This document shows, one piece after another, positions 1-64,000 of a DNA stretch of 64,000 nt. The translations under genes were made by a program, and so were the position numbers. The notes beneath the pieces were generated by a model. It did no database searches. It worked only from the letters and a program-made list of their open reading frames with translations, and had not been told where the DNA came from. The stretch covers positions 1 to 64,000 of the forward strand of contig MAAF01000064.1 in assembly GCA_002163005.1 (NCBI GenBank). Reading direction: 5' to 3'. Each line of letters starts with the position of its first letter. The first letter of the stretch is position 1. The stretch comes from Colwellia psychrerythraea (GTDB lineage Bacteria; Pseudomonadota; Gammaproteobacteria; Enterobacterales; Alteromonadaceae).

Positions 1-118
1 GTGAGTGCTCACACAAATTGCATGATAACTAATTGTTAAAGAAAAGAGGTCTTAGTCGCATTCGCTAATGACCTTGGCTTCTTGGTTAACGTTGCCGTTT
101 GCCCGAAGCAGGATGCGT
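1..118 (-). promoter_or_regulatory. rRNA operon leader with boxA antiterminator
   Basis: Read leftward, this is the transcribed leader of an rRNA operon whose 16S gene lies beyond the window edge. On the minus strand positions 42-31 read TCTTTAACAATT, matching the boxA element of gammaproteobacterial rrn leaders. It is followed by a stretch ending GTGTGAGCACTC, like the E. coli leader just before 16S. In E. coli rrnD also sits divergent to yrdA, which agrees with the next gene here. The rRNA itself is not visible. Confidence 0.85.
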
Positions 119-146
119 ATAATACGCTTCCGAGTTTTGATGTCAA
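119..146 (-). promoter_or_regulatory. rRNA operon proximal promoter (P2-like)
   Basis: On the minus strand there is a perfect -35 TTGACA (146-141), a 16-bp spacer and a -10 TATTAT (124-119), followed by ACGCATCC. The 16-bp spacer is typical of rrn promoters. The DNA just upstream (147-200) is very A/T-rich, like an UP element. Transcription would enter the boxA leader. Confidence 0.8.
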
Positions 147-283
147 CGTTTATTTTAAATTATTTTGAAAAAGATTTAAAACTTGATGTTAACTTACGTT
201 ATTCCTCGCTAAAGCGGGTAGATAACGTATCAAAACAGTTCGTTGATGATTCATTTTGCGTGAACCCCTTAGAACTGGAGCGC

Positions 284-311
284 ATTGTAGAGATTTTTAT
301 AATTAGGTCAA
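284..311 (-). promoter_or_regulatory. rRNA operon distal promoter (P1-like)
   Basis: On the minus strand -35 TTGACC (311-306), 16-bp spacer, -10 TACAAT (289-284), then a G/C-rich discriminator GCGCTCC, the hallmark of stringently controlled rrn promoters. It lies 165 bp upstream of the second promoter, giving the usual tandem pair. The remaining stretch up to the next gene (312-554) is A/T-rich; I see no further gene there. Confidence 0.72.
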
Positions 312-554
312 CTCTTTTTTACGTAAAATTATAATAAAAACCTGTTTGCTTAACTTTCATACAGCCCTTGTGTGTGTTTACCTCGATACGTTCAATACTT
401 ACTCATATTAAATAATCTCATTTCAATTACTTAGTTTTATCTTTATAAGTTTTTTAGCTACTAAGCCCTTCGAATACTGGTTTTATTAGCTAGCTATGTT
501 ATTTTTATTACTACTTGCCATTCAATTAAATTGCAGTATTGCAATAGGTGCTAA

Positions 555-1103
555 ATGAGTACAACTAACATACGTCCTTATAAAGGTATTCTTCCTTCTA
601 TAGGGTTAGATAATTACATTGATAAATCAGCTATTCTCGTTGGAGATATTACTTTATCTGATGATGTCAGTATTTGGCCGCTTGTTGCCGCTCGTGGTGA
701 TGTAAACACTATTACTATTGGTACTCGAACGAACATACAAGATGGTACTGTTTTGCACGTGACGCGGAAAAGTCCTGAAAACCCACAAGGTAACCCTTTA
801 ATTATTGGCAGTGATGTGACAGTTGGACATAAGTGTATGTTACACGGTTGTCAGCTTGGCGATCGAATACTCGTTGGTATGGGAGCAATAATTATGGACG
901 GCGCTGTTATCGAGGACGATGTTTTTATTGGTGCGGGTAGCTTAGTTCCGCCGAATAAAACACTGCTTAGCGGCTATTTATATGTCGGTAATCCAGTAAA
1001 ACAAGCTAGACTTCTAAAGGAAAGTGAAGCAGCCTTTCTTAAGCAATCAGCCATAAACTATGCAGAACTAAAAAATGATTATCTGTGTGAAGAGAATAGC
1101 TAG
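555..1103 (+). CDS. yrdA: Gamma-carbonic anhydrase family protein (YrdA-like)
   Basis: A 182-residue left-handed beta-helix protein of the hexapeptide-repeat (LbH) superfamily. After an N-terminal strand, an AARGD motif opens the repeats (residue 45 on), and three histidines (His68, His92, His97) stand where gamma-carbonic anhydrases bind metal. Members form trimers with metal at subunit interfaces; whether this one hydrates CO2 is unknown, as for E. coli YrdA. AGGTG precedes the ATG by a few bases. It lies divergent to the rRNA operon as in E. coli, and its stop overlaps the stop of the convergent yrdB gene by four bases. Confidence 0.9.
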   Translation: MSTTNIRPYKGILPSIGLDNYIDKSAILVGDITLSDDVSIWPLVAARGDVNTITIGTRTNIQDGTVLHVTRKSPENPQGNPLIIGSDVTVGHKCMLHGCQLGDRILVGMGAIIMDGAVIEDDVFIGAGSLVPPNKTLLSGYLYVGNPVKQARLLKESEAAFLKQSAINYAELKNDYLCEENS

Positions 1104-1333
1104 CCCATTTGTATATGAATAGTATTTCCCTCTGGCTCATTTTTTTCGAGCCAGAGTTCAACTAGTTCTTCTAAGTCGAACTTTGTACACGTATCTATGT
1201 GTATTAAGCGCTTTAGTTGCATTGAGTGAAAATAAACAGTGATAACTTGAGCCGATAGTAACGCTGTAAAGCACCAAGCATCTTGCTCTTTGTCAAACGC
1301 TAAATCATCATTAAACAAAATAGCTTGATTCAT
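1100..1333 (-). CDS. yrdB: DUF1488 family protein (YrdB-like)
   Basis: A 77-residue protein of unknown function resembling E. coli YrdB (DUF1488). It carries a central DAWCFTALLSAQ segment and an acidic C-terminal half (FDLEELVELWLEKNEPEG). It has no signal peptide or membrane segment, so is probably cytoplasmic. It starts 13 bp after the aroE stop and is probably cotranscribed with it, as in enteric bacteria. Its 3' end overlaps yrdA by four bases tail to tail. Family assignment rests on sequence feel and synteny; no function can be read from the sequence. Confidence 0.8.
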   Translation of the reverse strand: MNQAILFNDDLAFDKEQDAWCFTALLSAQVITVYFHSMQLKRLIHIDTCTKFDLEELVELWLEKNEPEGNTIHIQMG

Positions 1334-1346
1334 AGAATTCCTACCC

Positions 1347-2174
1347 TTATTTTAAAGAAGCACGTAATTTTTCAATTACCGGTTGGACTTGGGGTATTAC
1401 TCCTCGCCAAACTTCAAAGCTAACGGCTGCTTGCCCTACTAACATACCTAAGCCATCAACCACTTTCATTGCCCCATGTTCTTTTGCCCATTTAAGAAAC
1501 GGTGTTTCATCCTTTCCATATACCATGTCATAACAAACTACATTCTGACTTATAATTGATGTTGGGATCGGTGGTAAATCGCCAGATAAACTGGCAGATG
1601 TCGCATTGATAATTAGATCGAAGTCTTGCTTTGCTAAATCAATATAACTAGAAGTACTAATTCGATTATCTGCAAAGTGCTGACAAATCTTATCAGCTTT
1701 ACTTACTGTTCGATTGGCAATGACAATGGAGCAAGGGTTTTGCGCAAGCAAAGGAAGTAAGACTCCTCTTGCCGCCCCACCTGCACCCAATAACAAAATT
1801 CTACTTTCATTTAAGATAATTTGATTAGCTATTAGGTCTTGTACTAATCCTTCACCATCGGTGTTATCACCAAATATCTTTCCATTTTTAAAGGTCAATG
1901 TATTTACTGCGCCAGCTAGTCTCGCACGTTCGGTCAGTTCATCAGCTAATGTTAAGGCTTGCTCTTTAAAAGGTACGGTTACATTTGCGCCTTTTCCACC
2001 TTGATGGATAAAGCCTGAAACAGCATTGGAGAAGTCATCAATATCGACTAATTGCTTTTGATAATTAATGTTTTGTTGGCTTTTCCTCGCAAATACATGA
2101 TGAATATCTGGAGAGCGAGAGTGTTCAATGGGATTTCCAAAAACGCGGTATTGATCTGGGGTCTGTTGTGTCAT
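1347..2174 (-). CDS. aroE: Shikimate dehydrogenase (NADP+)
   Basis: Reduces 3-dehydroshikimate to shikimate with NADPH in aromatic amino acid and folate precursor synthesis; cytoplasmic. The 275 residues match the usual length. The shikimate-binding site shows IEHSRSP (16-22), NVTVPFK with catalytic Lys70, and NTDG with catalytic Asp106. The nucleotide site has GAGGAARG (130-137), and NRTVSK (154-159) is the NADP phosphate-binding loop. It is followed by yrdB in an apparent two-gene operon. In E. coli tsaC lies directly beside aroE; here ompW has come between. Confidence 0.97.
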   Translation of the reverse strand: MTQQTPDQYRVFGNPIEHSRSPDIHHVFARKSQQNINYQKQLVDIDDFSNAVSGFIHQGGKGANVTVPFKEQALTLADELTERARLAGAVNTLTFKNGKIFGDNTDGEGLVQDLIANQIILNESRILLLGAGGAARGVLLPLLAQNPCSIVIANRTVSKADKICQHFADNRISTSSYIDLAKQDFDLIINATSASLSGDLPPIPTSIISQNVVCYDMVYGKDETPFLKWAKEHGAMKVVDGLGMLVGQAAVSFEVWRGVIPQVQPVIEKLRASLK

Positions 2175-2236
2175 GGTTATGGCAATATAGTAACGAATGA
2201 CTACAGCGTAACTTAATCAACAATTAATGAAAACCA

Positions 2237-2274
2237 AAAAAGCAGTAACCCTTTCGAAAAAGTTACTGCTTTTG
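2237..2274 (-). terminator. Rho-independent terminator after ompW
   Basis: Inverted repeat AAAAGCAGTAAC / GTTACTGCTTTT with a 12-nt spacer. On the minus strand it is followed by a run of Ts just past the ompW stop. The symmetrical A and T flanks mean it could also work in the other direction. Confidence 0.85.
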
Positions 2275-2298
2275 ATTCTTGTTGGTAATTTGCTTAAC

Positions 2299-2955
2299 TT
2301 AGAATGTGTAACCAAGCATAACTGAATATACCATTGGGTTAACATCTACAGAGGCACTACCAATATTATCACCACTAACAGCAAAAGAAGCATCAGTTGA
2401 AATATCAATATAACGAGCTGAAACGTTTACAGACCAGTTTTTATCAATTTCATAATCTGCGCCAACTTGAACAGAATAGCCAAAAGAGTTATCAAGTTCT
2501 AAATCACTAAAGCCTGCTTCAGAATAAGTACTAGTAAAGCTGTTATCGAAGAAAACAGTGTAATTGATACCAGCTCCTACATAAGGCTTCAAAGCGCTAC
2601 TAGTATCAAAATAATATAAAACACTTAGCGTGGGTGGTAATTGTTTAGTGTCTGCAAGTAAAGTCGTTGCGCCGTCAGCATGTAATTCTATATCGTGATC
2701 AAATGGTGTTGCAGCTAATAATTCAACAGCCCAGTTACTATCAAAGAAGTACACAAAGTTTAAACCTAACTGAGTATCATCACCCACTGATAATTCTAAG
2801 CCAGAATCCGCACCACTTAATAAAACAGTAGATTTTCCACTGTCAGGTGAAACCATAGTAGCACCACCTCGAATGAGGATGTCACCAGCTTGGTTTGCAA
2901 AAGCTGCAGTTGAAAGACTTGATAATAAAGCTATTGTTAGTAAAGTTTTTTTCAT
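2299..2955 (-). CDS. ompW: OmpW family outer membrane protein
   Basis: A 218-residue small beta-barrel of the OmpW family. The signal peptide covers residues 1-20 (cleavage after AFA), the mature part alternates hydrophobic and polar strands, and the chain ends in YTF, the C-terminal aromatic signal of outer membrane barrels. OmpW proteins form eight-stranded barrels with a hydrophobic channel and are thought to pass small hydrophobic compounds; in E. coli expression responds to oxygen through FNR. It is a single gene with its own terminator and a promoter region carrying FNR-type boxes, inserted between aroE and tsaC. Confidence 0.92.
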   Translation of the reverse strand: MKKTLLTIALLSSLSTAAFANQAGDILIRGGATMVSPDSGKSTVLLSGADSGLELSVGDDTQLGLNFVYFFDSNWAVELLAATPFDHDIELHADGATTLLADTKQLPPTLSVLYYFDTSSALKPYVGAGINYTVFFDNSFTSTYSEAGFSDLELDNSFGYSVQVGADYEIDKNWSVNVSARYIDISTDASFAVSGDNIGSASVDVNPMVYSVMLGYTF

Positions 2956-2984
2956 GATTTTTTATCCTTAAAATAATTAAGGGT

Positions 2985-3025
2985 ATAATAATCCTGTTGC
3001 TTTAATAAAATTTGATTTAGCGCAA
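2985..3025 (-). promoter_or_regulatory. ompW promoter with degenerate FNR box at about -41
   Basis: On the minus strand a -10 TATTAT (2990-2985) gives a start of transcription near 2978. A degenerate FNR box TTGCG-CTAA-ATCAA (3025-3012) is centred near -41, the position from which FNR/CRP-type activators work as class II factors. There is no good -35, as expected for an activated promoter. The promoter position is inferred. Confidence 0.6.
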
Positions 3026-3125
3026 GGTTTTGGAGCTGAGCAAATACTTTAAATCTGTAATTTGATTTAGATCAAGGTTTTGGAGCTGAGCAAATACTTT
3101 AAATCTGTAATTTGATTTAGATCAA
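3011..3125. repeat. 50-bp tandem repeat carrying FNR-type boxes
   Basis: Two complete 50-bp units (3011-3060 and 3061-3110) and the first 15 bases of a third (3111-3125). Each begins with the TTGAT-N4-ATCAA region: the unit nearest ompW has a decayed half-site, while 3062-3075 and 3112-3125 are perfect FNR consensus palindromes. Other than the half-site change the units look identical, suggesting recent duplication. Confidence 0.92.
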
Positions 3126-3230
3126 TTTTTTAGAAAGAAGGAGGGTATTCAATATAAAAACAGTGTATTAGTGAAAAACATAACTCTATCGTTATCAGCG
3201 ATTAAATGCTTAACGATTAAATAAAATGAG

Positions 3231-3803
3231 TTACGTTCTTAATACCTTACTCGTAATGCCATCAATAATAATAGATGGACTATCGTTACCTAAAGTATCT
3301 GTCTTAATTAGGAAGTCTAACTGTGTTGGAAATTGCTGTACTACACTTTGCCATGTAACTGCTGCAGGATGGCCTGAAAGGTTGGCACTGGTAGAAATAA
3401 TAGCTTTACCTGTTTTTCTACATAATGCAATAACATCTGGATGCTGAGTGATGCGAACCGCTATGGTGTCAAATATTCCAGACAATAGAGGTGATATATT
3501 TTTATTTATCGGTAAAACTTGAGTTATTGCACCTGGCCAACGAGATAATATCTCCAACTTTTGCTGCTTAGATATTGCCGACTCATCAATATACGGCTGT
3601 AATTGACTATAATCGCTGGCTAAAAGGATAAAACCTTTATCTACTGAACGTTGCTTAAGTCTCAGCAATCGTTCAATTGCTGAGTTATTGTCGGGATCAC
3701 AGCCCAAACCAAATACGGCTTCTGTTGGGTAAGCAATTATGCCACCCTGCTCAAAAATTTGTGCAGCTTTTTCAATCACTGCACTATGTGTGAGACCCGA
3801 CAA
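3231..3803 (-). CDS. tsaC: L-threonylcarbamoyladenylate synthase, TsaC/YrdC type
   Basis: Makes threonylcarbamoyl-AMP from threonine, bicarbonate and ATP, the first step of t6A37 modification of ANN-decoding tRNAs. At 190 residues it is the short TsaC form without the Sua5 extension. Visible motifs are [13 protein letters not shown] near residue 21, [15 protein letters not shown] (about 48-62), and STSANLSG near 137, all part of the nucleotide/threonine cleft. It begins 5 bp after purE and is very probably in the same transcript. Confidence 0.95.
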
Positions 3804-3808
3804 ATTTA

Positions 3809-4312
3809 CTAGCTCAATTTTGCTTGCATAGCTTCATCTTTTTCTAATAATGCTATCGCATTGGCAACACGCTCAGCTTTCACTTTATCAGCTATCGTCT
3901 GATCAGAAACACCTAAGATTTGCGCAGCTAAATAACCGGCATTTTTAGCGCCCGCTTTACCTATGGCAACAGTCGCAACAGGAATGCCGCCAGGCATCAT
4001 AACTGTTGATAATAAGGCATCATGACCTTGTAATGGCCCATTATCTACAGGAACACCAATTACCGGGCGAGTAGTCATACCTGCAACTGCGCCAGCCAAA
4101 TGTGCAGCTAGACCTGCAGCACAAATAAATACCTTACAACCACGCTCTTCTGCATCTTTTACATAAGCTTTGGCTGCATCTGGAGTTCTGTGAGCTGAAC
4201 GAACACGTACCTCATGCTCAATATCAAATTTCTTTAGGATTTCAATAGTAGCTTGCATTACAGGTAGATCAGAGTCTGATCCCATTAAAATGGCAACAAA
4301 AGTTGATGTCAT
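3809..4312 (-). CDS. purE: N5-carboxyaminoimidazole ribonucleotide mutase
   Basis: Converts N5-CAIR to CAIR in purine synthesis. The class I PurE motifs are clear: [10 protein letters not shown] near the N terminus and the SAHRTP loop, with the catalytic histidine, about 30 residues later. An ATG at 4324 would add four residues, but the ATG at 4312 has GAGA at a normal distance and matches the family start, giving 167 residues. It is followed 5 bp later by tsaC. The usual partner purK (N5-CAIR synthase) is not adjacent and not in the window. Confidence 0.95.
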
Positions 4313-4401
4313 AATATTTCTCATTAATTAAAGGTTAAGTTTAGGTTTTCAAATTAATTATAATTAGGTTACTTCTCTATAATATTTTATTTACGGCCAT
4401 A

Positions 4402-4977
4402 TTATAGAGGCTTACTTTTATAGCTGCATTTTTTTTGCGGACAACTTAATATGTCACCGTTAGCCATGGTACGTTTAATAAGTACTGGCCATTGGCACTG
4501 AGGGCAAACTTGTGCCACGGGTTCATTATTTAATACGTATTTACACTTAGGGTATTGATCACAAGAATAAAAGGTTTTTCCAAAACGGTTAGACTTCTCT
4601 TGTAATAGCCCTTTTTGGCTTTTACTCTGACACGAAGGACAAGCTACATTAGTACTTTCTTGCTTTTGATTTTCTTCAATATGATGACAATCAGGATAAT
4701 TTGTACAGCCAATAAACATACCATAACGACCTTGTTTAACCGCTAAGTTGTGTCCACATAAGGGACACTTTGTACCTGGAAGGACTGTGTCTTCAACACG
4801 TTCATGCTCTACAATCGCACGTGTATATTGACAGTTTGGGTAATTTTCACAACCCAAAAACGAGCCGGACTTCCCGTGTTTTATGGCAAGTTCAGAGCCA
4901 CATTCAGGACACACTTGAAAAGCTTTTTCTAACGCATGCTCATGATGAGAAAATAAAGGCTTATTCGATTCAGACAT
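4402..4977 (-). CDS. yrdD: Topoisomerase I-type zinc finger protein (YrdD-like)
   Basis: A 191-residue protein built of four Cys4 zinc ribbons of the kind found at the C terminus of DNA topoisomerase I. Three are of the CPxC...GC-NYP-C type (from residues 18 and 71, then about 113) and the fourth is shorter and ends with CPQKKC. It has no catalytic domain, so is expected to bind nucleic acid. The order yrdD next to smg and dprA is conserved in gammaproteobacteria. Its role is unknown; E. coli YrdD is similarly uncharacterised. Confidence 0.9.
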   Translation of the reverse strand: MSESNKPLFSHHEHALEKAFQVCPECGSELAIKHGKSGSFLGCENYPNCQYTRAIVEHERVEDTVLPGTKCPLCGHNLAVKQGRYGMFIGCTNYPDCHHIEENQKQESTNVACPSCQSKSQKGLLQEKSNRFGKTFYSCDQYPKCKYVLNNEPVAQVCPQCQWPVLIKRTMANGDILSCPQKKCSYKSKPL

Positions 4978-5059
4978 ATGCTAAATAGCTAAAAGTGCTT
5001 TCCATAAAATAATGTCGTTATTATGCCACAGTCCTAGTTTTAAAAAAACGCTCGCTAGC

Positions 5060-5095
5060 AATTGACTTGTGATTAAGTGTAATCATAAGTCAATT
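5060..5095. terminator. Strong hairpin between smg and yrdD
   Basis: Near-perfect inverted repeat: AATTGACTTGTGATTA and TAATCATAAGTCAATT, 15 of 16 pairs, with a 4-nt loop. It lies just past the smg stop on the minus strand, but no T-run follows in either direction. It could be a processing or attenuation hairpin rather than an intrinsic terminator. Confidence 0.5.
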
Positions 5096-5113
5096 GATTT
5101 AATTAAAACGGGC

Positions 5114-5587
5114 TTAATGTAATGGGCCTTCTTGTTCTTCAAAGATTAAATCTTCAAGTTGTGAATAGGCCGATTCCTTGCCTGGCACATTAAATAACAC
5201 CATCAGAATTACCCACTTAAGGTCGTCCATAGAGAAGTACTTGGTATCCAGCTCCATCACTCGGTCAATAACCATTTCGCGTGTAGTAAAATCAAGCACA
5301 TTAACTTGCTCTAAAAATAATATAAAACCACGGCTTGGTGTATCAAGTAACTGCATTTCTTCGCTAGTATAGATACGAACAGACTTACTGCCTACTCGCG
5401 TAAGGTATGGGTAAGCGTCAGTGTCTTGTAATGCGGTCAGTTTTTCTAGCCAATTTAATGCTTTGTAGATTTCATCCTGATGAAAGCCCGCTCGTGTTAA
5501 CTCGTCTGTTAACAGGTCATGATCCACCATGGCTTCTGCTTCATTTTGGATATACGTTTCAAAAAGATACATTAAGATATCAAACAT
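5114..5587 (-). CDS. smg: Smg family protein
   Basis: A 157-residue protein of the Smg/DUF494 family, found next to dprA across gammaproteobacteria. It starts [12 protein letters not shown] and is mostly helical and acidic, with no signal peptide or membrane segment. The molecular function is unknown. It starts about 20 bp after dprA ends, so the two are probably cotranscribed. Identification rests on the typical start, length and neighbours. Confidence 0.9.
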
Positions 5588-5606
5588 AATTAGCCCCTTA
5601 TATACT

Positions 5607-6752
5607 TTATTGCGTTCTTATATAGCCACCAGGTACAGCAGATACTAGACCATTTAATTCCAGCATCGTTAATCTAGTTAACACTTCCTCTACGGGAAGT
5701 TCGCTCCGTAAAACTACTTTATCTACAGGAGTAATCTCAAATCCCACACTATCCAACAATGCATCGTTACACAAGACTTTTTGATTTATTTCATCGCCTC
5801 CTTTGTGAATGCCATGTTCAGCTGACTTAAAAGGCTTTACATCACTCTTTAAGTGTAGACTAGGTTTATCTGCAAAAGCGAACTCATCTATTATATCGGC
5901 ACACTGTTCAACAAGTTTAGCGCCTTGTTTAATTAACCAATGACAACCTTTGGCCTGCTTATTTTCAATAGAACTAGGAATAGCAAACACATCTCTGTTT
6001 TGCTCTAGTGCGCAACGCGCTGTAATCAATGAGCCACTTCTTAATTCAGCTTCTACTACTAACACACCTAAGCTCAAGCCACTAATAAGGCGATTTCTTT
6101 TTGGAAAATGCCCCGACCTAGCTTGCGTGCCAGGCAAAAACTCACTAATAATCGCACCGCTTGATGCAATTATTTGCTGCGCCAAGGATTGATGCCTCGC
6201 GGGGTATACTTGATCTAACCCAGTCGCAACTACCGCAATTGTGCTCTCAGGTTCACTAAGGGTGCCGCGATGAGCGGCAGCATCGATGCCAAGCGCTAAT
6301 CCACTTGTGATAACAAAATTATGCTGTACTAGTTGTTGGCTTAATCTGAACGCGGTATCTCTACCTCCCGCACTAGCCGCTCGACTTCCTACCACGGCTA
6401 TCTGTGGAGCATTAAGTAATAAAAGATTCCCCTGAACAAATATCACTAAGGGTGGATCATAAATTTGCTTGAGTAATTGAGGGTAATAAGTATCGTCATA
6501 GCAAATGATGCCACTATTACATGCAGCACTTGCATGGATAATATGAGTTATTTTTTGCCAGTCGGGCTGATGAAAAGCGTGAAGTTGTTTCACACTTAAG
6601 TTATTAGCCGAGCTAAGCACAGAGGGTTTATTGTCTGACGAAAATAACGCAGTTAAACCAAAGGTCTCAACCAGAGCTATTTTTTTGTGTATGGCTAACC
6701 GAGGAACAAGTTTTAAGGCTAACCAGTATTCAATATTACTGTTATTAATCAT
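5607..6752 (-). CDS. dprA: DNA processing protein DprA/Smf
   Basis: Binds incoming single-stranded DNA and loads RecA during natural transformation; also present in species not known to be competent. The Rossmann-like core shows VVGSRAAS, then [12 protein letters not shown] and [11 protein letters not shown], and a winged-helix domain closes the chain. The frame could begin with TTG at 6776, but the ATG at 6752 is preceded by AAGGAG at a good distance, giving 381 residues. smg follows. The lysM gene lies upstream on the same strand. Confidence 0.95.
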
Positions 6753-6832
6753 TACTTGTCTTCTCCTTAAGAACAAGTCATAGCTTTATTTTTCCTCTTA
6801 TAATATGGGAAAATAAAATATTTAACAGTTGG

Positions 6833-7921
6833 CTATTCTGGTGCAGTAATCAAATCATTTATTCTTGCAGGCTTCTCGGTATGTAGAATAAGTGCCATAC
6901 TCGCTTTTTGGTAAACTTTAAAAACCATTAACTTACCTAATGGCTCCTCTGGCATTTTATAATCACTGCCCGTAATTTTATTCCAACGTGAAGACTCCGC
7001 ACTATAAACAGGACCACTCCCCGTATCTACCACCGCAGGACTTATCCGTTTTATCGCCATAACATCACCAACGGTCACGTCATGCTCTACGCCACGGTTA
7101 ATCATAACAACTTCAAGTTTAGCAAACTCGCGACCATTGCTAGTGGCTTTAACAATAGCGCCACGAAGTGACTTATTAGCTGCTTTCATAGAAAAAATGG
7201 CAGGTAACAATTGTCCTTCATTCACAGGTACTACATAGTTTCCTGCATGGATTTCTCTTTTTACAGAGCCAACATTCATAGTAGAAGGAACATCATTTTC
7301 TATATCGCCACGTTTTATTACTTGCCCTGTTCCCACCAAATTGACATAAAAACCTAACGAATCATCTGTTTCAGGGTCAAAAATCTCTTCGCCTTTATCA
7401 TAGATTGCGTAACTTTGCGCAACCTCGAGGTCTGTATTCACGTAAACTTTAAAGTCTTTTGTTGTCATTCTATAGCCTTCATCACTACCTATAATGTGTG
7501 GTAGCGCTTCTAGCTCATCTTCGGTAAATAAGTGGTCATATCTAACAAAAGGAGCAATAACCTCCAGAGGTAACAAGGTAATTGCAGAATCTTTTTTCTT
7601 CTCTTGACGAATTTTTGGTGACCATTTATAGCTTGGTTTTACCGGCTCTACCACTAGCATCGGCTCACCATTTTCATCAAAAACAAGCTTTAAAACATCA
7701 CCAGGATAAATTAAATGTGGGTTATTGATTTCTGGATTTAAACGCCAAAGTTTTGGCCATAACCAAGGTTGCTCAAGAAATAATGCTGAAATGTCCCATA
7801 ACGTATCACCTTTCACTACGACATGTGTTTTCGGCGCGTCATCATTAAGAGTTATTTGATCGGCAAGGGCAGCCAATGAACAAGATAATAAAGATAGTGA
7901 GAGTATAATTTTTTTAAGCAT
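6833..7921 (-). CDS. Secreted LysM domain protein
   Basis: A 362-residue envelope protein. The start at 7921 gives a typical signal peptide (MLKKIILSLSLLSCSLAALA) preceded by AAGGA; an upstream ATG at 7966 would bury it. A LysM domain follows directly (HVVVKGDTLWDIS ... IYPGDVLKL), so it should bind peptidoglycan. The rest is a beta-rich domain of unknown function. A gene of this type stands beside dprA and divergent to def in many gammaproteobacteria. It may share a transcript with dprA-smg. Function beyond wall binding is unknown. Confidence 0.85.
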   Translation of the reverse strand: MLKKIILSLSLLSCSLAALADQITLNDDAPKTHVVVKGDTLWDISALFLEQPWLWPKLWRLNPEINNPHLIYPGDVLKLVFDENGEPMLVVEPVKPSYKWSPKIRQEKKKDSAITLLPLEVIAPFVRYDHLFTEDELEALPHIIGSDEGYRMTTKDFKVYVNTDLEVAQSYAIYDKGEEIFDPETDDSLGFYVNLVGTGQVIKRGDIENDVPSTMNVGSVKREIHAGNYVVPVNEGQLLPAIFSMKAANKSLRGAIVKATSNGREFAKLEVVMINRGVEHDVTVGDVMAIKRISPAVVDTGSGPVYSAESSRWNKITGSDYKMPEEPLGKLMVFKVYQKASMALILHTEKPARINDLITAPE

Positions 7922-7999
7922 GGAGCTCGTTCCTTTTTCGTGCATACTGCTGTGACGCACTATCATTATTAGTTATATCGAGTGACTTTAAAATGCGGG

Positions 8000-8028
8000 T
8001 TTCAGTTACAGTTACTTGAGTATATAAT
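8000..8028 (+). promoter_or_regulatory. Candidate def-fmt-rsmB promoter
   Basis: A consensus -10 TATAAT at 8023-8028 with a weak -35 TTTCAG (8000-8005) 17 bp upstream, about 50 bp before def. It lies in the divergent gap with lysM. Only the -10 is convincing. Confidence 0.4.
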
Positions 8029-8076
8029 TAAAACATAACATTCTAGATTAATTATCGCTAATTCTTTTAATAAAAT

Positions 8077-8592
8077 ATGACTATTTTAACTGTTTTACGT
8101 TTTCCTGATCCGCGTTTAAGAACAAAAGCGCTGCCTGTTGTTAATATTACTGATGCTACGGCAACAATTATAGACGATATGCTGGCAACTATGTACGAAG
8201 AAAAAGGCGTAGGTCTTGCTGCTACCCAAATAGATATTCATCAACGTATTGTTGTTATGGATACTTCTGAAGGTGGTGACCAACCCATCATTTTTATCAA
8301 TCCCGAAATTATTGCTACCAGTAATGAAACATCGATCAATGAAGAAGGTTGTTTATCCGTACCGGGTACTTATGCAAAAGTAGACCGTCATGATGCTTGT
8401 ACCGTAAAAGCGCTTGACCGCCATGGTAATGAATTCACTTTAAACGCCACAGAATTACAAAGTATTTGTATACAACATGAACTTGACCACTTGAAAGGTG
8501 TTTTATTTATTGATTACCTATCTCCTCTAAAGCGTCAACGCATTCAAAAAAAGCTTGAAAAAGAAGCAAAACTTGACAAAAACAGCAAGTAA
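8077..8592 (+). CDS. def: Peptide deformylase
   Basis: Removes the formyl group from the N-terminal methionine of new proteins; a Fe/Zn metalloenzyme. All three family motifs are present: GVGLAATQ (about 44-51), EGCLSVPG with the metal-binding Cys near residue 93, and QHELDH with the two metal-binding His and catalytic Glu near 135. At 171 residues it has normal bacterial type I length. It leads the def-fmt-rsmB-trkA series, divergent from lysM, as in E. coli. Confidence 0.98.
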
Positions 8593-8624
8593 GTACTTAC
8601 TCACTTACAATAATAGGAATTCCA

Positions 8625-9608
8625 TTGGTTACTCCACTAAATATCATTTTTGCAGGTACTCCTGAATTCGCTGCCCAACATTTAGCAGCGTTAATTAATT
8701 CTGAACATAATGTTGTCGCAGTCTATTGTCCACCAGATAAACCGGCTGGTCGAGGTAAAAGACTGACGGCTTGTGCAACCAAAATACTCGCATTAGACCA
8801 CAATATTAATGTTGAGCAGCCAATTAACTTTAAAAATGAAGAAGACCAACAACAATTAGCGAAATATGATGCTGATATCATGGTTGTTGTTGCTTATGGT
8901 CTGTTATTACCTGAAGTCATTTTAAACTCGCCACGCTTAGGTTGTATAAATGTACACGGTTCCATTCTCCCTAAATGGCGTGGCGCAGCACCCATTCAAC
9001 GCTCACTAGAAGCTGGAAACAAGAAGACGGGTGTCACCATAATGCAAATGGATAAAGGCTTAGATACCGGAGATATGATTTTAACCGCTGAGTGCGAAAT
9101 AGAAAATACAGACACAAGTGCCAGCCTTTATGAAAAACTTGCCAACTTAGGGCCAACCGCATTAGTTAGTACATTAACTATTATGGCTGAACCTGATTAT
9201 CAAGCCAGTAATCATAATACCGCTCAAGATAATGAACTAGCCACTTACGCTAAGAAACTCGATAAAGCTGAGGCTGAGCTTAATTGGCAGCTCAGTGCCG
9301 ATGAACTGCATCGAAAAATCCGTGCTTATATCCCTTGGCCAGTATCTCAATTCACCTTTACAGAATCTGAAGGTAAACAGCATAGATTACGAGTATGGCA
9401 AGCATCTGTTCAAGAATATCAAGGAAGTGCTGATCCAGGCACGATAATAAAGACAGACAAAGAAGGCATAGAAGTAGCAACAACCAATGGTTCATTACGC
9501 CTCGAAGTTATTCAACTCCCAGGAAAAAAAGCATTGGCCGTGAAAGACATCCTTAATGGCCGCAGCGATTGGTTCGTTGTTGGCAGCCCAATAAACAAGC
9601 TTGGTTAA
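8625..9608 (+). CDS. fmt: Methionyl-tRNA formyltransferase
   Basis: Formylates initiator Met-tRNA using 10-formyltetrahydrofolate. The N-terminal domain has IIFAGTPEFAA, the loop VVVAYGLLLP and the catalytic region INVHGSILPKWRGAAPIQ (Asn, His); a C-terminal OB-like tRNA-binding domain follows. The start is a TTG at 8625, supported by AGGA six bases upstream and by family alignment (MVTPLNIIFAGTPEF); there is no suitable ATG. The 327 residues are normal. It lies 32 bp after def, its functional partner. Confidence 0.97.
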   Translation: MVTPLNIIFAGTPEFAAQHLAALINSEHNVVAVYCPPDKPAGRGKRLTACATKILALDHNINVEQPINFKNEEDQQQLAKYDADIMVVVAYGLLLPEVILNSPRLGCINVHGSILPKWRGAAPIQRSLEAGNKKTGVTIMQMDKGLDTGDMILTAECEIENTDTSASLYEKLANLGPTALVSTLTIMAEPDYQASNHNTAQDNELATYAKKLDKAEAELNWQLSADELHRKIRAYIPWPVSQFTFTESEGKQHRLRVWQASVQEYQGSADPGTIIKTDKEGIEVATTNGSLRLEVIQLPGKKALAVKDILNGRSDWFVVGSPINKLG

Positions 9609-9616
9609 GAGAAACA

Positions 9617-10939
9617 ATGACAATTAATATTAGAGCTCTTGCAGCAAAATGCTGTTACGCCGTTATAGATCAAGGGCGAAGCTTAAGTGATGAATTACCT
9701 AAACAACAAGATAAATTGATAGGTAAAGATAAAGGTTTACTACAAGAAATTTGCTACGGTGTACTCCGTTATCTACCTGAATTAGAAAACGATGTTCGTC
9801 ATTTGGTGCAAAAACCGCTAAAAGGAAAGCAGCGCGTCTTTCACTTTTTATTACTAGTGGGGGTTTATCAAATAAGGTATATGCGTATCCCCGACCACGC
9901 AGCGGTTAGTGAAACAGTATCAGCAACAAGTATGTTAAAAAATCGCCATATGAAGGCACTCGTTAATGCCGTGCTTAGAGGGTTTCTTCGTGCGTTAGAG
10001 GCCGAAAGTAAACAAGATAATAAAACAGATAAAAGCTTACCTGATCCAATAAAATACAACCATCCAAGTTGGTTTATTAAAAAAGTACAACAGGGCTATC
10101 CTGAACAATGGCAGGATATACTCGAGGCGAATCAAAAAAAACCTCCTATGTGGTTACGCACCAATCAACAACATCACACTAGTGAACAATACCAAGCGCT
10201 ACTCGTTGAGGCAGAAATTGAAATTGCTCACGTTGAACCAAATTCTCAAGCAATTGCACTTACTAAACCACTCGATGTTGCAAAATTACCTGGCTTTGAT
10301 GATGGTTGGGTTTCTGTACAAGATGGCGCGGCACAGCAAGCAGCACGTTTGTTAGATTGCCAACCCAATGATGTTGTACTGGATTGCTGCGCAGCACCTG
10401 GTGGTAAAACTTGCCATATTATTGAGCAAACGCCTGATATTTCCTCAATGACAGCAATCGATATTGAAGAAGGCCGTTTAACTCGAGTTCATGAAAATTT
10501 AGATCGCTTAAATCTAAGCGCTGAAGTGATTACTGCAGATGCAGCGACTAACGATTGGTGGTCTGGTGAACAATTTGACCGCATACTACTTGATGCGCCC
10601 TGCTCTGGAACTGGCGTTATTCGCCGACACCCTGATATAAAATGGTTACGTAAAGCTGATGATATTGATAAGTTAGTGGTACTGCAGCAGCAGATTCTTG
10701 ACAACATCTGGTCATTACTCAAACCAGGCGGTACCTTGCTTTATGCAACCTGTAGTATTTTACCTGAAGAAAACTGTCAACAGATATCTCGCTTTATTGA
10801 AGAAAACCAGGACGTACAATTAATTGCCATTACCGGAAATAACCTTGATACTGATGAAAACGTGATCGGTTGGCAATTACTACCTGATACTGAAAACATG
10901 GACGGCTTTTATTACGCCAAATTGTTAAAACTCAAATAA
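9617..10939 (+). CDS. rsmB: 16S rRNA (cytosine967-C5)-methyltransferase
   Basis: Methylates C967 of 16S rRNA with S-adenosylmethionine. An N-terminal NusB-like domain is followed by the Rossmann methyltransferase: CCAAPGGKT (SAM binding), DAPCSGTGVIRRHPDIKW (motif IV with its cysteine) and LLYATCSILPEEN (catalytic cysteine). The frame opens earlier, but the ATG at 9617 gives the family start MTINIRALAAK and avoids a 40-base overlap with fmt, leaving 440 residues. It sits between fmt and trkA as in E. coli. Confidence 0.96.
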   Translation: MTINIRALAAKCCYAVIDQGRSLSDELPKQQDKLIGKDKGLLQEICYGVLRYLPELENDVRHLVQKPLKGKQRVFHFLLLVGVYQIRYMRIPDHAAVSETVSATSMLKNRHMKALVNAVLRGFLRALEAESKQDNKTDKSLPDPIKYNHPSWFIKKVQQGYPEQWQDILEANQKKPPMWLRTNQQHHTSEQYQALLVEAEIEIAHVEPNSQAIALTKPLDVAKLPGFDDGWVSVQDGAAQQAARLLDCQPNDVVLDCCAAPGGKTCHIIEQTPDISSMTAIDIEEGRLTRVHENLDRLNLSAEVITADAATNDWWSGEQFDRILLDAPCSGTGVIRRHPDIKWLRKADDIDKLVVLQQQILDNIWSLLKPGGTLLYATCSILPEENCQQISRFIEENQDVQLIAITGNNLDTDENVIGWQLLPDTENMDGFYYAKLLKLK

Positions 10940-10970
10940 TACTTTAATTAAACAAGCAGAAAAGTAGCAC

Positions 10971-12347
10971 ATGAAAATAATCATAGTGGGTGCAGGACAA
11001 GTTGGCGGTACGTTAGCGGAAAACCTTGTTGGTGAAAACAACGACATTTCAATAGTAGACGTAGATGGAGAAAAGCTACGTGAACTGCAAGATAAAATGG
11101 ATTTACAAGTCGTTACTGGCCAAGGCGCTCATCCTGATGTGTTGAAAAGTGCAGGGGCTGAGGATGCTGACATGGTTATTGCAGTTACCAGTGATGACGC
11201 CACCAATATGATCACATGCCAAATATGTTCTTCATTATTTAACACGCCGAAAAAAATTGCCCGTATTCGCTCGAATCAAATATTAAAATATTCTAAGCAA
11301 CTTTTTCATAAAAAGCACATTCCTGTTGATCATATTATTGCCCCCGAAGAATTAGTAACGCGAGATATTGCTCGCCTAATTGATTACCCTGGCGCATTGC
11401 AAGTATTAGAGTTTGCGAATGGAAAAGTTAGCCTTGTAGCGGTAAAAGCTTATTATGGTGGTTTACTTGTTGGCCATGCGCTTTCAACCTTAAGAGATCA
11501 TATTCCTAATGTCGATACGCGTGTAGCTGCCATATACCGAAACGGTAAACCAATACGTCCTCTTGGTACCACAGTAATTGAAGCTGACGATGAAGTGTTT
11601 TTTATCGCTGCCAGTATACATATTCGAGCGGTGATGAATGAGTTACAAAAGCTCGAATCAGCTTATAAACGTATAATGATTGCCGGTGGCGGTAATATTG
11701 GCGCTGGCTTGGCCCAAATTTTAGAAAAAAATCATCAAGTAAAGCTTATTGAACGTTCACAAAAACGGGCCGAACAATTAACCTCTGAGCTAAATGATAC
11801 TTTAGTTTTTCATGGTGACTCTTCTGATCAAGAATTACTTATGGAAGAAAATATTGATCAATTTGATATTTTTATCGCAGTTACCAATGATGATGAAGCT
11901 AATATCATGTCTTCACTGCTCGCGAAAAAGCTTGGTGTTCGTAAAACTATGGTACTTATCCAACGAGATGCCTATATTGATTTAGTCCATGGCAGCACTA
12001 TTGATATTGCCATATCGCCACAGCAAGCCACTATATCGGCATTATTAACTCATGTCAGACGTGGTGCTATCGATAATGTTTATAGCTTACGCGGCGGAGC
12101 AGCCGAAGCCATAGAAATTGTTGCAAAAGGTGATGAGAAGTCTTCTAAAGTCGTTGGCCGTGCAATCAAAAATATTAAACTCCCTCCTGGTGCAACTATT
12201 GGTGCTATTGTCCGTGGTCATGAAGTATTGATTGCTCACTCAAATACCTTAATTAACGAAGAAGATCATGTGATTTTATTTTTAGTTAATAAACGCTACA
12301 TTAGTGATATAGAAAAACTATTCCAAGTGAGCGCTATTTACTTCTAA
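10971..12347 (+). CDS. trkA: Trk potassium uptake regulator TrkA
   Basis: Peripheral NAD(H)-binding subunit that gates the TrkH potassium channel. The 458 residues form two RCK repeats, each with a Rossmann fold and a TrkA-C part: [16 protein letters not shown] at the N terminus and [16 protein letters not shown] near residue 235. It closes the def-fmt-rsmB-trkA run. Its membrane partner trkH is on the opposite strand about 3.2 kb downstream in a separate operon, the two being split by one large gene. Confidence 0.97.
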
Positions 12348-12497
12348 CCTATCTCTACTTACTTCCTTTGACATAAATATTTACAGCTAATTACTTATCG
12401 TGCAATAAATTAGCTGTAATAATCCCTCTTGTTACATATTATTATCATTTTCATTCGTTAGAAATATTGATTTAAGCCCACAATTACAAGGATTTTT

Positions 12498-15437
12498 ATG
12501 AAAGTGTCTAAGGTACTCACGGCTGTCACGCTAGCGATAAGTAGCATAGCTTTTAATAGTCAAGCAGAACTCGTTGATAGTGCACAAAATTGGCAAACTT
12601 TTGAAACTGAAAATTTTCGTGTCCATTTCACTCCCAAATACCGCCAGTGGGCTTTATCAAGTGCCAGGGAAATGGAGGTTGTTCGCCAACTCATTAATCA
12701 GCAACAAGGTCGTGTTTTAACAGAAAAAGTAGATGCTTATATCGTTGACCCTTACAATGCTGCCAATGGTTTTGCTTTCCCACTAAGTCACCGACCGTAT
12801 ATGGTCTTTTTTGCCACGCCCCCACAATCAGATAGTATTATTGCTAATTCATCTAGCTGGCAACAGTTATTGGTACTACACGAATATGTTCATCTAGTAC
12901 ATTTAGCCCAGAAGAGCCGAAGTACGTGGCGTGACAGCTTAGCCAATTGGTATGATTTCTATGATGCTTCACAAATTAACGGTGAGCGTTGGGTAAGTGA
13001 AGGTTATGCCACTTTGCTCGAATCTAAGCTAACCGGTCGCGGTCGATTATTTAACAATCAGGTAGAAGCAATCATCCAGCAATTTGCTCGACAAGGTGCT
13101 TTACCCAGTTATAAACAACTCAATTCAGGCGATGATAGTTTCATGTCAGGTTCGATGGCTTATCTCGTTGGTGTCCGCTATTTAAAATGGTTAGAAGAGA
13201 ACTACGGTCAAGACACCCTCGACGCTGTTTGGACTCGTTGGTCGGCAGTTGAACAGCGTGACTTTGAAAGTGCTTTTAAAGGTATTTTTCCCGATACAGC
13301 GAAAAACCTTTATCAACGCTTTGTTGCTGAATATACCTATAAAGCAATGCAAAATGAAGCTCAGTTAACTGCGCAAAGTAATGAGGATAATCGTTCAAAA
13401 TTATGGTTAGATTTATCTGGCTATACTAGTGATCCGAGTTTAAGTCCGCAAGGTGATTACCTCGCTATTGTAGAAACCCAAAGAACTGAAGAAGGTAATA
13501 CCACTGAGTTAAATATCTATAAAACTAGTAAAAATACCAAACTGCTTGAAGAATTTAGTGAAAAGACTAAAGAACTATTGGCTGACGATCCGCAAGATAT
13601 TGCTGATAAAGCGCCCAGTGTTTTTAAACGCGAAGTCGCTTATACCTTAAATCAAAGAAATAACCGCGGGATAAAAAACCCACGCTGGCTTGATAAAGAT
13701 ACGATTATCTATGGTGCCCGTAGCTTAGCGAAAAAGAATAATTACCACCAAGATCTCTTTTCTTGGCACTTACCTACCAATACGGCAAAACAACTAACAA
13801 CCAGTGCAAATATTCGTCGTTTTGATATTAGTAATGATGGTCAATATATTATTGCTGAACGCAGCCGTGTTGGTTACTCACAATTAGTGAAAGTTAGTCT
13901 AGTCCCTGCGACTTTAGGTGAAATAACCGCTGAACTGACGCCAAAAAGCCTTGAGCAAGTTTACGATTTTCCACGACTTCGCCCTACACTTGATGGCTCA
14001 CCCTCAGGTAGTTTTGCTTATGTGAGTTCAAGTTTAAATAATAAATGGCAATTAAAAGTTCGCCAGCTTGATGGTGAACAAGAGCAAATAATACCTTTGC
14101 CTGAAAACTATCAATTTCTATCTTTCCCTGAATGGTCTAAAGATGGTCGATCGCTGTATTTTGTTGCCGGTTTAGATAGTGCAACGCGTTTATACAAGTA
14201 TGATTTCTCAAATAAAGTATTATCGGCAGTTACCTCCGGAGAACAAGTCATTACTTGGCCTATGGTTAAAGGAGAAAATGAACTGCTCCATATGGCTATT
14301 AACACTCAGGGACCTGATGTTTATCAGCTTGACTTGAGCAAAGCCAATAACCAACTAATTACAAACACCACCACAAGCTCGGCAATGACAGTTAACTTAG
14401 CCGACAGTTTAAAACTTTCTGAGGCGACTATCGCTGTTGATGAAAGTATTGGCGAACAATCAGCCTATGGCATTGGTCCTCAACAAGGCACAATAACGAT
14501 TGCTGAAAGTATTTATTCAGCCAGTAGCAGTATGCTTGAAGTCGGTTACAAGTCAGGTGATGTACTTTCTCGTTTTGATTGGCAAATCAATGCTAGCCAA
14601 GATATTTTTAGCAACATTATCTCCGGTGCCTCTGGGGTAGTTCGCTGGCAAGGATGGCCAGTAAAATTACTTGCACACGGTTATGTCTTCAATTTTAAAA
14701 CAGCTCAACAAGATAGTGATGCCTTAAACCTAGGTAAAACAAGTGAAAAAGGGCTATTACTTGAAGCTCGCTATCCATATAGCATAGAAACATTGGCTGT
14801 TGATGTATTTGCACAAGTGCAAGCATCACAATATGAGAACAGCCAGCACGTTGATTTTTCTAGCCTATCTTTCTCTCTCGGCATTGAACAAAGCTGGTCA
14901 CACGACCAACAAAGCTGGGGCATATCACAAGCAATAAATGCCCAATTAATTTCAGCTCAAGATGACCAAGCAGAGATCAATAGCAATGATGGTAGTTATA
15001 GCGGTAGTAATGGTCGAGTTAACTTAAATGCTCATATACATGGCTTTGGCCTAGGGTTTAACTACCTATGGGCACAACGTTCAGAAGATGCTGGCGATAT
15101 CCTCAGTTTAGGTGGCTACTCTTCAACATTAATCCAAGAAAAAGCGCATATCAATAAACAGTTAGCACCTGAATTAGCCTTTTATCGTCAAATGGGTAAT
15201 GACTATCAAGCTTATCAAGCATATATGCCATTAGGCTTTGTGGAAGTATTTTATACTCGCCATGAAATGACTGAGCGAGATATTATCGATAGTTACGGTA
15301 TTAAAGGGTCACTCAACAATGACTTTGGCTTTACTGGAATAACTAACGTAGCGATTAATTATGGAATTGCACAAGTAAATCCAGAAAATGAGAGTTCTGA
15401 TACACAGGGCTGGGTAGCACTTAGTTATAAATGGTAG
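12498..15437 (+). CDS. Secreted zinc metalloprotease/propeller/barrel-like protein
   Basis: A 979-residue envelope protein of no family I can name. A signal peptide (about 1-23) leads to a domain with HEYVH (His128, Glu129, His132) and a downstream WVSEGYA whose Glu168 could be the third zinc ligand: the pattern of a gluzincin (peptidase MA clan). From about residue 300 there are TolB/WD40-like propeller repeats (SPQGDYLAIVE, SKDGRSLYFVAG). The last 330 residues look like beta strands and the chain ends YKW, as in outer membrane barrels. It stands alone between trkA and trkH. Protease activity and location are inferred. Confidence 0.75.
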   Translation: MKVSKVLTAVTLAISSIAFNSQAELVDSAQNWQTFETENFRVHFTPKYRQWALSSAREMEVVRQLINQQQGRVLTEKVDAYIVDPYNAANGFAFPLSHRPYMVFFATPPQSDSIIANSSSWQQLLVLHEYVHLVHLAQKSRSTWRDSLANWYDFYDASQINGERWVSEGYATLLESKLTGRGRLFNNQVEAIIQQFARQGALPSYKQLNSGDDSFMSGSMAYLVGVRYLKWLEENYGQDTLDAVWTRWSAVEQRDFESAFKGIFPDTAKNLYQRFVAEYTYKAMQNEAQLTAQSNEDNRSKLWLDLSGYTSDPSLSPQGDYLAIVETQRTEEGNTTELNIYKTSKNTKLLEEFSEKTKELLADDPQDIADKAPSVFKREVAYTLNQRNNRGIKNPRWLDKDTIIYGARSLAKKNNYHQDLFSWHLPTNTAKQLTTSANIRRFDISNDGQYIIAERSRVGYSQLVKVSLVPATLGEITAELTPKSLEQVYDFPRLRPTLDGSPSGSFAYVSSSLNNKWQLKVRQLDGEQEQIIPLPENYQFLSFPEWSKDGRSLYFVAGLDSATRLYKYDFSNKVLSAVTSGEQVITWPMVKGENELLHMAINTQGPDVYQLDLSKANNQLITNTTTSSAMTVNLADSLKLSEATIAVDESIGEQSAYGIGPQQGTITIAESIYSASSSMLEVGYKSGDVLSRFDWQINASQDIFSNIISGASGVVRWQGWPVKLLAHGYVFNFKTAQQDSDALNLGKTSEKGLLLEARYPYSIETLAVDVFAQVQASQYENSQHVDFSSLSFSLGIEQSWSHDQQSWGISQAINAQLISAQDDQAEINSNDGSYSGSNGRVNLNAHIHGFGLGFNYLWAQRSEDAGDILSLGGYSSTLIQEKAHINKQLAPELAFYRQMGNDYQAYQAYMPLGFVEVFYTRHEMTERDIIDSYGIKGSLNNDFGFTGITNVAINYGIAQVNPENESSDTQGWVALSYKW

Positions 15438-15463
15438 TTAACTCTTTGTAAATGATGTGATTT

Positions 15464-15503
15464 AAATAGGTTATGTAAACACCTCCGTATACATAACCTA
15501 TTT
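15464..15503. terminator. Bidirectional terminator between convergent genes
   Basis: Perfect 14-bp inverted repeat AAATAGGTTATGTA / TACATAACCTATTT with a 12-nt loop, between the convergent metalloprotease-like gene and trkH. The AAAT/ATTT ends give short T-runs in both directions. Confidence 0.8.
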
Positions 15504-15505
15504 AC

Positions 15506-16957
15506 TTATGAACGCCAGAAGGCAGGCGTAAATAAAACTAGCAAGGTAAATATCTCTAATCGACCAAACAACATGGCCATGATTAAGACCCACTTACTCA
15601 TATCATTAATTGAGGAAAAGTTAGCGGCAACCTCCCCTAACCCTGGACCAAGATTATTGATACAAGCCGCAACAGCGGTAAACGCCGTAATGTCATCCAT
15701 GCCTGCTGCCAGTAGCAATAACATACAAATGACAAATACCGCCGCATAAGCAGAAAAGAATCCCCACACAGCCTCAACAACACGATCAGGCAACACTTTT
15801 CGGCCTAATTTAATGCTAAAAATAGCTTTGGGATGTACAAGTTTGTTTAATTCACGCAGACCTTGTAAATAAAGTAATACTACCCGTACTACTTTCATAC
15901 CGCCGCCTGTACTACCTGCACAACCACCAATGAAACTCGAAAAAATAAGTAGCATAGGCAATAACGTTGGCCAGTCAGCAAAGGAAGTAGTGGTAAACCC
16001 CGCTGTAGTACTGATGGAGACAGATTGGAATAATGCTTGATCGAGTGCTTGGTCAGCATCTTGATAAGTGCCTGTGCTCATTAACAGGGTAAAACAAATA
16101 AAGACCAGCACAATTTGGATGCCAATAAAAACTTTGAACTCGGGATCAAAGAAGTAGTTTTTCAGTGATTTATTTTGTACTGCTGCATAATGCAATGCAA
16201 AGTTCACCCCTGCAATCAATAAAAATGTGACACAAACTAAGTTAATCGCTGGACTGTTAAAATAGCCCATACTGGCATCGTGGGTAGAAAAACCGCCAAT
16301 AGCAATGGTTGAAAAGGCATGGCAAATAGCATCAAAACCTGACATTCCGGCAGCCCAATAAGCTAACGCACACGCGATAGTTAGCCCTAAATAAATGTAC
16401 CACAAATGTTTTGCGGTATCGGCAATACGGGGCGTCATTTTTGAGTCTTTTACTGGGCCAGGTGTTTCAGCGCGGTATAACTGCATACCACCAATACCAA
16501 GCATAGGTAATACGGCAACAGCTAACACAATAATACCCATACCACCTAACCACTGTAATTGCTGGCGGTACCATAATACCGCATGTGGTAAATCATCAAT
16601 GTGATTTAAAATGGTAGCCCCTGTCGTGGTTAACCCTGAAAAGGATTCAAAGAAAGCATCCGCGGTAGATAAATTGGGTTGCTCTAATAACATCAGGGGA
16701 ATAGCAGAAAAGCTGGCTAAAACTAACCAAAAGAGCACAACAATTAAAAAACCCTCTCTGGCTTTAAGATCAGTTTTTTCAAAACGGTTGGGATACCAGG
16801 CTAAAAATCCTGTGAAGATACACCATAAAAAAGCCAGAATAAAAGGTAAACCACCACCGTCGCGGTAGACCAATGATATTAATGCAGGAGGCAGCATGGT
16901 CACACTAAGTAACCCAACCAATAAGCCTAGAATTCGGATAATATTTTTATATTGCAC
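15506..16957 (-). CDS. trkH: Trk system potassium transporter TrkH
   Basis: Membrane potassium channel subunit of the SKT superfamily, 483 residues. The hydrophobic chain carries the four half-repeats with filter glycines: GLTTTGATIL, STIAIGGFSTHD, STTAGFTTTS and the last near NNLGPGLG; GGCAGSTGGGMKVVR is the loop typical of TrkH/TrkG. TrkA binds its cytoplasmic face. It is the last gene of a pepQ-yigZ-trkH run, the same order as in E. coli, about 20 bp after yigZ. Confidence 0.97.
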   Translation of the reverse strand: MQYKNIIRILGLLVGLLSVTMLPPALISLVYRDGGGLPFILAFLWCIFTGFLAWYPNRFEKTDLKAREGFLIVVLFWLVLASFSAIPLMLLEQPNLSTADAFFESFSGLTTTGATILNHIDDLPHAVLWYRQQLQWLGGMGIIVLAVAVLPMLGIGGMQLYRAETPGPVKDSKMTPRIADTAKHLWYIYLGLTIACALAYWAAGMSGFDAICHAFSTIAIGGFSTHDASMGYFNSPAINLVCVTFLLIAGVNFALHYAAVQNKSLKNYFFDPEFKVFIGIQIVLVFICFTLLMSTGTYQDADQALDQALFQSVSISTTAGFTTTSFADWPTLLPMLLIFSSFIGGCAGSTGGGMKVVRVVLLYLQGLRELNKLVHPKAIFSIKLGRKVLPDRVVEAVWGFFSAYAAVFVICMLLLLAAGMDDITAFTAVAACINNLGPGLGEVAANFSSINDMSKWVLIMAMLFGRLEIFTLLVLFTPAFWRS

Positions 16958-16978
16958 GTTTTATTTTTCTTATTCGAT

Positions 16979-17608
16979 TTATTGTTCGGTTTCTTGTTCG
17001 ATAGCGGTTAACTGTAATTGTCCTGATGACAATGTGTGTAACTTATTCTGCATTAAATCCAACTTTTCTATTGGAATAGCGAGTCGAAAAATGACTGTTT
17101 GTTGATAGTCTTGAGTGACAACTTGACCTTCAATTTGCTTAAGCAAATGCAAAACATCATCTACTTGGCTATATTGACATGCTAAGGTTTTGTGCACCAT
17201 AGCTATTTTAATTTTTGACTGTAAAAATGCTAATGCTTGGCGAACACTGCCACCATATGCTCTTTGTAAACCGCCAGTGCCTAATTTAGTACCACCAAAG
17301 TATCGAACCACAATGGCACAAACATGGCCTATACCACCACCTTGTAATGCCAATAACATAGGTTTTCCCGCAGTACCTGTTGGCTCTCCATCATCTGAAA
17401 AGCCATAACCTTGGCTATCATCGGCTGCTTTCGTTAAAAAAGCATGACAATGATGACTCGCTTGCGGGTGAAGTTGCTGTAGCTCTTTTAACATAGCTTT
17501 AGCTTGTGCTATATCGTCACAAGGCCGTAAATAGCAGATGAAACGACTGCGATTAACAATGCTTTCATCTTCAACATCATTAATCGCAATAGGGTAGGAT
17601 TTATTCAC
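16979..17608 (-). CDS. yigZ: YigZ/IMPACT family protein
   Basis: A 209-residue protein of the YigZ/UPF0029 family. The N-terminal IMPACT domain shows SRFICYL, HHCHAF, SDDGEPTGTAGKP and VVRYFGGTKLGTGGL; a small ferredoxin-like C-terminal domain follows. Bacterial members are probably RNA or nucleotide binding, but no reaction is established. It lies between pepQ and trkH as in E. coli, with short gaps suggesting one transcript. Confidence 0.95.
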   Translation of the reverse strand: MNKSYPIAINDVEDESIVNRSRFICYLRPCDDIAQAKAMLKELQQLHPQASHHCHAFLTKAADDSQGYGFSDDGEPTGTAGKPMLLALQGGGIGHVCAIVVRYFGGTKLGTGGLQRAYGGSVRQALAFLQSKIKIAMVHKTLACQYSQVDDVLHLLKQIEGQVVTQDYQQTVIFRLAIPIEKLDLMQNKLHTLSSGQLQLTAIEQETEQ

Positions 17609-17634
17609 AACAAATTTTACTTCTCTAAACCAAA

Positions 17635-18966
17635 CTAACTTAAGCCTAAATCTCGGGTCATATTTTCATTGTGTGATTGATGTACAATAATATTATCTTC
17701 AATACGAATACCACCAAAGCAGCGCATTTCATCGACATTTTGCCAATTCACTTGATCCGAATTAGCTGACGTTTTTAAGTCAGCAAGTAATGAATCAATA
17801 AAATACAAGCCGGGTTCAATGGTAAATACTTGGTTTGCTTCGATCACACGTGAAGTACGTAAAAATGGGTGTTCTGCCGGTGTATTTACATGGGTTCCAC
17901 GTTCATCAGCCATAAAACCACCAACATCATGTACCTGTAACCCTAAATGATGACCTAAACCATGTGGGAAGAACGTAGAAATAATACCTGACTCTACTGC
18001 AATATCAGCATCAACATTGATGAAGTTAAAATCACGCAACACTTGGCCTATAGCTCTGTGCGTCTCAATATGCAGTTCGACATAACTAACACCTGGTTTC
18101 AATCCTGCGACAGCATTAAGCATCAATTGATCCATACGGGCAATCAATTCGGAAAACTTATCATTTTTATATGAATAGGTACGGGTAATATCTGCAGAAT
18201 AACCATTAAAGTTAGCTCCGGCATCAATAAGAAATGATTGATGTGCTTGCGGCGTCACTTTATCTAAAGACATATAGTGTAAAATTGAACAATTTTTATT
18301 TAGAGCAATGATATTACCGTATGGCGTGTCGTTAGTATCATAACCAATAGACTTAAGGTATGCCTGTTGAATATCATACTCACTATCACCTTGTAAAAAA
18401 GCATTGCGAGCTGCCTGATGTGCCTTTACTGCCAAGACATTCGATTGACGAAGACACTCGTGCTCATATTTACTTTTATAACCACGATGATAATGGATGT
18501 AATTAAGCAATGGTTCCGGATTAATCGCGTCAAAGCCTAATGCCGTAGCTACTTCTATATGGCTACCGATATAAGCAAAGCCCTTTTTATCATATGGTAA
18601 TAACTCATCAACTTCGCTCGCATTAGTTAATATTTTAATGTTAAAAAACTCCCCCCAATAATCTTCTACTAATGGCGTTATTTTATGCCAAAAATCAACC
18701 GGTTGGTAATAGATTAACGTTGGTTTATCTTCACCATTAACTACCAACCAAGAGTTTGGAATATCAATTAATGGTAGCCAATATTTAAAGTGAGGATTTA
18801 CTCTAAATGGATAACAGTTATCATCAAGAAAAGCCTTAATTTCTTGTCCAGAATGGATAACTAAACCTTCTAGGTTTTCACGTAAAAGTACGGCTTTAGT
18901 CATCTGTTGCAATTGGGCAATATGAGCTGGGTATTGGGTAGCCAACTTAGCATTAAGTGTTGTCAT
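17635..18966 (-). CDS. pepQ: Xaa-Pro dipeptidase
   Basis: Cleaves dipeptides with C-terminal proline; a dinuclear manganese enzyme of the M24 pita-bread fold. At 443 residues it matches E. coli PepQ. The five metal ligands are visible: LIDAGANFNGYSADITRTY (two Asp), PHGLGHHLGLQVHD (His), FTIEPGLYF (Glu) and GIRIEDNI (Glu). It is first of the pepQ-yigZ-trkH run on the minus strand. Enzymes of this group also hydrolyse some organophosphates. Confidence 0.96.
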   Translation of the reverse strand: MTTLNAKLATQYPAHIAQLQQMTKAVLLRENLEGLVIHSGQEIKAFLDDNCYPFRVNPHFKYWLPLIDIPNSWLVVNGEDKPTLIYYQPVDFWHKITPLVEDYWGEFFNIKILTNASEVDELLPYDKKGFAYIGSHIEVATALGFDAINPEPLLNYIHYHRGYKSKYEHECLRQSNVLAVKAHQAARNAFLQGDSEYDIQQAYLKSIGYDTNDTPYGNIIALNKNCSILHYMSLDKVTPQAHQSFLIDAGANFNGYSADITRTYSYKNDKFSELIARMDQLMLNAVAGLKPGVSYVELHIETHRAIGQVLRDFNFINVDADIAVESGIISTFFPHGLGHHLGLQVHDVGGFMADERGTHVNTPAEHPFLRTSRVIEANQVFTIEPGLYFIDSLLADLKTSANSDQVNWQNVDEMRCFGGIRIEDNIIVHQSHNENMTRDLGLS

Positions 18967-19133
18967 GTATTCTGTCTCCGAAAAACGGCCATCAAAAAAT
19001 TTAACTCATGATAGCATATCCCTCAAAAGCCACGCTATTGACAAGAGAAAGCTCTATATTAAATGTGCTAAATTTGTGCATATAACTTTGCAAATATCGG
19101 CATAGATACCTTTCAGCGTTCAACTTTTTTTGA

Positions 19134-21065
19134 TTAATCACCAATACTCATATTAATGACTTGCTCAAAAATCTGACTGACCTGCCCTGGTTTGTGCTGA
19201 TAAATTTCTTGATAAGCCAAAACGCTTTTTACGTAGTTACGGGTTTCTTTAAAGGGGATAGTTTCTATCCAAATATCCGCTGGCATGGCATGAGTATTCT
19301 TTAACCATCCCTTTACCCTATAAGGCCCTGCATTATAAGATGCCGTAGCAAGCACCTGATTTCCTTTGTTTTTATCAAGTAATTTACGTAAGTATTTTGT
19401 TCCTAACTTGATGTTATTATCCGCATTGTATAAATACTGCCGACTGATACTGCCCCGTTTTAATTGTTTTGCCGTTTTGGGCATAAGCTGCATTAATCCT
19501 TTTGCTCCTACCGGTGAACTGGCATCTGTCATAAACGAACTTTCTCTTCTGGCAATAGCAAAAGCCCATGCTGGGTTTATTTCCTGCTTCTTCGCATGCT
19601 GATTAATCTTTTCATCAAATGCTTTAGGAAATCGCAGTTCAACATCATCCAGATAACCAACTTTTGACAAGGTGAATATTGCTCGGTCAAACCAACCATT
19701 TTCATTAGCGAGCTTTGCTGCGACTAATTTTTCACGATTACTGAGTTGTGTAAGCCAATAACGCCACTCTCTTCGTGCTTTGACATAACGGCCTAAATAA
19801 TAAAATTCAAACGCTCTCTTAGCAGAGGGATGTAACAATATGGCATTTTTTTCCTGGCGACTGATCGCTAATGGACTATTTTGTAAACTAACAGGGGTTT
19901 CTAAATAGCTAGCAGCCAAAAAACCATAATAATGACGTTTACTTGATAATTCGTTCATGACATCTTGACCATGTTCTAAATCATCCGTAGCAATCAATGC
20001 TCTTGCATACCAATACCGCCATTGTAATTTTGCTTTATATTTTTCAGGCATTGTTGCCAACTCTTGCAAAACCAGTTGCCAATTTTGCTGCTTTAATACT
20101 TCAGTTAACTGCCACTGCATAATATTGCTGTCTATATTCAGCGGGTCTAACTTTTCGAGCCAGTTTCTAGCTTGTGGATGATTTTTACTGGCTAACGCCA
20201 CAGCAAATTTTGCTACTATTTGCTGATGTTGTATTGTTGAAAAAGTAAACACTTGCTGTGCCTTTTTATAACTCGTTAACGCTTTATTAGGATCACGCCA
20301 AACTAAGCGCTTGATGCCATAAGTATATATTTGGCTTTCTTTTGCTGACTTTTTAGTAAACTTATATTGTCTCGTTACTGTTGCAGGATCACGTCTTACT
20401 TGATGCCATAGTCGCCCTAAATATTGTTGATCCTTTGGCAGTAAATTAGTTAAATAAGGAATTAAGGTATGTTTTCCCCCCTTTGCCGCTAACGCTATGC
20501 GTTGCCATACAACGTCATCTGTTCTATAACCCGCTTTTTGCCACTGTTTAATTATCGGATCACAAACTTTATCTAACGATTTACCTACTAACCATAATTT
20601 TGTTACTTGAGGTAACACGACACTTTTTGGTAAACCTGCTTTTAACGAAAAATTTAGTTTGTGACAAGTAAGTACTGTATTACGCGTGTTTTGATAAAAT
20701 TCAAGAAAAAGTGCTCCTTTATTCTTTTTGGCCAAAAACATTAGCCATGCTTTTCGTAATGGCCAGTCCAATGGCGAATGTTGGTGTTTTTCTAAAAAAG
20801 TGGCTATTTCCCCTGCTGAAGATAACTGCATGGTTTCCAAGAGACGACGCTGGTCTAAATAAGGTTGTAGGGGGTAGTAATACAATTGGTTATACAGACT
20901 TTGATACTGTTGAGAATTACTTTTCGCTAATAATTTTTCAGCCTTTAGGAATGCTCTTTGCTGCCCAACATCGGTCAATATTTGAAAACCATCATTGGCT
21001 TGCGCAATATTAATTGATATAAGTGCACAAACAGACAGCAATAAAACCTTTAGAATACTTTTCAC
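19134..21065 (-). CDS. slt: Soluble lytic murein transglycosylase
   Basis: Cuts peptidoglycan between MurNAc and GlcNAc, leaving 1,6-anhydro ends; acts in the periplasm. 643 residues: signal peptide 1-23 (cleaved after AQA), a long alpha-superhelical U/L region, and a C-terminal SLT catalytic domain with ARRESSFMTDASSPVGAKGLMQLMP-type residues (catalytic Glu in RRESSF) followed by NIKLGTKYL and ASYNAGPYRVKGW. Length matches Slt70. It is transcribed away from tusA; no operon partners are evident. Confidence 0.95.
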   Translation of the reverse strand: MKSILKVLLLSVCALISINIAQANDGFQILTDVGQQRAFLKAEKLLAKSNSQQYQSLYNQLYYYPLQPYLDQRRLLETMQLSSAGEIATFLEKHQHSPLDWPLRKAWLMFLAKKNKGALFLEFYQNTRNTVLTCHKLNFSLKAGLPKSVVLPQVTKLWLVGKSLDKVCDPIIKQWQKAGYRTDDVVWQRIALAAKGGKHTLIPYLTNLLPKDQQYLGRLWHQVRRDPATVTRQYKFTKKSAKESQIYTYGIKRLVWRDPNKALTSYKKAQQVFTFSTIQHQQIVAKFAVALASKNHPQARNWLEKLDPLNIDSNIMQWQLTEVLKQQNWQLVLQELATMPEKYKAKLQWRYWYARALIATDDLEHGQDVMNELSSKRHYYGFLAASYLETPVSLQNSPLAISRQEKNAILLHPSAKRAFEFYYLGRYVKARREWRYWLTQLSNREKLVAAKLANENGWFDRAIFTLSKVGYLDDVELRFPKAFDEKINQHAKKQEINPAWAFAIARRESSFMTDASSPVGAKGLMQLMPKTAKQLKRGSISRQYLYNADNNIKLGTKYLRKLLDKNKGNQVLATASYNAGPYRVKGWLKNTHAMPADIWIETIPFKETRNYVKSVLAYQEIYQHKPGQVSQIFEQVINMSIGD

Positions 21066-21239
21066 TGGTACCTCTGGAGTCGGTAATAAAAATTATGGGG
21101 AGATAACACACTAAGTTATTTCGATAAATCAAGTATAGCTGAAGCCATTTTTTCTACGTTGATCCCGCTTTATTTCTTATGCTGCAATACCTAAACAAGG
21201 TATAATTATTTATAAACTAATTTGACTAATGTACACCTA

Positions 21240-21485
21240 ATGACTATTACTATTTTTCAAAAAACTGATCATACCTTAGATGCCATTGGTCTACGTTGTC
21301 CTGAACCTGTGATGATGATTCGTATGAATATTAGAAAAATTGCTAGCGGTGAAACTTTACTAATAAAATGTGATGACCCCTCGACTGCTAGAGACATTCC
21401 AAGCTTTTGTCGTTTTATGGAACATGAATTACTGGCTAAACAAACAGACACGCTACCTTTTTTATATGTTATTAAAAAAAACTAA
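21240..21485 (+). CDS. tusA: Sulfur carrier protein TusA
   Basis: Small sulfurtransferase that takes persulfide sulfur from IscS and passes it on for 2-thiouridine formation in tRNA. The CPxP motif ([11 protein letters not shown]) holds the active cysteine, and the C-terminal half keeps the family pattern ([16 protein letters not shown]). A TTG six codons upstream keeps the frame open, but the ATG at 21240 yields 81 residues, the length of E. coli TusA. It is divergent from slt. Confidence 0.95.
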
Positions 21486-21601
21486 CAAGTTGCAAGTGAT
21501 GGCTATTACACATCGAGCAATATCTTATAACCAACTCTAGTAATAAAGAATTTATTTCTTTTTACATAGTAACAAAAAATTTCTTATTTTCATCCTGTTG
21601 A

Positions 21602-21850
21602 TATCAGTTTTTCGCAGCACTATTATTAATATTAGGCGATAACCGTCGACACAGTGCTGATTCGCATCTTTATGACTTTATTCACCATCAGGAGTTACTA
21701 GGAAAGGCTACTGCCATTGCATTTTCTGTTGATTACGATAATTATTATATTCCTCGCTCAGACCGTTTTTTCTTGATATTTATGATATCTAGATACTATT
21801 CACTTTTATTAACAAAAAATCCCCTATACCTTATGAGTGTTGGGGATTAA
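21602..21850 (+). pseudogene. Remnant of a signal peptidase I (S26) gene
   Basis: An open frame with no start codon whose translation matches the C-terminal part of signal peptidase I. It begins after an in-frame TGA at 21599 and runs to a TAA at 21848. It contains LGDNRRHSADSH, the family box usually GDN-x3-S-x-DSR with the last Arg replaced, then ELLGKATAIAF and a Y-x-PR-x-xR-F tail. The serine and lysine catalytic regions and the membrane anchor are missing. This looks like a decayed second lepB-type gene. The rest of the gap (21486-21601) shows nothing I recognise. Confidence 0.6.
21818..21850 (-). terminator. Terminator after the YdcH-family gene
   Basis: On the minus strand AATCCCC ... 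GGGGATT with a 17-nt loop is followed by TTTTT, 23 bp past the stop of the YdcH-like gene. It overlaps the end of the signal peptidase remnant on the other strand. Confidence 0.65.
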
Positions 21851-21872
21851 CGTTGTAACTTTGCAGTAAAAA

Positions 21873-22124
21873 CTATGCTGGTATTTGTACTTTTTTCAAC
21901 ATAACAAATAACTTATCTTTTAGCTTAAGTCTTTGTTTCTTTTTACCATCTAAGTACTCATCACTGGTATTCTCTACACCTTGCTCAATACGATTAACTT
22001 CGTGATCAGTTTCATGATATTCATTAAAAAGTCGCGCAAAGTGATTATCATTGATTTTTAAGTGATGTATCTCATCCGTAAGATCTGGGAATTCGTGGTG
22101 TAAATCATGTTTTTCTAATGTCAT
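21873..22124 (-). CDS. YdcH family (DUF465) small protein
   Basis: An 83-residue, highly charged helical protein of the YdcH/DUF465 family: HHEFPDL near the start, then DNHFARLFNEYHE and NRIEQGVENTSDEYL, the family signature. The ATG at 22124 is used because GGAG lies seven bases upstream; a TTG at 22136 would be inside that ribosome binding site. Probably a coiled coil; the function is unknown. It follows the DksA/TraR-like gene by 32 bp and likely shares its transcript. Confidence 0.88.
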   Translation of the reverse strand: MTLEKHDLHHEFPDLTDEIHHLKINDNHFARLFNEYHETDHEVNRIEQGVENTSDEYLDGKKKQRLKLKDKLFVMLKKVQIPA

Positions 22125-22156
22125 ATTTAGCTCCAAAAGTTATTGTTAATATTTTA

Positions 22157-22471
22157 TTAAATAGCGCACTTAATACATTTAGTTGTATAAGGTAATGCCG
22201 ACAATCTATCAGGGTTAATGGGTTCATCACACTCAACACAATTGCCGTACAAACCCTCTGTTATTCGTTTTAATGCCGATTTCACTAAGCTCAACTCTAG
22301 CTTCGCCTCGTGATGAATTTCATCAAGCACACCATCATTTTCAGTTTCTGTTGCTTGTTCAGAAAAATCTTGTGATCTACCTTTATGAAAATCAGCTTCT
22401 ATCGCAGTAATTCGCTTTGTTAACTGTATTAATTTATCTTCTAATAATATCGTTATCTCTTGGCTTGGCAT
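22157..22471 (-). CDS. DksA/TraR-type C4 zinc finger protein
   Basis: A 104-residue protein of the DksA/TraR superfamily. An N-terminal helical part (about 1-70) is followed by ERI-like RITEGLYGNCVECDEPI and CIKC, forming a Cys4 zinc finger near the end. Full-length DksA is about 150 residues, so this is a short paralogue; such proteins may enter the RNA polymerase secondary channel, but the acidic tip residues of DksA cannot be confirmed here. AAGGAG precedes the ATG. An FNR-like box lies upstream (22547-22560). Confidence 0.85.
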   Translation of the reverse strand: MPSQEITILLEDKLIQLTKRITAIEADFHKGRSQDFSEQATETENDGVLDEIHHEAKLELSLVKSALKRITEGLYGNCVECDEPINPDRLSALPYTTKCIKCAI

Positions 22472-22546
22472 AACCAGCTCCTTATTGGTCGGTATCTATT
22501 TATATTCGCCCTTACATTCACCTTACGCCTATTTATGTTCTTGTTG

Positions 22547-22560
22547 TTGATCTAGCTCAA
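22547..22560 (-). promoter_or_regulatory. Candidate FNR box upstream of the DksA/TraR-like gene
   Basis: TTGAT-CTAG-CTCAA matches the FNR consensus at 9 of 10 positions. On the minus strand a possible -10 TATAAA lies at 22504-22499, which would put the box centre near -61, a class I activator position. No -35 is visible. Tentative. Confidence 0.35.
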
Positions 22561-22605
22561 ATTTTTCATTTCATTTGCTATATTAATATCACTTGAATTT
22601 TAGGC

Positions 22606-22640
22606 ATAAAAAAAGGCCATGCTGCCATGACCTTTTTATT
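22606..22640 (-). terminator. Terminator after glyS
   Basis: On the minus strand AAAAAGGTCATG, a 4-nt loop and CATGGCCTTTTT form a 12-bp stem with one mismatch, followed by more Ts. It lies about 20 bp beyond the glyS stop. Confidence 0.85.
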
Positions 22641-22658
22641 TTCTTTCTAACTTATTCT

Positions 22659-24725
22659 TTACTGCAAGACAGATATATCTGCGATTGCAAAGAAGCTATT
22701 TCTAATTTCATTGAGTAATGTTAAACGGTTTATTTTAACCGCTTCATCATCACTCATCACCATAACACCATCAAAGAAGGTATCTATCGGTGCTTTAAGC
22801 TGAGCTAATTCAGAAAGAGCTGCTTGGTAATTCTTATCAGCCATTAACGGCGTAACTTTCAAACGTATTTCTTGGTAGATATTAGCTAGATCACGTTCCG
22901 CTTGCTCTGTTGCTAAATCAGTATTAAACGACTGGTAAAGTTCACCATCGAATTTAGCCAAGATATTACCAACACGCTTATTAGCAGCAGCAAGTGTTGC
23001 AGCCTCAGGTAATTCACCAAAGAAAGTTACTGCTTTAATACGCTTTTCAAAATCAAGTGGTGCACTTGGCTTTTTAGCCAATACCGCTTGGATAACATCA
23101 ACGCTAATACCTTGTTCTTGATAAAAAGCACGGAAGCGACCCATAATAAATTCAAGTACATCATTGGCGGTATTTTCGTTAACCAACTTATCGCCAAATA
23201 ATTCAATACTTTTATTAATCAAAGTAGACAAGTCTAAATCGAGCTGTTTTTCAATGATGATACGAATACTACCAATGGCAGCTCTTCGTAATGCAAAGGG
23301 GTCTTTATCACCCTTAGGGGCCTGGTTAATACCAAATATTCCCACTAAGCTATCAATCTTGTCACTAATAGCTACTGCACAGCCAATATTAGCTTCTGGT
23401 AAAGAATCACCTGCAAAACGTGGACGATATTGATCTTCCAATGCTTGTGCAATATTTTCATTTTCACCATCATGTAATGCGTAGTACTTACCCATAGTGC
23501 CTTGCACTTGTGGAAACTCTAAGACCATATCTGACATTAAATCAGTTTTACTCAGTAAACCGGCACGATAAGCATCTTGCGCATTCTCGTTTAATTGTTC
23601 GGCGATGAATTGGGATAATGAGGCGATTCGCTCAGACTTTGCCTTCAATGTACCTAATTGTTTTTGGAATAAAACTGACTCAAGACTTACTAATCTTGAT
23701 TCTAAACTCAGTTTTTTATCTGTTTTAAAGAAAAATTCAGCATCGGCTAATCGTGGACGAATAACTTTTTCATTACCAAAAATAACAGTACTCGGGTCTT
23801 TAGATTCAATGTTAGCGACAAAAATAAATTTATTGACTAATTGACCCTTCTTATCTGTGACCGGAAAATACTTCTGATGATCTTTCATCGAATATATTAA
23901 CGGCTCTGCAGGAACATTTAAGAATTCTTCATCAAAGGTTCCCACTAAAGTAACTGGCCACTCAACTAAAGCGGTAACTTCGTTAAGTAACTCTTCATCA
24001 ATTAGCGCTACAGCGTCAATATCGTTAGCAGCTTGTTTTATTTGAGTAACAATTTTATTTTGTCTTTCATTAAAATCGACTTCAACATAGGCTTTGGCTA
24101 ATTCAGCTTGGTAATCATTCGCGTGATTAATTGTCACTAAACCTTCATGGTGAAAGCGATGACCTTGTACTTGATTGCTTGAGCTAACTCCAAGGGCCTC
24201 TCCTGCAATAATATCACTACCAAAAAGCATAGTTAATGTGTGTACAGGGCGAATAAACTGAATACGCTCAGCTCCCCAACGCATAGGTTTAGCAATTGGT
24301 AGTTTATTTAATGCAGCAGTGACCATAGCCGGTATCAGTTCAACAATGGCTTTACCTGGTACAGTGGCACGATGAAGCAACCACTCACCTTTGTCGGTAA
24401 CTAAACGCTCAGCTTGATCAACATCGATACCATTCGATCTAGCCCAACCTTGCGCAGCTTTACTGGCATTGCCAGCGTCATCAAATGCAACATTGACTGC
24501 TGGACCACGTTTTTCTACTATTTTATCATCTTGTTTATCAACTAAATCAAAAACTTGAACAGCAAAACGACGAGGTGTAGCAAACCATTTAATATCGCTA
24601 TACACTAAATTATGACTATCAAGTTGGCTCTTTATGTTGTCATAAAAAGCTGTCGCTAATGTTTTTAATGATTTAGGTGGTAACTCTTCTGTACCAAGCT
24701 CAATAAGGAGTGTTTCCGTAGTCAT
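22659..24725 (-). CDS. glyS: Glycyl-tRNA synthetase beta subunit
   Basis: Beta subunit of the bacterial alpha2beta2 glycyl-tRNA synthetase; it recognises and binds tRNA-Gly. The 688 residues match the E. coli subunit (689). The start TETLLIELGTEELPPKSL is highly conserved, as are RRFAVQV and KPMRWG. The C-terminal domain resembles the anticodon-binding region of ArgRS. Its start codon shares a base with the end of glyQ, so the subunits are translationally coupled. Confidence 0.97.
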   Translation of the reverse strand: MTTETLLIELGTEELPPKSLKTLATAFYDNIKSQLDSHNLVYSDIKWFATPRRFAVQVFDLVDKQDDKIVEKRGPAVNVAFDDAGNASKAAQGWARSNGIDVDQAERLVTDKGEWLLHRATVPGKAIVELIPAMVTAALNKLPIAKPMRWGAERIQFIRPVHTLTMLFGSDIIAGEALGVSSSNQVQGHRFHHEGLVTINHANDYQAELAKAYVEVDFNERQNKIVTQIKQAANDIDAVALIDEELLNEVTALVEWPVTLVGTFDEEFLNVPAEPLIYSMKDHQKYFPVTDKKGQLVNKFIFVANIESKDPSTVIFGNEKVIRPRLADAEFFFKTDKKLSLESRLVSLESVLFQKQLGTLKAKSERIASLSQFIAEQLNENAQDAYRAGLLSKTDLMSDMVLEFPQVQGTMGKYYALHDGENENIAQALEDQYRPRFAGDSLPEANIGCAVAISDKIDSLVGIFGINQAPKGDKDPFALRRAAIGSIRIIIEKQLDLDLSTLINKSIELFGDKLVNENTANDVLEFIMGRFRAFYQEQGISVDVIQAVLAKKPSAPLDFEKRIKAVTFFGELPEAATLAAANKRVGNILAKFDGELYQSFNTDLATEQAERDLANIYQEIRLKVTPLMADKNYQAALSELAQLKAPIDTFFDGVMVMSDDEAVKINRLTLLNEIRNSFFAIADISVLQ

Positions 24726-25666
24726 TATTTATCTCCTTTAGCTAGTGATTCATTGGTACTAGCTTCATTATTCTTACACATTGGGAAACCAAGCTCTTCA
24801 CGTTTTTGGTAATAAGCTTCTGCAACCGCTTTAGATAAAGTACGTACACGTAAAATATAACGTTGACGCTCAGTTACTGAGATCGCATGACGAGCATCAA
24901 GTAAATTAAAGGCATGTGAAGCTTTCATTACTTGCTCGTAAGCCGGTAAAGGTAAGTTAGCTTCAATCAATTTTTGACTATCTTTTTCACATTGATCAAA
25001 TTGCTTAAATAACGCATCTACATCTGCGTGTTCAAAATTATAAGTAGATTGCTCTACTTCATTTTGATGGAAAATATCTCGGTAATGAACAGTCCCTAAC
25101 GGACCATCAGTCCATACTAGATCATAAATGCTATCCACATTTTGGATATACATGGCTAAACGCTCTAACCCGTAAGTTATTTCACCGGTAACAGGCGTAC
25201 ACTCTAAACCACCAACTTGTTGGAAGTAGGTAAATTGTGATATTTCCATGCCATTTAACCAAATTTCCCAACCTAAACCCCAAGCACCTAATGTTGGTGA
25301 CTCCCAGTTATCTTCAACAAAGCGTATATCATGAACAAGTGGATCTACACCTAACTCTTTTAAGGAATTAAGGTAAAGCTCCTGAAAATTCTTAGGCGAC
25401 GGTTTTAACATCACTTGAAATTGATAATAATGCTGTAAGCGATTTGGATTATCACCATAACGGCCATCCGTAGGACGACGGCAAGGTTGTACATAAGCAC
25501 TACTAATTGGCTCTGGACCAATTGAGCGTAAAAAAGTCATCGGGTGGAATGTACCTGCCCCAACTTCCATATCGAGCGGCTGTACGATTGCACAACCTTG
25601 ACGTGACCAATAATCTTGCAATTGCAAAATTAAGCCTTGAAAAGTTTTACTATTGTAAGTTGTCAT
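24725..25666 (-). CDS. glyQ: Glycyl-tRNA synthetase alpha subunit
   Basis: Catalytic class II subunit that makes glycyl-adenylate and charges tRNA-Gly. Conserved blocks include [48 protein letters not shown] and FQVGGLEC-like [13 protein letters not shown] at 25681 would add five residues; the ATG at 25666 fits the family start (MxxxxxKTFQGL), giving 313 residues with a slightly longer tail than E. coli. It is directly upstream of glyS. Confidence 0.97.
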
Positions 25667-25787
25667 GGTGTTCAAATTCACTTTTGTCTAATTTAACTGA
25701 GCAAAGGATATTACTGAAAGTTATTTATCGTATTCTTTGCCATCTTATGCGGATTATTATTATAGCTTTTTTAGAGTATTTGTCCTA

Positions 25788-25816
25788 CAAAAATGCCCGA
25801 ATTTGAAGTCCGGGCA
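25788..25816 (-). terminator. Terminator after gyrB
   Basis: On the minus strand TGCCCG, an 11-nt loop and CGGGCA are followed by TTTTT, 24 bp past the gyrB stop. A good intrinsic terminator for the dnaA-dnaN-recF-gyrB run. Confidence 0.85.
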
Positions 25817-25839
25817 TCCTATTCAGCGACTAATAATAG

Positions 25840-28293
<2,454 letters not shown>

Positions 28294-29424
28294 CTACTCA
28301 ATCTTAACTGAATTATTCACAGGTAATATACCACCATGTTTCACGTGAAACATGTGATATTTATTTTTACTACTCTCTTTATTAGTAACTGAGTCGTCAT
28401 TAATAAAAGGTTGTAATACACCCTCTTCTATTGCCGTAATAATTACTTGGCAATCCAAAATACTTAAAGCCGTTGACAAAGATTCTCTAGAATTAGCATC
28501 TAATTCAGCACCTATGTCGTCAATAAGTAAAATTGGTTTTACTCGATTAACTCTTGCAATCAATTTAGCCTGTGCAAATGTTAATGCCAGTAAAAACAAC
28601 TTTTGTTGTCCCCTCGAAAGTTGACTCTCTAATGCCTGCTTTGCGATGAGAAATTTCACATCAAATTTATGCGCACCATAAATACTATAACCAAAAGCTT
28701 GTTCTCTTTCATGGCTATCGCTTAACGCATCAATTAAATTCTTTTTTTGTGGCCAACCCTGTAAATATTGTACAGTTACCTTGTCAGCAATATTGGGTAA
28801 CAAAATTTCTAACCAATAGGGTAACTCTGAAATTAAGTTAGTAATGTATTGAGATCTAACTTCAGCAACCTGCTCTGAAAGTTGACAAAATAAACCAGTC
28901 CAATAATCAAATGTAGCTTTATCTAAACTATGCCGTATACAGGCATTACGCTGTTTTAATACTCTGTTGAATTCACGCCATTGTTTAGATGAATCATGTT
29001 TCACGTGAAACATACCTAACTCTATAAAACGTCGACGTTCTTTCGGTCCTCCAAAAAACAATTTAAAACTTTCAGGAGTGACGATTTGCACAGCAATATT
29101 TTTTGCCAACTCAGATAAACGTGCATGACGCTCACCATTAATTTTAATGAGCGTAACGCCGGTCTGTAAATTTTTACTTAAGCCAAGTTGTAACTCGTTT
29201 ACATCTTTAATACTGACAACAAAATTATCGGTTTCGTAACTGGCAAGATGCTCTACTTTACTCGTTCGAAATGACTTGCCGTGACCTAGAAAAAATATGG
29301 CTTCAAGTAAGCTACTTTTTCCACTGCCATTATTGCCAACAAAAAAATTAAGCTTGGGATGTAAATCAATAGCAACAGATGACAAGTTTCTAAAGTTATA
29401 CGTAGTAAGCCTGGCAACACTCAT
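28294..29424 (-). CDS. recF: DNA repair/recombination ATPase RecF
   Basis: SMC-like ATPase that helps load RecA at single-strand gaps. 376 residues: Walker A GNNGSGKSS (30-38), signature SRGQQKLFLLAL (about 269-280) and Walker B ILLIDDIGAELD (about 303-314). E. coli RecF has 357 residues; the excess is mainly a C-terminal tail. The hexapeptide MFHVKH occurs twice, in the conserved mid-region and in that tail, in each case encoded by a perfect parS sequence. It lies between dnaN (36 bp) and gyrB (9 bp). Confidence 0.97.
   Translation of the reverse strand: MSVARLTTYNFRNLSSVAIDLHPKLNFFVGNNGSGKSSLLEAIFFLGHGKSFRTSKVEHLASYETDNFVVSIKDVNELQLGLSKNLQTGVTLIKINGERHARLSELAKNIAVQIVTPESFKLFFGGPKERRRFIELGMFHVKHDSSKQWREFNRVLKQRNACIRHSLDKATFDYWTGLFCQLSEQVAEVRSQYITNLISELPYWLEILLPNIADKVTVQYLQGWPQKKNLIDALSDSHEREQAFGYSIYGAHKFDVKFLIAKQALESQLSRGQQKLFLLALTFAQAKLIARVNRVKPILLIDDIGAELDANSRESLSTALSILDCQVIITAIEEGVLQPFINDDSVTNKESSKNKYHMFHVKHGGILPVNNSVKIE
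28337..28352. promoter_or_regulatory. parS centromere site, distal copy in recF
   Basis: Exact 16-bp palindrome TGTTTCACGTGAAACA, the bacterial parS consensus bound by ParB. Flanking bases extend the palindrome to 20 bp. It lies in the C-terminal tail of recF, encoding FHVK and neighbours. parA and parB are in the same window about 12 kb away. Confidence 0.95.
28997..29012. promoter_or_regulatory. parS centromere site, proximal copy in recF
   Basis: Second exact TGTTTCACGTGAAACA palindrome, 660 bp from the first and in the same codon phase, so it also encodes MFHVKH. Here the peptide coincides with the conserved FHV-x-H region of RecF. Confidence 0.95.
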
Positions 29425-29460
29425 CAGTAAAAAAAGTACCTATTAACCATAATATAAAAT

Positions 29461-30564
29461 CTACAAACGCATCGGCATAACAACGTAAAGCGCTTCACCA
29501 TTGTTACTACCTTCTATTACTACACTACTGTTTGCATCTGCTAAAGTAAATTTAACATTTTCGTCTTTGATAGCACTTAACACATCAAGTACATAACTAA
29601 CGTTAAAGCCAATTTCTAGATCACCATAAGGAAAATTAATTTCAATTTCTTCCTCTGCTTGTTCTTGCTCTGGGTTATTGGCCGTAATTTTCAAATTGGT
29701 ATTTGAGAAATTTAAACGAACACCTTTAAATTTCTCATTCGATAAAATTGAGGCACGTGATAAAACCTGGCGAAGTGCATCTTTGTTAGTTTCAAAAACC
29801 TTGTCGCCATTTCTCGGTAATACTCTTCTGTAATCCGGAAATCGACCGTCGACTAATTTACTGGTGAAGGAGAACTCACTATCAATAATGCGAATGTGAT
29901 TAGAGCCTAAAAACACCTGCACAGCTTCATCAACAGGTGCAAGCAGACGAATTATTTCAAGGATACCTTTACGCGGAACAATAACTTGTCTAGCAGGTAA
30001 TGCTAAAGTTTCATTTGATATCTTACAAATAGCCAGACGATGACCATCCGTTGCCACTGAACGAATTTCGTTACCTTCACTTTCGATAGACATTCCGTTT
30101 AAGTAATAACGAACATCTTGGTTGGCCATCGAGAAATGAGTGCTTTCAATTAAACGTAAAAATTCAGATTTCAAAAGCTGAAACTCAACATCCCCTTTCC
30201 ATTCTTCAATATTTGGAAAATCGACAGCAGGTAAGGTAGAAAGTGAATATTTACTACGACCTGAAGATAACTTGATAGTTTCATCTATCACTTCAAAAGA
30301 AATTAAAGAACTCTCTGGTAGACTTTTACATATATCTAATAATTTACGAGCCGGAATAGTGATCTTACCATCGTCACCTTGATTTTGAATTTCAGCATAA
30401 GCAACCATCTCAAGTTCTAAATCTGTGGCCGTCAAAGTAAGTGAATGGCCACTAACTTCAAAAAGTATATTACTTAAAATTGGCAACGTACTTTTACGTT
30501 CTACTGCGCCAGAAACCAATAATAATGGTTTAAGTAATAATTCCCTATTAAGTGAAAACTTCAT
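29461..30564 (-). CDS. dnaN: DNA polymerase III beta subunit (sliding clamp)
   Basis: Ring-shaped clamp that tethers polymerase III to DNA. 367 residues, normal length, starting MKFSLNRELLLKPL and ending VVMPMRL, both typical. Three similar domains are expected; NILFEVSGHSLTLTATDLE and the second-domain region VATDGHRLA are recognisable. The C-terminal PMRL contributes to the partner-binding pocket. It lies 38 bp downstream of dnaA and upstream of recF. Confidence 0.98.
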   Translation of the reverse strand: MKFSLNRELLLKPLLLVSGAVERKSTLPILSNILFEVSGHSLTLTATDLELEMVAYAEIQNQGDDGKITIPARKLLDICKSLPESSLISFEVIDETIKLSSGRSKYSLSTLPAVDFPNIEEWKGDVEFQLLKSEFLRLIESTHFSMANQDVRYYLNGMSIESEGNEIRSVATDGHRLAICKISNETLALPARQVIVPRKGILEIIRLLAPVDEAVQVFLGSNHIRIIDSEFSFTSKLVDGRFPDYRRVLPRNGDKVFETNKDALRQVLSRASILSNEKFKGVRLNFSNTNLKITANNPEQEQAEEEIEINFPYGDLEIGFNVSYVLDVLSAIKDENVKFTLADANSSVVIEGSNNGEALYVVMPMRL

Positions 30565-30602
30565 TTTGTTACCTGCTTAAGTGCTGTTTTTATTTTTAAT
30601 AA

Positions 30603-31988
30603 TTAAGATGAAAGTGTTCTAATTAAATTTGAATAATCTTCTTTAATATCATGCGTTTCTTCACGTAATGATTTAACTTTACGGCAGGCATGTAAAACCG
30701 TTGTATGGTCTCGACCACCAAACGCATCACCAATTTCAGGCAAGCTGTGGTTGGTTAACTCTTTAGATAATGCCATGGCAATTTGGCGAGGTCGAGCAAC
30801 AGAGCGATTTCGTCGTTTTGATAACAAGTCTGCTATTTTTATTTTATAATATTCGGCAACAGTTCGTTGGATATTATCTATAGTCACGAGTTTATCTTGT
30901 AAGGCGAGTAAATCTCGTAATGCTTCACGGACAAAATCAATGGTAATAGCACGACCAGTGAAATTGGCATTAGCGATAACACGGTTTAAAGCCCCTTCCA
31001 ATTCACGAACATTAGATCGAAGACGTTTAGCAATAAAAAAGGCAACTTCATCAGCCAAATTAATCTGACTTTCTTGTGCTTTGCGTTTTAATATAGCAAC
31101 CCGCGTTTCAAGTTCTGGTGGTTCTATTGCTAAAGTTAAGCCCCAGCCAAATCGAGATTTTAATCTATCATCTACACCATTAATTTCTTTTGGATATCGA
31201 TCACTGGTTAATATAACCTGCTGATTACCTTCAAGTAATGCATTAAAAGTGTGGAAAAACTCTTCTTGAGTTCGTTCTTTACCAGCAAAAAATTGGATAT
31301 CATCAATAAGTAGCGCATCAACACTACGATAATATTGTTTGAATTTTTCCATGGCATTATTTTGTAATGCTCTAACCATATCTTGCACAAATCGCTCTGA
31401 ATGCATATAAGCGATTTTAGCATTGGGTTTATTGAGCAAAATCCCATTACCAACAGCATGTAATAAATGCGTTTTACCTAAACCAGTACCACCATAAATA
31501 AATAATGGGTTGTAAGCAGTGCCTGGATTATCTGCAACTTGTGAAGCAGCAGCTCGAGCAAGTTGATTAGATTTACCCTCTACGAAGTTTTCGAAAGTGT
31601 AATTTAGGCGTACATTGGTTTTCTTTGGAATATTACTTTCTGGCTCAGTAACCTTAGGCGCTGAAGTGGCTTTAGCAAATAGTGATTCGTTACCACCCGT
31701 ATTTCTAGTAACTGGACTATTGGTAACGGAATTATCAATAGTTGGTTTACTACCAACATCAAAACGAAGTAATAACGGATTATTTGATTCGTTAATAGTA
31801 AGAAGTTCATTTATACGATTTACATATTTGTCTCTAACCCAATCTAAAACAAAGCGATTAGGAGCATAAAGCGTCATAACATTATCATTTATAACGCATT
31901 GTAAGGGTCGGATCCACATACTAAATTGCTGAGCAGGCAATTCTTCTTGTAGAACAGATAGGCATCTTTGCCAAGGGGAATGATCCAA
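30603..31988 (-). CDS. dnaA: Chromosomal replication initiator DnaA
   Basis: AAA+ initiator that binds DnaA boxes at oriC and opens the duplex. 461 residues: N-terminal domain I ([24 protein letters not shown]), a short linker, the ATPase domain with Walker [10 protein letters not shown] (about 167-175), Walker [10 protein letters not shown] and arginine-finger region, then DNA-binding domain IV with [14 protein letters not shown]. It is first in dnaA-dnaN-recF-gyrB. Its upstream region carries a DnaA box inside a candidate promoter. oriC lies about 6 kb away beside mnmG. Confidence 0.98.
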
Positions 31989-32031
31989 CCAAAACTCCAG
32001 TAGTAACTAGGCTATTATTTTTCTGAAGGCT

Positions 32032-32060
32032 ATTATCTATTGAGTTATCCACAAGTGCAA
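32032..32060 (-). promoter_or_regulatory. Candidate autoregulated dnaA promoter with DnaA box
   Basis: On the minus strand -35 TTGCAC (32060-32055), a 17-bp spacer and -10 GATAAT (32037-32032). The spacer contains a perfect DnaA box, TTATCCACA on the plus strand at 32045-32053. DnaA bound there would block the promoter. The box is certain; the promoter is inferred. Confidence 0.6.
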
Positions 32061-32270
32061 TATTGACTTTTAACTATTATAATTGTTTTTTAATCACCTA
32101 AAGATAACTAATTGTTAAACCTAAATAAAAACAAAGAACATTAACAAAAAAAAGTATACTATTTATCGGTGAATTTTACTTTCAACCTGCATTTAACTGA
32201 ATTAGTTATTAAGATAATAAAACACTAATGTGGTAAAACTGTGAATATCATTCGTAATACCAATGAAGAT

Positions 32271-32307
32271 CACAATGATCCTTGATTAAAAAGTAAGGAT
32301 CATCGTG
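32271..32307. repeat. Inverted repeat between dnaA and rpmH
   Basis: CACAATGATCCTT and AAGGATCATCGTG pair over 13 bp with one mismatch and an 11-nt spacer. It ends 21 bp before the rpmH -35 box, in the divergent dnaA/rpmH gap. No T-run follows on either strand, so a regulator-binding site or hairpin is more likely than a terminator. The rest of the gap shows only A/T-rich sequence. Confidence 0.7.
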
Positions 32308-32327
32308 AAAATAGCTAACATAAATCA

Positions 32328-32356
32328 TTGACAATTCCTCTAGTAAGCTTTAATAT
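32328..32356 (+). promoter_or_regulatory. rpmH-rnpA promoter
   Basis: Perfect -35 TTGACA (32328-32333), 17-bp spacer, -10 TAATAT (32351-32356). It lies about 75 bp upstream of rpmH and reads rightward into the rpmH-rnpA-yidD-yidC genes. Confidence 0.75.
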
Positions 32357-32430
32357 TCGGCCTCATTTTTTAGACATGTGTGCTCAATAGGCTGTTTTGC
32401 CAGGGCAACAACAACCGACGGATTAGCGTA

Positions 32431-32565
32431 ATGAAAAGAACATTTCAACCTAGCGTATTAAAGCGTAAGCGTAACCACGGATTCCGTGCTCGTATGGCAA
32501 CTAAAAACGGACGTGCTGTTATAGCTCGTCGTCGTGCCAAAGGCCGTGCACGTCTTAGCGCATAG
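32431..32565 (+). CDS. rpmH: 50S ribosomal protein L34
   Basis: Very basic 44-residue protein of the large ribosomal subunit. [20 protein letters not shown] and the Arg/Lys-rich remainder ending RARLSA are diagnostic. The frame is open further upstream, but the ATG at 32431 gives the universal start. Followed by rnpA after 43 bp, as in nearly all bacteria. Confidence 0.98.
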
Positions 32566-32608
32566 TATCAAATCTTGTTTACAATATTTGATATAAGGTA
32601 GCCTGACT

Positions 32609-32995
32609 ATGGCTACTTACAAATTTAATCGGGAGTCACGTTTGTTGACTCCCGGTCATTTTCAAGCGGTTTTCTCTAAACCTATCCGCTTTGGCTCTCG
32701 CCACTTTACTTTATTAGTAACACCAAAACCTCATACTCTCGTCTCTGATAAAAATAATTCAATTGCCAAAAACCGTTTAGGCTTAGCTATTGCTAAAAAA
32801 CGAGTAAAACTTGCTGTCCAACGTAATCGCGTAAAAAGGCAAGTCAGAGAAAGTTTCCGCTTAAATCAAGATAATTTACCTGCTATCGATATAGTCGTCA
32901 TGGTAAAATCTGGTATTGATCAACTTGATAACAAGACGATAAATCAAGAATTAGAGAAGATATGGCGAAAAATAATTCAGCGCCACAAAAACTAG
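32609..32995 (+). CDS. rnpA: Ribonuclease P protein component
   Basis: Basic 128-residue protein that aids the RNase P ribozyme in cutting tRNA 5' leaders. The family motif is plain in the middle: [22 protein letters not shown], the RNR helix that contacts RNA. N-terminal [17 protein letters not shown] is also typical. It overlaps the start of yidD by 34 bases, so translation is probably coupled. Confidence 0.97.
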
Positions 32996-33210
32996 TAATA
33001 ACCGGCATAAAAGGCTATCAACGCTTTATTAGTCCGTTACTAGGCTCTAACTGTAGATTCACTCCAAGCTGTTCTATCTATGCAACCGAAGCTATTAATC
33101 GCTTTGGCGTAATAAAAGGTGGTTGGTTAGCAAGCAAACGTATATTAAGATGTCATCCGCTCAATGATGGCGGCGAAGATCCAGTTCCACCAATAAAAAA
33201 GAGTAAATAG
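32962..33210 (+). CDS. yidD: Membrane protein insertion efficiency factor YidD
   Basis: An 82-residue member of the YidD family, thought to aid insertion of membrane proteins with YidC. The conserved core is [21 protein letters not shown], with the cysteine pair, followed by [10 protein letters not shown] and [14 protein letters not shown]. An N-terminal amphipathic helix probably attaches it to the inner membrane. It overlaps rnpA in another frame and precedes yidC, the conserved order. Confidence 0.96.
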
Positions 33211-33333
33211 CCTACCTAGACTAAAAGATAGTAGGTTATCAAGCGAACCTATATTAATATGCCACGCACTTATCAAATTTAAATTATGCACGGGAAAATA
33301 ATCCCCTGCCAACAAAGAAGAGAAGTTAATTTT

Positions 33334-34965
33334 ATGGAATCCCAACGCAGTCTACTTTTTATTGCGCTTATGGTTGTTACCTACTTACTGTTTAGTCAAT
33401 GGCAGCAACAAAATGCCGTAGTTCCTGAACAAACAAGTATTAGCCAAAACCAGTCAGTTGAAAATGCCAGCGCAGACTTCGTGCCTGAATCTTCAGATGC
33501 CCAGCTAAGCTCAGTAAAGTCATCCAATACTTCTGCAAAATTAATTACGGTAACCACTGATACATTAATCTTAAAAATTAATAGCCAAGGTGGTGATATT
33601 GTTGAAGCTAAGTTACAAAAATTTGATACTGAGCAAGGTAACGATATCCCTTTTACTATTTTACAAAATGGTAATCAAAAATATATTGCTCAAAGTGGTT
33701 TAACGGGCGCTAACGGTATTGACCGTACAATCAAAGGTCGCCCTATATACACTAGTGCGCAAAGCAGCTATGAATTAACAAATGACAACTTAATTGTTGA
33801 TTTAGTTTTTCATGATGTGAGCGGCATGTCAGTGACTAAACGATTTACTTTTAATAAAAATAGCTACAGCGTTAATGTTGATTACTTAATTGACAACAAC
33901 ACGGCTAACAGCGTTTCGGTACAAATGTATGGTCAACTTAAGCAATCTACAGTAGTAGAAACTGGTAGCGGTATGTTACCAACCTACCGCGGTGCTGCTT
34001 ACTCAACAACAGAAGAGCGTTACGAAAAATACGATTTTGATGATATTCAGGATGCAAACTTAGCTAAAGCGACTGCAGGTGGTTGGGTGGCTATGCTTGA
34101 ACATTACTTCGTTTCAGCTTGGGTACCAAACGCAAAAGACAGTAACCAAATTTATACCAGCTATAGTAATAATTTTGAAGCCGTTATTGGCTTTAAAGCT
34201 CCAGCAGTAATTATTGATGCTGGCAAGCAAGGCTCTACTTCTGCAGTATTTTATGTTGGCCCTAAAGATCAATATGTACTTGATGAAATTGCTGATAACT
34301 TAGGTTTGACCATAGATTACGGTTTCTTATTTATGATCAGCAAACCACTATTTTGGTTATTACTTACCATCCAAGGCTTTGTTGTTAACTGGGGTCTGGC
34401 AATTATCTGTATTACTATAATTGTTAAAGGTGGCATGTATCCGCTAACTAAAGCGCAATATACCTCAATGGCTAAAATGCGTGACTTAGCTCCAAAAATG
34501 GCACAACTAAAAGAACGCTTTGGCGATGACAGACAAAAAATGTCACAAGCCACTATGGAAATGTATCGTAAAGAAAAGGTAAACCCAGCAGGCGGTTGTT
34601 TACCTTTAATATTGCAAATGCCAATTTTCTTAGCACTTTACTGGGTATTCTTAGAAAGTGTTGAATTACGCCATGCACCGTTTGTATTCTGGATTCAAGA
34701 TTTATCAGCAATGGACCCATTCTTTGTATTACCAGTGCTTATGGGTATAAGTATGTATGTTATGCAAAAAATGCAGCCGATGACGGTTCAAGATCCAATG
34801 CAGCAAAAAATCATGCAATACATGCCAGTAGTATTCTCAATATTTATGGCTTGGTTCCCATCTGGTTTAGTGCTTTACTGGTTAGTAAGTAACTTGATTT
34901 CAATTGCACAAATGAAAATTATATTTGCTGGTATTGCCAAGAAAAAAGCAGAAAAAACAGCATAA
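33334..34965 (+). CDS. yidC: Membrane protein insertase YidC
   Basis: Inner membrane insertase of the Oxa1/YidC/Alb3 family. 543 residues from the ATG at 33334 (MESQRSLLFIALMVVTY, preceded by AGAAG); an ATG 48 bp upstream adds an unlikely hydrophilic tail. TM1 is followed by the large periplasmic P1 domain (about 45-340) and then the five-helix core: YPLTKAQYTSMAKMRDLAPKM, NPAGGCLPLILQMPIFLALYW and LVLYWLVSNLISIAQ. Last of rpmH-rnpA-yidD-yidC, with a strong terminator after it. Confidence 0.97.
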   Translation: MESQRSLLFIALMVVTYLLFSQWQQQNAVVPEQTSISQNQSVENASADFVPESSDAQLSSVKSSNTSAKLITVTTDTLILKINSQGGDIVEAKLQKFDTEQGNDIPFTILQNGNQKYIAQSGLTGANGIDRTIKGRPIYTSAQSSYELTNDNLIVDLVFHDVSGMSVTKRFTFNKNSYSVNVDYLIDNNTANSVSVQMYGQLKQSTVVETGSGMLPTYRGAAYSTTEERYEKYDFDDIQDANLAKATAGGWVAMLEHYFVSAWVPNAKDSNQIYTSYSNNFEAVIGFKAPAVIIDAGKQGSTSAVFYVGPKDQYVLDEIADNLGLTIDYGFLFMISKPLFWLLLTIQGFVVNWGLAIICITIIVKGGMYPLTKAQYTSMAKMRDLAPKMAQLKERFGDDRQKMSQATMEMYRKEKVNPAGGCLPLILQMPIFLALYWVFLESVELRHAPFVFWIQDLSAMDPFFVLPVLMGISMYVMQKMQPMTVQDPMQQKIMQYMPVVFSIFMAWFPSGLVLYWLVSNLISIAQMKIIFAGIAKKKAEKTA

Positions 34966-35000
34966 TATTTGTAAAGAACTAACTTAGAAAAATAAATTGA

Positions 35001-35036
35001 AAGGCGATTACTGTTAACACAGTAATCGCCTTTTTT
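35001..35036 (+). terminator. Terminator after yidC
   Basis: A perfect 13-14 bp stem, AAGGCGATTACTGT paired with ACAGTAATCGCCTT, with a tiny loop and a run of six Ts. It lies 36 bp past the yidC stop. Confidence 0.95.
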
Positions 35037-35064
35037 ATTATTAGGTAGTTAACTTTTAGGCATA

Positions 35065-35239
35065 TATACCCAAACTCTTTGGAAATGCATGATTTCAGCC
35101 GAAGTTTAAATGGTCAAATGCAAGGCATTTATCTTAAACATAGTCATTCTATGGTTATATAAATAACGCGGTAGTTGGCCATTTAAAACCCGCCCCTAGG
35201 GGGGTTCTGAAACACGCATTCTCAAGGAGCTTGGGTATA
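35065..35239. mobile_element. Palindromic MITE-like element with TATACCCAA ends
   Basis: A 175-bp intergenic element with terminal inverted repeats of about 30 bp: the left starts TATACCCAAACTCTTTGG and the reverse complement of the right starts TATACCCAAGCTCCTTGA, followed by matching TGC-TG-TTTC. Inner parts (TTTAAATGG / CCATTTAAA) also pair, so the whole could fold into one hairpin. No coding sequence. A 33-bp relative lies at 49298-49330. Mobility is inferred from structure only. Confidence 0.7.
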
Positions 35240-35294
35240 CCCTTTAAATAAAGTAAAATAATCATCAACCACTATTTGAATTAATTACCTCGCT

Positions 35295-36710
35295 ATGACA
35301 TCAATTTCTCAAACAACAACAATCGCCGCTCAAGCAACCGCCCCCGGACGTGGTGGCGTCGGTATTATTAGAGTATCAGGCCCAGAAGCTAAAAATGTTG
35401 CTCAAGCTATTTTAGGTAAATTGCCTGAAGTAAGAAAAGCTGAATATCTGCCCTTTTTAGATTGCACATCCGCAGATAAAACACAGGTATTAGATCAGGG
35501 AATAGCACTCTATTTCAAAGCGCCTAATTCATTTACCGGTGAAGATGTTATTGAATTTCAGGGCCATGGTGGTCCCGTTATTTTGGATATGCTGCTTAAA
35601 GTAATACTTGCGCTACCCAAAGTTATTATGGCCAAACCGGGTGAGTTCAGTGAACAGGCATTTTTGAATGACAAACTCGATTTAACCCAGGCAGAAGCGA
35701 TTGCTGATTTAATTAACTCAAGTTCAGAGCAAGCGGCTCGCTCTGCCCTGCACTCTTTACAAGGTGACTTCTCTAAGCTTGTACATGAAATGGTAGAAAG
35801 TATTATTCATCTACGCATGTATGTTGAAGCTGCCATTGATTTTCCTGAAGAAGAAATTGATTTTCTTGCCGATAAAAAAATAGTCACGGATTTAAAAGCA
35901 ATTATCAGCCAAGTAGAAGACGTTCGTAAGCAAGCCCAACAAGGAAGTATTATTCGTGAAGGAATGCGTGTAGTGATTGCTGGTCGCCCCAATGCAGGTA
36001 AATCTAGCTTACTCAATGCATTAAGTGGTAAACAAACCGCCATAGTTACCGATATTGCTGGCACTACTCGTGATGTGCTCGCTGAACAAATTCATATTGA
36101 TGGCATGCCGTTACATATTATTGATACCGCAGGATTACGAGACAGTGATGATGTTGTTGAGAAAATAGGCATTGAGCGTGCTTGGCAAGAGATCAATCAA
36201 GCCGATCGCGTTTTATTAATGGTTGATGCCAGTGAAGATCACAGTATTTTAGAAGATGAACAAGATATTAAAGATTACTACCCTGAATTTTTTGCCAAAC
36301 TTCCAGAAAACATCGGGCTTACGCTAATAAGAAATAAAGCCGATGTTAATGATACCAAAACAGGTTTCACTGAGTTTACAGATGCCGATGGTACCCAGCA
36401 TGCCATTATTACGTTGTCAGCCAAAACAGGCAAAGGCGTTGATAGCCTTAAAGAGCACTTAAAAACCATAATGGGCTATCAAGGTGGTACTGAAGGTGGT
36501 TTTATGGCAAGAAGGCGTCATTTAGTAGCCCTAGAGAATACTCACCAGCATTTATTGACCGGATTAGACCAACTTGAATCATACGTGGCCGGTGAAATAT
36601 TGGCAGAAGAACTACGCATTTGTCAGCAAGAATTAGATCAAATCACTGGTGAGTTCACCAGTGATGATTTGCTGGGTAAAATATTTAGCTCATTTTGTAT
36701 TGGAAAATAG
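35295..36710 (+). CDS. mnmE: tRNA modification GTPase MnmE
   Basis: With MnmG forms the complex that adds cmnm5 groups to U34 of several tRNAs. 471 residues: the N-terminal folate-binding domain ([16 protein letters not shown]), a helical domain holding the G domain with GRPNAGKSS (G1), [16 protein letters not shown] (G3) and NKAD (G4), and the invariant C-terminal FCIGK with its cysteine. Slightly longer than E. coli MnmE (454). It stands downstream of yidC, beyond the palindromic element. The partner mnmG is 1.5 kb downstream. Confidence 0.97.
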
Positions 36711-36721
36711 CTATTCTATTA

Positions 36722-36748
36722 GACAGAGGTAAGCAATTTACCTCTGTT
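36722..36748 (+). terminator. Possible terminator after mnmE
   Basis: CAGAGGTAA and TTACCTCTG pair over 9 bp around a short loop, 12 bp after the mnmE stop. The following TTATTAT is only moderately T-rich. Confidence 0.6.
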
Positions 36749-36846
36749 ATTATCAACTAATAACCTATCATATTAATCCTTATTACAGTGTTCATCATCC
36801 CCTATTCCACGCGATTAAATGTAATAATTCAAAACAGAATCAAATA

Positions 36847-37158
36847 ATACCAAGTCCATTAAGTTATTTCCCTCTCAGCGAGAATTAAAAGGCTTAGAGG
36901 CAAGGCATTGATTGAAGAGAATGGTTGTTCAGGAGAATAAGCTCCTGCATTCTCTAATAAGCTGCATCCATGCAGCGTCCTTGTCAAAATCAATAACGCT
37001 GTATGTAAGCCTTTTCAACTCGCCCTTGGGAGCTTGTCAGAAAAGCAATAACTGCACAAGTCTGTTAGATATAGAATGACTATACCAGCACAAATTTTAT
37101 TTGTTATAGCTTCTCTGACATAGCTCTGAGGTGGGAATAAATTTAATGGAATTGGTAT
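36847..37158. mobile_element. MITE-like element with ATACCA-CATTAA ends (long copy)
   Basis: A 312-bp non-coding element between mnmE and mioC. The left end ATACCAAGTCCATTAAGTTA and the reverse complement of the right end ATACCAATTCCATTAAATTT match over about 26 bp. It contains GGCAAGGCATTGATTGA, shared in similar form with the copy at 46218-46376. A second, inner palindrome lies near the right end (37031-37125). The rest of this gap is A/T-rich with no gene. Confidence 0.7.
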
Positions 37159-37267
37159 AATACCTTTATTAAAATCTATCTAAAAAGCTTATTTTTATCC
37201 GTTGTTAAGTAATACAATAGGGTAAATATACATTATAAATTTCCCCTATAAACTAAAGAGATCCTCT

Positions 37268-37759
37268 ATGAGCTCAGTTCAAATCATTGTTGGTAGTATG
37301 CTCGGTGGCACAGAATATGTTGCCGAAGCTTGTGAAGAAACCCTAAATAAGCTTGATCATAATGTTGATATTCATCTTAAACCGGATCTTAATACCGTCA
37401 TCAGCAACACTTTCCCGACGAATAACGAACAAAATAACAGCAGTGATTTAGCCAAAAATCCAATTTGGATCATTTGTACCTCTACACATGGTGCAGGTGA
37501 CTACCCTGACAACATCAAGCAATTTGTTAGTGATCTAAGTAATTGTGATCAAGATCTATCCACGGTTAGATTTTTAACCATAGGGATCGGAGATTCTAGC
37601 TATGACACTTTTTGCAAAGCAGCTATAGATATATCAAACCTATTAATATCAATGGGTTGCAAGGAACTAATATCACTTAAAACCTTTGATATGTCAGAAG
37701 ATATTGATCCAGAAGATCTTGTTCAGCTGTGGATCAGCACAAATAAAGATCTACTTTAG
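37268..37759 (+). CDS. mioC: Flavodoxin-like protein MioC
   Basis: FMN-binding flavodoxin-domain protein; E. coli MioC is an electron carrier linked to biotin synthase activity. 163 residues (E. coli 147). The FMN phosphate loop GSMLGGTEYVAE is at residues 8-19, the second loop STHGAGDYPDN near 79, and a third segment TIGIGDSSYDTFC near 108. It sits beside oriC and is transcribed toward it, followed by mnmG, as in E. coli where mioC transcription passes through the origin. Confidence 0.92.
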   Translation: MSSVQIIVGSMLGGTEYVAEACEETLNKLDHNVDIHLKPDLNTVISNTFPTNNEQNNSSDLAKNPIWIICTSTHGAGDYPDNIKQFVSDLSNCDQDLSTVRFLTIGIGDSSYDTFCKAAIDISNLLISMGCKELISLKTFDMSEDIDPEDLVQLWISTNKDLL

Positions 37760-38140
37760 ATCTAACGTGATCACTTACCCATAAGTTATCAACAGATTAT
37801 GATCTGTTTTTTTACCATTGTGGATAAAACGGTTAATAACCCGTTAATTTTCTATTATTATTCAGTTGATTAAAAACATTATTAAAAGCCCTGTGTATAA
37901 CTCGGCATTTTGATCAAAGCTTATTTGCCTGTTGATCAATGTTTGATCACAACGTTATCATCACTGTTACTTATTAATTTATATAGAGAAAAATGACTTA
38001 CCCACAGAAAAATAGGATCTTAATAAGTAATAACTATAAGATCTTTCTAAAGATCTCTTTTTATATATTAAGGATCCACTCCGATCTTTTTTACACATTT
38101 GATCGTATCCTTGAAGAGAAAAAAGCGGTAAAATACGTTC
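37760..38140. other. Chromosomal replication origin oriC
   Basis: Gap between mioC and mnmG with the E. coli oriC layout, read on the minus strand. DnaA boxes: TTACCCACA at 37998-38006 in the R1 position, TTATACACA as reverse at 37892-37900 (R2), TTATCCACA as reverse at 37819-37827 (R4), plus TTATCAACA at 37786-37794. There are 12 GATC sites between 37759 and 38104. The segment 38010-38100 is A/T-rich with repeated GATCTT/GATCCT 13-mer-like units next to mnmG, fitting the unwinding region. Boundaries are approximate. Confidence 0.9.
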
Positions 38141-38214
38141 CCTAATTTTTGAGTGTTACAAATTTTGTAATCTCTTTTTAAATAAAAACTTTAATCAATC
38201 AGGATTGTTAATTT

Positions 38215-40104
38215 ATGTGGTATCAAGAGTCTTATGACGTAATTGTTGTTGGTGGTGGTCATGCGGGAACTGAAGCCTCACTTGCAGCTGCACGTATGGG
38301 CTGTAAAACGTTATTGTTAACTCATAACATTGACACCCTAGGGCAAATGTCATGTAATCCAGCTATTGGTGGAATTGGCAAAGGTCACCTGGTTAAAGAA
38401 ATTGACGCACTTGGCGGATTGATGGCAACGGCCATTGATCATAGTGCTATTCAATTTAGAACATTAAATTCAAGCAAGGGTCCAGCAGTCCGAGCAACAC
38501 GTGCCCAAGCTGATCGCATACTATACCGTTCATTTGTACGTAACGCATTGGAAAACCAAGAAAATCTTACCATTTTCCAACAACCATGTGATGACTTGAT
38601 CCTTGAAAACGATCGTGTAGTCGGTGTATCAACGCAAATGGGTCTTAAATTTAAAGGCAAAACAGTTGTGTTGACCGTAGGTACTTTCCTCGCGGGACAG
38701 ATTCATATTGGTTTAAATAATTATCAAGGTGGTCGCGCAGGTGATCCTGCTAGTATGAATTTAGCCGCTAAAATGCGTGATATGCCCTTTAGAATGGATC
38801 GTTTAAAAACAGGTACACCACCAAGACTTGATGCTAGATCATTAGATTTTTCAGTAATGGAAGAACAGCCTGGAGACTCACCACGTCCTGTTTTTTCCTT
38901 TATGGGATCACCTGCAGATCATCCAGAACAAATATCTTGTTATATCACACATACTAACGAACAAACCCATCAGCATATTCGTGACGGATTAGATCGATCG
39001 CCAATGTATACTGGCGTGATTGAGGGGATTGGCCCAAGATATTGTCCATCTATTGAAGACAAAATCACCCGCTTCGCTGATAAAACATCACACCAAATAT
39101 TTGTTGAGCCAGAAGGTCTAACAACGCATGAGGTGTATCCAAATGGCATTTCAACCAGCTTACCTTTTGATGTGCAAATGAATTTAGTACGTTCAATTAA
39201 AGGTTTTGAAAACGCGTTTATAACACGTCCTGGTTACGCTATTGAATACGATTATTTCGATCCTCGGGATCTGAAACAAAGTTTAGAAAGTAAATTTGTA
39301 CAGAACTTATATTTTGCCGGTCAAATTAACGGTACTACCGGTTATGAAGAAGCGGGAGCTCAAGGACTTATCGCTGCAACTAATGCAGCTAATAGGGTAA
39401 AAGAGCGTGATGAATTCATCGTTGGTCGAGATCAGGGTTACATGGGTGTACTTATTGATGATTTAGCTACCTTAGGTACTAAAGAACCTTATCGTATGTT
39501 TACTTCTCGCGCGGAATACCGTTTATTACTCCGTGAAGATAATGCTGATATTCGCCTAACAGAGAGAGGCCGTAAAGTTGGTTTGGTCGATGATGTGCGC
39601 TGGCAACGATTTAACGAAAAAATGGAAAATATTGAACTTGAACGTCAACGTTTACGATCGACTTGGGTACAAAAGGATCATATAAAGATTGATCAAATAA
39701 ATGCTTTACTGAAAAACCCAATGAGTAAAGAGGCAAATTTAGAAGACTTAATTCGTCGTCCAGAAGTAAATTATAATGACCTAATGAAAATTGAAGGTTT
39801 AGGTCCGGCAATAGCGGATAAGCAAGCGTCAGAACAAATCGAGATTCAGACCAAATATGCAGGTTATATTGATCGGCAGGTTGATGAGATAGCGAAGAAA
39901 AAACGTAATGAAAATACTCAGATCCCGAGAGATTTTGATTATCAGCAAATTTCAGGCTTGTCTAATGAAGTTGTAGCTAAGCTAAAAGACGCTCGTCCGG
40001 AAACTATTGGTAAAGCTTCACGAATTTCTGGTATTACTCCGGCGGCAATTTCGTTATTATTAGTCTACTTAAAAAAACACGGTCTTTTACGCAAATTAGC
40101 GTAA
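38215..40104 (+). CDS. mnmG: tRNA uridine-5-carboxymethylaminomethyl synthesis enzyme MnmG
   Basis: FAD- and NADH-dependent partner of MnmE in modifying U34 of tRNAs. 629 residues, the normal length (formerly GidA). The FAD-binding site is [22 protein letters not shown] near the start; [17 protein letters not shown], the family motifs around TGTPPRLD and [20 protein letters not shown] follow, and the C-terminal helical domain ends in the MnmE-binding region. It borders oriC and is followed by rsmG after 73 bp. Confidence 0.98.
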
Positions 40105-40177
40105 AAGCAATAGGTAGGGGCGAGCCGCTAATTAATGTTCAACTTAACGTTAATTAGTCAGGCTTGTCTAAATAAAA

Positions 40178-40807
40178 ATGACTTTATCACAGCAATTATC
40201 GACACTGATTAGTAAAACGCAGCTTGTCGTATCTCAAGAACAAATCGATTTACTTATTCAATACGTTGAGTTACTCAATAAATGGAATAAAGCTTATAAT
40301 CTTACTTCCGTTCGTGATCCTAGTGAAATGCTAGTTAAGCATATTATGGATAGTTTGATGGTGGGTGAAGTTCTTATAGGTAAGAACTTTATTGATGTTG
40401 GTACGGGTCCTGGTTTACCAGGTATACCACTGGCTATTTTGTATCCAGAAAGAAATTTTGTTTTACTAGACAGTCTAGGTAAACGTATTACTTTTCTTAG
40501 ACAAGTGGTTTTTCAATTAAAACTGACCAATGTGACACCAGTGAAAGCAAGGGTTGAAGAGTATCAAGGTGAGGAATCTTTTGATGGGGTATTAAGTCGT
40601 GCCTTTTCTTCTCTTAATGATATGGTAAGCTGGTGTAAACACTTAATTACCACTGAGCAAGGACGATTTTTTGCACTCAAAGGGCAATATCCTCAGGATG
40701 AGATCTCACAATTACCTGAAAATATTACTTTAGTCGATAGTCATGAAATTATCGTGCCTGACTTGGTTGGTGAACGCCATGTACTAGTACTGAAGAAGTT
40801 GCACTAG
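40178..40807 (+). CDS. rsmG: 16S rRNA (guanine527-N7)-methyltransferase
   Basis: Methylates G527 of 16S rRNA; loss gives low-level streptomycin resistance in many species. 209 residues. Typical features: [15 protein letters not shown] (about 36-50), HIMDSL, the SAM-binding [17 protein letters not shown], and RVEEYQ with the following SRAFSSL loop. It lies between mnmG and parA, a conserved order in gammaproteobacteria. Confidence 0.97.
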
Positions 40808-40833
40808 AAACAAAAATAACATTAGAGGTTCTT

Positions 40834-41640
40834 GTGGGAAAAATAATAGCAGTTGCAAATCAAAAAGGTGGTGTGGGTAAAACAACTACCGCGGTTAATT
40901 TGGCTGCCTCGCTGGCGGCGACGAAACGCAAAGTTTTATTAATCGATTTAGATCCCCAAGGCAATGCGACTATGGCTAGTGGCGTTGATAAATACCAAGT
41001 TCATGCGACTTGTTATGAATTATTAGTTGAAGAGCAAAGTGTTGAAGACGTTGTCATTAAAGAAACGTCAGGTCTTTATCATTTAATTTCGGCCAATGCT
41101 GATGTTACAGCAGCTGAAATAAAGCTAATGGAAGTATATGCTCGTGAACAGCGTTTAAAAAACGCTTTAGCGCCAGTAAAAGATTTTTATGACTTCATCA
41201 TCATAGATTGTCCACCATCATTGAATATGCTTACCGTTAACGCTATGACTGCAGCAGACTCCGTTCTTGTGCCAATGCAATGTGAATACTATGCATTAGA
41301 GGGTCTAACGGCGCTAATGGACACCATTACTAAGTTAACGTCAGTCGTGAATGATAAATTACATATTGAAGGCATTCTTCGCACTATGTATGATCCTCGA
41401 AATCGCTTAGCTAATGATGTATCTGAACAATTAAAACGACATTTTGGTGATAAAGTTTATCGCAGTGTCATTCCGCGAAATGTTCGTTTAGCTGAAGCGC
41501 CAAGTTTTGGTACACCAGCCATGTATTACGATAAATCTTCAACGGGCGCCAAAGCTTATTTAGCGCTTGCCGGTGAAGTATTACGTAAAAATGATTATGC
41601 TAAAAAATCTCCGCAAGCTAAGGCCAGTGTTGCCAGCTAG
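40834..41640 (+). CDS. parA: Chromosome partitioning ATPase ParA (Soj)
   Basis: Walker-type ATPase that segregates newly copied origins together with ParB-parS. 268 residues. The deviant Walker A KGGVGKTTTAVNLAASLA is at residues 11-28, followed by LLIDLDPQGNAT and the Walker B region FIIIDCPPSLNML. The short N terminus, with no HTH domain, marks the chromosomal type. The start is GTG at 40834, supported by AGAGG five bases upstream. It is followed by parB after 14 bp. Confidence 0.97.
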   Translation: MGKIIAVANQKGGVGKTTTAVNLAASLAATKRKVLLIDLDPQGNATMASGVDKYQVHATCYELLVEEQSVEDVVIKETSGLYHLISANADVTAAEIKLMEVYAREQRLKNALAPVKDFYDFIIIDCPPSLNMLTVNAMTAADSVLVPMQCEYYALEGLTALMDTITKLTSVVNDKLHIEGILRTMYDPRNRLANDVSEQLKRHFGDKVYRSVIPRNVRLAEAPSFGTPAMYYDKSSTGAKAYLALAGEVLRKNDYAKKSPQAKASVAS

Positions 41641-41654
41641 CACAAAGGAAAATT

Positions 41655-42557
41655 ATGAGTACAGCAAAACGTAAAGGCGCTAGTCGCTTAGGTCGTGGTC
41701 TTGATGCCCTATTATCACCAGCGATACCAGCAGTAGAACAGCAAACAGATACTACTGAAGCAAGCAATAGCGTAAAAGCGACAGATAATGAACTGCTAAA
41801 ACTATCTATTACAAAATTAACGCCTGGTAAATATCAGCCACGTCGTGAAATGTCTGATGCAGGTCTTGAAGAGTTGTCATTATCTATTCAATCGCAAGGT
41901 ATAATTCAACCTATTGTTGTACGTTTAGTTGCCGATGATCAATATGAAATCATTGCTGGTGAACGCCGATGGCGTGCGGCTAAATTAGCACAACTTGATA
42001 TTGTCCCTTGTTTAGTTAAAAACGTGCCTGATGAATCAGCGGTAGCTATTGCACTCATTGAGAATATCCAACGTGAAGATCTTAATGCCATGGAAGAAGC
42101 CGTTGCATTAGAACGCTTATTAACTGAATTTGATTTAACTCACCAAGAAGTCGCTATTGCAGTTGGTAAGTCTCGTACTACGGTCAGTAACTTATTGCGT
42201 TTAAATAAATTAAATGAAGAGGTAAAAACCTTTTTAGAAAATGGTGATATTGAAATGGGTCATGCCCGTGCTTTATTAGCATTAGAAGGTGATGTACAAA
42301 CTTCTGCAGCACAAACTGTTGCGACTAAAGAATTAACAGTAAGAGAAACTGAAAGTTTAATTAAAAAGATTCAAAATCCGATAGCTGAAAAAGAGAAAGT
42401 TGAAAAAACTGTTGAGACCATAGAGTTGGAACAAGGTTTAGCAGATAAAATTGGCGCTAAAGTTGCTATTAGCCATAATAGTAAAGGTAAAGGTAAGCTT
42501 GTTATCTCTTATGAAAACTTAGCAAAACTTGAAGAGATATTAGCCAAAATTAACTAA
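41655..42557 (+). CDS. parB: Chromosome partitioning CTPase/DNA-binding protein ParB
   Basis: Binds parS, spreads as a CTP-dependent clamp and recruits SMC/ParA. 300 residues: N-terminal KRLGRGL-like start (ASRLGRGLDALL), PGKYQPRRE and the CTP-binding GERRWRAA and ENIQREDLN motifs, the HTH region VAIAVGKSRTTVSNLLRL, and a C-terminal dimerisation domain. Two perfect target sites lie in recF about 13 kb away. It ends the mnmG-rsmG-parA-parB run; a terminator follows. Confidence 0.97.
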   Translation: MSTAKRKGASRLGRGLDALLSPAIPAVEQQTDTTEASNSVKATDNELLKLSITKLTPGKYQPRREMSDAGLEELSLSIQSQGIIQPIVVRLVADDQYEIIAGERRWRAAKLAQLDIVPCLVKNVPDESAVAIALIENIQREDLNAMEEAVALERLLTEFDLTHQEVAIAVGKSRTTVSNLLRLNKLNEEVKTFLENGDIEMGHARALLALEGDVQTSAAQTVATKELTVRETESLIKKIQNPIAEKEKVEKTVETIELEQGLADKIGAKVAISHNSKGKGKLVISYENLAKLEEILAKIN

Positions 42558-42584
42558 GAGTTACTGGGAAAAATAACCTATATG

Positions 42585-42610
42585 AAAACCAGCCTAGTGC
42601 TGGTTTTTTT
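42585..42610 (+). terminator. Terminator after parB
   Basis: AAACCAGC, a 5-nt loop and GCTGGTTT followed by a long T-run, 28 bp after the parB stop. A compact intrinsic terminator. Confidence 0.9.
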
Positions 42611-42713
42611 GTTTAAAAAATGTAAGGACTAGCGAATATTAGTAAGCTTTATTAAATTAACTTGGTATAGTAAATTCATGTATTAACTGTCTAAATTAGC
42701 TAAGGATTAGCTT

Positions 42714-43457
42714 ATGTCCAAGTTATTTTCATCACTCCTATTATCCCTTGTTATGTTTTTGACAAGTATCTCCTGTTTCGCGGATGACGATGCCGCAGTC
42801 CTATTACAAAAGATGGATGAGTTATTTCGCTCTAAAAGTTCCATTTCAACGATGAAAATGCAAATTATTACGCCTAATTGGCAACGTACCCTGGAAATGC
42901 AAAGCTGGACCCTAGGTATGGACGATACGTTTATTCGGGTATTATCACCAAGAAAAGATCGTGGTGTGGCTACCTTGAAAAAAGACAAAGAGATGTGGAA
43001 TTTTTTCCCTAAAATTAACAAAGTCATTAAAGTTCCGCCATCAATGATGATGGGATCTTGGATGGGATCAGACTTTACTAACGATGACTTAGTGCGTGAA
43101 GTTTCATTAGTTAAAGAATATCAAGTATCTAAAAGTGTTGAAGGCGAAAACTATCGTCTAACGTTAATACCCAAAAAAGATACCGTTACTGTGTGGGGAA
43201 AAATTGAATTTATTGTTAATCAAAAAACACTATTGCCGTTGGAACAGAGCTATTTCAATGAAAAAGGAGTCAAAGTACGCATCATGAAATTTAGTGATAT
43301 CAGAGAATTTTCGGGTAAAAAAATGCCAGCGATTATGACCATGATGCCATTAAATAAAACAGGCCATAAAACGGTTATTGAATACGTTGAAGCCGAATTT
43401 GATATTGATTTTGGTGATAATGTTTTCACGTTACGCAATTTACAAACGCGCTTTTAA
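42714..43457 (+). CDS. LolA-like outer membrane lipoprotein-sorting protein
   Basis: A 247-residue exported protein of the LolA-like/outer membrane lipoprotein-sorting group. Signal peptide 1-23 (cleaved after CFA); the rest is beta-rich, with motifs such as LSPRKDRGVATLKKDKEMWNF and MMMGSWMGSDFTNDDLV that recur in this group. It is preceded by AAGGA seven bases upstream and by an extended -10 like TGGTATAGT at 42663-42671. It heads a run with two permeases, an ATPase and a barrel-like protein, which suggests it carries a lipid or lipoprotein across the periplasm. Substrate unknown. Confidence 0.8.
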   Translation: MSKLFSSLLLSLVMFLTSISCFADDDAAVLLQKMDELFRSKSSISTMKMQIITPNWQRTLEMQSWTLGMDDTFIRVLSPRKDRGVATLKKDKEMWNFFPKINKVIKVPPSMMMGSWMGSDFTNDDLVREVSLVKEYQVSKSVEGENYRLTLIPKKDTVTVWGKIEFIVNQKTLLPLEQSYFNEKGVKVRIMKFSDIREFSGKKMPAIMTMMPLNKTGHKTVIEYVEAEFDIDFGDNVFTLRNLQTRF

Positions 43458-43521
43458 TTGCTTTATATTTTGTTTTTTATCTTATTTTCCTCTTGTTTTA
43501 TAAGGATAAATATAAATACTT

Positions 43522-44841
43522 ATGCTGATAGTAAAACTTGCCTTTCGCAACATATTACGTAATCGACGCCGCTCACTGTTAACTCTACTGAGTATGGGCG
43601 GAGGATTCTTTTTACTTTGTTTGACTTTATCTATGTCAGAGGGAAGTTATAGCAATATTATTAATATATTTACTCAAGATCACACCGGTCATGTCCAAGT
43701 TCATAAAGAAAACTATCTTGAGCGCCCTTCTTTATATAAAACGATCAACCACGCTGACGAGATCATTACTCAATTAGAGCAACAGCCATTGGTATTGGGT
43801 GTGGCCCCTAGAATTTATAGCCCTTCTTTAGCCTATGGTAAAAATAAAACCTTTCCAGCTCAAGTTATTGGCATTGATCCCGATCGAGAAGCTAAAACGA
43901 CACGTTTGGAAAATAAAATTAGTGAAGGGCATTATTTAACTAAAGAGGTAATTAATCAGATAACTAGAGAGGTAACTAATCAGGTAACTAGAGAGGTAAC
44001 TAATCAGGTAACTAACCTTGAGGGTAATCAAATAAGCACAGACGGTTATTTCCCCGCTATGATTGGCTTTAGCCTAGCTAAAAACTTACAACTCACTATT
44101 GGTGATGAACTGGTACTGATCTCTCAAGGTATTGATGGCTCTATCGCCAATGATATCTTTGAAGTTGTCGCCATTGTTGGTGATGTAGGCTCATATGAGC
44201 GCATGAATGTGTATATTCATTTATCGGCCATGCGAGAGTTTTTATCAATGCAAGGTGATACCAGTAAAGTTCATGAGTTAGCTATAATTTTATCGAGTCA
44301 AAGCGAAGCAAGAGAATTCGCGGTTAACACTCAATTAGCGCTTGAAAATAAAAATTTAAGCGTAGACCCATGGCAAGTGGTTGAATCCTCTTTTTATAAG
44401 AGTATGCAGGCTGATAAAAAAGGCAGTTATGTCTCTATGGGTATTATTATATTTATTGTCTCAATTGGCGTATTAAATACTATTTTAATGGGCACGTTAG
44501 AACGAACACGTGAGTTTGGCGTATTGAAGGCTATTGGTACTCGGCCTGTAGTTGTTTTTACCTTGATAATGCTAGAGTCTTTTGTGTTAGCTATTATCAG
44601 TTGTTTAATTGGATTGGCATTAGCCTTACCCGTTTGTTTTTGGTTAGCCGGTGTAGGTATATCTATGCCAGAGCCAATTGATATGGGCGGTATCATATTT
44701 GATACCATGCTAGGTGAAGTAAGCTGGTTTGTGGTGTTATTACCGTCAATTGTTGTTATTAGCAGTACGTTAATCGTCAGTTTCATTCCTGCTATTCGGG
44801 CAGCTAAAATATCACCGTTAAAAGCATTGCAGGCGGTTTAA
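43522..44841 (+). CDS. ABC transporter permease, LolC/FtsX type (first copy)
   Basis: A 439-residue permease of the FtsX/MacB/LolCE class: TM1 at about 20-40 after a basic N terminus (ILRNRRRSLLTLLSM), a large periplasmic MacB-like domain (about 45-290), then three C-terminal TMs from about residue 305, with TREFGVLKAIGTRP as the coupling loop to the ATPase. The periplasmic domain contains three eight-residue repeats of the K/REVxNQxT type from a 24-bp DNA repeat. It is followed 2 bp later by a second permease, making a likely heterodimer. Confidence 0.87.
   Translation: MLIVKLAFRNILRNRRRSLLTLLSMGGGFFLLCLTLSMSEGSYSNIINIFTQDHTGHVQVHKENYLERPSLYKTINHADEIITQLEQQPLVLGVAPRIYSPSLAYGKNKTFPAQVIGIDPDREAKTTRLENKISEGHYLTKEVINQITREVTNQVTREVTNQVTNLEGNQISTDGYFPAMIGFSLAKNLQLTIGDELVLISQGIDGSIANDIFEVVAIVGDVGSYERMNVYIHLSAMREFLSMQGDTSKVHELAIILSSQSEAREFAVNTQLALENKNLSVDPWQVVESSFYKSMQADKKGSYVSMGIIIFIVSIGVLNTILMGTLERTREFGVLKAIGTRPVVVFTLIMLESFVLAIISCLIGLALALPVCFWLAGVGISMPEPIDMGGIIFDTMLGEVSWFVVLLPSIVVISSTLIVSFIPAIRAAKISPLKALQAV
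43942..44013 (+). repeat. In-frame 24-bp tandem repeat in the permease gene
   Basis: Three 24-bp units: 43942-43965, 43966-43989, 43990-44013. The last two are identical; the first differs at a few bases. Each encodes eight residues (REVTNQVT), so copy-number changes keep the frame and only alter the periplasmic loop length. Confidence 0.95.
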
Positions 44842-44843
44842 AG

Positions 44844-46166
44844 ATGACTATGGCAACAGAAACACCAAAGGCAGCTAAACTAGATAAAGCATCCTCATCA
44901 GCTACTTTAGATAAACGTACTTCGAATCAAAATAGCAGCAGTCAAAATGCTTTAATTTCACGTTTAGCCAAACGCAGTATTTTTAGAAATACTCGTAGAA
45001 CATTATTAACCGTATTACTTATTTCATGCAGCTTGGCGGCTATTTTATTTACCGATGCTTTTGTGCGTGGCATGGTTGAAACCATGGTGAAAATCAGCAC
45101 ACAAACCTTCTTAGGAGAAGGACAAATTCATCGTGTGGGGTTTCGCGAGGCGAACGATATAGACCTATATATCAAAGATACCACGACGTTTTATCAGCAA
45201 CTTAACGCCACCACAGCCATTCAAGCATTTGCACCAAGGGTATTAACGGGCGCAATGACCTCCTCCTCAGAAAATGTTGCCTCAGCAATTGTTTATGGCG
45301 TAGATGCGATAAAAGAAGCACAAGTAAGTAAGTTAAAGTTGGCGGTAACTCAAGGTGATTATTTATCAGGAATTGATGGTGAAATAATCATAGGAGAACA
45401 ACTTGCTGATTTATTAGAAATTAGTTTAGGTGACCGGTTAGTTGTTACTGTTTCAGAAGCAAATGGTGGCGATTTATCCCAAGCACTGTTTCGTGTTTCA
45501 GGCTTATTTAGTTTTAATGAAAGAAACATGGATATTGGCATGGCTTTTATAAACTTGGCACAAGGACAAAAATTATTAAATATTACCGGTGTGCATGAAG
45601 TTGCCCTACGATTACAACACTTACATCAAGCTGAAGATAAAAATTTACCTTTTTGGCAAACACTCAATAATGATCAAATAGAAACCTTAAGCTGGCAAGA
45701 GTTAGTACCCCAACTGAGTAGTATGCTTGCTATGACCAAGTACTCGACACTTATTGTTTCAATCATCATGTATATATTGGTTTGCTTAGGCTTAATAAAT
45801 ACTATGTTTATGTCTATTTTTGAGCGACAAACAGAGTTTGGTATTTTACTGGCCATAGGAACACGTTCCAAGCTGCTTTTTTATCAAATCATGTTGGAAG
45901 GTTTTTTTATTGGATTGTTAAGCATAACCGTTGGTTTATTAATGGCTTTTATCTTGTGCTATTGGGGTTCTATTGTCGGTATAGATTACTCCGAATTGGA
46001 AATGTCAGGATTGACCTTAAATGAACCCATATATTTAATACTCGACGCCAGCAGTTTTGCCACAATGGGCTTAGCTACTTTAGTCATTACACTTATTGCG
46101 AGTTTATACCCTGCTTTTCATGCGGCGCGTTTACAACCTTCTTTTGCCATGCGAAAAACCCTTTAA
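44844..46166 (+). CDS. ABC transporter permease, LolC/FtsX type (second copy)
   Basis: A 440-residue paralogue of the preceding gene. A hydrophilic, Ser/Lys-rich N-terminal tail (about 1-40) is unusual; then RSIFRNTRRTLLTVLLI starts TM1, a periplasmic domain follows, and three TMs end the chain with RQTEFGILLAIGTRSK as the ATPase coupling loop. Starting 2 bp after the first permease, it is surely cotranscribed. Together they resemble LolC/LolE, which extract lipoproteins from the inner membrane, but MacB-like efflux or other lipid transport is also possible. Confidence 0.87.
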   Translation: MTMATETPKAAKLDKASSSATLDKRTSNQNSSSQNALISRLAKRSIFRNTRRTLLTVLLISCSLAAILFTDAFVRGMVETMVKISTQTFLGEGQIHRVGFREANDIDLYIKDTTTFYQQLNATTAIQAFAPRVLTGAMTSSSENVASAIVYGVDAIKEAQVSKLKLAVTQGDYLSGIDGEIIIGEQLADLLEISLGDRLVVTVSEANGGDLSQALFRVSGLFSFNERNMDIGMAFINLAQGQKLLNITGVHEVALRLQHLHQAEDKNLPFWQTLNNDQIETLSWQELVPQLSSMLAMTKYSTLIVSIIMYILVCLGLINTMFMSIFERQTEFGILLAIGTRSKLLFYQIMLEGFFIGLLSITVGLLMAFILCYWGSIVGIDYSELEMSGLTLNEPIYLILDASSFATMGLATLVITLIASLYPAFHAARLQPSFAMRKTL

Positions 46167-46217
46167 CTTTTTGGTTAATAGTTAATACTTGAATTCAACT
46201 TTAATTCAAGAAAAGTG

Positions 46218-46376
46218 ATACCAGTTTCATTAAGTTTGTGATCTTGTTGTGCATAGGAAAAATAAATCAGGGCAAGGCGATCGATTGAGCAATAGCTGGC
46301 TATTGGGATTGAGAGCAACGCTGACATGGAGTATTTTAACCAGCACAAGTGAGCAATAATTTAATGACATTGGTAT
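46218..46376. mobile_element. MITE-like element with ATACCA-CATTAA ends (short copy)
   Basis: A 159-bp non-coding element between the second permease and the ATPase gene. Left end ATACCAGTTTCATTAAGTTT; reverse complement of the right end ATACCAATGTCATTAAATTA. It contains GGCAAGGCGATCGATTGA, like the longer copy at 36847-37158. It interrupts what would be a continuous transport operon. Confidence 0.75.
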
Positions 46377-46406
46377 AGATTACTGAGTAAATAGGAAATA
46401 ATTTAA

Positions 46407-47147
46407 ATGACAACTCAAGTGGATATTGTTGGTGCCCTTAATAAAGCGACAGCTAGCCAAAATACTGTCATTGAAACCACTCATTTGTGTCGAGAGTTTG
46501 GTCAAGGTGATACGCTAGTTAAAGCGCTGACTGATGCCAATATCATTATTGAACGAGGCGAATTCACCGCTATTATCGGTCCTTCAGGCTCTGGTAAATC
46601 AACCTTATTGCAATTAATTGGTGGTTTAGATAATCCCAGTTCGGGTGATGTGTTTTTAGATAATAAAAATATTAACCACATGACGGGCACTGAATTGTCA
46701 GATTTTAGACGTGATCATATTGGTTTTATTTTTCAAGCGTATAACTTGATACCCGTGTTAAGCGCCCGAGAAAACATTGAATATATTATGTTACTGCAAG
46801 GCGTTCCGACAGCAGAAAGAAACAAGCGGGTAGATAAGCTTATGCATGCGGTAGGTTTAGAAGGTTTGGGAGATCGTCGCCCTGCGGAATTATCAGGCGG
46901 TCAACAGCAACGAGTTGCTGTTGCAAGAGCTATGGTATCAACGCCTAGTATTATTTTAGCGGATGAACCAACAGCTAATTTAGATTCGAAAACAGGCGCT
47001 GATTTGCTTGATATGATGAAAGAATTAAATGAAAAACAAAATATGACTTTTGTTTTTTCAACGCATGATCCGAAAATAATGGAACGAGCTAAACGTATTA
47101 TTCGTTTGGTTGATGGCTGCATTGTTGATGATGAGCGTAGAAAATAA
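46407..47147 (+). CDS. ABC transporter ATP-binding protein, LolD/MacB type
   Basis: A 246-residue ATPase for the two preceding permeases. Walker A IGPSGSGKSTLL (about 57-68), Q-loop FIFQAYNLIPVLSARENIEY, signature LSGGQQQRVAVARA, Walker B IILADEPTANLD and the H-loop FSTHD. The FxxYNLIPxL Q-loop region is typical of the LolD/MacB/FtsE branch. It lies 240 bp after the second permease, beyond a palindromic element, and its stop overlaps the next start (TAATG). Confidence 0.92.
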   Translation: MTTQVDIVGALNKATASQNTVIETTHLCREFGQGDTLVKALTDANIIIERGEFTAIIGPSGSGKSTLLQLIGGLDNPSSGDVFLDNKNINHMTGTELSDFRRDHIGFIFQAYNLIPVLSARENIEYIMLLQGVPTAERNKRVDKLMHAVGLEGLGDRRPAELSGGQQQRVAVARAMVSTPSIILADEPTANLDSKTGADLLDMMKELNEKQNMTFVFSTHDPKIMERAKRIIRLVDGCIVDDERRK

Positions 47148-48580
47148 TGCAAAGGTTACCCGCTAAGGCTTGTTTTGCGTTAAAACTATTTGGTGTTTTA
47201 ATATTACCTATGACCAGTTATGCGGATAGTTTTTCATTTAGTGGTTATGTGAAAAGTTATGCGCTGGCGCAAGACAGTATTTCTATTGAAAACAATGACA
47301 CTAAAAAGAGCACGACTGAAAATACTAACAGTCAAAATCAAACGCAAGCCATTCCTGGTAACTTCCAATCACAAAATGCACTACGTTTAATGGCATCATA
47401 TTTGTCGACAAGTAAGGGCAATATCGAAATAGATTATGAAGTACAGCCATTGTATTTCTCAAACAGTGACATGGCTGGATATTATACCAATGACAATCTA
47501 GGCGCTATTGGTGGCACTGTTTCTTCGGCGAGTAATCAATATCGTTATAAAGATTTAGATGCCGTTTTGAGTGATGTAGGTAGTCATGGCGTGGTTTTAC
47601 AAAACCTTGACCGATTTAATTATCAATACAGTAATCAATACGGTGACTTAACGATTGGACGACAAGTATTGTCATTTGGATCTGCTCGCTTTATTAATCC
47701 AACCGATATATTTATCCCTTTCGCTATTCAAACACTTAACCAAGAGTATCGTGTTGGTATTGATGCTATTCGTTATAAAGCTGATGTGGGTGACTTCGCC
47801 GTGGTAGATGTGGGTTTGGTTATCGGTGAGGATGGTAAAAAACAGAACAGTGCCGTTTTTTTACGGGGTAAAAACTCTATTCAGGGTAGTGATATAGAAG
47901 CTATCGCTATTATTCTTGATGATGCTTGGTTACTTGGTGGTGGTATTGAGCGTTCAATAGGTGATTTTGGCTTTTGGTTTGAGGCCGCTTATATGGACTG
48001 GCGACAAAGCAATAATTCAGAAGGTAACGCTTCTGAAAGTGATATCTCTGAAAATAAGACTTTTGAAAGTAATTCATTAGCAGGCAATATTGTAGAAAAT
48101 TTTGCAGCTAACACCCTACCCTCAGCGGGCGTTTACACGGATAACTATTGGCGTTCTTCAATTGGCTCAGATTATGCGTTAAATGAAGATGTTATTATTA
48201 TGATCGAGTATCACTATAATGGTGCGGGCAGTAATAATGTTGAGGATTACACCGAACTTGCGACACAAGCGCCCTACCAGAAAGCTGGCGTGTATTTATA
48301 TGGCGAGCACTACCTCATCCCCGCATTAACTTGGCTAGCCTCGCCTTTGGTATCTGTTAGCGCCAGTGCCTTTTATAATATCAGTGATAGTTCAGTGTTC
48401 TTGACTGTCAGTAGCGAGACCAGCTGGAGTGATAACTTATATTCTGATTTTGGAGTGTATATAAGTCATGGTGATACTTTGCAAAATAATGCTAGTGACG
48501 CCAATATTGATTACGCTTTTGGCTCTGAATTTGGGGCTTATCCGCTGAGTGTTTATGCCAGTCTTAGATATTATTTCTAG
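47147..48580 (+). CDS. Beta-barrel-like outer membrane protein of unknown family
   Basis: A 477-residue protein with signal peptide 1-26 (cleaved after SYA) and many alternating polar/hydrophobic strands, ending LRYYF as outer membrane barrels do. FSFSGYVKSYA, FNYQYSNQYGDLTIGRQVL and RVGIDAIRYKADV resemble porin-type strands. Two Asn/Ser/Glu-rich stretches (about 45-65 and 285-305) are probably loops. I do not recognise the family. Its start overlaps the ATPase stop by one base, so it is part of the transporter operon and could be its outer membrane component. Confidence 0.7.
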   Translation: MQRLPAKACFALKLFGVLILPMTSYADSFSFSGYVKSYALAQDSISIENNDTKKSTTENTNSQNQTQAIPGNFQSQNALRLMASYLSTSKGNIEIDYEVQPLYFSNSDMAGYYTNDNLGAIGGTVSSASNQYRYKDLDAVLSDVGSHGVVLQNLDRFNYQYSNQYGDLTIGRQVLSFGSARFINPTDIFIPFAIQTLNQEYRVGIDAIRYKADVGDFAVVDVGLVIGEDGKKQNSAVFLRGKNSIQGSDIEAIAIILDDAWLLGGGIERSIGDFGFWFEAAYMDWRQSNNSEGNASESDISENKTFESNSLAGNIVENFAANTLPSAGVYTDNYWRSSIGSDYALNEDVIIMIEYHYNGAGSNNVEDYTELATQAPYQKAGVYLYGEHYLIPALTWLASPLVSVSASAFYNISDSSVFLTVSSETSWSDNLYSDFGVYISHGDTLQNNASDANIDYAFGSEFGAYPLSVYASLRYYF

Positions 48581-48666
48581 TGCCGCCACTTTAATAAAAG
48601 GTATGCCCCCGCGTTATTATAAAGTAGCTCTGGGCTTTGATTTACATAATTAATTGACGTAGAGTG

Positions 48667-48708
48667 TTATTAGTTATTAGTTATTAGTTATTAGTTATTA
48701 GTTATTAG
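48667..48708 (+). repeat. Six-copy heptanucleotide tandem repeat
   Basis: TTATTAG repeated six times without a mismatch, followed by TT. It lies just upstream of the ribosome binding site of a 59-codon gene. Such tracts change copy number by slippage. Confidence 0.97.
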
Positions 48709-48724
48709 TTTCAAGGATGAAAAT

Positions 48725-48904
48725 ATGCAAGAACTACCACCATTAGCCCTCGTTAAAACTTGGCTTGACGTTGTTCAACAACTCGATTTTCCCATAACCA
48801 TACGTGAAAAGCGCGGTAAATTACTTATTTATTATTTTGGTTCAATTAAACAAGCGCAAAGGTATGTAGAAGATAATGATGATTACTGTCAACGAGCCTC
48901 TTAA
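48725..48904 (+). CDS. Small protein of unknown function behind a 7-bp repeat
   Basis: A 59-residue open frame from ATG 48725 to TAA. AAGGA lies seven bases before the start, an ideal ribosome binding site. The translation begins MQELPPLALVKTWLDVV and has a basic middle (TIREKRGKLLIYYFGS) and an acidic end (YVEDNDDY), with no signal peptide or membrane helix: a plausible folded small protein. I recognise no family. A six-copy heptamer lies 16 bp upstream of the start, between any promoter and the gene. Confidence 0.65.
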   Translation: MQELPPLALVKTWLDVVQQLDFPITIREKRGKLLIYYFGSIKQAQRYVEDNDDYCQRAS

Positions 48905-49082
48905 TTAACTCAGTTAAGTATATATATAATTAGTGAGCTTCAAAGTGCTGAAATATGGTCTTCATAAGTTAATAAATTTAGTCTATATCCAGCCCTCGAA
49001 TAAATTTATCAATATACGTAACAAAAAGAATTAAATACTGGTATTCGTTCGAGGCTTTTTATAGAATGCCATTTCTTATTTT

Positions 49083-49159
49083 CCACCCGTAGCTCAGCTG
49101 GATAGAGCGATGCCCTCCGGAGGCATAGGTCACAGGTTCGACTCCTGTCGGGTGGACCA
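49083..49159 (+). tRNA. tRNA-Arg (anticodon CCG)
   Basis: A 77-nt tRNA ending in encoded CCA. The acceptor stem CCACCCG pairs perfectly with CGGGTGG. The D-loop has AGCTCAGCTGGATAGAGC, the anticodon arm ATGCC-CTCCGGA-GGCAT gives anticodon CCG (reads CGG), and the T-arm has GGTTCGACTCC. It is single, with no neighbouring integrase. The 178 bp before it contain only a likely tRNA promoter -10 (TATAGAAT near 49070); the bases after it lead to a terminator. Confidence 0.97.
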
Positions 49160-49222
49160 TTTAAATAGTTATTAGTTATAAAATTAAGACCATTATAAAT
49201 ATGTGCGTTTTCGTAAATATTT

Positions 49223-49249
49223 AAACCCGACGACCAATCGGGTTTTTTT
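49223..49249 (+). terminator. Terminator after tRNA-Arg
   Basis: ACCCGA, a 7-nt loop and TCGGGT followed by seven Ts, 64 bp after the tRNA. A standard intrinsic terminator. Confidence 0.85.
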
Positions 49250-49297
49250 GTGTCTTAAAATAGCTATGAAAAAAACAGAACCGCAATAGCATCGATA

Positions 49298-49330
49298 TAT
49301 ACCCAAGCATCTTCAAGTCGCTTGGGCATA
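49298..49330. repeat. Short palindrome with TATACCCAAGC ends
   Basis: A 33-bp sequence starting TATACCCAAGC and ending GCTTGGGCATA. Its ends are the same as those of the 175-bp element at 35065-35239, with only about a dozen bases between, as if the middle were lost. It lies about 60 bp upstream of the OmpA-type lipoprotein gene. Confidence 0.7.
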
Positions 49331-49391
49331 GTAATTAATAACAGCCATAGCTTCGCATAAGTAGCAATCAGGCCAAAATAGGAAAATCACC

Positions 49392-50060
49392 ATGAAAAAA
49401 ATAATCACCACTGCTTCAGCCTTACTATTATTACAAGCCTGTACGACATTTGACCCTTACACTGGGGAAAGCAAAACCAGCAAAACCGCTATCGGCGCAA
49501 GCACGGGTGCCGGCCTAGCGGCTGTCGTCGCCTATATCAGCAATAAAGATGAAGACAGCAATACACGCAATAAGCGTATTCTTGCCGCAGCAGCAGGCGG
49601 TGCGGCTATCGGTGGCGGTATTGGTTTTTATATGGATTCTCAAGAAGCGAAGTTACGTAAGCAATTGCGAGATAGTGGCGTAAGTATTCAACGTGAAGGT
49701 GACAAAATTAACCTGATCATGCCTGGCAACATCACTTTTGCTACTAGCAGCTCTAACATCAACACCAACTTTACTGGTGTGTTAAATTCTGTTGCCTTGG
49801 TACTTGAAGAATATAATAAAACACTTATCGTTGTTTCTGGTCATACAGACTCTAGCGGTTCTGCTCAATACAACCAAAAGCTATCTGAAGATCGTGCGGG
49901 CTCGGTAGCCAATTACTTACGTGGACAAAAAGTTCTTAGTGAGCGTTTAGAAATAGTTGGCTTTGGCGAAGCGCAGCCGGTAGCAAACAACCAGTCAGCT
50001 GGCGGACGCGAGCTTAACCGCCGTGTTGAGATAACCTTATTACCTATTGCTGAGTCATAA
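49392..50060 (+). CDS. OmpA-family lipoprotein (YiaD-like)
   Basis: A 222-residue lipoprotein: signal peptide with lipobox LLQAC (Cys17), a Gly/Ala-rich glycine-zipper stretch (IGASTGAGLAAVVAY; AAAAGGAAIGGGIGFYM) and a C-terminal OmpA peptidoglycan-binding domain (about 105-220) with VVSGHTDSSGSAQYN and LSEDRAGSVANYL. It should anchor the outer membrane to the wall. The next lipoprotein gene starts 2 bp after its stop. YiaD is the nearest E. coli comparison; orthology is not certain. Confidence 0.9.
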   Translation: MKKIITTASALLLLQACTTFDPYTGESKTSKTAIGASTGAGLAAVVAYISNKDEDSNTRNKRILAAAAGGAAIGGGIGFYMDSQEAKLRKQLRDSGVSIQREGDKINLIMPGNITFATSSSNINTNFTGVLNSVALVLEEYNKTLIVVSGHTDSSGSAQYNQKLSEDRAGSVANYLRGQKVLSERLEIVGFGEAQPVANNQSAGGRELNRRVEITLLPIAES

Positions 50061-50061
50061 T

Positions 50062-50370
50062 ATGATTAAAATAGTGAATATCAGTATTGTGGCGTTAACT
50101 GCAGTATTGTTGACAGGATGCCAGACGAGCAATGCCATTAAAAACGCCTCATCTGATGGCATGGCTAATATGTTTACTTGCGATAAAATTGAAACAACTT
50201 TTGACGCTTACGACCAAGATAAAAACTCATTTCCCGCATTACAACAAATTACTGATATGGTAGGTATTGATAGTAGCAACTTCGACAGTTCAAATACTGC
50301 CAGTTATTTTAGCATGGTAAAAACAGGGGTTAATACTGCATTGATGCTGAAAGGCTGCCCAGCAATGTAA
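50062..50370 (+). CDS. Small lipoprotein of unknown function
   Basis: A 102-residue predicted lipoprotein: MIKIVNISIVALTAVLLTGC is a signal peptide with lipobox LTGC. The mature part has two more cysteines (FTCDK and LKGCPAM) that could form a disulphide. The ATG at 50062 is chosen over a TTG at 50047 because it gives the proper signal peptide and lies right after the preceding stop. Likely cotranscribed with the OmpA-type lipoprotein. Family not recognised. Confidence 0.75.
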   Translation: MIKIVNISIVALTAVLLTGCQTSNAIKNASSDGMANMFTCDKIETTFDAYDQDKNSFPALQQITDMVGIDSSNFDSSNTASYFSMVKTGVNTALMLKGCPAM

Positions 50371-50382
50371 TAACTTCTTGTA

Positions 50383-50411
50383 ACTAGGGTGAACCCACCC
50401 TGGTTGCTTTT
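50383..50411 (+). terminator. Weak terminator after the lipoprotein pair
   Basis: AGGGTG, AACC loop and CACCCT, then GGTTGCTTTTT, 13 bp past the stop. A short stem; a moderate candidate. Confidence 0.55.
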
Positions 50412-50470
50412 TCAATAATTCTCCACTGTTGATCTCCTGACCTTATATTAAAAACCTGAGCTACGTGAAA

Positions 50471-50499
50471 TTACTGTTTATCAACCAACTTGGTATAAT
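50471..50499 (+). promoter_or_regulatory. Candidate promoter of the RND efflux genes
   Basis: -35 TTACTG (50471-50476), 17-bp spacer and -10 TATAAT (50494-50499) with an extended-10 TGG just before it. It lies 125 bp upstream of the adaptor gene. No operator is obvious in the leader, and no regulator gene is adjacent. Confidence 0.5.
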
Positions 50500-50623
50500 T
50501 AATTAGTCCGTTCATTTGCTCGATAAAACTTATGTTTACCATATGATTAATATTTATATACTTTACGGCTAAAACTGCCTAAAGTTATGAATCTCTTATT
50601 AAATTTTCGGTTATATTCCCACA

Positions 50624-51661
50624 ATGAAACCACGCCTTTTTGGATTACTTTCTTTTTTATGTTTTATCAGTATGTTATCAAATGCGCCTGTTTTTGCGCA
50701 ACAACTTGAAACTAAAACAATTAAAGCTGAACCTATTGTTAAGAAAATTAACCGCACGGGAAAATTAACCTTTAAGCGAACGTTAAATTTATCTTTTAAA
50801 AGTAGTGGTTATCTCGAAGAACTTAATATCGATGAAGGTGATAGTTTTATTAAAGGCCAGTTGTTAGCTCAGCTTGACAGCGAAGAACTTACCGCGGAAA
50901 AAAATGCTAGTTATGCGCGTTTATTACAAGCAAAACGTGAAATTAAGCGCATTAATACGCTGCTGAGTAAAAAGCTAAGCTCACAACAAGCACTCGATGA
51001 TGCTAAAACCTTAGTTGAAACAACCCGTGCTAGCTATAAAATTGCTCAATATAATCTTGTTAAAGCGCAGTTGATTGCCCCTTTTGATGGTGTAGTACTC
51101 TCTCGATATACCGAGTTAGGAGAACTGCAAAATCCTAATCAAAGCGCTTTAAAAATAGCTGCAGTAGAACATAATTTAGTTGTACGTGTCGCGTTAACTG
51201 CAGCGGAAGTTAATCTAGTTAAATTACAGCAAAGAATAGACCTTAATTTAACGCAATATGGTTTAGTCACTGGCACTGTGAGTAAGGTTCCAGCTATTGC
51301 TGATCAACAAAGTCATTTATTTACTATTGAAGTTTTATTAGAAAATTTAAAAGTGAATCAAGTTGTTGTTGGACAATTAGTGCATGTATTAGCTGAGGTC
51401 ATGACTGATACGTTTTCTTATCGATTACCTCTTGAGGCGCTTAATAGTGTTGATAGCCAAGGGAAAGCGTTAGTTATGGTGTTAGATGCGGACTCAACAG
51501 AGACCAAAAGTTATCGCCAACAAGCATTTTTGATTAAACAGCTCTCAAATGAATATATCTATTTATCTGCTCAGCCAAGTTCTCCCTCCTTAACTATTGT
51601 CACGCGGGGCTGGCAACATCTAGCGTTAATTGAAAATAAGCCGCTAGATCAAGCTCAGTAA
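50624..51661 (+). CDS. RND efflux periplasmic adaptor subunit
   Basis: A 345-residue membrane fusion protein that should link an RND pump to an outer membrane channel. Signal peptide 1-25 (cleaved after FAQ or nearby), lipoyl halves at LSFKSSGYLEELNIDEGDSF and APFDGVVLSRYTELGE, a short helical hairpin (about 90-145) between them, and a beta-barrel domain. No lipobox is seen. The pump gene follows 13 bp later; no TolC-type gene is adjacent. Confidence 0.9.
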   Translation: MKPRLFGLLSFLCFISMLSNAPVFAQQLETKTIKAEPIVKKINRTGKLTFKRTLNLSFKSSGYLEELNIDEGDSFIKGQLLAQLDSEELTAEKNASYARLLQAKREIKRINTLLSKKLSSQQALDDAKTLVETTRASYKIAQYNLVKAQLIAPFDGVVLSRYTELGELQNPNQSALKIAAVEHNLVVRVALTAAEVNLVKLQQRIDLNLTQYGLVTGTVSKVPAIADQQSHLFTIEVLLENLKVNQVVVGQLVHVLAEVMTDTFSYRLPLEALNSVDSQGKALVMVLDADSTETKSYRQQAFLIKQLSNEYIYLSAQPSSPSLTIVTRGWQHLALIENKPLDQAQ

Positions 51662-51674
51662 AGAGAAATAACCA

Positions 51675-54600
51675 ATGAAAATCCCTAGATTAGCGATAGA
51701 TAATGCACAATTCACCTTAACAATATTTTTATTGTTTGTTTTAGTAGGTGTAGTGTCCTATTTGAATATGCCTCGCTCAGAAGACCCTCAGTTTGATTTA
51801 CCGGTCACCTTAATTGAAGTGGTTTATCCTGGTGCTTCACCCAGTGATATTGAAACATTAGTAGTTGATCCGCTTGAAAAAGAAATTGCTGATATTGAAA
51901 ATATTAAAAAGATTGAAGCAAAAATCCATAATGGTGCCGTTAGAATTACTATCGATTTTCTTTATGGCACAGACGGTGAAGCTGCGTTTAATAAAGTAAA
52001 GCAGGCGGTATCAACCGTAAGACCTAACTTACCTGCAGGCGTTGCTGAGTTATTGGTATTAAAAGCAACACCAAGCAGTGTTGCTATAATGCAGTTGGCT
52101 TTGTGGTCTGAGCCGACCAATTACAAAACGATGGAATTACATGCCAAGTTATTAGAAAAACGACTAGAAACTATAGCCAGTGTTCGCAAGGCGAGCATAT
52201 GGGGGTATCCACGACAAATTGTTGCGATAGATATTAATCTATCCCTATTAAAATACTATGGCCTAGCGCTTACTGATATTACCCAAGTGCTTCAAGGCAG
52301 AGCATTAAATATCACCCCTGGATTTGTTGATGCCAGCACGCGGCGTTTTAATGTTAAAGCCAGTGGAAATTTCACTCAATTAGTTGATATTGAAAATACT
52401 GTTATTAGTGATAACAACATCGCCAATGCGAATGGCGTCTTAAAAGTTAAAGATATTGCGGGCGTTAGTTTTACTGATGCCGAGCCGAGTTATTTAGCTT
52501 ATTTTGATGATATACCTGCGATATTTATTACGGTAGAGCAGCGTGAGAAAACTAATATATTTGTCTTAACTGAGCAAATAAACCAAGAGGTTGAGCAGTT
52601 TAAACAGAGTTTACCGAGTGGACTTAAACTGGCTAAGTTATTTCAACAAGCTGACAGTGTTAATGTGCGCGTTAATGGTTTTTTTGATAATTTAACGCAA
52701 GGTCTGGTTATTGTTGGTTTGATGGCCTTACTGTTTTTAGGGTTCAGAGAAGCCTTAGTAGTGATCCTCGCTATTCCCATTTCATTTTTGATGGCTATTG
52801 GTTGGCTTGATTTTAGTGGTTATGGCTTACAACAAATGTCGATTGTTGGTTTAATTATTGCCCTGGGTTTGTTAGTTGATAACGCCATTGTGGTAACCGA
52901 GAGTGTCCATAGAGAAAGTAAGCTGGGGAAAGATATAAAAGATGCCGCAGCATCAGGCACTAGTAAAGTCGCTTGGGCTATTGCCAGTGGCACTATTACT
53001 ACTATGCTAGCCTTTTTACCTATGCTGATGATTCAAAGTAATACTGGCGACTTTATTCGCTCAATGCCAGTAACTGTGGTGTTAGTATTATTTGCCTCGT
53101 TATTAGTGGCATTAACGTTAACACCACTTTTAGCCAGCAAATTACTTGTTGTTATTGAAAAAGACGTTAAACCTAAAAAGGTTAAGGTTAATACCTTACA
53201 ACATTACGCCAACAAGTTTGCTGAAAAGAGTTATACCAATACCTTAACGATTTTAATGCGTCATAAAGCCGCTGTTATTGTTGTTAGTTTATTGATGTTA
53301 GTTGCTATGTTTTCTTTGTTTGGGCAAGTAGGCGTGAGCTTATTTCCTAAAGCAGAAAAACCGATGTTATTAATTAATGTTACTACGCCGGCTAATTCAT
53401 CTCTAGCATATACAGATAAGGTGCTACAGCAAGTTCGTATGCATGTTAAGCAGTATGATTTAGTTGATAAAGTAGCGCTAAATATTGGTAATTCAAATCC
53501 ACGTATTTATTATAATGAAGTACCCAAGCGCGGTATGATCCGTTATGGCCAAGCACTGTTAGTGTTGAAGGATTATCAAGCCGATGAAGTCACGGCATTA
53601 GTCAAAAGCTTACGTGATGATTTTAATCTCTGGCAGCAGGCGGAAATCACAGTTAAAGAGTTTACTCAGGGTCCGGTGACCGATCAGGTTATTGCTATTC
53701 GGTTGTTAAGCGAATCCTTAACTGACTTAGAGCGCGTTGCCAATGATCTTTCGGCTAAAATGCGACAGTTATCAGGTATTGTAAATATTGATAACCCTAT
53801 TGGCATGGCAAATACTGAGTTGGCGCTAACGATTGACTACCAGCAGGCAGCATTGAGTGGCGTTAGTGTTGAACGATTAGATAAAACCATTAGTACCATT
53901 TTATCAGGTACGACTGTTGGCCAGTTTAATGACATCAACGGCGAAGATTATCCTATTATGATTCGCCAAAAAAATCCCAGTATTGATAGTTTGTCAGCCA
54001 TTGAAATTAGCAATAATCAATGGGTTTCAATTCCCCTTGAGCAACTTGCTACCATGGAATTAAAAAAAGGTGGCAGTGACTTTTTTCATTATCAGAAGCT
54101 ACGTATGGCTAAAGTATCTGCCGATGTTGAAACCGGTTATTCCGTTGGCGAAATCACTAAACAATTGGTTAATTACCTTGAACAGTATGATTTGCCTGCA
54201 GGTATGCTTTTTACTTTAGGTGGTGAAGAAGAATCTCGACAGAAGACTTTTGCTGGCTTAACACAAGTTATGTTGATTACGGCCATGGGGATATTTGCAG
54301 TATTGGTGTTGCAGTTTAAATCTATTTTACAACCAATGATTATTTTTAGTTCTATCCCTTTTGCAATGGCAGGCTCTATCATAGGGTTGTATTTAACTGG
54401 GTTATCATTTTCTATGATGGCTTTTGTAGGTTTGATCAGTTTGTTTGGCATTGTTGTTAACAACGCCATTATTTTGATTGATAGTACTAATGTTAATTTG
54501 CGTTTAGGCTTAGACAAACATTCGGCAATATTAAAGGCTAGTGCTGTTCGTTTTACCCCTATATTGTTAACCACGCTAACGACCATAGGCGGTTTAATTC

Positions 54601-54749
54601 CATTAACCTTATATGGTGGCAGTTTATGGCAGCCACTGGGTGTGGTACTTATTTCTGGTTTATGTGTTTCGGCTCTTTCAAGCTTTTTATTGGTACCTAT
54701 TTTAACTGAACTCTTTACAGAAAGAGCATCCGAAAATAGAGCCAGCTAG
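51675..54749 (+). CDS. RND family efflux permease
   Basis: A 1024-residue inner membrane pump of the AcrB-like superfamily, with 12 TMs and two large periplasmic loops (about 35-330 and 560-860). It begins MKIPRLAIDNAQFTLTIFLL and contains PxA-type FPKAEKPMLLINV after TM7. In TM4 the sequence is LLVDNAIVV, so AcrB's Asp-Asp pair is Asp402-Asn403; in TM10 VVNNAIIL has Asn929 where AcrB has its essential Lys. The proton relay therefore differs from AcrB's. Substrate unknown. Cotranscribed with the adaptor. Confidence 0.92.
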   Translation: MKIPRLAIDNAQFTLTIFLLFVLVGVVSYLNMPRSEDPQFDLPVTLIEVVYPGASPSDIETLVVDPLEKEIADIENIKKIEAKIHNGAVRITIDFLYGTDGEAAFNKVKQAVSTVRPNLPAGVAELLVLKATPSSVAIMQLALWSEPTNYKTMELHAKLLEKRLETIASVRKASIWGYPRQIVAIDINLSLLKYYGLALTDITQVLQGRALNITPGFVDASTRRFNVKASGNFTQLVDIENTVISDNNIANANGVLKVKDIAGVSFTDAEPSYLAYFDDIPAIFITVEQREKTNIFVLTEQINQEVEQFKQSLPSGLKLAKLFQQADSVNVRVNGFFDNLTQGLVIVGLMALLFLGFREALVVILAIPISFLMAIGWLDFSGYGLQQMSIVGLIIALGLLVDNAIVVTESVHRESKLGKDIKDAAASGTSKVAWAIASGTITTMLAFLPMLMIQSNTGDFIRSMPVTVVLVLFASLLVALTLTPLLASKLLVVIEKDVKPKKVKVNTLQHYANKFAEKSYTNTLTILMRHKAAVIVVSLLMLVAMFSLFGQVGVSLFPKAEKPMLLINVTTPANSSLAYTDKVLQQVRMHVKQYDLVDKVALNIGNSNPRIYYNEVPKRGMIRYGQALLVLKDYQADEVTALVKSLRDDFNLWQQAEITVKEFTQGPVTDQVIAIRLLSESLTDLERVANDLSAKMRQLSGIVNIDNPIGMANTELALTIDYQQAALSGVSVERLDKTISTILSGTTVGQFNDINGEDYPIMIRQKNPSIDSLSAIEISNNQWVSIPLEQLATMELKKGGSDFFHYQKLRMAKVSADVETGYSVGEITKQLVNYLEQYDLPAGMLFTLGGEEESRQKTFAGLTQVMLITAMGIFAVLVLQFKSILQPMIIFSSIPFAMAGSIIGLYLTGLSFSMMAFVGLISLFGIVVNNAIILIDSTNVNLRLGLDKHSAILKASAVRFTPILLTTLTTIGGLIPLTLYGGSLWQPLGVVLISGLCVSALSSFLLVPILTELFTERASENRAS

Positions 54750-54862
54750 GCTGTCTAAATTAGGCCAATAAAACTAAGACATCATGATGAATTACTATAT
54801 AATAATTTTTATTCCAACAAAGATGTCACCTTAGTAATACCAACATTTTAGGATTTTGATAA

Positions 54863-56896
54863 ATGGAAGTAATTGGCACCTCAGGTTATTTTTTAGCAGC
54901 CTGTGCTTATGCAGTTTTTATGTTATTACTTTTAGCTGCACGTAATAAAACCTTAGCCGGTGGTTTAATGCTGCTAGCGGCATTCTTAGTTTTTTCTTCC
55001 TCTCTTAGCGCAGCACTACAACCTAAACAAGGTTTTTCATTGCTTATTGTCATGGCAATAGAAACCTTTAAAGTCGCGGTTTGGTCACTATTAATTATTT
55101 GTACACAATCAAATATCACCTCTGTTAAAGCACTGATTTCTCATCCCAAAGTTAAGCAATACCTTCAAATATTCGGTGGCTTATCGGTATTTTGCTGGGG
55201 AGTTGCGCTATTTCTGCCAGATAGTGTGAAGTTTCTGTTTTCATTATTTTTATTACTTAACCTATGGTTACTTGTTTTACTTGAACAGTTATACCGAAAT
55301 GCCGATGTTAAAGTTAAATGGGCCATTTGGTCTTTAATTATTGCCTTGGGCATGGCTACTGTTTTTGATTTTGTGCTTTTTGCTCAGGCGGCCATGGTTA
55401 ACCAATTAGATTTTTCTTACTGGTATGCGCGTGGTTTTATTGCGGCCATAGGTATGCCATTTATATTGGTAAGTACTCGGCGTATTAAAGACTGGTCGGT
55501 GGATATTTTTGTTTCCCGTGAAGTGGTCTTTTATAGCTCTATGTTACTCATTTCTGGTTTATATTTACTTTTATTGGCTATCGCTGGTTATGTTATTAAT
55601 TATTTTGGTGGTGCTTGGGGTGACGTGATAAGTATCGCGTTTATTATTTTAGGTGGCAGTGTTTTAGCGGCCTTATTAATAACCGAAAGATTACGTAGAG
55701 AAGTTAAGGTTTTCATCACCAAGCACTTCTTCGCTAATAAATATAATTATCGAGTTGAATGGCTCAAGTCAATTGAACAGCTAGAAATCGGTGAAAATGA
55801 TGATTGCTATCATACTGCGACCCATATTATGTGTTCATCGTTGAATATCCATCAGGGGGCATTAATCAAAAAAAGCACATGGGGTCATTACCAACCTCTT
55901 TATCAGCAAAATTTTCAGCTTGAGCAAAATGATTTACATTTTTTAGTTGCGGTCGATCAATTCTGTCAACAACACGGTTGGATCATTGATATCAGAGAGT
56001 TGGCAATGGTTGAGGAAAGCTATCCTGGTTTGGTTTTAGATGCGCGAGCGTGTGAGCAAAAAAATATTGATATAATCATCCCTATTTTTATGAATAAATC
56101 CGTTTACGGTTTTTTCTTGTTAGCACTCCCTGAAGAGCAAGGGGTATTAAATTGGGAAGACAGAGATTTACTATTTTCAATCTCTAAACAACTCAGTAAT
56201 TACTTGTCGCTTAATGAAGCTAATGAAAGTTTGGCTGAAGCTAAGCAGTTTGATGCTTTTAATCGCATGTCAGCTTTTTTAGTTCACGATTTAAAAAATA
56301 TTCAAGCACAGCTGGCGTTAATTAATAGTAATGCGAAACGCCATAGAGATAATCCTGCTTTTATCGATGATGTATTTGAAACCATAGAATCAGCAACGGG
56401 ACGACTTGATAAAGTATTAACACAGTTACGTAATAAGCAAGTGCTAGAGTCAACGAAAAAGAGTACAGACGTACAGGCGTTAATTCAGGCGGTAGTTGAA
56501 CAGCGTAATGTACAACTACCACATATTAGTGTGGAACTAGCTATCGAACAAATGATTTCAATTGATGAGGAAACGTTTTCTTCTGTATTAAATCATCTAT
56601 TACAGAATGCACAAGAAGCGACAATTGAAAGTGGCTGGGTTAAAATAAGTGCAGAAAGGATAAACAACAATTTACACATTGCTATTGTTGATAATGGTTG
56701 TGGTATGTCGATTGATTTTATTAAAAATCGTTTATTTAAAGCTTTTGATACCACCAAAGGTAATGCAGGTATGGGGATTGGTGTTTACGAAGCTAAGCAG
56801 TTTGTTGAAAGTATTGGTGGTACTATGCAGGTAACTAGCTTTGAAAATGAAGGTAGTATTTTTACACTTATTATTCCTTGTGATAACAATGATTAG
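54863..56896 (+). CDS. prsK: PEP-CTERM/XrtA system histidine kinase PrsK
   Basis: A 677-residue membrane sensor kinase. The N-terminal third is a series of about eight hydrophobic helices with no large periplasmic domain, followed by a GAF-like region (about 300-450) and the kinase core: H-box FLVHDLKN with His475, N-box HLLQNAQEA, G-boxes IVDNGCGMS and GMGIGVYEA. The FLVHDLKN form is typical of PrsK, the kinase linked to XrtA/PEP-CTERM exopolysaccharide loci. The regulator gene follows 33 bp later. AGGA precedes the ATG. Confidence 0.88.
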   Translation: MEVIGTSGYFLAACAYAVFMLLLLAARNKTLAGGLMLLAAFLVFSSSLSAALQPKQGFSLLIVMAIETFKVAVWSLLIICTQSNITSVKALISHPKVKQYLQIFGGLSVFCWGVALFLPDSVKFLFSLFLLLNLWLLVLLEQLYRNADVKVKWAIWSLIIALGMATVFDFVLFAQAAMVNQLDFSYWYARGFIAAIGMPFILVSTRRIKDWSVDIFVSREVVFYSSMLLISGLYLLLLAIAGYVINYFGGAWGDVISIAFIILGGSVLAALLITERLRREVKVFITKHFFANKYNYRVEWLKSIEQLEIGENDDCYHTATHIMCSSLNIHQGALIKKSTWGHYQPLYQQNFQLEQNDLHFLVAVDQFCQQHGWIIDIRELAMVEESYPGLVLDARACEQKNIDIIIPIFMNKSVYGFFLLALPEEQGVLNWEDRDLLFSISKQLSNYLSLNEANESLAEAKQFDAFNRMSAFLVHDLKNIQAQLALINSNAKRHRDNPAFIDDVFETIESATGRLDKVLTQLRNKQVLESTKKSTDVQALIQAVVEQRNVQLPHISVELAIEQMISIDEETFSSVLNHLLQNAQEATIESGWVKISAERINNNLHIAIVDNGCGMSIDFIKNRLFKAFDTTKGNAGMGIGVYEAKQFVESIGGTMQVTSFENEGSIFTLIIPCDNND

Positions 56897-56929
56897 AATA
56901 AGAATTAAAATAAAGGAAATGGCAGTGTT

Positions 56930-58279
56930 ATGGAAAAGTTATTAATTGTTGATGATGATTTAGGTATACAAAAACAGCTTAAATGGAGTTTGGCTGACTA
57001 TGAAGTAGTACTTGCTGATACCCGTGAAAGCGCTATTGCTGCAGTGAGACGTCATGAGCCTAAAGTGGTTACACTTGATTTAGGTCTGCCGCCAGATGCC
57101 GCCAATGCAAGCGAAGGTTTAGCAGCATTAAAACAAATATTAGAGATAGCGCCTCATACTAAAGTGATTGTTATTACAGGTAATGATGACCGAACTAATG
57201 CCCTAAAAGCTATTGAAATGGGGGCTTATGATTTTTACCAAAAACCTGTTGATGCTGATGTTATTAATGTCATTGTTTCTCGTGCATTCAGCTTAGCGAC
57301 GTTAGAGACAGACAACCGTAGCATGAAGTCTATTGTAGGCTGCGATACGGGTATTATTGGTAGTAGTGAAAGTATTGATAGATTGCGCCTTATGGTACAA
57401 CGTATTGCTCCTACGGAGATTACAGCGTTACTTCTAGGTGAAAGTGGTACCGGTAAAGAGGTTACGGCAAAAGCCATTCATAAAGTGAGTGATCGTAGTG
57501 ATAAACCTTTTGTTGCGATTAACTGTGCCTCTATCCCTGAAAATTTACTTGAGAGTGAGTTATTTGGGTTTGAAAAAGGTGCTTTTACTGGCGCGCATAA
57601 AACAACGTTAGGAAAAATAGAGTGTGCCCAAGGCGGGACCTTATTTTTAGATGAAATAGGTGATATGCCTTATCATTTGCAAGCAAAATTGTTGCGCTTT
57701 TTACAAGAAAAAATAATTGAACGCTTAGGTGGACGAAAAGAAATACCGGTTGATGTTCGGGTAATTTGTGCGACCAACCAAAACCTTGAAGTAATGGTTT
57801 CAGAAAAAACGTTCCGTGAAGATCTTTTTTATCGTATTACAGAGATTACTTTAAATATACCTCCATTACGTGATCGTGATGAAGACGTACTTATCTTAGC
57901 TAATTTCTTTTTACAGCAGTATGCCGCTGAATATAAACGTAATGCTAAATCATTTGCCGATGATGCTTTATATGGTTTACGACACCATAAGTGGCCTGGC
58001 AACATTCGAGAGTTACAGAATAAAGTTAAATCGTCAGTTATTATGAGTACAAGTAATCAAGTAACTGCTTTTGATTTAGGTTTCTTCGATAAAGAAAATG
58101 CAGAGTATGAATTGTCACTAAATTTACGTGTTGTACGTGAACAGGCCGAAACTATAGCTATTCAAAAGGCCTATGCGCTTACGGACGGGAATATGTCGAA
58201 GGCATCGGAATTATTAGGTATTACCAGACCAACGCTTTATTCTTTGATTGAAAAATATAGGATTGGGATTAACGTTTAG
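56930..58279 (+). CDS. prsR: PEP-CTERM/XrtA system sigma54 response regulator PrsR
   Basis: A 449-residue NtrC-type regulator. Receiver domain about 1-120 with phosphorylation site Asp50 (VTLDLGLPP) and acidic LIVDDDLG; AAA+ domain with Walker A GESGTGKE (170-177), the sigma54 contact loop GAFTGA (217-222) and GTLFLDEIGDMP; C-terminal Fis-type HTH (MSKASELLGITRPTLYSLIEK). It should activate sigma54 promoters of exopolysaccharide/PEP-CTERM genes when phosphorylated by PrsK. Convergent with the export genes to its right. Confidence 0.9.
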   Translation: MEKLLIVDDDLGIQKQLKWSLADYEVVLADTRESAIAAVRRHEPKVVTLDLGLPPDAANASEGLAALKQILEIAPHTKVIVITGNDDRTNALKAIEMGAYDFYQKPVDADVINVIVSRAFSLATLETDNRSMKSIVGCDTGIIGSSESIDRLRLMVQRIAPTEITALLLGESGTGKEVTAKAIHKVSDRSDKPFVAINCASIPENLLESELFGFEKGAFTGAHKTTLGKIECAQGGTLFLDEIGDMPYHLQAKLLRFLQEKIIERLGGRKEIPVDVRVICATNQNLEVMVSEKTFREDLFYRITEITLNIPPLRDRDEDVLILANFFLQQYAAEYKRNAKSFADDALYGLRHHKWPGNIRELQNKVKSSVIMSTSNQVTAFDLGFFDKENAEYELSLNLRVVREQAETIAIQKAYALTDGNMSKASELLGITRPTLYSLIEKYRIGINV

Positions 58280-58294
58280 AACTAAACATAGTAA

Positions 58295-58344
58295 TGCTGA
58301 TAGTTATATTAATCCGTTTGGTATTAATCACTATCAGCAGTTTT
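58295..58344 (+). terminator. Terminator after prsR
   Basis: TGCTGATAGT and ACTATCAGCA pair perfectly, with inner ATTAAT/ATTAAT also pairing; GTTTTACTTT follows on the plus strand. It overlaps the 3' end of the convergent ATPase gene. Confidence 0.7.
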
Positions 58345-59364
58345 ACTTTGTAATTCAGCAAATTCACGATTTTTTTGTTTTAAAAGCTTATCAATATAGC
58401 GTGTCATTTTAACTTTCTGTTGAATTGAACTTTCTAATATTTCTTCCACTTCACGTAAAACATTCTTTATATTTTCAACATGTTCCGTGGAGTTTATGAC
58501 TAATGGTTGAAGTTTATTTTCACTTTCAAGGGCATTGCCACTCAGTGAGCCAGTAAGCTCAACAGACATTTCCTTAGCAACCTCATTGATGGCTTTGCAA
58601 TCAATATTACTTAACTCTTCAAGAAAACCAAATAATAATAAGCGGTCAACAAATATATTTATTTTTCTCGGTACACCAAGGGTTTTTTCGAAAATAAGCT
58701 GAAATGCTTCATCCGAAAATAAAGTATCTTTATTACAATTAGCTTGCGCTAATCTATGATTAATATAATTTTTTACTTCTTCGGCATTCAGTGGTTTTAG
58801 GTGTGCAGAAGCAATAATACGTTGTCTAAATTGTTCCATATCAGGAGCAGATATAATTGCTTTTAACTCTTCTTGACCTAATAAAAAACTTTGGATAAGT
58901 GGTTTGTTATCGAGTTGGAAATTCGAAAGCATTCTCAGTTCTTCTACCGTTTCAACGGGTAGATTTTGAGCTTCATCGACTAGTAATAAAGCGCGTTTAC
59001 CTTGTTTATTCAAATTAATTAAGAACTTTTCTATACTTTGCAGGACATCAGCTTTGCTGTTACCCGTTACTGTAATTTTAAATTCAGCCGCAACGAGATC
59101 AAGTAACTCATTTGGTGTTAATTTTGTGGTAACAAGTTGCGCAGCTACAATATTTTCATCGGCAATGTTAGCTAATAAATTACGGGCTATCGTTGTTTTT
59201 CCTGTGCCAATAGGCCCAGTAATAACAATAAAACCTTCACCTTGGTCTAAGCCATATTGCAAATAAGATAAAGCACGCTGATGGTGGTTAGTTGCAAAGA
59301 AGAAGCGTGGATCAGGGCTTAATTGAAAAGGTCGCTCACTAAAACCATAGTAACTTTCATACAT
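58324..59364 (-). CDS. XrtA/PEP-CTERM-associated ExeA-like ATPase
   Basis: A 346-residue AAA+ ATPase of the ExeA/GspA-like type found in XrtA exopolysaccharide loci. It starts MYESYYGFSERPFQLSPDP, has Walker A GPIGTGKT (50-57), Walker B ALLLVDEAQNL and sensor-like NFQLDNKPLIQSFLLGQ. The C-terminal 90 residues are charged and helical, probably a coiled coil. Its exact role is not known; it may power assembly of the export machinery. It begins 1 bp after the outer membrane protein gene and is the last gene of the operon. Confidence 0.88.
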   Translation of the reverse strand: MYESYYGFSERPFQLSPDPRFFFATNHHQRALSYLQYGLDQGEGFIVITGPIGTGKTTIARNLLANIADENIVAAQLVTTKLTPNELLDLVAAEFKITVTGNSKADVLQSIEKFLINLNKQGKRALLLVDEAQNLPVETVEELRMLSNFQLDNKPLIQSFLLGQEELKAIISAPDMEQFRQRIIASAHLKPLNAEEVKNYINHRLAQANCNKDTLFSDEAFQLIFEKTLGVPRKINIFVDRLLLFGFLEELSNIDCKAINEVAKEMSVELTGSLSGNALESENKLQPLVINSTEHVENIKNVLREVEEILESSIQQKVKMTRYIDKLLKQKNREFAELQSKTADSD

Positions 59365-59365
59365 G

Positions 59366-60964
59366 TTAGAAATCTTTTGTTAAATTAATGGAAGCACGTG
59401 CTTCTGTGTAAGTGAAGCGTTCAAAATTTGATTGTCGGTCAAGATATTGTAGCGTTAAAAAAGCGTTGAGTGATGACGCTAGACTTCTATTGTAAGTAGT
59501 GGATAGTGTTTTATAAATATCTTCTTGTCTTGGACCATCAGGATTATCTTTATCAAAAATATTTTTGCTGTAGTCAATATAGACAGTAATATCACTTCTA
59601 GCACTCATTCGCCGAGTAACAGTAAAGCGTGCATCAAGGTAATTATCAATGATACCAGTACTTAAGCTTTCTCTATCACGATTAGATAAATTTAGGGTAA
59701 AAGTAGTGCGTGCTAAGGCTAAAGTCGATGTCCAAGCTAAGCGTTTGTTCAACGAAAATTCATTATTTTCAACTGGTTCAAGCGAGCTTACAGGCAAACT
59801 TATAAAGCCTGTTGTGTCACTAGGCGTTTCGCCTAACGGTAAACAATCATCAATGCCGCTTGCAGTAATAGGACACCAAATATTATTATTCACTTGTTGA
59901 AAATCATTGCGATCAAATACTTCAATGGTTTCATGGTAAGAAATAGTATTAGTTAGACGTCGAGTTCGGTGAGAAAAGTCTAACTCATAAGAATCACCAA
60001 AAAAACGCTTAGAGTATCCTGCTTTTAGTGAGGTACGTGACGATGGTTGCCAATCAATATCAGCGGCCAGGTAGTCATCACTCGCTTCTGAGTTGTCCCG
60101 AATATAGTTATACGATACATCAATAATTAAATGTTTAGCGGCTTGATAGCGAAAACCGGGTCCCCAAGAAGGAATGGCATCAGGGTTACTTCCAGCTGCA
60201 GTACCGGTGACTCTTTCATTATATACACGAATAAAAGGGTTCAGTTTATAAGGTGTTATAGCACCTAATTTAGTTTCTATTTGGTAATTTTCACTAGTAA
60301 AACCGTTATTTTCTTGATTAGCAAAAGAGCCAGTTACTTGCCAAAAGACATAACGAGCAGCATTGCCATTCACACTATTTATTAATGCAGTGTAACCATT
60401 ACTTTCACCTATATTATCTTCTGTTTCTACTAGGCTGTATATGAGGGAAGAGGATAGATAATAATCGCTATTAGCCGTGTTAAATTGCAATCCTGCAGAA
60501 TGGTTACGTCGCTGCACAGTATCGCCACTAACTAAGTCAGCTAAACTATTGCCGGCATCATTTTGACTGACGTTAGTTATTGATGAGCCGGCAATGACTT
60601 GCAGCTTGTTCTGCCAAAGAGAGTATGAGGCATTGGCGTTTAAAGTCTGGTAATCATCATTAAGTTCACTATCATGACTGTAACCGGCAAGCGTTTCTGT
60701 GCCCGCAAATGAGAATTGTAATTTTCTCGAACTATAATTAGCATCAGCGCCAATAATGAACTGACTCACTAGACTCGATTGTTTGTCTAGTTGATTCAAG
60801 TCAATATTATTGGTATATGTTTCGGTTAGCCCCAAACTAGGATCAAATTGCCATTCACCTGCTGATGCGCTGACTGATAAAAATAAGCCCGCGACTGCAA
60901 AAATTTGGAATTTTAGTTGAGATTTACTGATTTTTTCTGCCATAGCCATATCCATAATAGCCAT
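59366..60964 (-). CDS. PEP-CTERM-associated outer membrane protein (TIGR03016-like)
   Basis: A predicted outer membrane beta-barrel of about 532 residues of the type found in XrtA loci. The N terminus overlaps the preceding kinase gene by about 40 bases in another frame; several ATGs are possible, and 60964 is preferred because AAGGA lies six bases upstream. A signal peptide ends at VSASA, followed by GEWQFDPSLGLTETYTNNIDL, a typical start for this family. Alternating strands fill the rest and the chain ends KDF. Probably involved in polysaccharide secretion; exact function unknown. Confidence 0.82.
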   Translation of the reverse strand: MAIMDMAMAEKISKSQLKFQIFAVAGLFLSVSASAGEWQFDPSLGLTETYTNNIDLNQLDKQSSLVSQFIIGADANYSSRKLQFSFAGTETLAGYSHDSELNDDYQTLNANASYSLWQNKLQVIAGSSITNVSQNDAGNSLADLVSGDTVQRRNHSAGLQFNTANSDYYLSSSLIYSLVETEDNIGESNGYTALINSVNGNAARYVFWQVTGSFANQENNGFTSENYQIETKLGAITPYKLNPFIRVYNERVTGTAAGSNPDAIPSWGPGFRYQAAKHLIIDVSYNYIRDNSEASDDYLAADIDWQPSSRTSLKAGYSKRFFGDSYELDFSHRTRRLTNTISYHETIEVFDRNDFQQVNNNIWCPITASGIDDCLPLGETPSDTTGFISLPVSSLEPVENNEFSLNKRLAWTSTLALARTTFTLNLSNRDRESLSTGIIDNYLDARFTVTRRMSARSDITVYIDYSKNIFDKDNPDGPRQEDIYKTLSTTYNRSLASSLNAFLTLQYLDRQSNFERFTYTEARASINLTKDF

Positions 60965-61817
60965 ATACATCCTTTTTAGATCTAATGGTTTTGTTCATTA
61001 CTAAGCCTAACGCAATGTCACTATTTAGCTGACTTACCGCTGTTTTAACATCATCAGTTTTAGTTTTTGACTCTTCCACAACGACAAGAGCTTGGCCAAC
61101 AAGATCAGATAACAGAGGGGTTTCTGTCACACCAATAATAGGTGGGCAATCAAAAATAACGATTCTATCGGGGTAGCGCTCTGCTAATTCTTTAGCTAGG
61201 CTCTCCATGCGTTCACTGGCTAATAGTTCATTAGTCAAATGATGTGGTTTTCCGGCAGGAACTAACTTTAAATTATCAATGTTAGTGCTGTAAATTATGT
61301 CGGAAAGCGATGACACTTCAGCAAGTAGGTATTCAAGTAAGCCTTTTTTACTCTCAAATTCTAATTCTCTATGTAAACTTGGTCTTAATACATCGGCATC
61401 TATTAAGAGTACGGTTTTATTCTGCTCAAGGGCGATACTTAATGCCAAGTTAATGGCAACATAAGTTTTTCCTTCATTAGAATGAGAGCTGGTTACCATA
61501 ATTAAGTTACTGTTATGTAGTGTCTTTGACGCTAAACCAAAAGCATTGTTCAGTAGTTTTCGCTTAATATGGCGAAACTCTTCTTGAATATGATGAGCGC
61601 TATCAGGGCTATAAATAAAACCACGTTCATTTAACCTATCACCATTTAAGATTATTTTATCTTTATCACTGCTTACTTTTTCTGTTGCTACAGGCTCCGC
61701 GGCGCTACTGATTTCTTGAATATTATTATCAGCTTTAGCCTCATATTCAAAAGTATTAGCGATTTCTTTATGCTGAGCTAATTTTTGTTTAGCCAAGGCT
61801 TTTTCAATGGTACTCAT
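60924..61817 (-). CDS. XrtA-associated tyrosine autokinase
   Basis: A 297-residue bacterial tyrosine kinase (BY-kinase) that would regulate chain length with the Wzz-like protein next to it. Walker A-like SSHSNEGKT (110-118), Walker A' LLIDADVLRPS, Walker B IVIFDCPPI. The C terminus has a tyrosine cluster YGYYGYGYG (Tyr285, 287, 288, 290, 292), the usual autophosphorylation site. It is the cytoplasmic half of a split Wzc-type pair. Two bases separate it from the Wzz-like gene; its 3' end overlaps the next gene. Confidence 0.92.
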   Translation of the reverse strand: MSTIEKALAKQKLAQHKEIANTFEYEAKADNNIQEISSAAEPVATEKVSSDKDKIILNGDRLNERGFIYSPDSAHHIQEEFRHIKRKLLNNAFGLASKTLHNSNLIMVTSSHSNEGKTYVAINLALSIALEQNKTVLLIDADVLRPSLHRELEFESKKGLLEYLLAEVSSLSDIIYSTNIDNLKLVPAGKPHHLTNELLASERMESLAKELAERYPDRIVIFDCPPIIGVTETPLLSDLVGQALVVVEESKTKTDDVKTAVSQLNSDIALGLVMNKTIRSKKDVYGYYGYGYGRKNQ

Positions 61818-61819
61818 GG

Positions 61820-63406
61820 CTAAAAGATCCTTTTTAATGGTGTTTGAATAATGTCAGGAAATAAAAAGTAACTAAAAAATAATGCTAACAAGCAAAGTAA
61901 GAGCAGGTTAGAGCCCATAAAAATTAAGGTTTTCTTTTTATGCCATTGTTGTAAGCCTAAGTTTTCATTGGCAGAGATAACACCAAATACAGGTACACCG
62001 GTAATTTTAGATAATTGAGCGGTAGAGGTTGCAACAGGGTTCAATTGACTCATTAATAGTGATAAACCAATACCAACACCAAAGCCTATAAGCGTGACAA
62101 CGCTGAATAAAATAAAGCGTTTTGGCCCGGATGGTTTAGTTGCTTTACGTGGAGGGTCAATAACACGAAATTGAATTTTATCAGTAGTTTCATTCGCTTG
62201 TTGAGCGAGTTGCGCCGTTTCCTTACGTGATAATAACTCTTCGTACTTTTCTTTTGTAATATCATAGCCACGGTTTAGTGCAATTAACTCAGCTTCAATT
62301 TCCGGTAAAGTATGCACTCTGTTTTCAAGCTCGATAATACGTTGGCGGTAATTGTCAGCTCTAACATTGAGTGAGGCTATTAAGTTCTCCAGTTGATTAA
62401 CTTGAATTTGTACTTCTTGAATAACCGGATTAGCGCTTAAACGTGCTAAACTGCCTGCATTTTCATTATTTTGCGCGAGATACTTTTCAATCTCAGCACT
62501 ACGTAACTTATTTAAATGCTCTAAATTTCGACTAATTTCGATCACGTCTGGGTGTTTGTCGGTATAACGAAGCTTTAAATTATCTAGTTGAACTTCTAAT
62601 TCATTTATACGGTCATCATAAGTGGTACGTATTGAACTTTCATTTTTGATTTTATTATCACTGCCAGTGTCAGCAACCATCGATTGTGCTAGCTGCTTTT
62701 TAGCGGAATCGAGCCGAGTTTTATTCTCCAAAATATCTAACTCAAGTTCTTTTAATTTATCTTTATTACCATTAAGTTTTGTATAATAGCCACCTGATTG
62801 GTCCGGTAAAATACCACTATACTTTTGTTTAAAACTCGTCAGTCTGGCTTCTGAATTTGAAAGGCGGTTTTCATAATCTTTGATTTGAGTATTTAAAAAC
62901 TTTTGTGCACTATCTGAGTCACTGCGAGTTTCGCCCAAAGTATTTTCAATGAAAACAGTCAACGTTGAGCGAACGATATTTTTCGCCATTTCAGGATCTT
63001 TGTCTTCGATACTCAAAGTATAAATATTTTCTCGGCCAACCCCTGATATTTTAATGTTATCTTTTAGGTCTTTGATTATTGCTTCATATTGAGCAGGAGT
63101 ACTCGCCTGTACATCTAAATCTGTCATACGCGAAATACGTTCTAAATTAGGACGGCTTAACAGTGTTTTTACCATAAGACGAATTTGCGTATTCGGATTG
63201 GTTTCAACCGTTAAACCTTTTAATAAAGGGCGTAATAAAGATTGAGTATCAACATAGACTCTTGCTTCTGATTTGTAAACATCGGGCATGGAAGCAACGA
63301 AATACCAGCCAATAGGGCAAATAAGCCAAGTTGCTATGATGATATAACGACGTTTTAACCAAATCCCTTTTAGATAATCAATTATCTCTTCAAATATGTC
63401 TTGCAT
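61820..63406 (-). CDS. XrtA-type polysaccharide chain length determinant (Wzz-like)
   Basis: A 528-residue inner membrane protein of the Wzz/PCP family: TM1 about 20-40 (IIIATWLICPIGWYF), a periplasmic domain with long coiled coils (about 160-400), a PxxP-like stretch RVIDPPRKATKPSGPKR before TM2 (near 435-455), and a third hydrophobic segment near the C terminus. It sets polymer length with the adjacent tyrosine kinase. It follows the Wza-like export gene by 52 bp. Family match is to the PEP-CTERM-locus chain length determinants. Confidence 0.9.
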   Translation of the reverse strand: MQDIFEEIIDYLKGIWLKRRYIIIATWLICPIGWYFVASMPDVYKSEARVYVDTQSLLRPLLKGLTVETNPNTQIRLMVKTLLSRPNLERISRMTDLDVQASTPAQYEAIIKDLKDNIKISGVGRENIYTLSIEDKDPEMAKNIVRSTLTVFIENTLGETRSDSDSAQKFLNTQIKDYENRLSNSEARLTSFKQKYSGILPDQSGGYYTKLNGNKDKLKELELDILENKTRLDSAKKQLAQSMVADTGSDNKIKNESSIRTTYDDRINELEVQLDNLKLRYTDKHPDVIEISRNLEHLNKLRSAEIEKYLAQNNENAGSLARLSANPVIQEVQIQVNQLENLIASLNVRADNYRQRIIELENRVHTLPEIEAELIALNRGYDITKEKYEELLSRKETAQLAQQANETTDKIQFRVIDPPRKATKPSGPKRFILFSVVTLIGFGVGIGLSLLMSQLNPVATSTAQLSKITGVPVFGVISANENLGLQQWHKKKTLIFMGSNLLLLCLLALFFSYFLFPDIIQTPLKRIF

Positions 63407-63458
63407 TACGACCCTTTAATGTTGTGCTAAATTATTGATGTACTAAGTGTTTGGTATA

Positions 63459-64000
63459 TTAAAACCAAGCTTCAGGGATAATAATAATATCACCCGGCAA
63501 CATATCAACATTGGCACTTATCTCTCCATCTTTAAGTAGCTGGTCTATCATTACTTGATATTGGTTTTGTGCGCCACTTTCAATACGTATGAGGACAGCA
63601 TTGTTACCATCAGCAAATTCGGTTAAACCGCCAACTTGAATCATAACATCGAGCAAGGTCATATGCTGAGTATAATTAATAGCTCGTGGCTGTGCGGCTT
63701 CACCAATAACACGAATTTGCTCACTAAAAGGACCAACAAAATTTTCAACGGTGACCGTAACAATAGGGTCTCGTAGGTACGTTGCTAAGATTTCTTCAAT
63801 TGAACGAGCTAATTCAGTGGGCGTTTTACCGGTCACTTCGATATCTTCAACTAAGGAGGTGGTAATCATGCCATCAGGGCGCACTACAAATGAACCTGAG
63901 ACTTCAGGGTTGCGCCAAACAAAAATATTAAGTATATCGCCAGCGCCGATTAAATATTTATAGCTATTTATATTTTCTGTATTAGAGGGGTGTAATGTTG
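63459..64000 (-). CDS. Polysaccharide export outer membrane protein (Wza-like), partial
   Basis: The 3' part of a gene running off the right edge; the frame is open to position 64000, so about 180 residues are seen. It starts in the YLIGAGDILNIFVWRNPEVSG region, the N-terminal poly-export domain of Wza-like proteins, and continues through RPDGMITTSLVEDIEV, SLBB-type repeats (VRVIGEAAQPRAINY, MIQVGGLTEFADG) and ends LPGDIIIIPEAWF. It would form the outer membrane exit of the XrtA-linked exopolysaccharide. Signal peptide and start lie outside the window. Confidence 0.9.
   Translation of the reverse strand, partial: TLHPSNTENINSYKYLIGAGDILNIFVWRNPEVSGSFVVRPDGMITTSLVEDIEVTGKTPTELARSIEEILATYLRDPIVTVTVENFVGPFSEQIRVIGEAAQPRAINYTQHMTLLDVMIQVGGLTEFADGNNAVLIRIESGAQNQYQVMIDQLLKDGEISANVDMLPGDIIIIPEAWF

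Follow-up and report, generated by a model that had tools for sequence, protein, structure and literature searches.

The recF gene of Colwellia psychrerythraea contains two identical 16-mers, and this locus raises the question of whether they are chromosomal centromere sites (parS) that are also read as protein, or simply the codons of a RecF motif. In the window, i.e., the whole stretch of 64,000 nucleotides analysed in this study, TGTTTCACGTGAAACA occurs exactly at 28337-28352 and 28997-29012. The sites are 660 bp apart and lie in the same frame of the minus-strand open reading frame 28294-29424, in which both are translated as MFHVKH. A sequence-only reading of the window had described two perfect 16-mers that are in phase and place MFHVKH twice in the protein, and these points were confirmed. 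The 16-mer fits the parS palindrome TGTTNCACGTGAAACA, with two exact matches, and a scan of the window allowing up to two mismatches returned no site besides these two. The features discussed below are as follows.

28294..29424, minus strand: recF, 376 amino acids, host of both sites (TIGR00611, 308.9 bits against a cut-off of 172)
28337..28352, no strand assigned: predicted C-terminal parS (site 2), codons 358-363, MFHVKH, 0 mismatches
28997..29012, no strand assigned: predicted internal parS (site 1), codons 138-143, MFHVKH, 0 mismatches
37760..38214, no strand assigned: probable oriC, the mioC-mnmG intergenic region (DnaA boxes, GATC, GC skew)
40834..41640, plus strand: parA, partition ATPase (ParA-type matches; directly 5' of parB)
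41655..42557, plus strand: parB, chromosomal ParB, the expected binder of both sites (TIGR00180, 183.2 bits against a cut-off of 58.45)

The host gene scores above the curated cut-off of the RecF equivalog model TIGR00611, and the gene order is gyrB-recF-dnaN-dnaA / rpmH-rnpA-yidD-yidC-mnmE-mioC-mnmG-rsmG-parA-parB, in which the names other than recF, dnaA, mnmG, parA, and parB are our reading of the translations. The parB product contains the Pfam domains ParB_N, HTH_ParB, and ParB_C, each above its gathering threshold; with parB above its cut-offs and a ParA-type ATPase gene adjoining, the window carries a chromosomal ParA and ParB pair. The best match of the ATPase is NF041546 (118.8 bits, under its cut-off of 180), and none of the 25 models listed among the 31 that matched reached its own cut-off. 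The probable oriC holds three of the eight DnaA-box-like TTWTNCACA sites in the window together with 11 GATC sequences, and the cumulative GC skew reaches its minimum at 33-34 kb and rises little from there to 39 kb. The distance from the parS sites to the mioC-mnmG region is about 8.7-9.9 kb, in agreement with the 9-10 kb to oriC proposed earlier. A DnaA-box-like sequence, TTATTCACA, lies at 28313-28321, 15 bp from site 2; it is a single match and possibly due to chance.

In the assembly (4,614,230 bases in 121 contigs, 94% complete, the missing part of which could hide more parS), no site other than the two in recF, about 9-10 kb from the probable oriC, has fewer than 2 mismatches. Two further sites appear at 2 mismatches, and when up to 2 mismatches are allowed, a reversed control pattern has 4 forward matches, equal to the number for the pattern itself. 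A count of the 16-mer over the chromosome had been proposed as a check for random scatter, and no scatter was found. The sequence of the sites, their position, and their uniqueness in the assembly are thus direct observations. With parAB at a distance of 12 kb and the probable oriC at about 9 kb, both 16-mers are very probably functional parS, and their earlier identification as such is borne out by sequence, position, and context.

The same arrangement is known in Pseudomonas aeruginosa, in which parS1 and parS2 are located in recF, so that two ori-proximal parS lie within this gene as in the window (PMC5521831, PMC3909081, PMC4368675). According to the available passages of these papers, recoding of parS1 and parS2 led to the loss of ParB silencing in vivo, ParB binding to the mutated sites in vitro was reduced 2- to 10-fold, and segregation needs just one of the four ori-proximal parS; we deduce from the same passages that the substitutions are all silent in the recF frame. 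The recF gene of Pseudomonas viridiflava encodes VFHVEP (TGTTCCACGTGGAACC) followed by MFHVEH (TGTTCCACGTGGAACA), and the variants and order of P. aeruginosa parS1 and parS2 match this pair. By this comparison via P. viridiflava, the order and sequence variant identify site 1 of the window as the counterpart of parS1 and site 2 as that of parS2, for both of which specific ParB binding has been reported (PMC5521831, PMC3909081, PMC4368675). By analogy with parS1 and parS2, ParB binding and a role in segregation would be expected in the window organism. Some differences were observed: the available passages give P. aeruginosa ten putative parS, including two more intergenic sites near oriC, whereas only the recF pair was found in the window organism; the window has the TTTCACGTGAAA form, which encodes Lys, whereas P. 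aeruginosa has the TTCCACGTGGAA form, which encodes Glu; and the spacing is 660 bp in the window and 630 bp in P. viridiflava.

In Caulobacter crescentus, parS are described as located inside genes that are essential or of high fitness; however, in the accessible part of that source recF-gyrB is a hot spot for artificially inserted parS, and the native cluster is not placed in recF (PMC5815017). The window 16-mer also fits the Bacillus subtilis parS consensus given above (PMC7022226), whereas the ten parS of that species, eight of which are in the ori domain, are described there, in the portion available, with no mention of a recF pair. Because P. aeruginosa parS1 and parS2 have already been published in recF, the window is not new in kind but a further case of a known arrangement; with the pair also common across the class, the novelty seen in the locus by the sequence-only reading was overstated.

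The extent of the arrangement was examined in a class sample of 143 gammaproteobacterial genomes, consisting of one genome per family and a second genome of the window's family (G006). Any RecF match was found in 131 of these, about 11 of which have weak matches only, leaving about 120 with real RecF; 12 genomes have none. We read 110 recF genes (left out: G155, G172, G178, G193, G194, G208, G212, G234, G265, and G288), taking as the site the best-matching in-frame 16-mer close to the internal column of the alignment or within the last 60 codons. With up to one mismatch to TGTTYCACGTGRAACA, 84 genes carry both sites, 10 the internal site only, 8 the C-terminal site only, and 8 neither (i.e., 94/110 at site 1 and 92/110 at site 2), and when an intact TTYCACGTGRAA core is also demanded, the corresponding numbers are 81, 11, 8, and 10. 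Both sites are perfect in 38 of the 110 genes, and the spacing in the 84 two-site genes is 600-669 bp, with a median of 621 bp. Among 67 named loci, a few of which are from outside the Gammaproteobacteria, 26 have both sites, 7 the internal site only, 12 the C-terminal site only, and 22 neither; nine of an initial 76 (L242-L250) were dropped as partial ATPase matches only. The two-site named loci include Pseudoalteromonas, Pseudidiomarina, Chromohalobacter, Stutzerimonas, Halopseudomonas, Alcanivorax, Methylophaga, Marinobacter, and Microbulbifer. The comparison of RecF from relatives that had been proposed as a check therefore shows both copies to be common across the class. Because of this frequency, the segregation signal has probably shaped parts of the repair protein RecF for a very long time. 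An ancestral state of the pair in the class is inferred.

The conservation, which is observed directly in the aligned genes, extends to the choice of synonymous codons. When FHV[EK] segments of the 110 class RecF proteins were picked by peptide alone, 182 of 186 were encoded by CAC-GTG-RAA; the DNA at these sites is conserved beyond the protein code. In a test against the codon usage of each gene (108 of the 110 class genes; sites were selected as the best match at the DNA level, after which a peptide filter was applied), GTG was found at 91/92 and 90/90 motif valines, with 28.0 and 28.5 expected, and CAC at 91/92 and 88/90 motif histidines, with 38.2 and 37.8 expected. In the window's family, CAC occurs in 10/10 (2.5 expected) and GTG in 10/10 (2.0 expected) at each site. 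Of 146 conserved RecF columns, the four with the most extreme codon bias are Val141, Val361, His140, and His360 (window numbering). The claim that variation of recF is constrained by the DNA site is therefore upheld by this codon lock. The fifth outlier, Ser119, lies outside the parS sites; its codon is AGT in 44 of 84 genes of the class sample, with 14.0 expected.

At the Phe codons 139 and 359 (window numbering), the silent T/C base is the same in both sites in 77 of 101 class genes, with 59.3 expected (z = 4.6), which is the strongest covariation among 210 column pairs; the next is His140-His360 (z = 3.4). In phylogenetically independent pairs, a mean of 2.2 changed the same way, 0.1 the opposite way, and 3.8 showed no difference. 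Because these independent pairs are too few, the silent covariation between the sites is suggestive. Covariation of Glu and Lys between the sites gave p = 0.04 unstratified and p = 0.10 stratified. A search of the PDB returned RecF chains, and in the three alignments displayed, the internal peptide shows no conservation and the alignment stops before the C-terminal motif.

The loss of ParB was followed in the window's order, for which 148 genomes were sampled (139 with recF and 9 without). With a ParB relative of at least about 190 bits, which is our own threshold, as the definition of ParB-positive, 109 recF-bearing genomes are ParB-positive and 30 ParB-negative; weak ParB-like matches were found in 6 of the 38 genomes off the ParB list (G018, G022, G080, G097, G112, and G126), all of which are among the 30. 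The alignment contains 139 recF loci (109 and 30, respectively), of which G029 gives two; the split recF of G111 (L142) was kept out, and its fragment entered the perfect-parS count alone. A perfect parS (TGTTYCACGTGRAACA) is present anywhere in 107/109 ParB-positive versus 0/30 ParB-negative recF-bearing genomes, and within recF in 77/109 and 0/30, respectively. Of the 109 ParB-positive loci of this order, only 40 have a site 1 with at most one mismatch; the figure for site 2 is 98, 82 of which have an intact core. On a tree flagged for long branches, ParB changes state twice, and because of this the association between ParB and the sites is by itself neither significant nor independent evidence.

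The peptides mostly decayed in the ParB-negative loci, which rests on about two independent losses: FHV[EK] is found in 0/30 at site 1 and in 1/30 (G004) at site 2. In these loci, Phe is kept in 27/30 and His in 26/30 at site 1, and Phe in 29/30 and Val or Ile in 26/30 at site 2. As had been proposed from the sequence, the internal copy thus falls on a conserved RecF motif, the Phe-His of which is kept in most ParB-negative relatives. Since an in-frame parS always encodes FHV[EK], the informative cases are sites that are not parS, and among such ParB-positive loci FHV[EK] occurs in 10/69 at site 1 (families f2, f12, and f15) and 1/11 at site 2. Because Phe-His and Phe-x-Val/Ile persist where ParB is absent, the palindrome seems to have been built upon these pre-existing features at sites 1 and 2, respectively, and the remainder of each peptide seems mostly to accompany parS, with exceptions. 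In family f3, ParB is present but diverged (38-52% identity), and both recF peptides are gone in 8 of 9 genomes; perfect parS number 0 to 9 per genome, most of them not in recF, which would fit a relocated centromere.

The second copy had been placed in a C-terminal tail missing from E. coli RecF; this was contradicted by the E. coli K-12 recF gene, in which the counterpart peptide was located. K-12 RecF has MFTVEKG at residue 347 (DNA ATGTTTACCGTGGAAAAG), 207 codons after CFHNE at 140, i.e., 621 bp, the median spacing of the class, and site 2 of the window is homologous to this peptide. At the same position, TGTTCCGCGTGGAACA (MFRVEQ), one base off parS, is found in the named loci L182 and L198 (Brenneria and one of two Pantoea loci) and likewise in the ParB-negative genomes G010, G097, and G126; in these recF genes it looks like a fossil centromere site. 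Families f21 and f6 are labelled Vibrio- and Shewanella-like because their closest named RecF are those of Vibrio and Shewanella (75-82% identity). In 14 of 17 of their loci, site 2 is TGTTYCATGTGGAACA, with FHVE kept and the core broken (CATGTG). At site 2 of the FHV[EK] loci of these families, CAC is used in 1/16, GTG in 15/16, and GAA in 16/16. In TGTTYCATGTGGAACA, only the right half of the palindrome core, GTGGAACA, is intact, the left half being broken; because P. aeruginosa ParB is reported, in the accessible part of the source, to bind a heptanucleotide half-parS (PMC7022226), TGTTYCATGTGGAACA may be a retained half-site. Sites of this type were seen, for example, in L094 and L019 of f21/f6 and also in the named loci L184, L227, and L232.

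An origin of both palindromes by chance within one gene has a probability that we regard as practically nil: short palindromes do occur in coding DNA, but none of 100 dinucleotide shuffles of the window reached two matches, even when two mismatches were tolerated, no exact match to the reversed control pattern exists in the 148 order genomes, and the sites are conserved across families, so that chance is ruled out. If FHVKH were a functional motif of RecF and the palindrome a by-product of its codons, the retention of Phe and His at site 1 and of Phe at site 2 in ParB-negative loci would be expected, as would the FHV[EK] peptides at site 1 of ParB-positive loci without parS and the FHVE of the Vibrio- and Shewanella-like families despite the broken core. 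However, the synonymous codons at both sites are locked to parS far past codon usage, and FHV[EK] is almost absent from ParB-negative loci. The codon tests rule out a purely protein-level motif as a sufficient cause, and we consider protein-only conservation very improbable.

It is comparably improbable that the sites mainly let ParB tune the expression of dnaA-dnaN-recF-gyrB rather than serve segregation. As far as the available passages on P. aeruginosa go, an excess of ParB lowers the expression of genes adjoining parS1-4, for which the authors propose interference with the dnaA-dnaN-recF-gyrB operon; however, in the same work, when ParB or the sites were lost, expression rose near the intergenic parS3 and parS4 alone and not near the intragenic parS1 and parS2, and the sufficiency of a single ori-proximal site for segregation also stands against a mainly regulatory role (PMC5521831, PMC3909081, PMC4368675). 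A regulatory role is the weaker alternative because the intragenic sites left the expression of their neighbours unchanged at native ParB levels.

We are therefore highly confident that the 16-mers are genuine parS, probably the main or only high-affinity chromosomal centromere, that they are translated and jointly constrained, and that the pair probably dates back to the ancestor of the Gammaproteobacteria and decayed on loss of ParABS. In the proposed mechanism, ParB produced from parB, 12 kb away, would load at each palindrome and spread onto the flanking DNA, and ParA would then separate the duplicated origin regions. Because the parS sites are also translated, the two RecF peptides would be dictated jointly: protein needs would set Phe-His at site 1 and Phe-x-Val/Ile at site 2, and the palindrome would set the codon choice and most other residues of both peptides. 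The recF pair would be ancestral in the class and would decay where ParABS was lost.

A more detailed account is considered somewhat more likely than not. It holds that the pair is an ancestral, dual-coded gammaproteobacterial centromere that has fixed the codons and several amino acids in most sampled families, that a silent base covaries between the two copies as though they followed their own ParB, that the motif is freed mainly on loss of ParABS or relocation of parS, and that fossil parS are left in enterobacterial recF. An arrangement that the papers found document for one Pseudomonas species would become a testable general rule, in which the sequence of a bacterial centromere may be translated and constrain the evolution of the resulting protein, and loss of the segregation system frees it. 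The recF parS would serve as a natural experiment on DNA-level versus protein-level selection, and they predict the location of the main parS in many unstudied Gammaproteobacteria; every perfect site lies inside recF in 43 of the 107 ParB-positive genomes of the order with a perfect parS. In the available portions of the parS and recF literature, Livny et al. 2007, reportedly the main comparative survey of parS, aside, no mention was met of the extent across the class, of the codon lock, or of the decay that follows ParB loss, and we claim no priority for them.

Additional sites were observed in a few genomes. The recF gene of L015 (G075) has three in-frame parS (1892, 2117, and 2513), the extra one of which is 225 bp past the first. 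In G012, G057, G106, and G142, which belong to three families, an extra perfect parS is located about 2.5-2.6 kb beyond site 2 of recF, near the expected end of gyrB.
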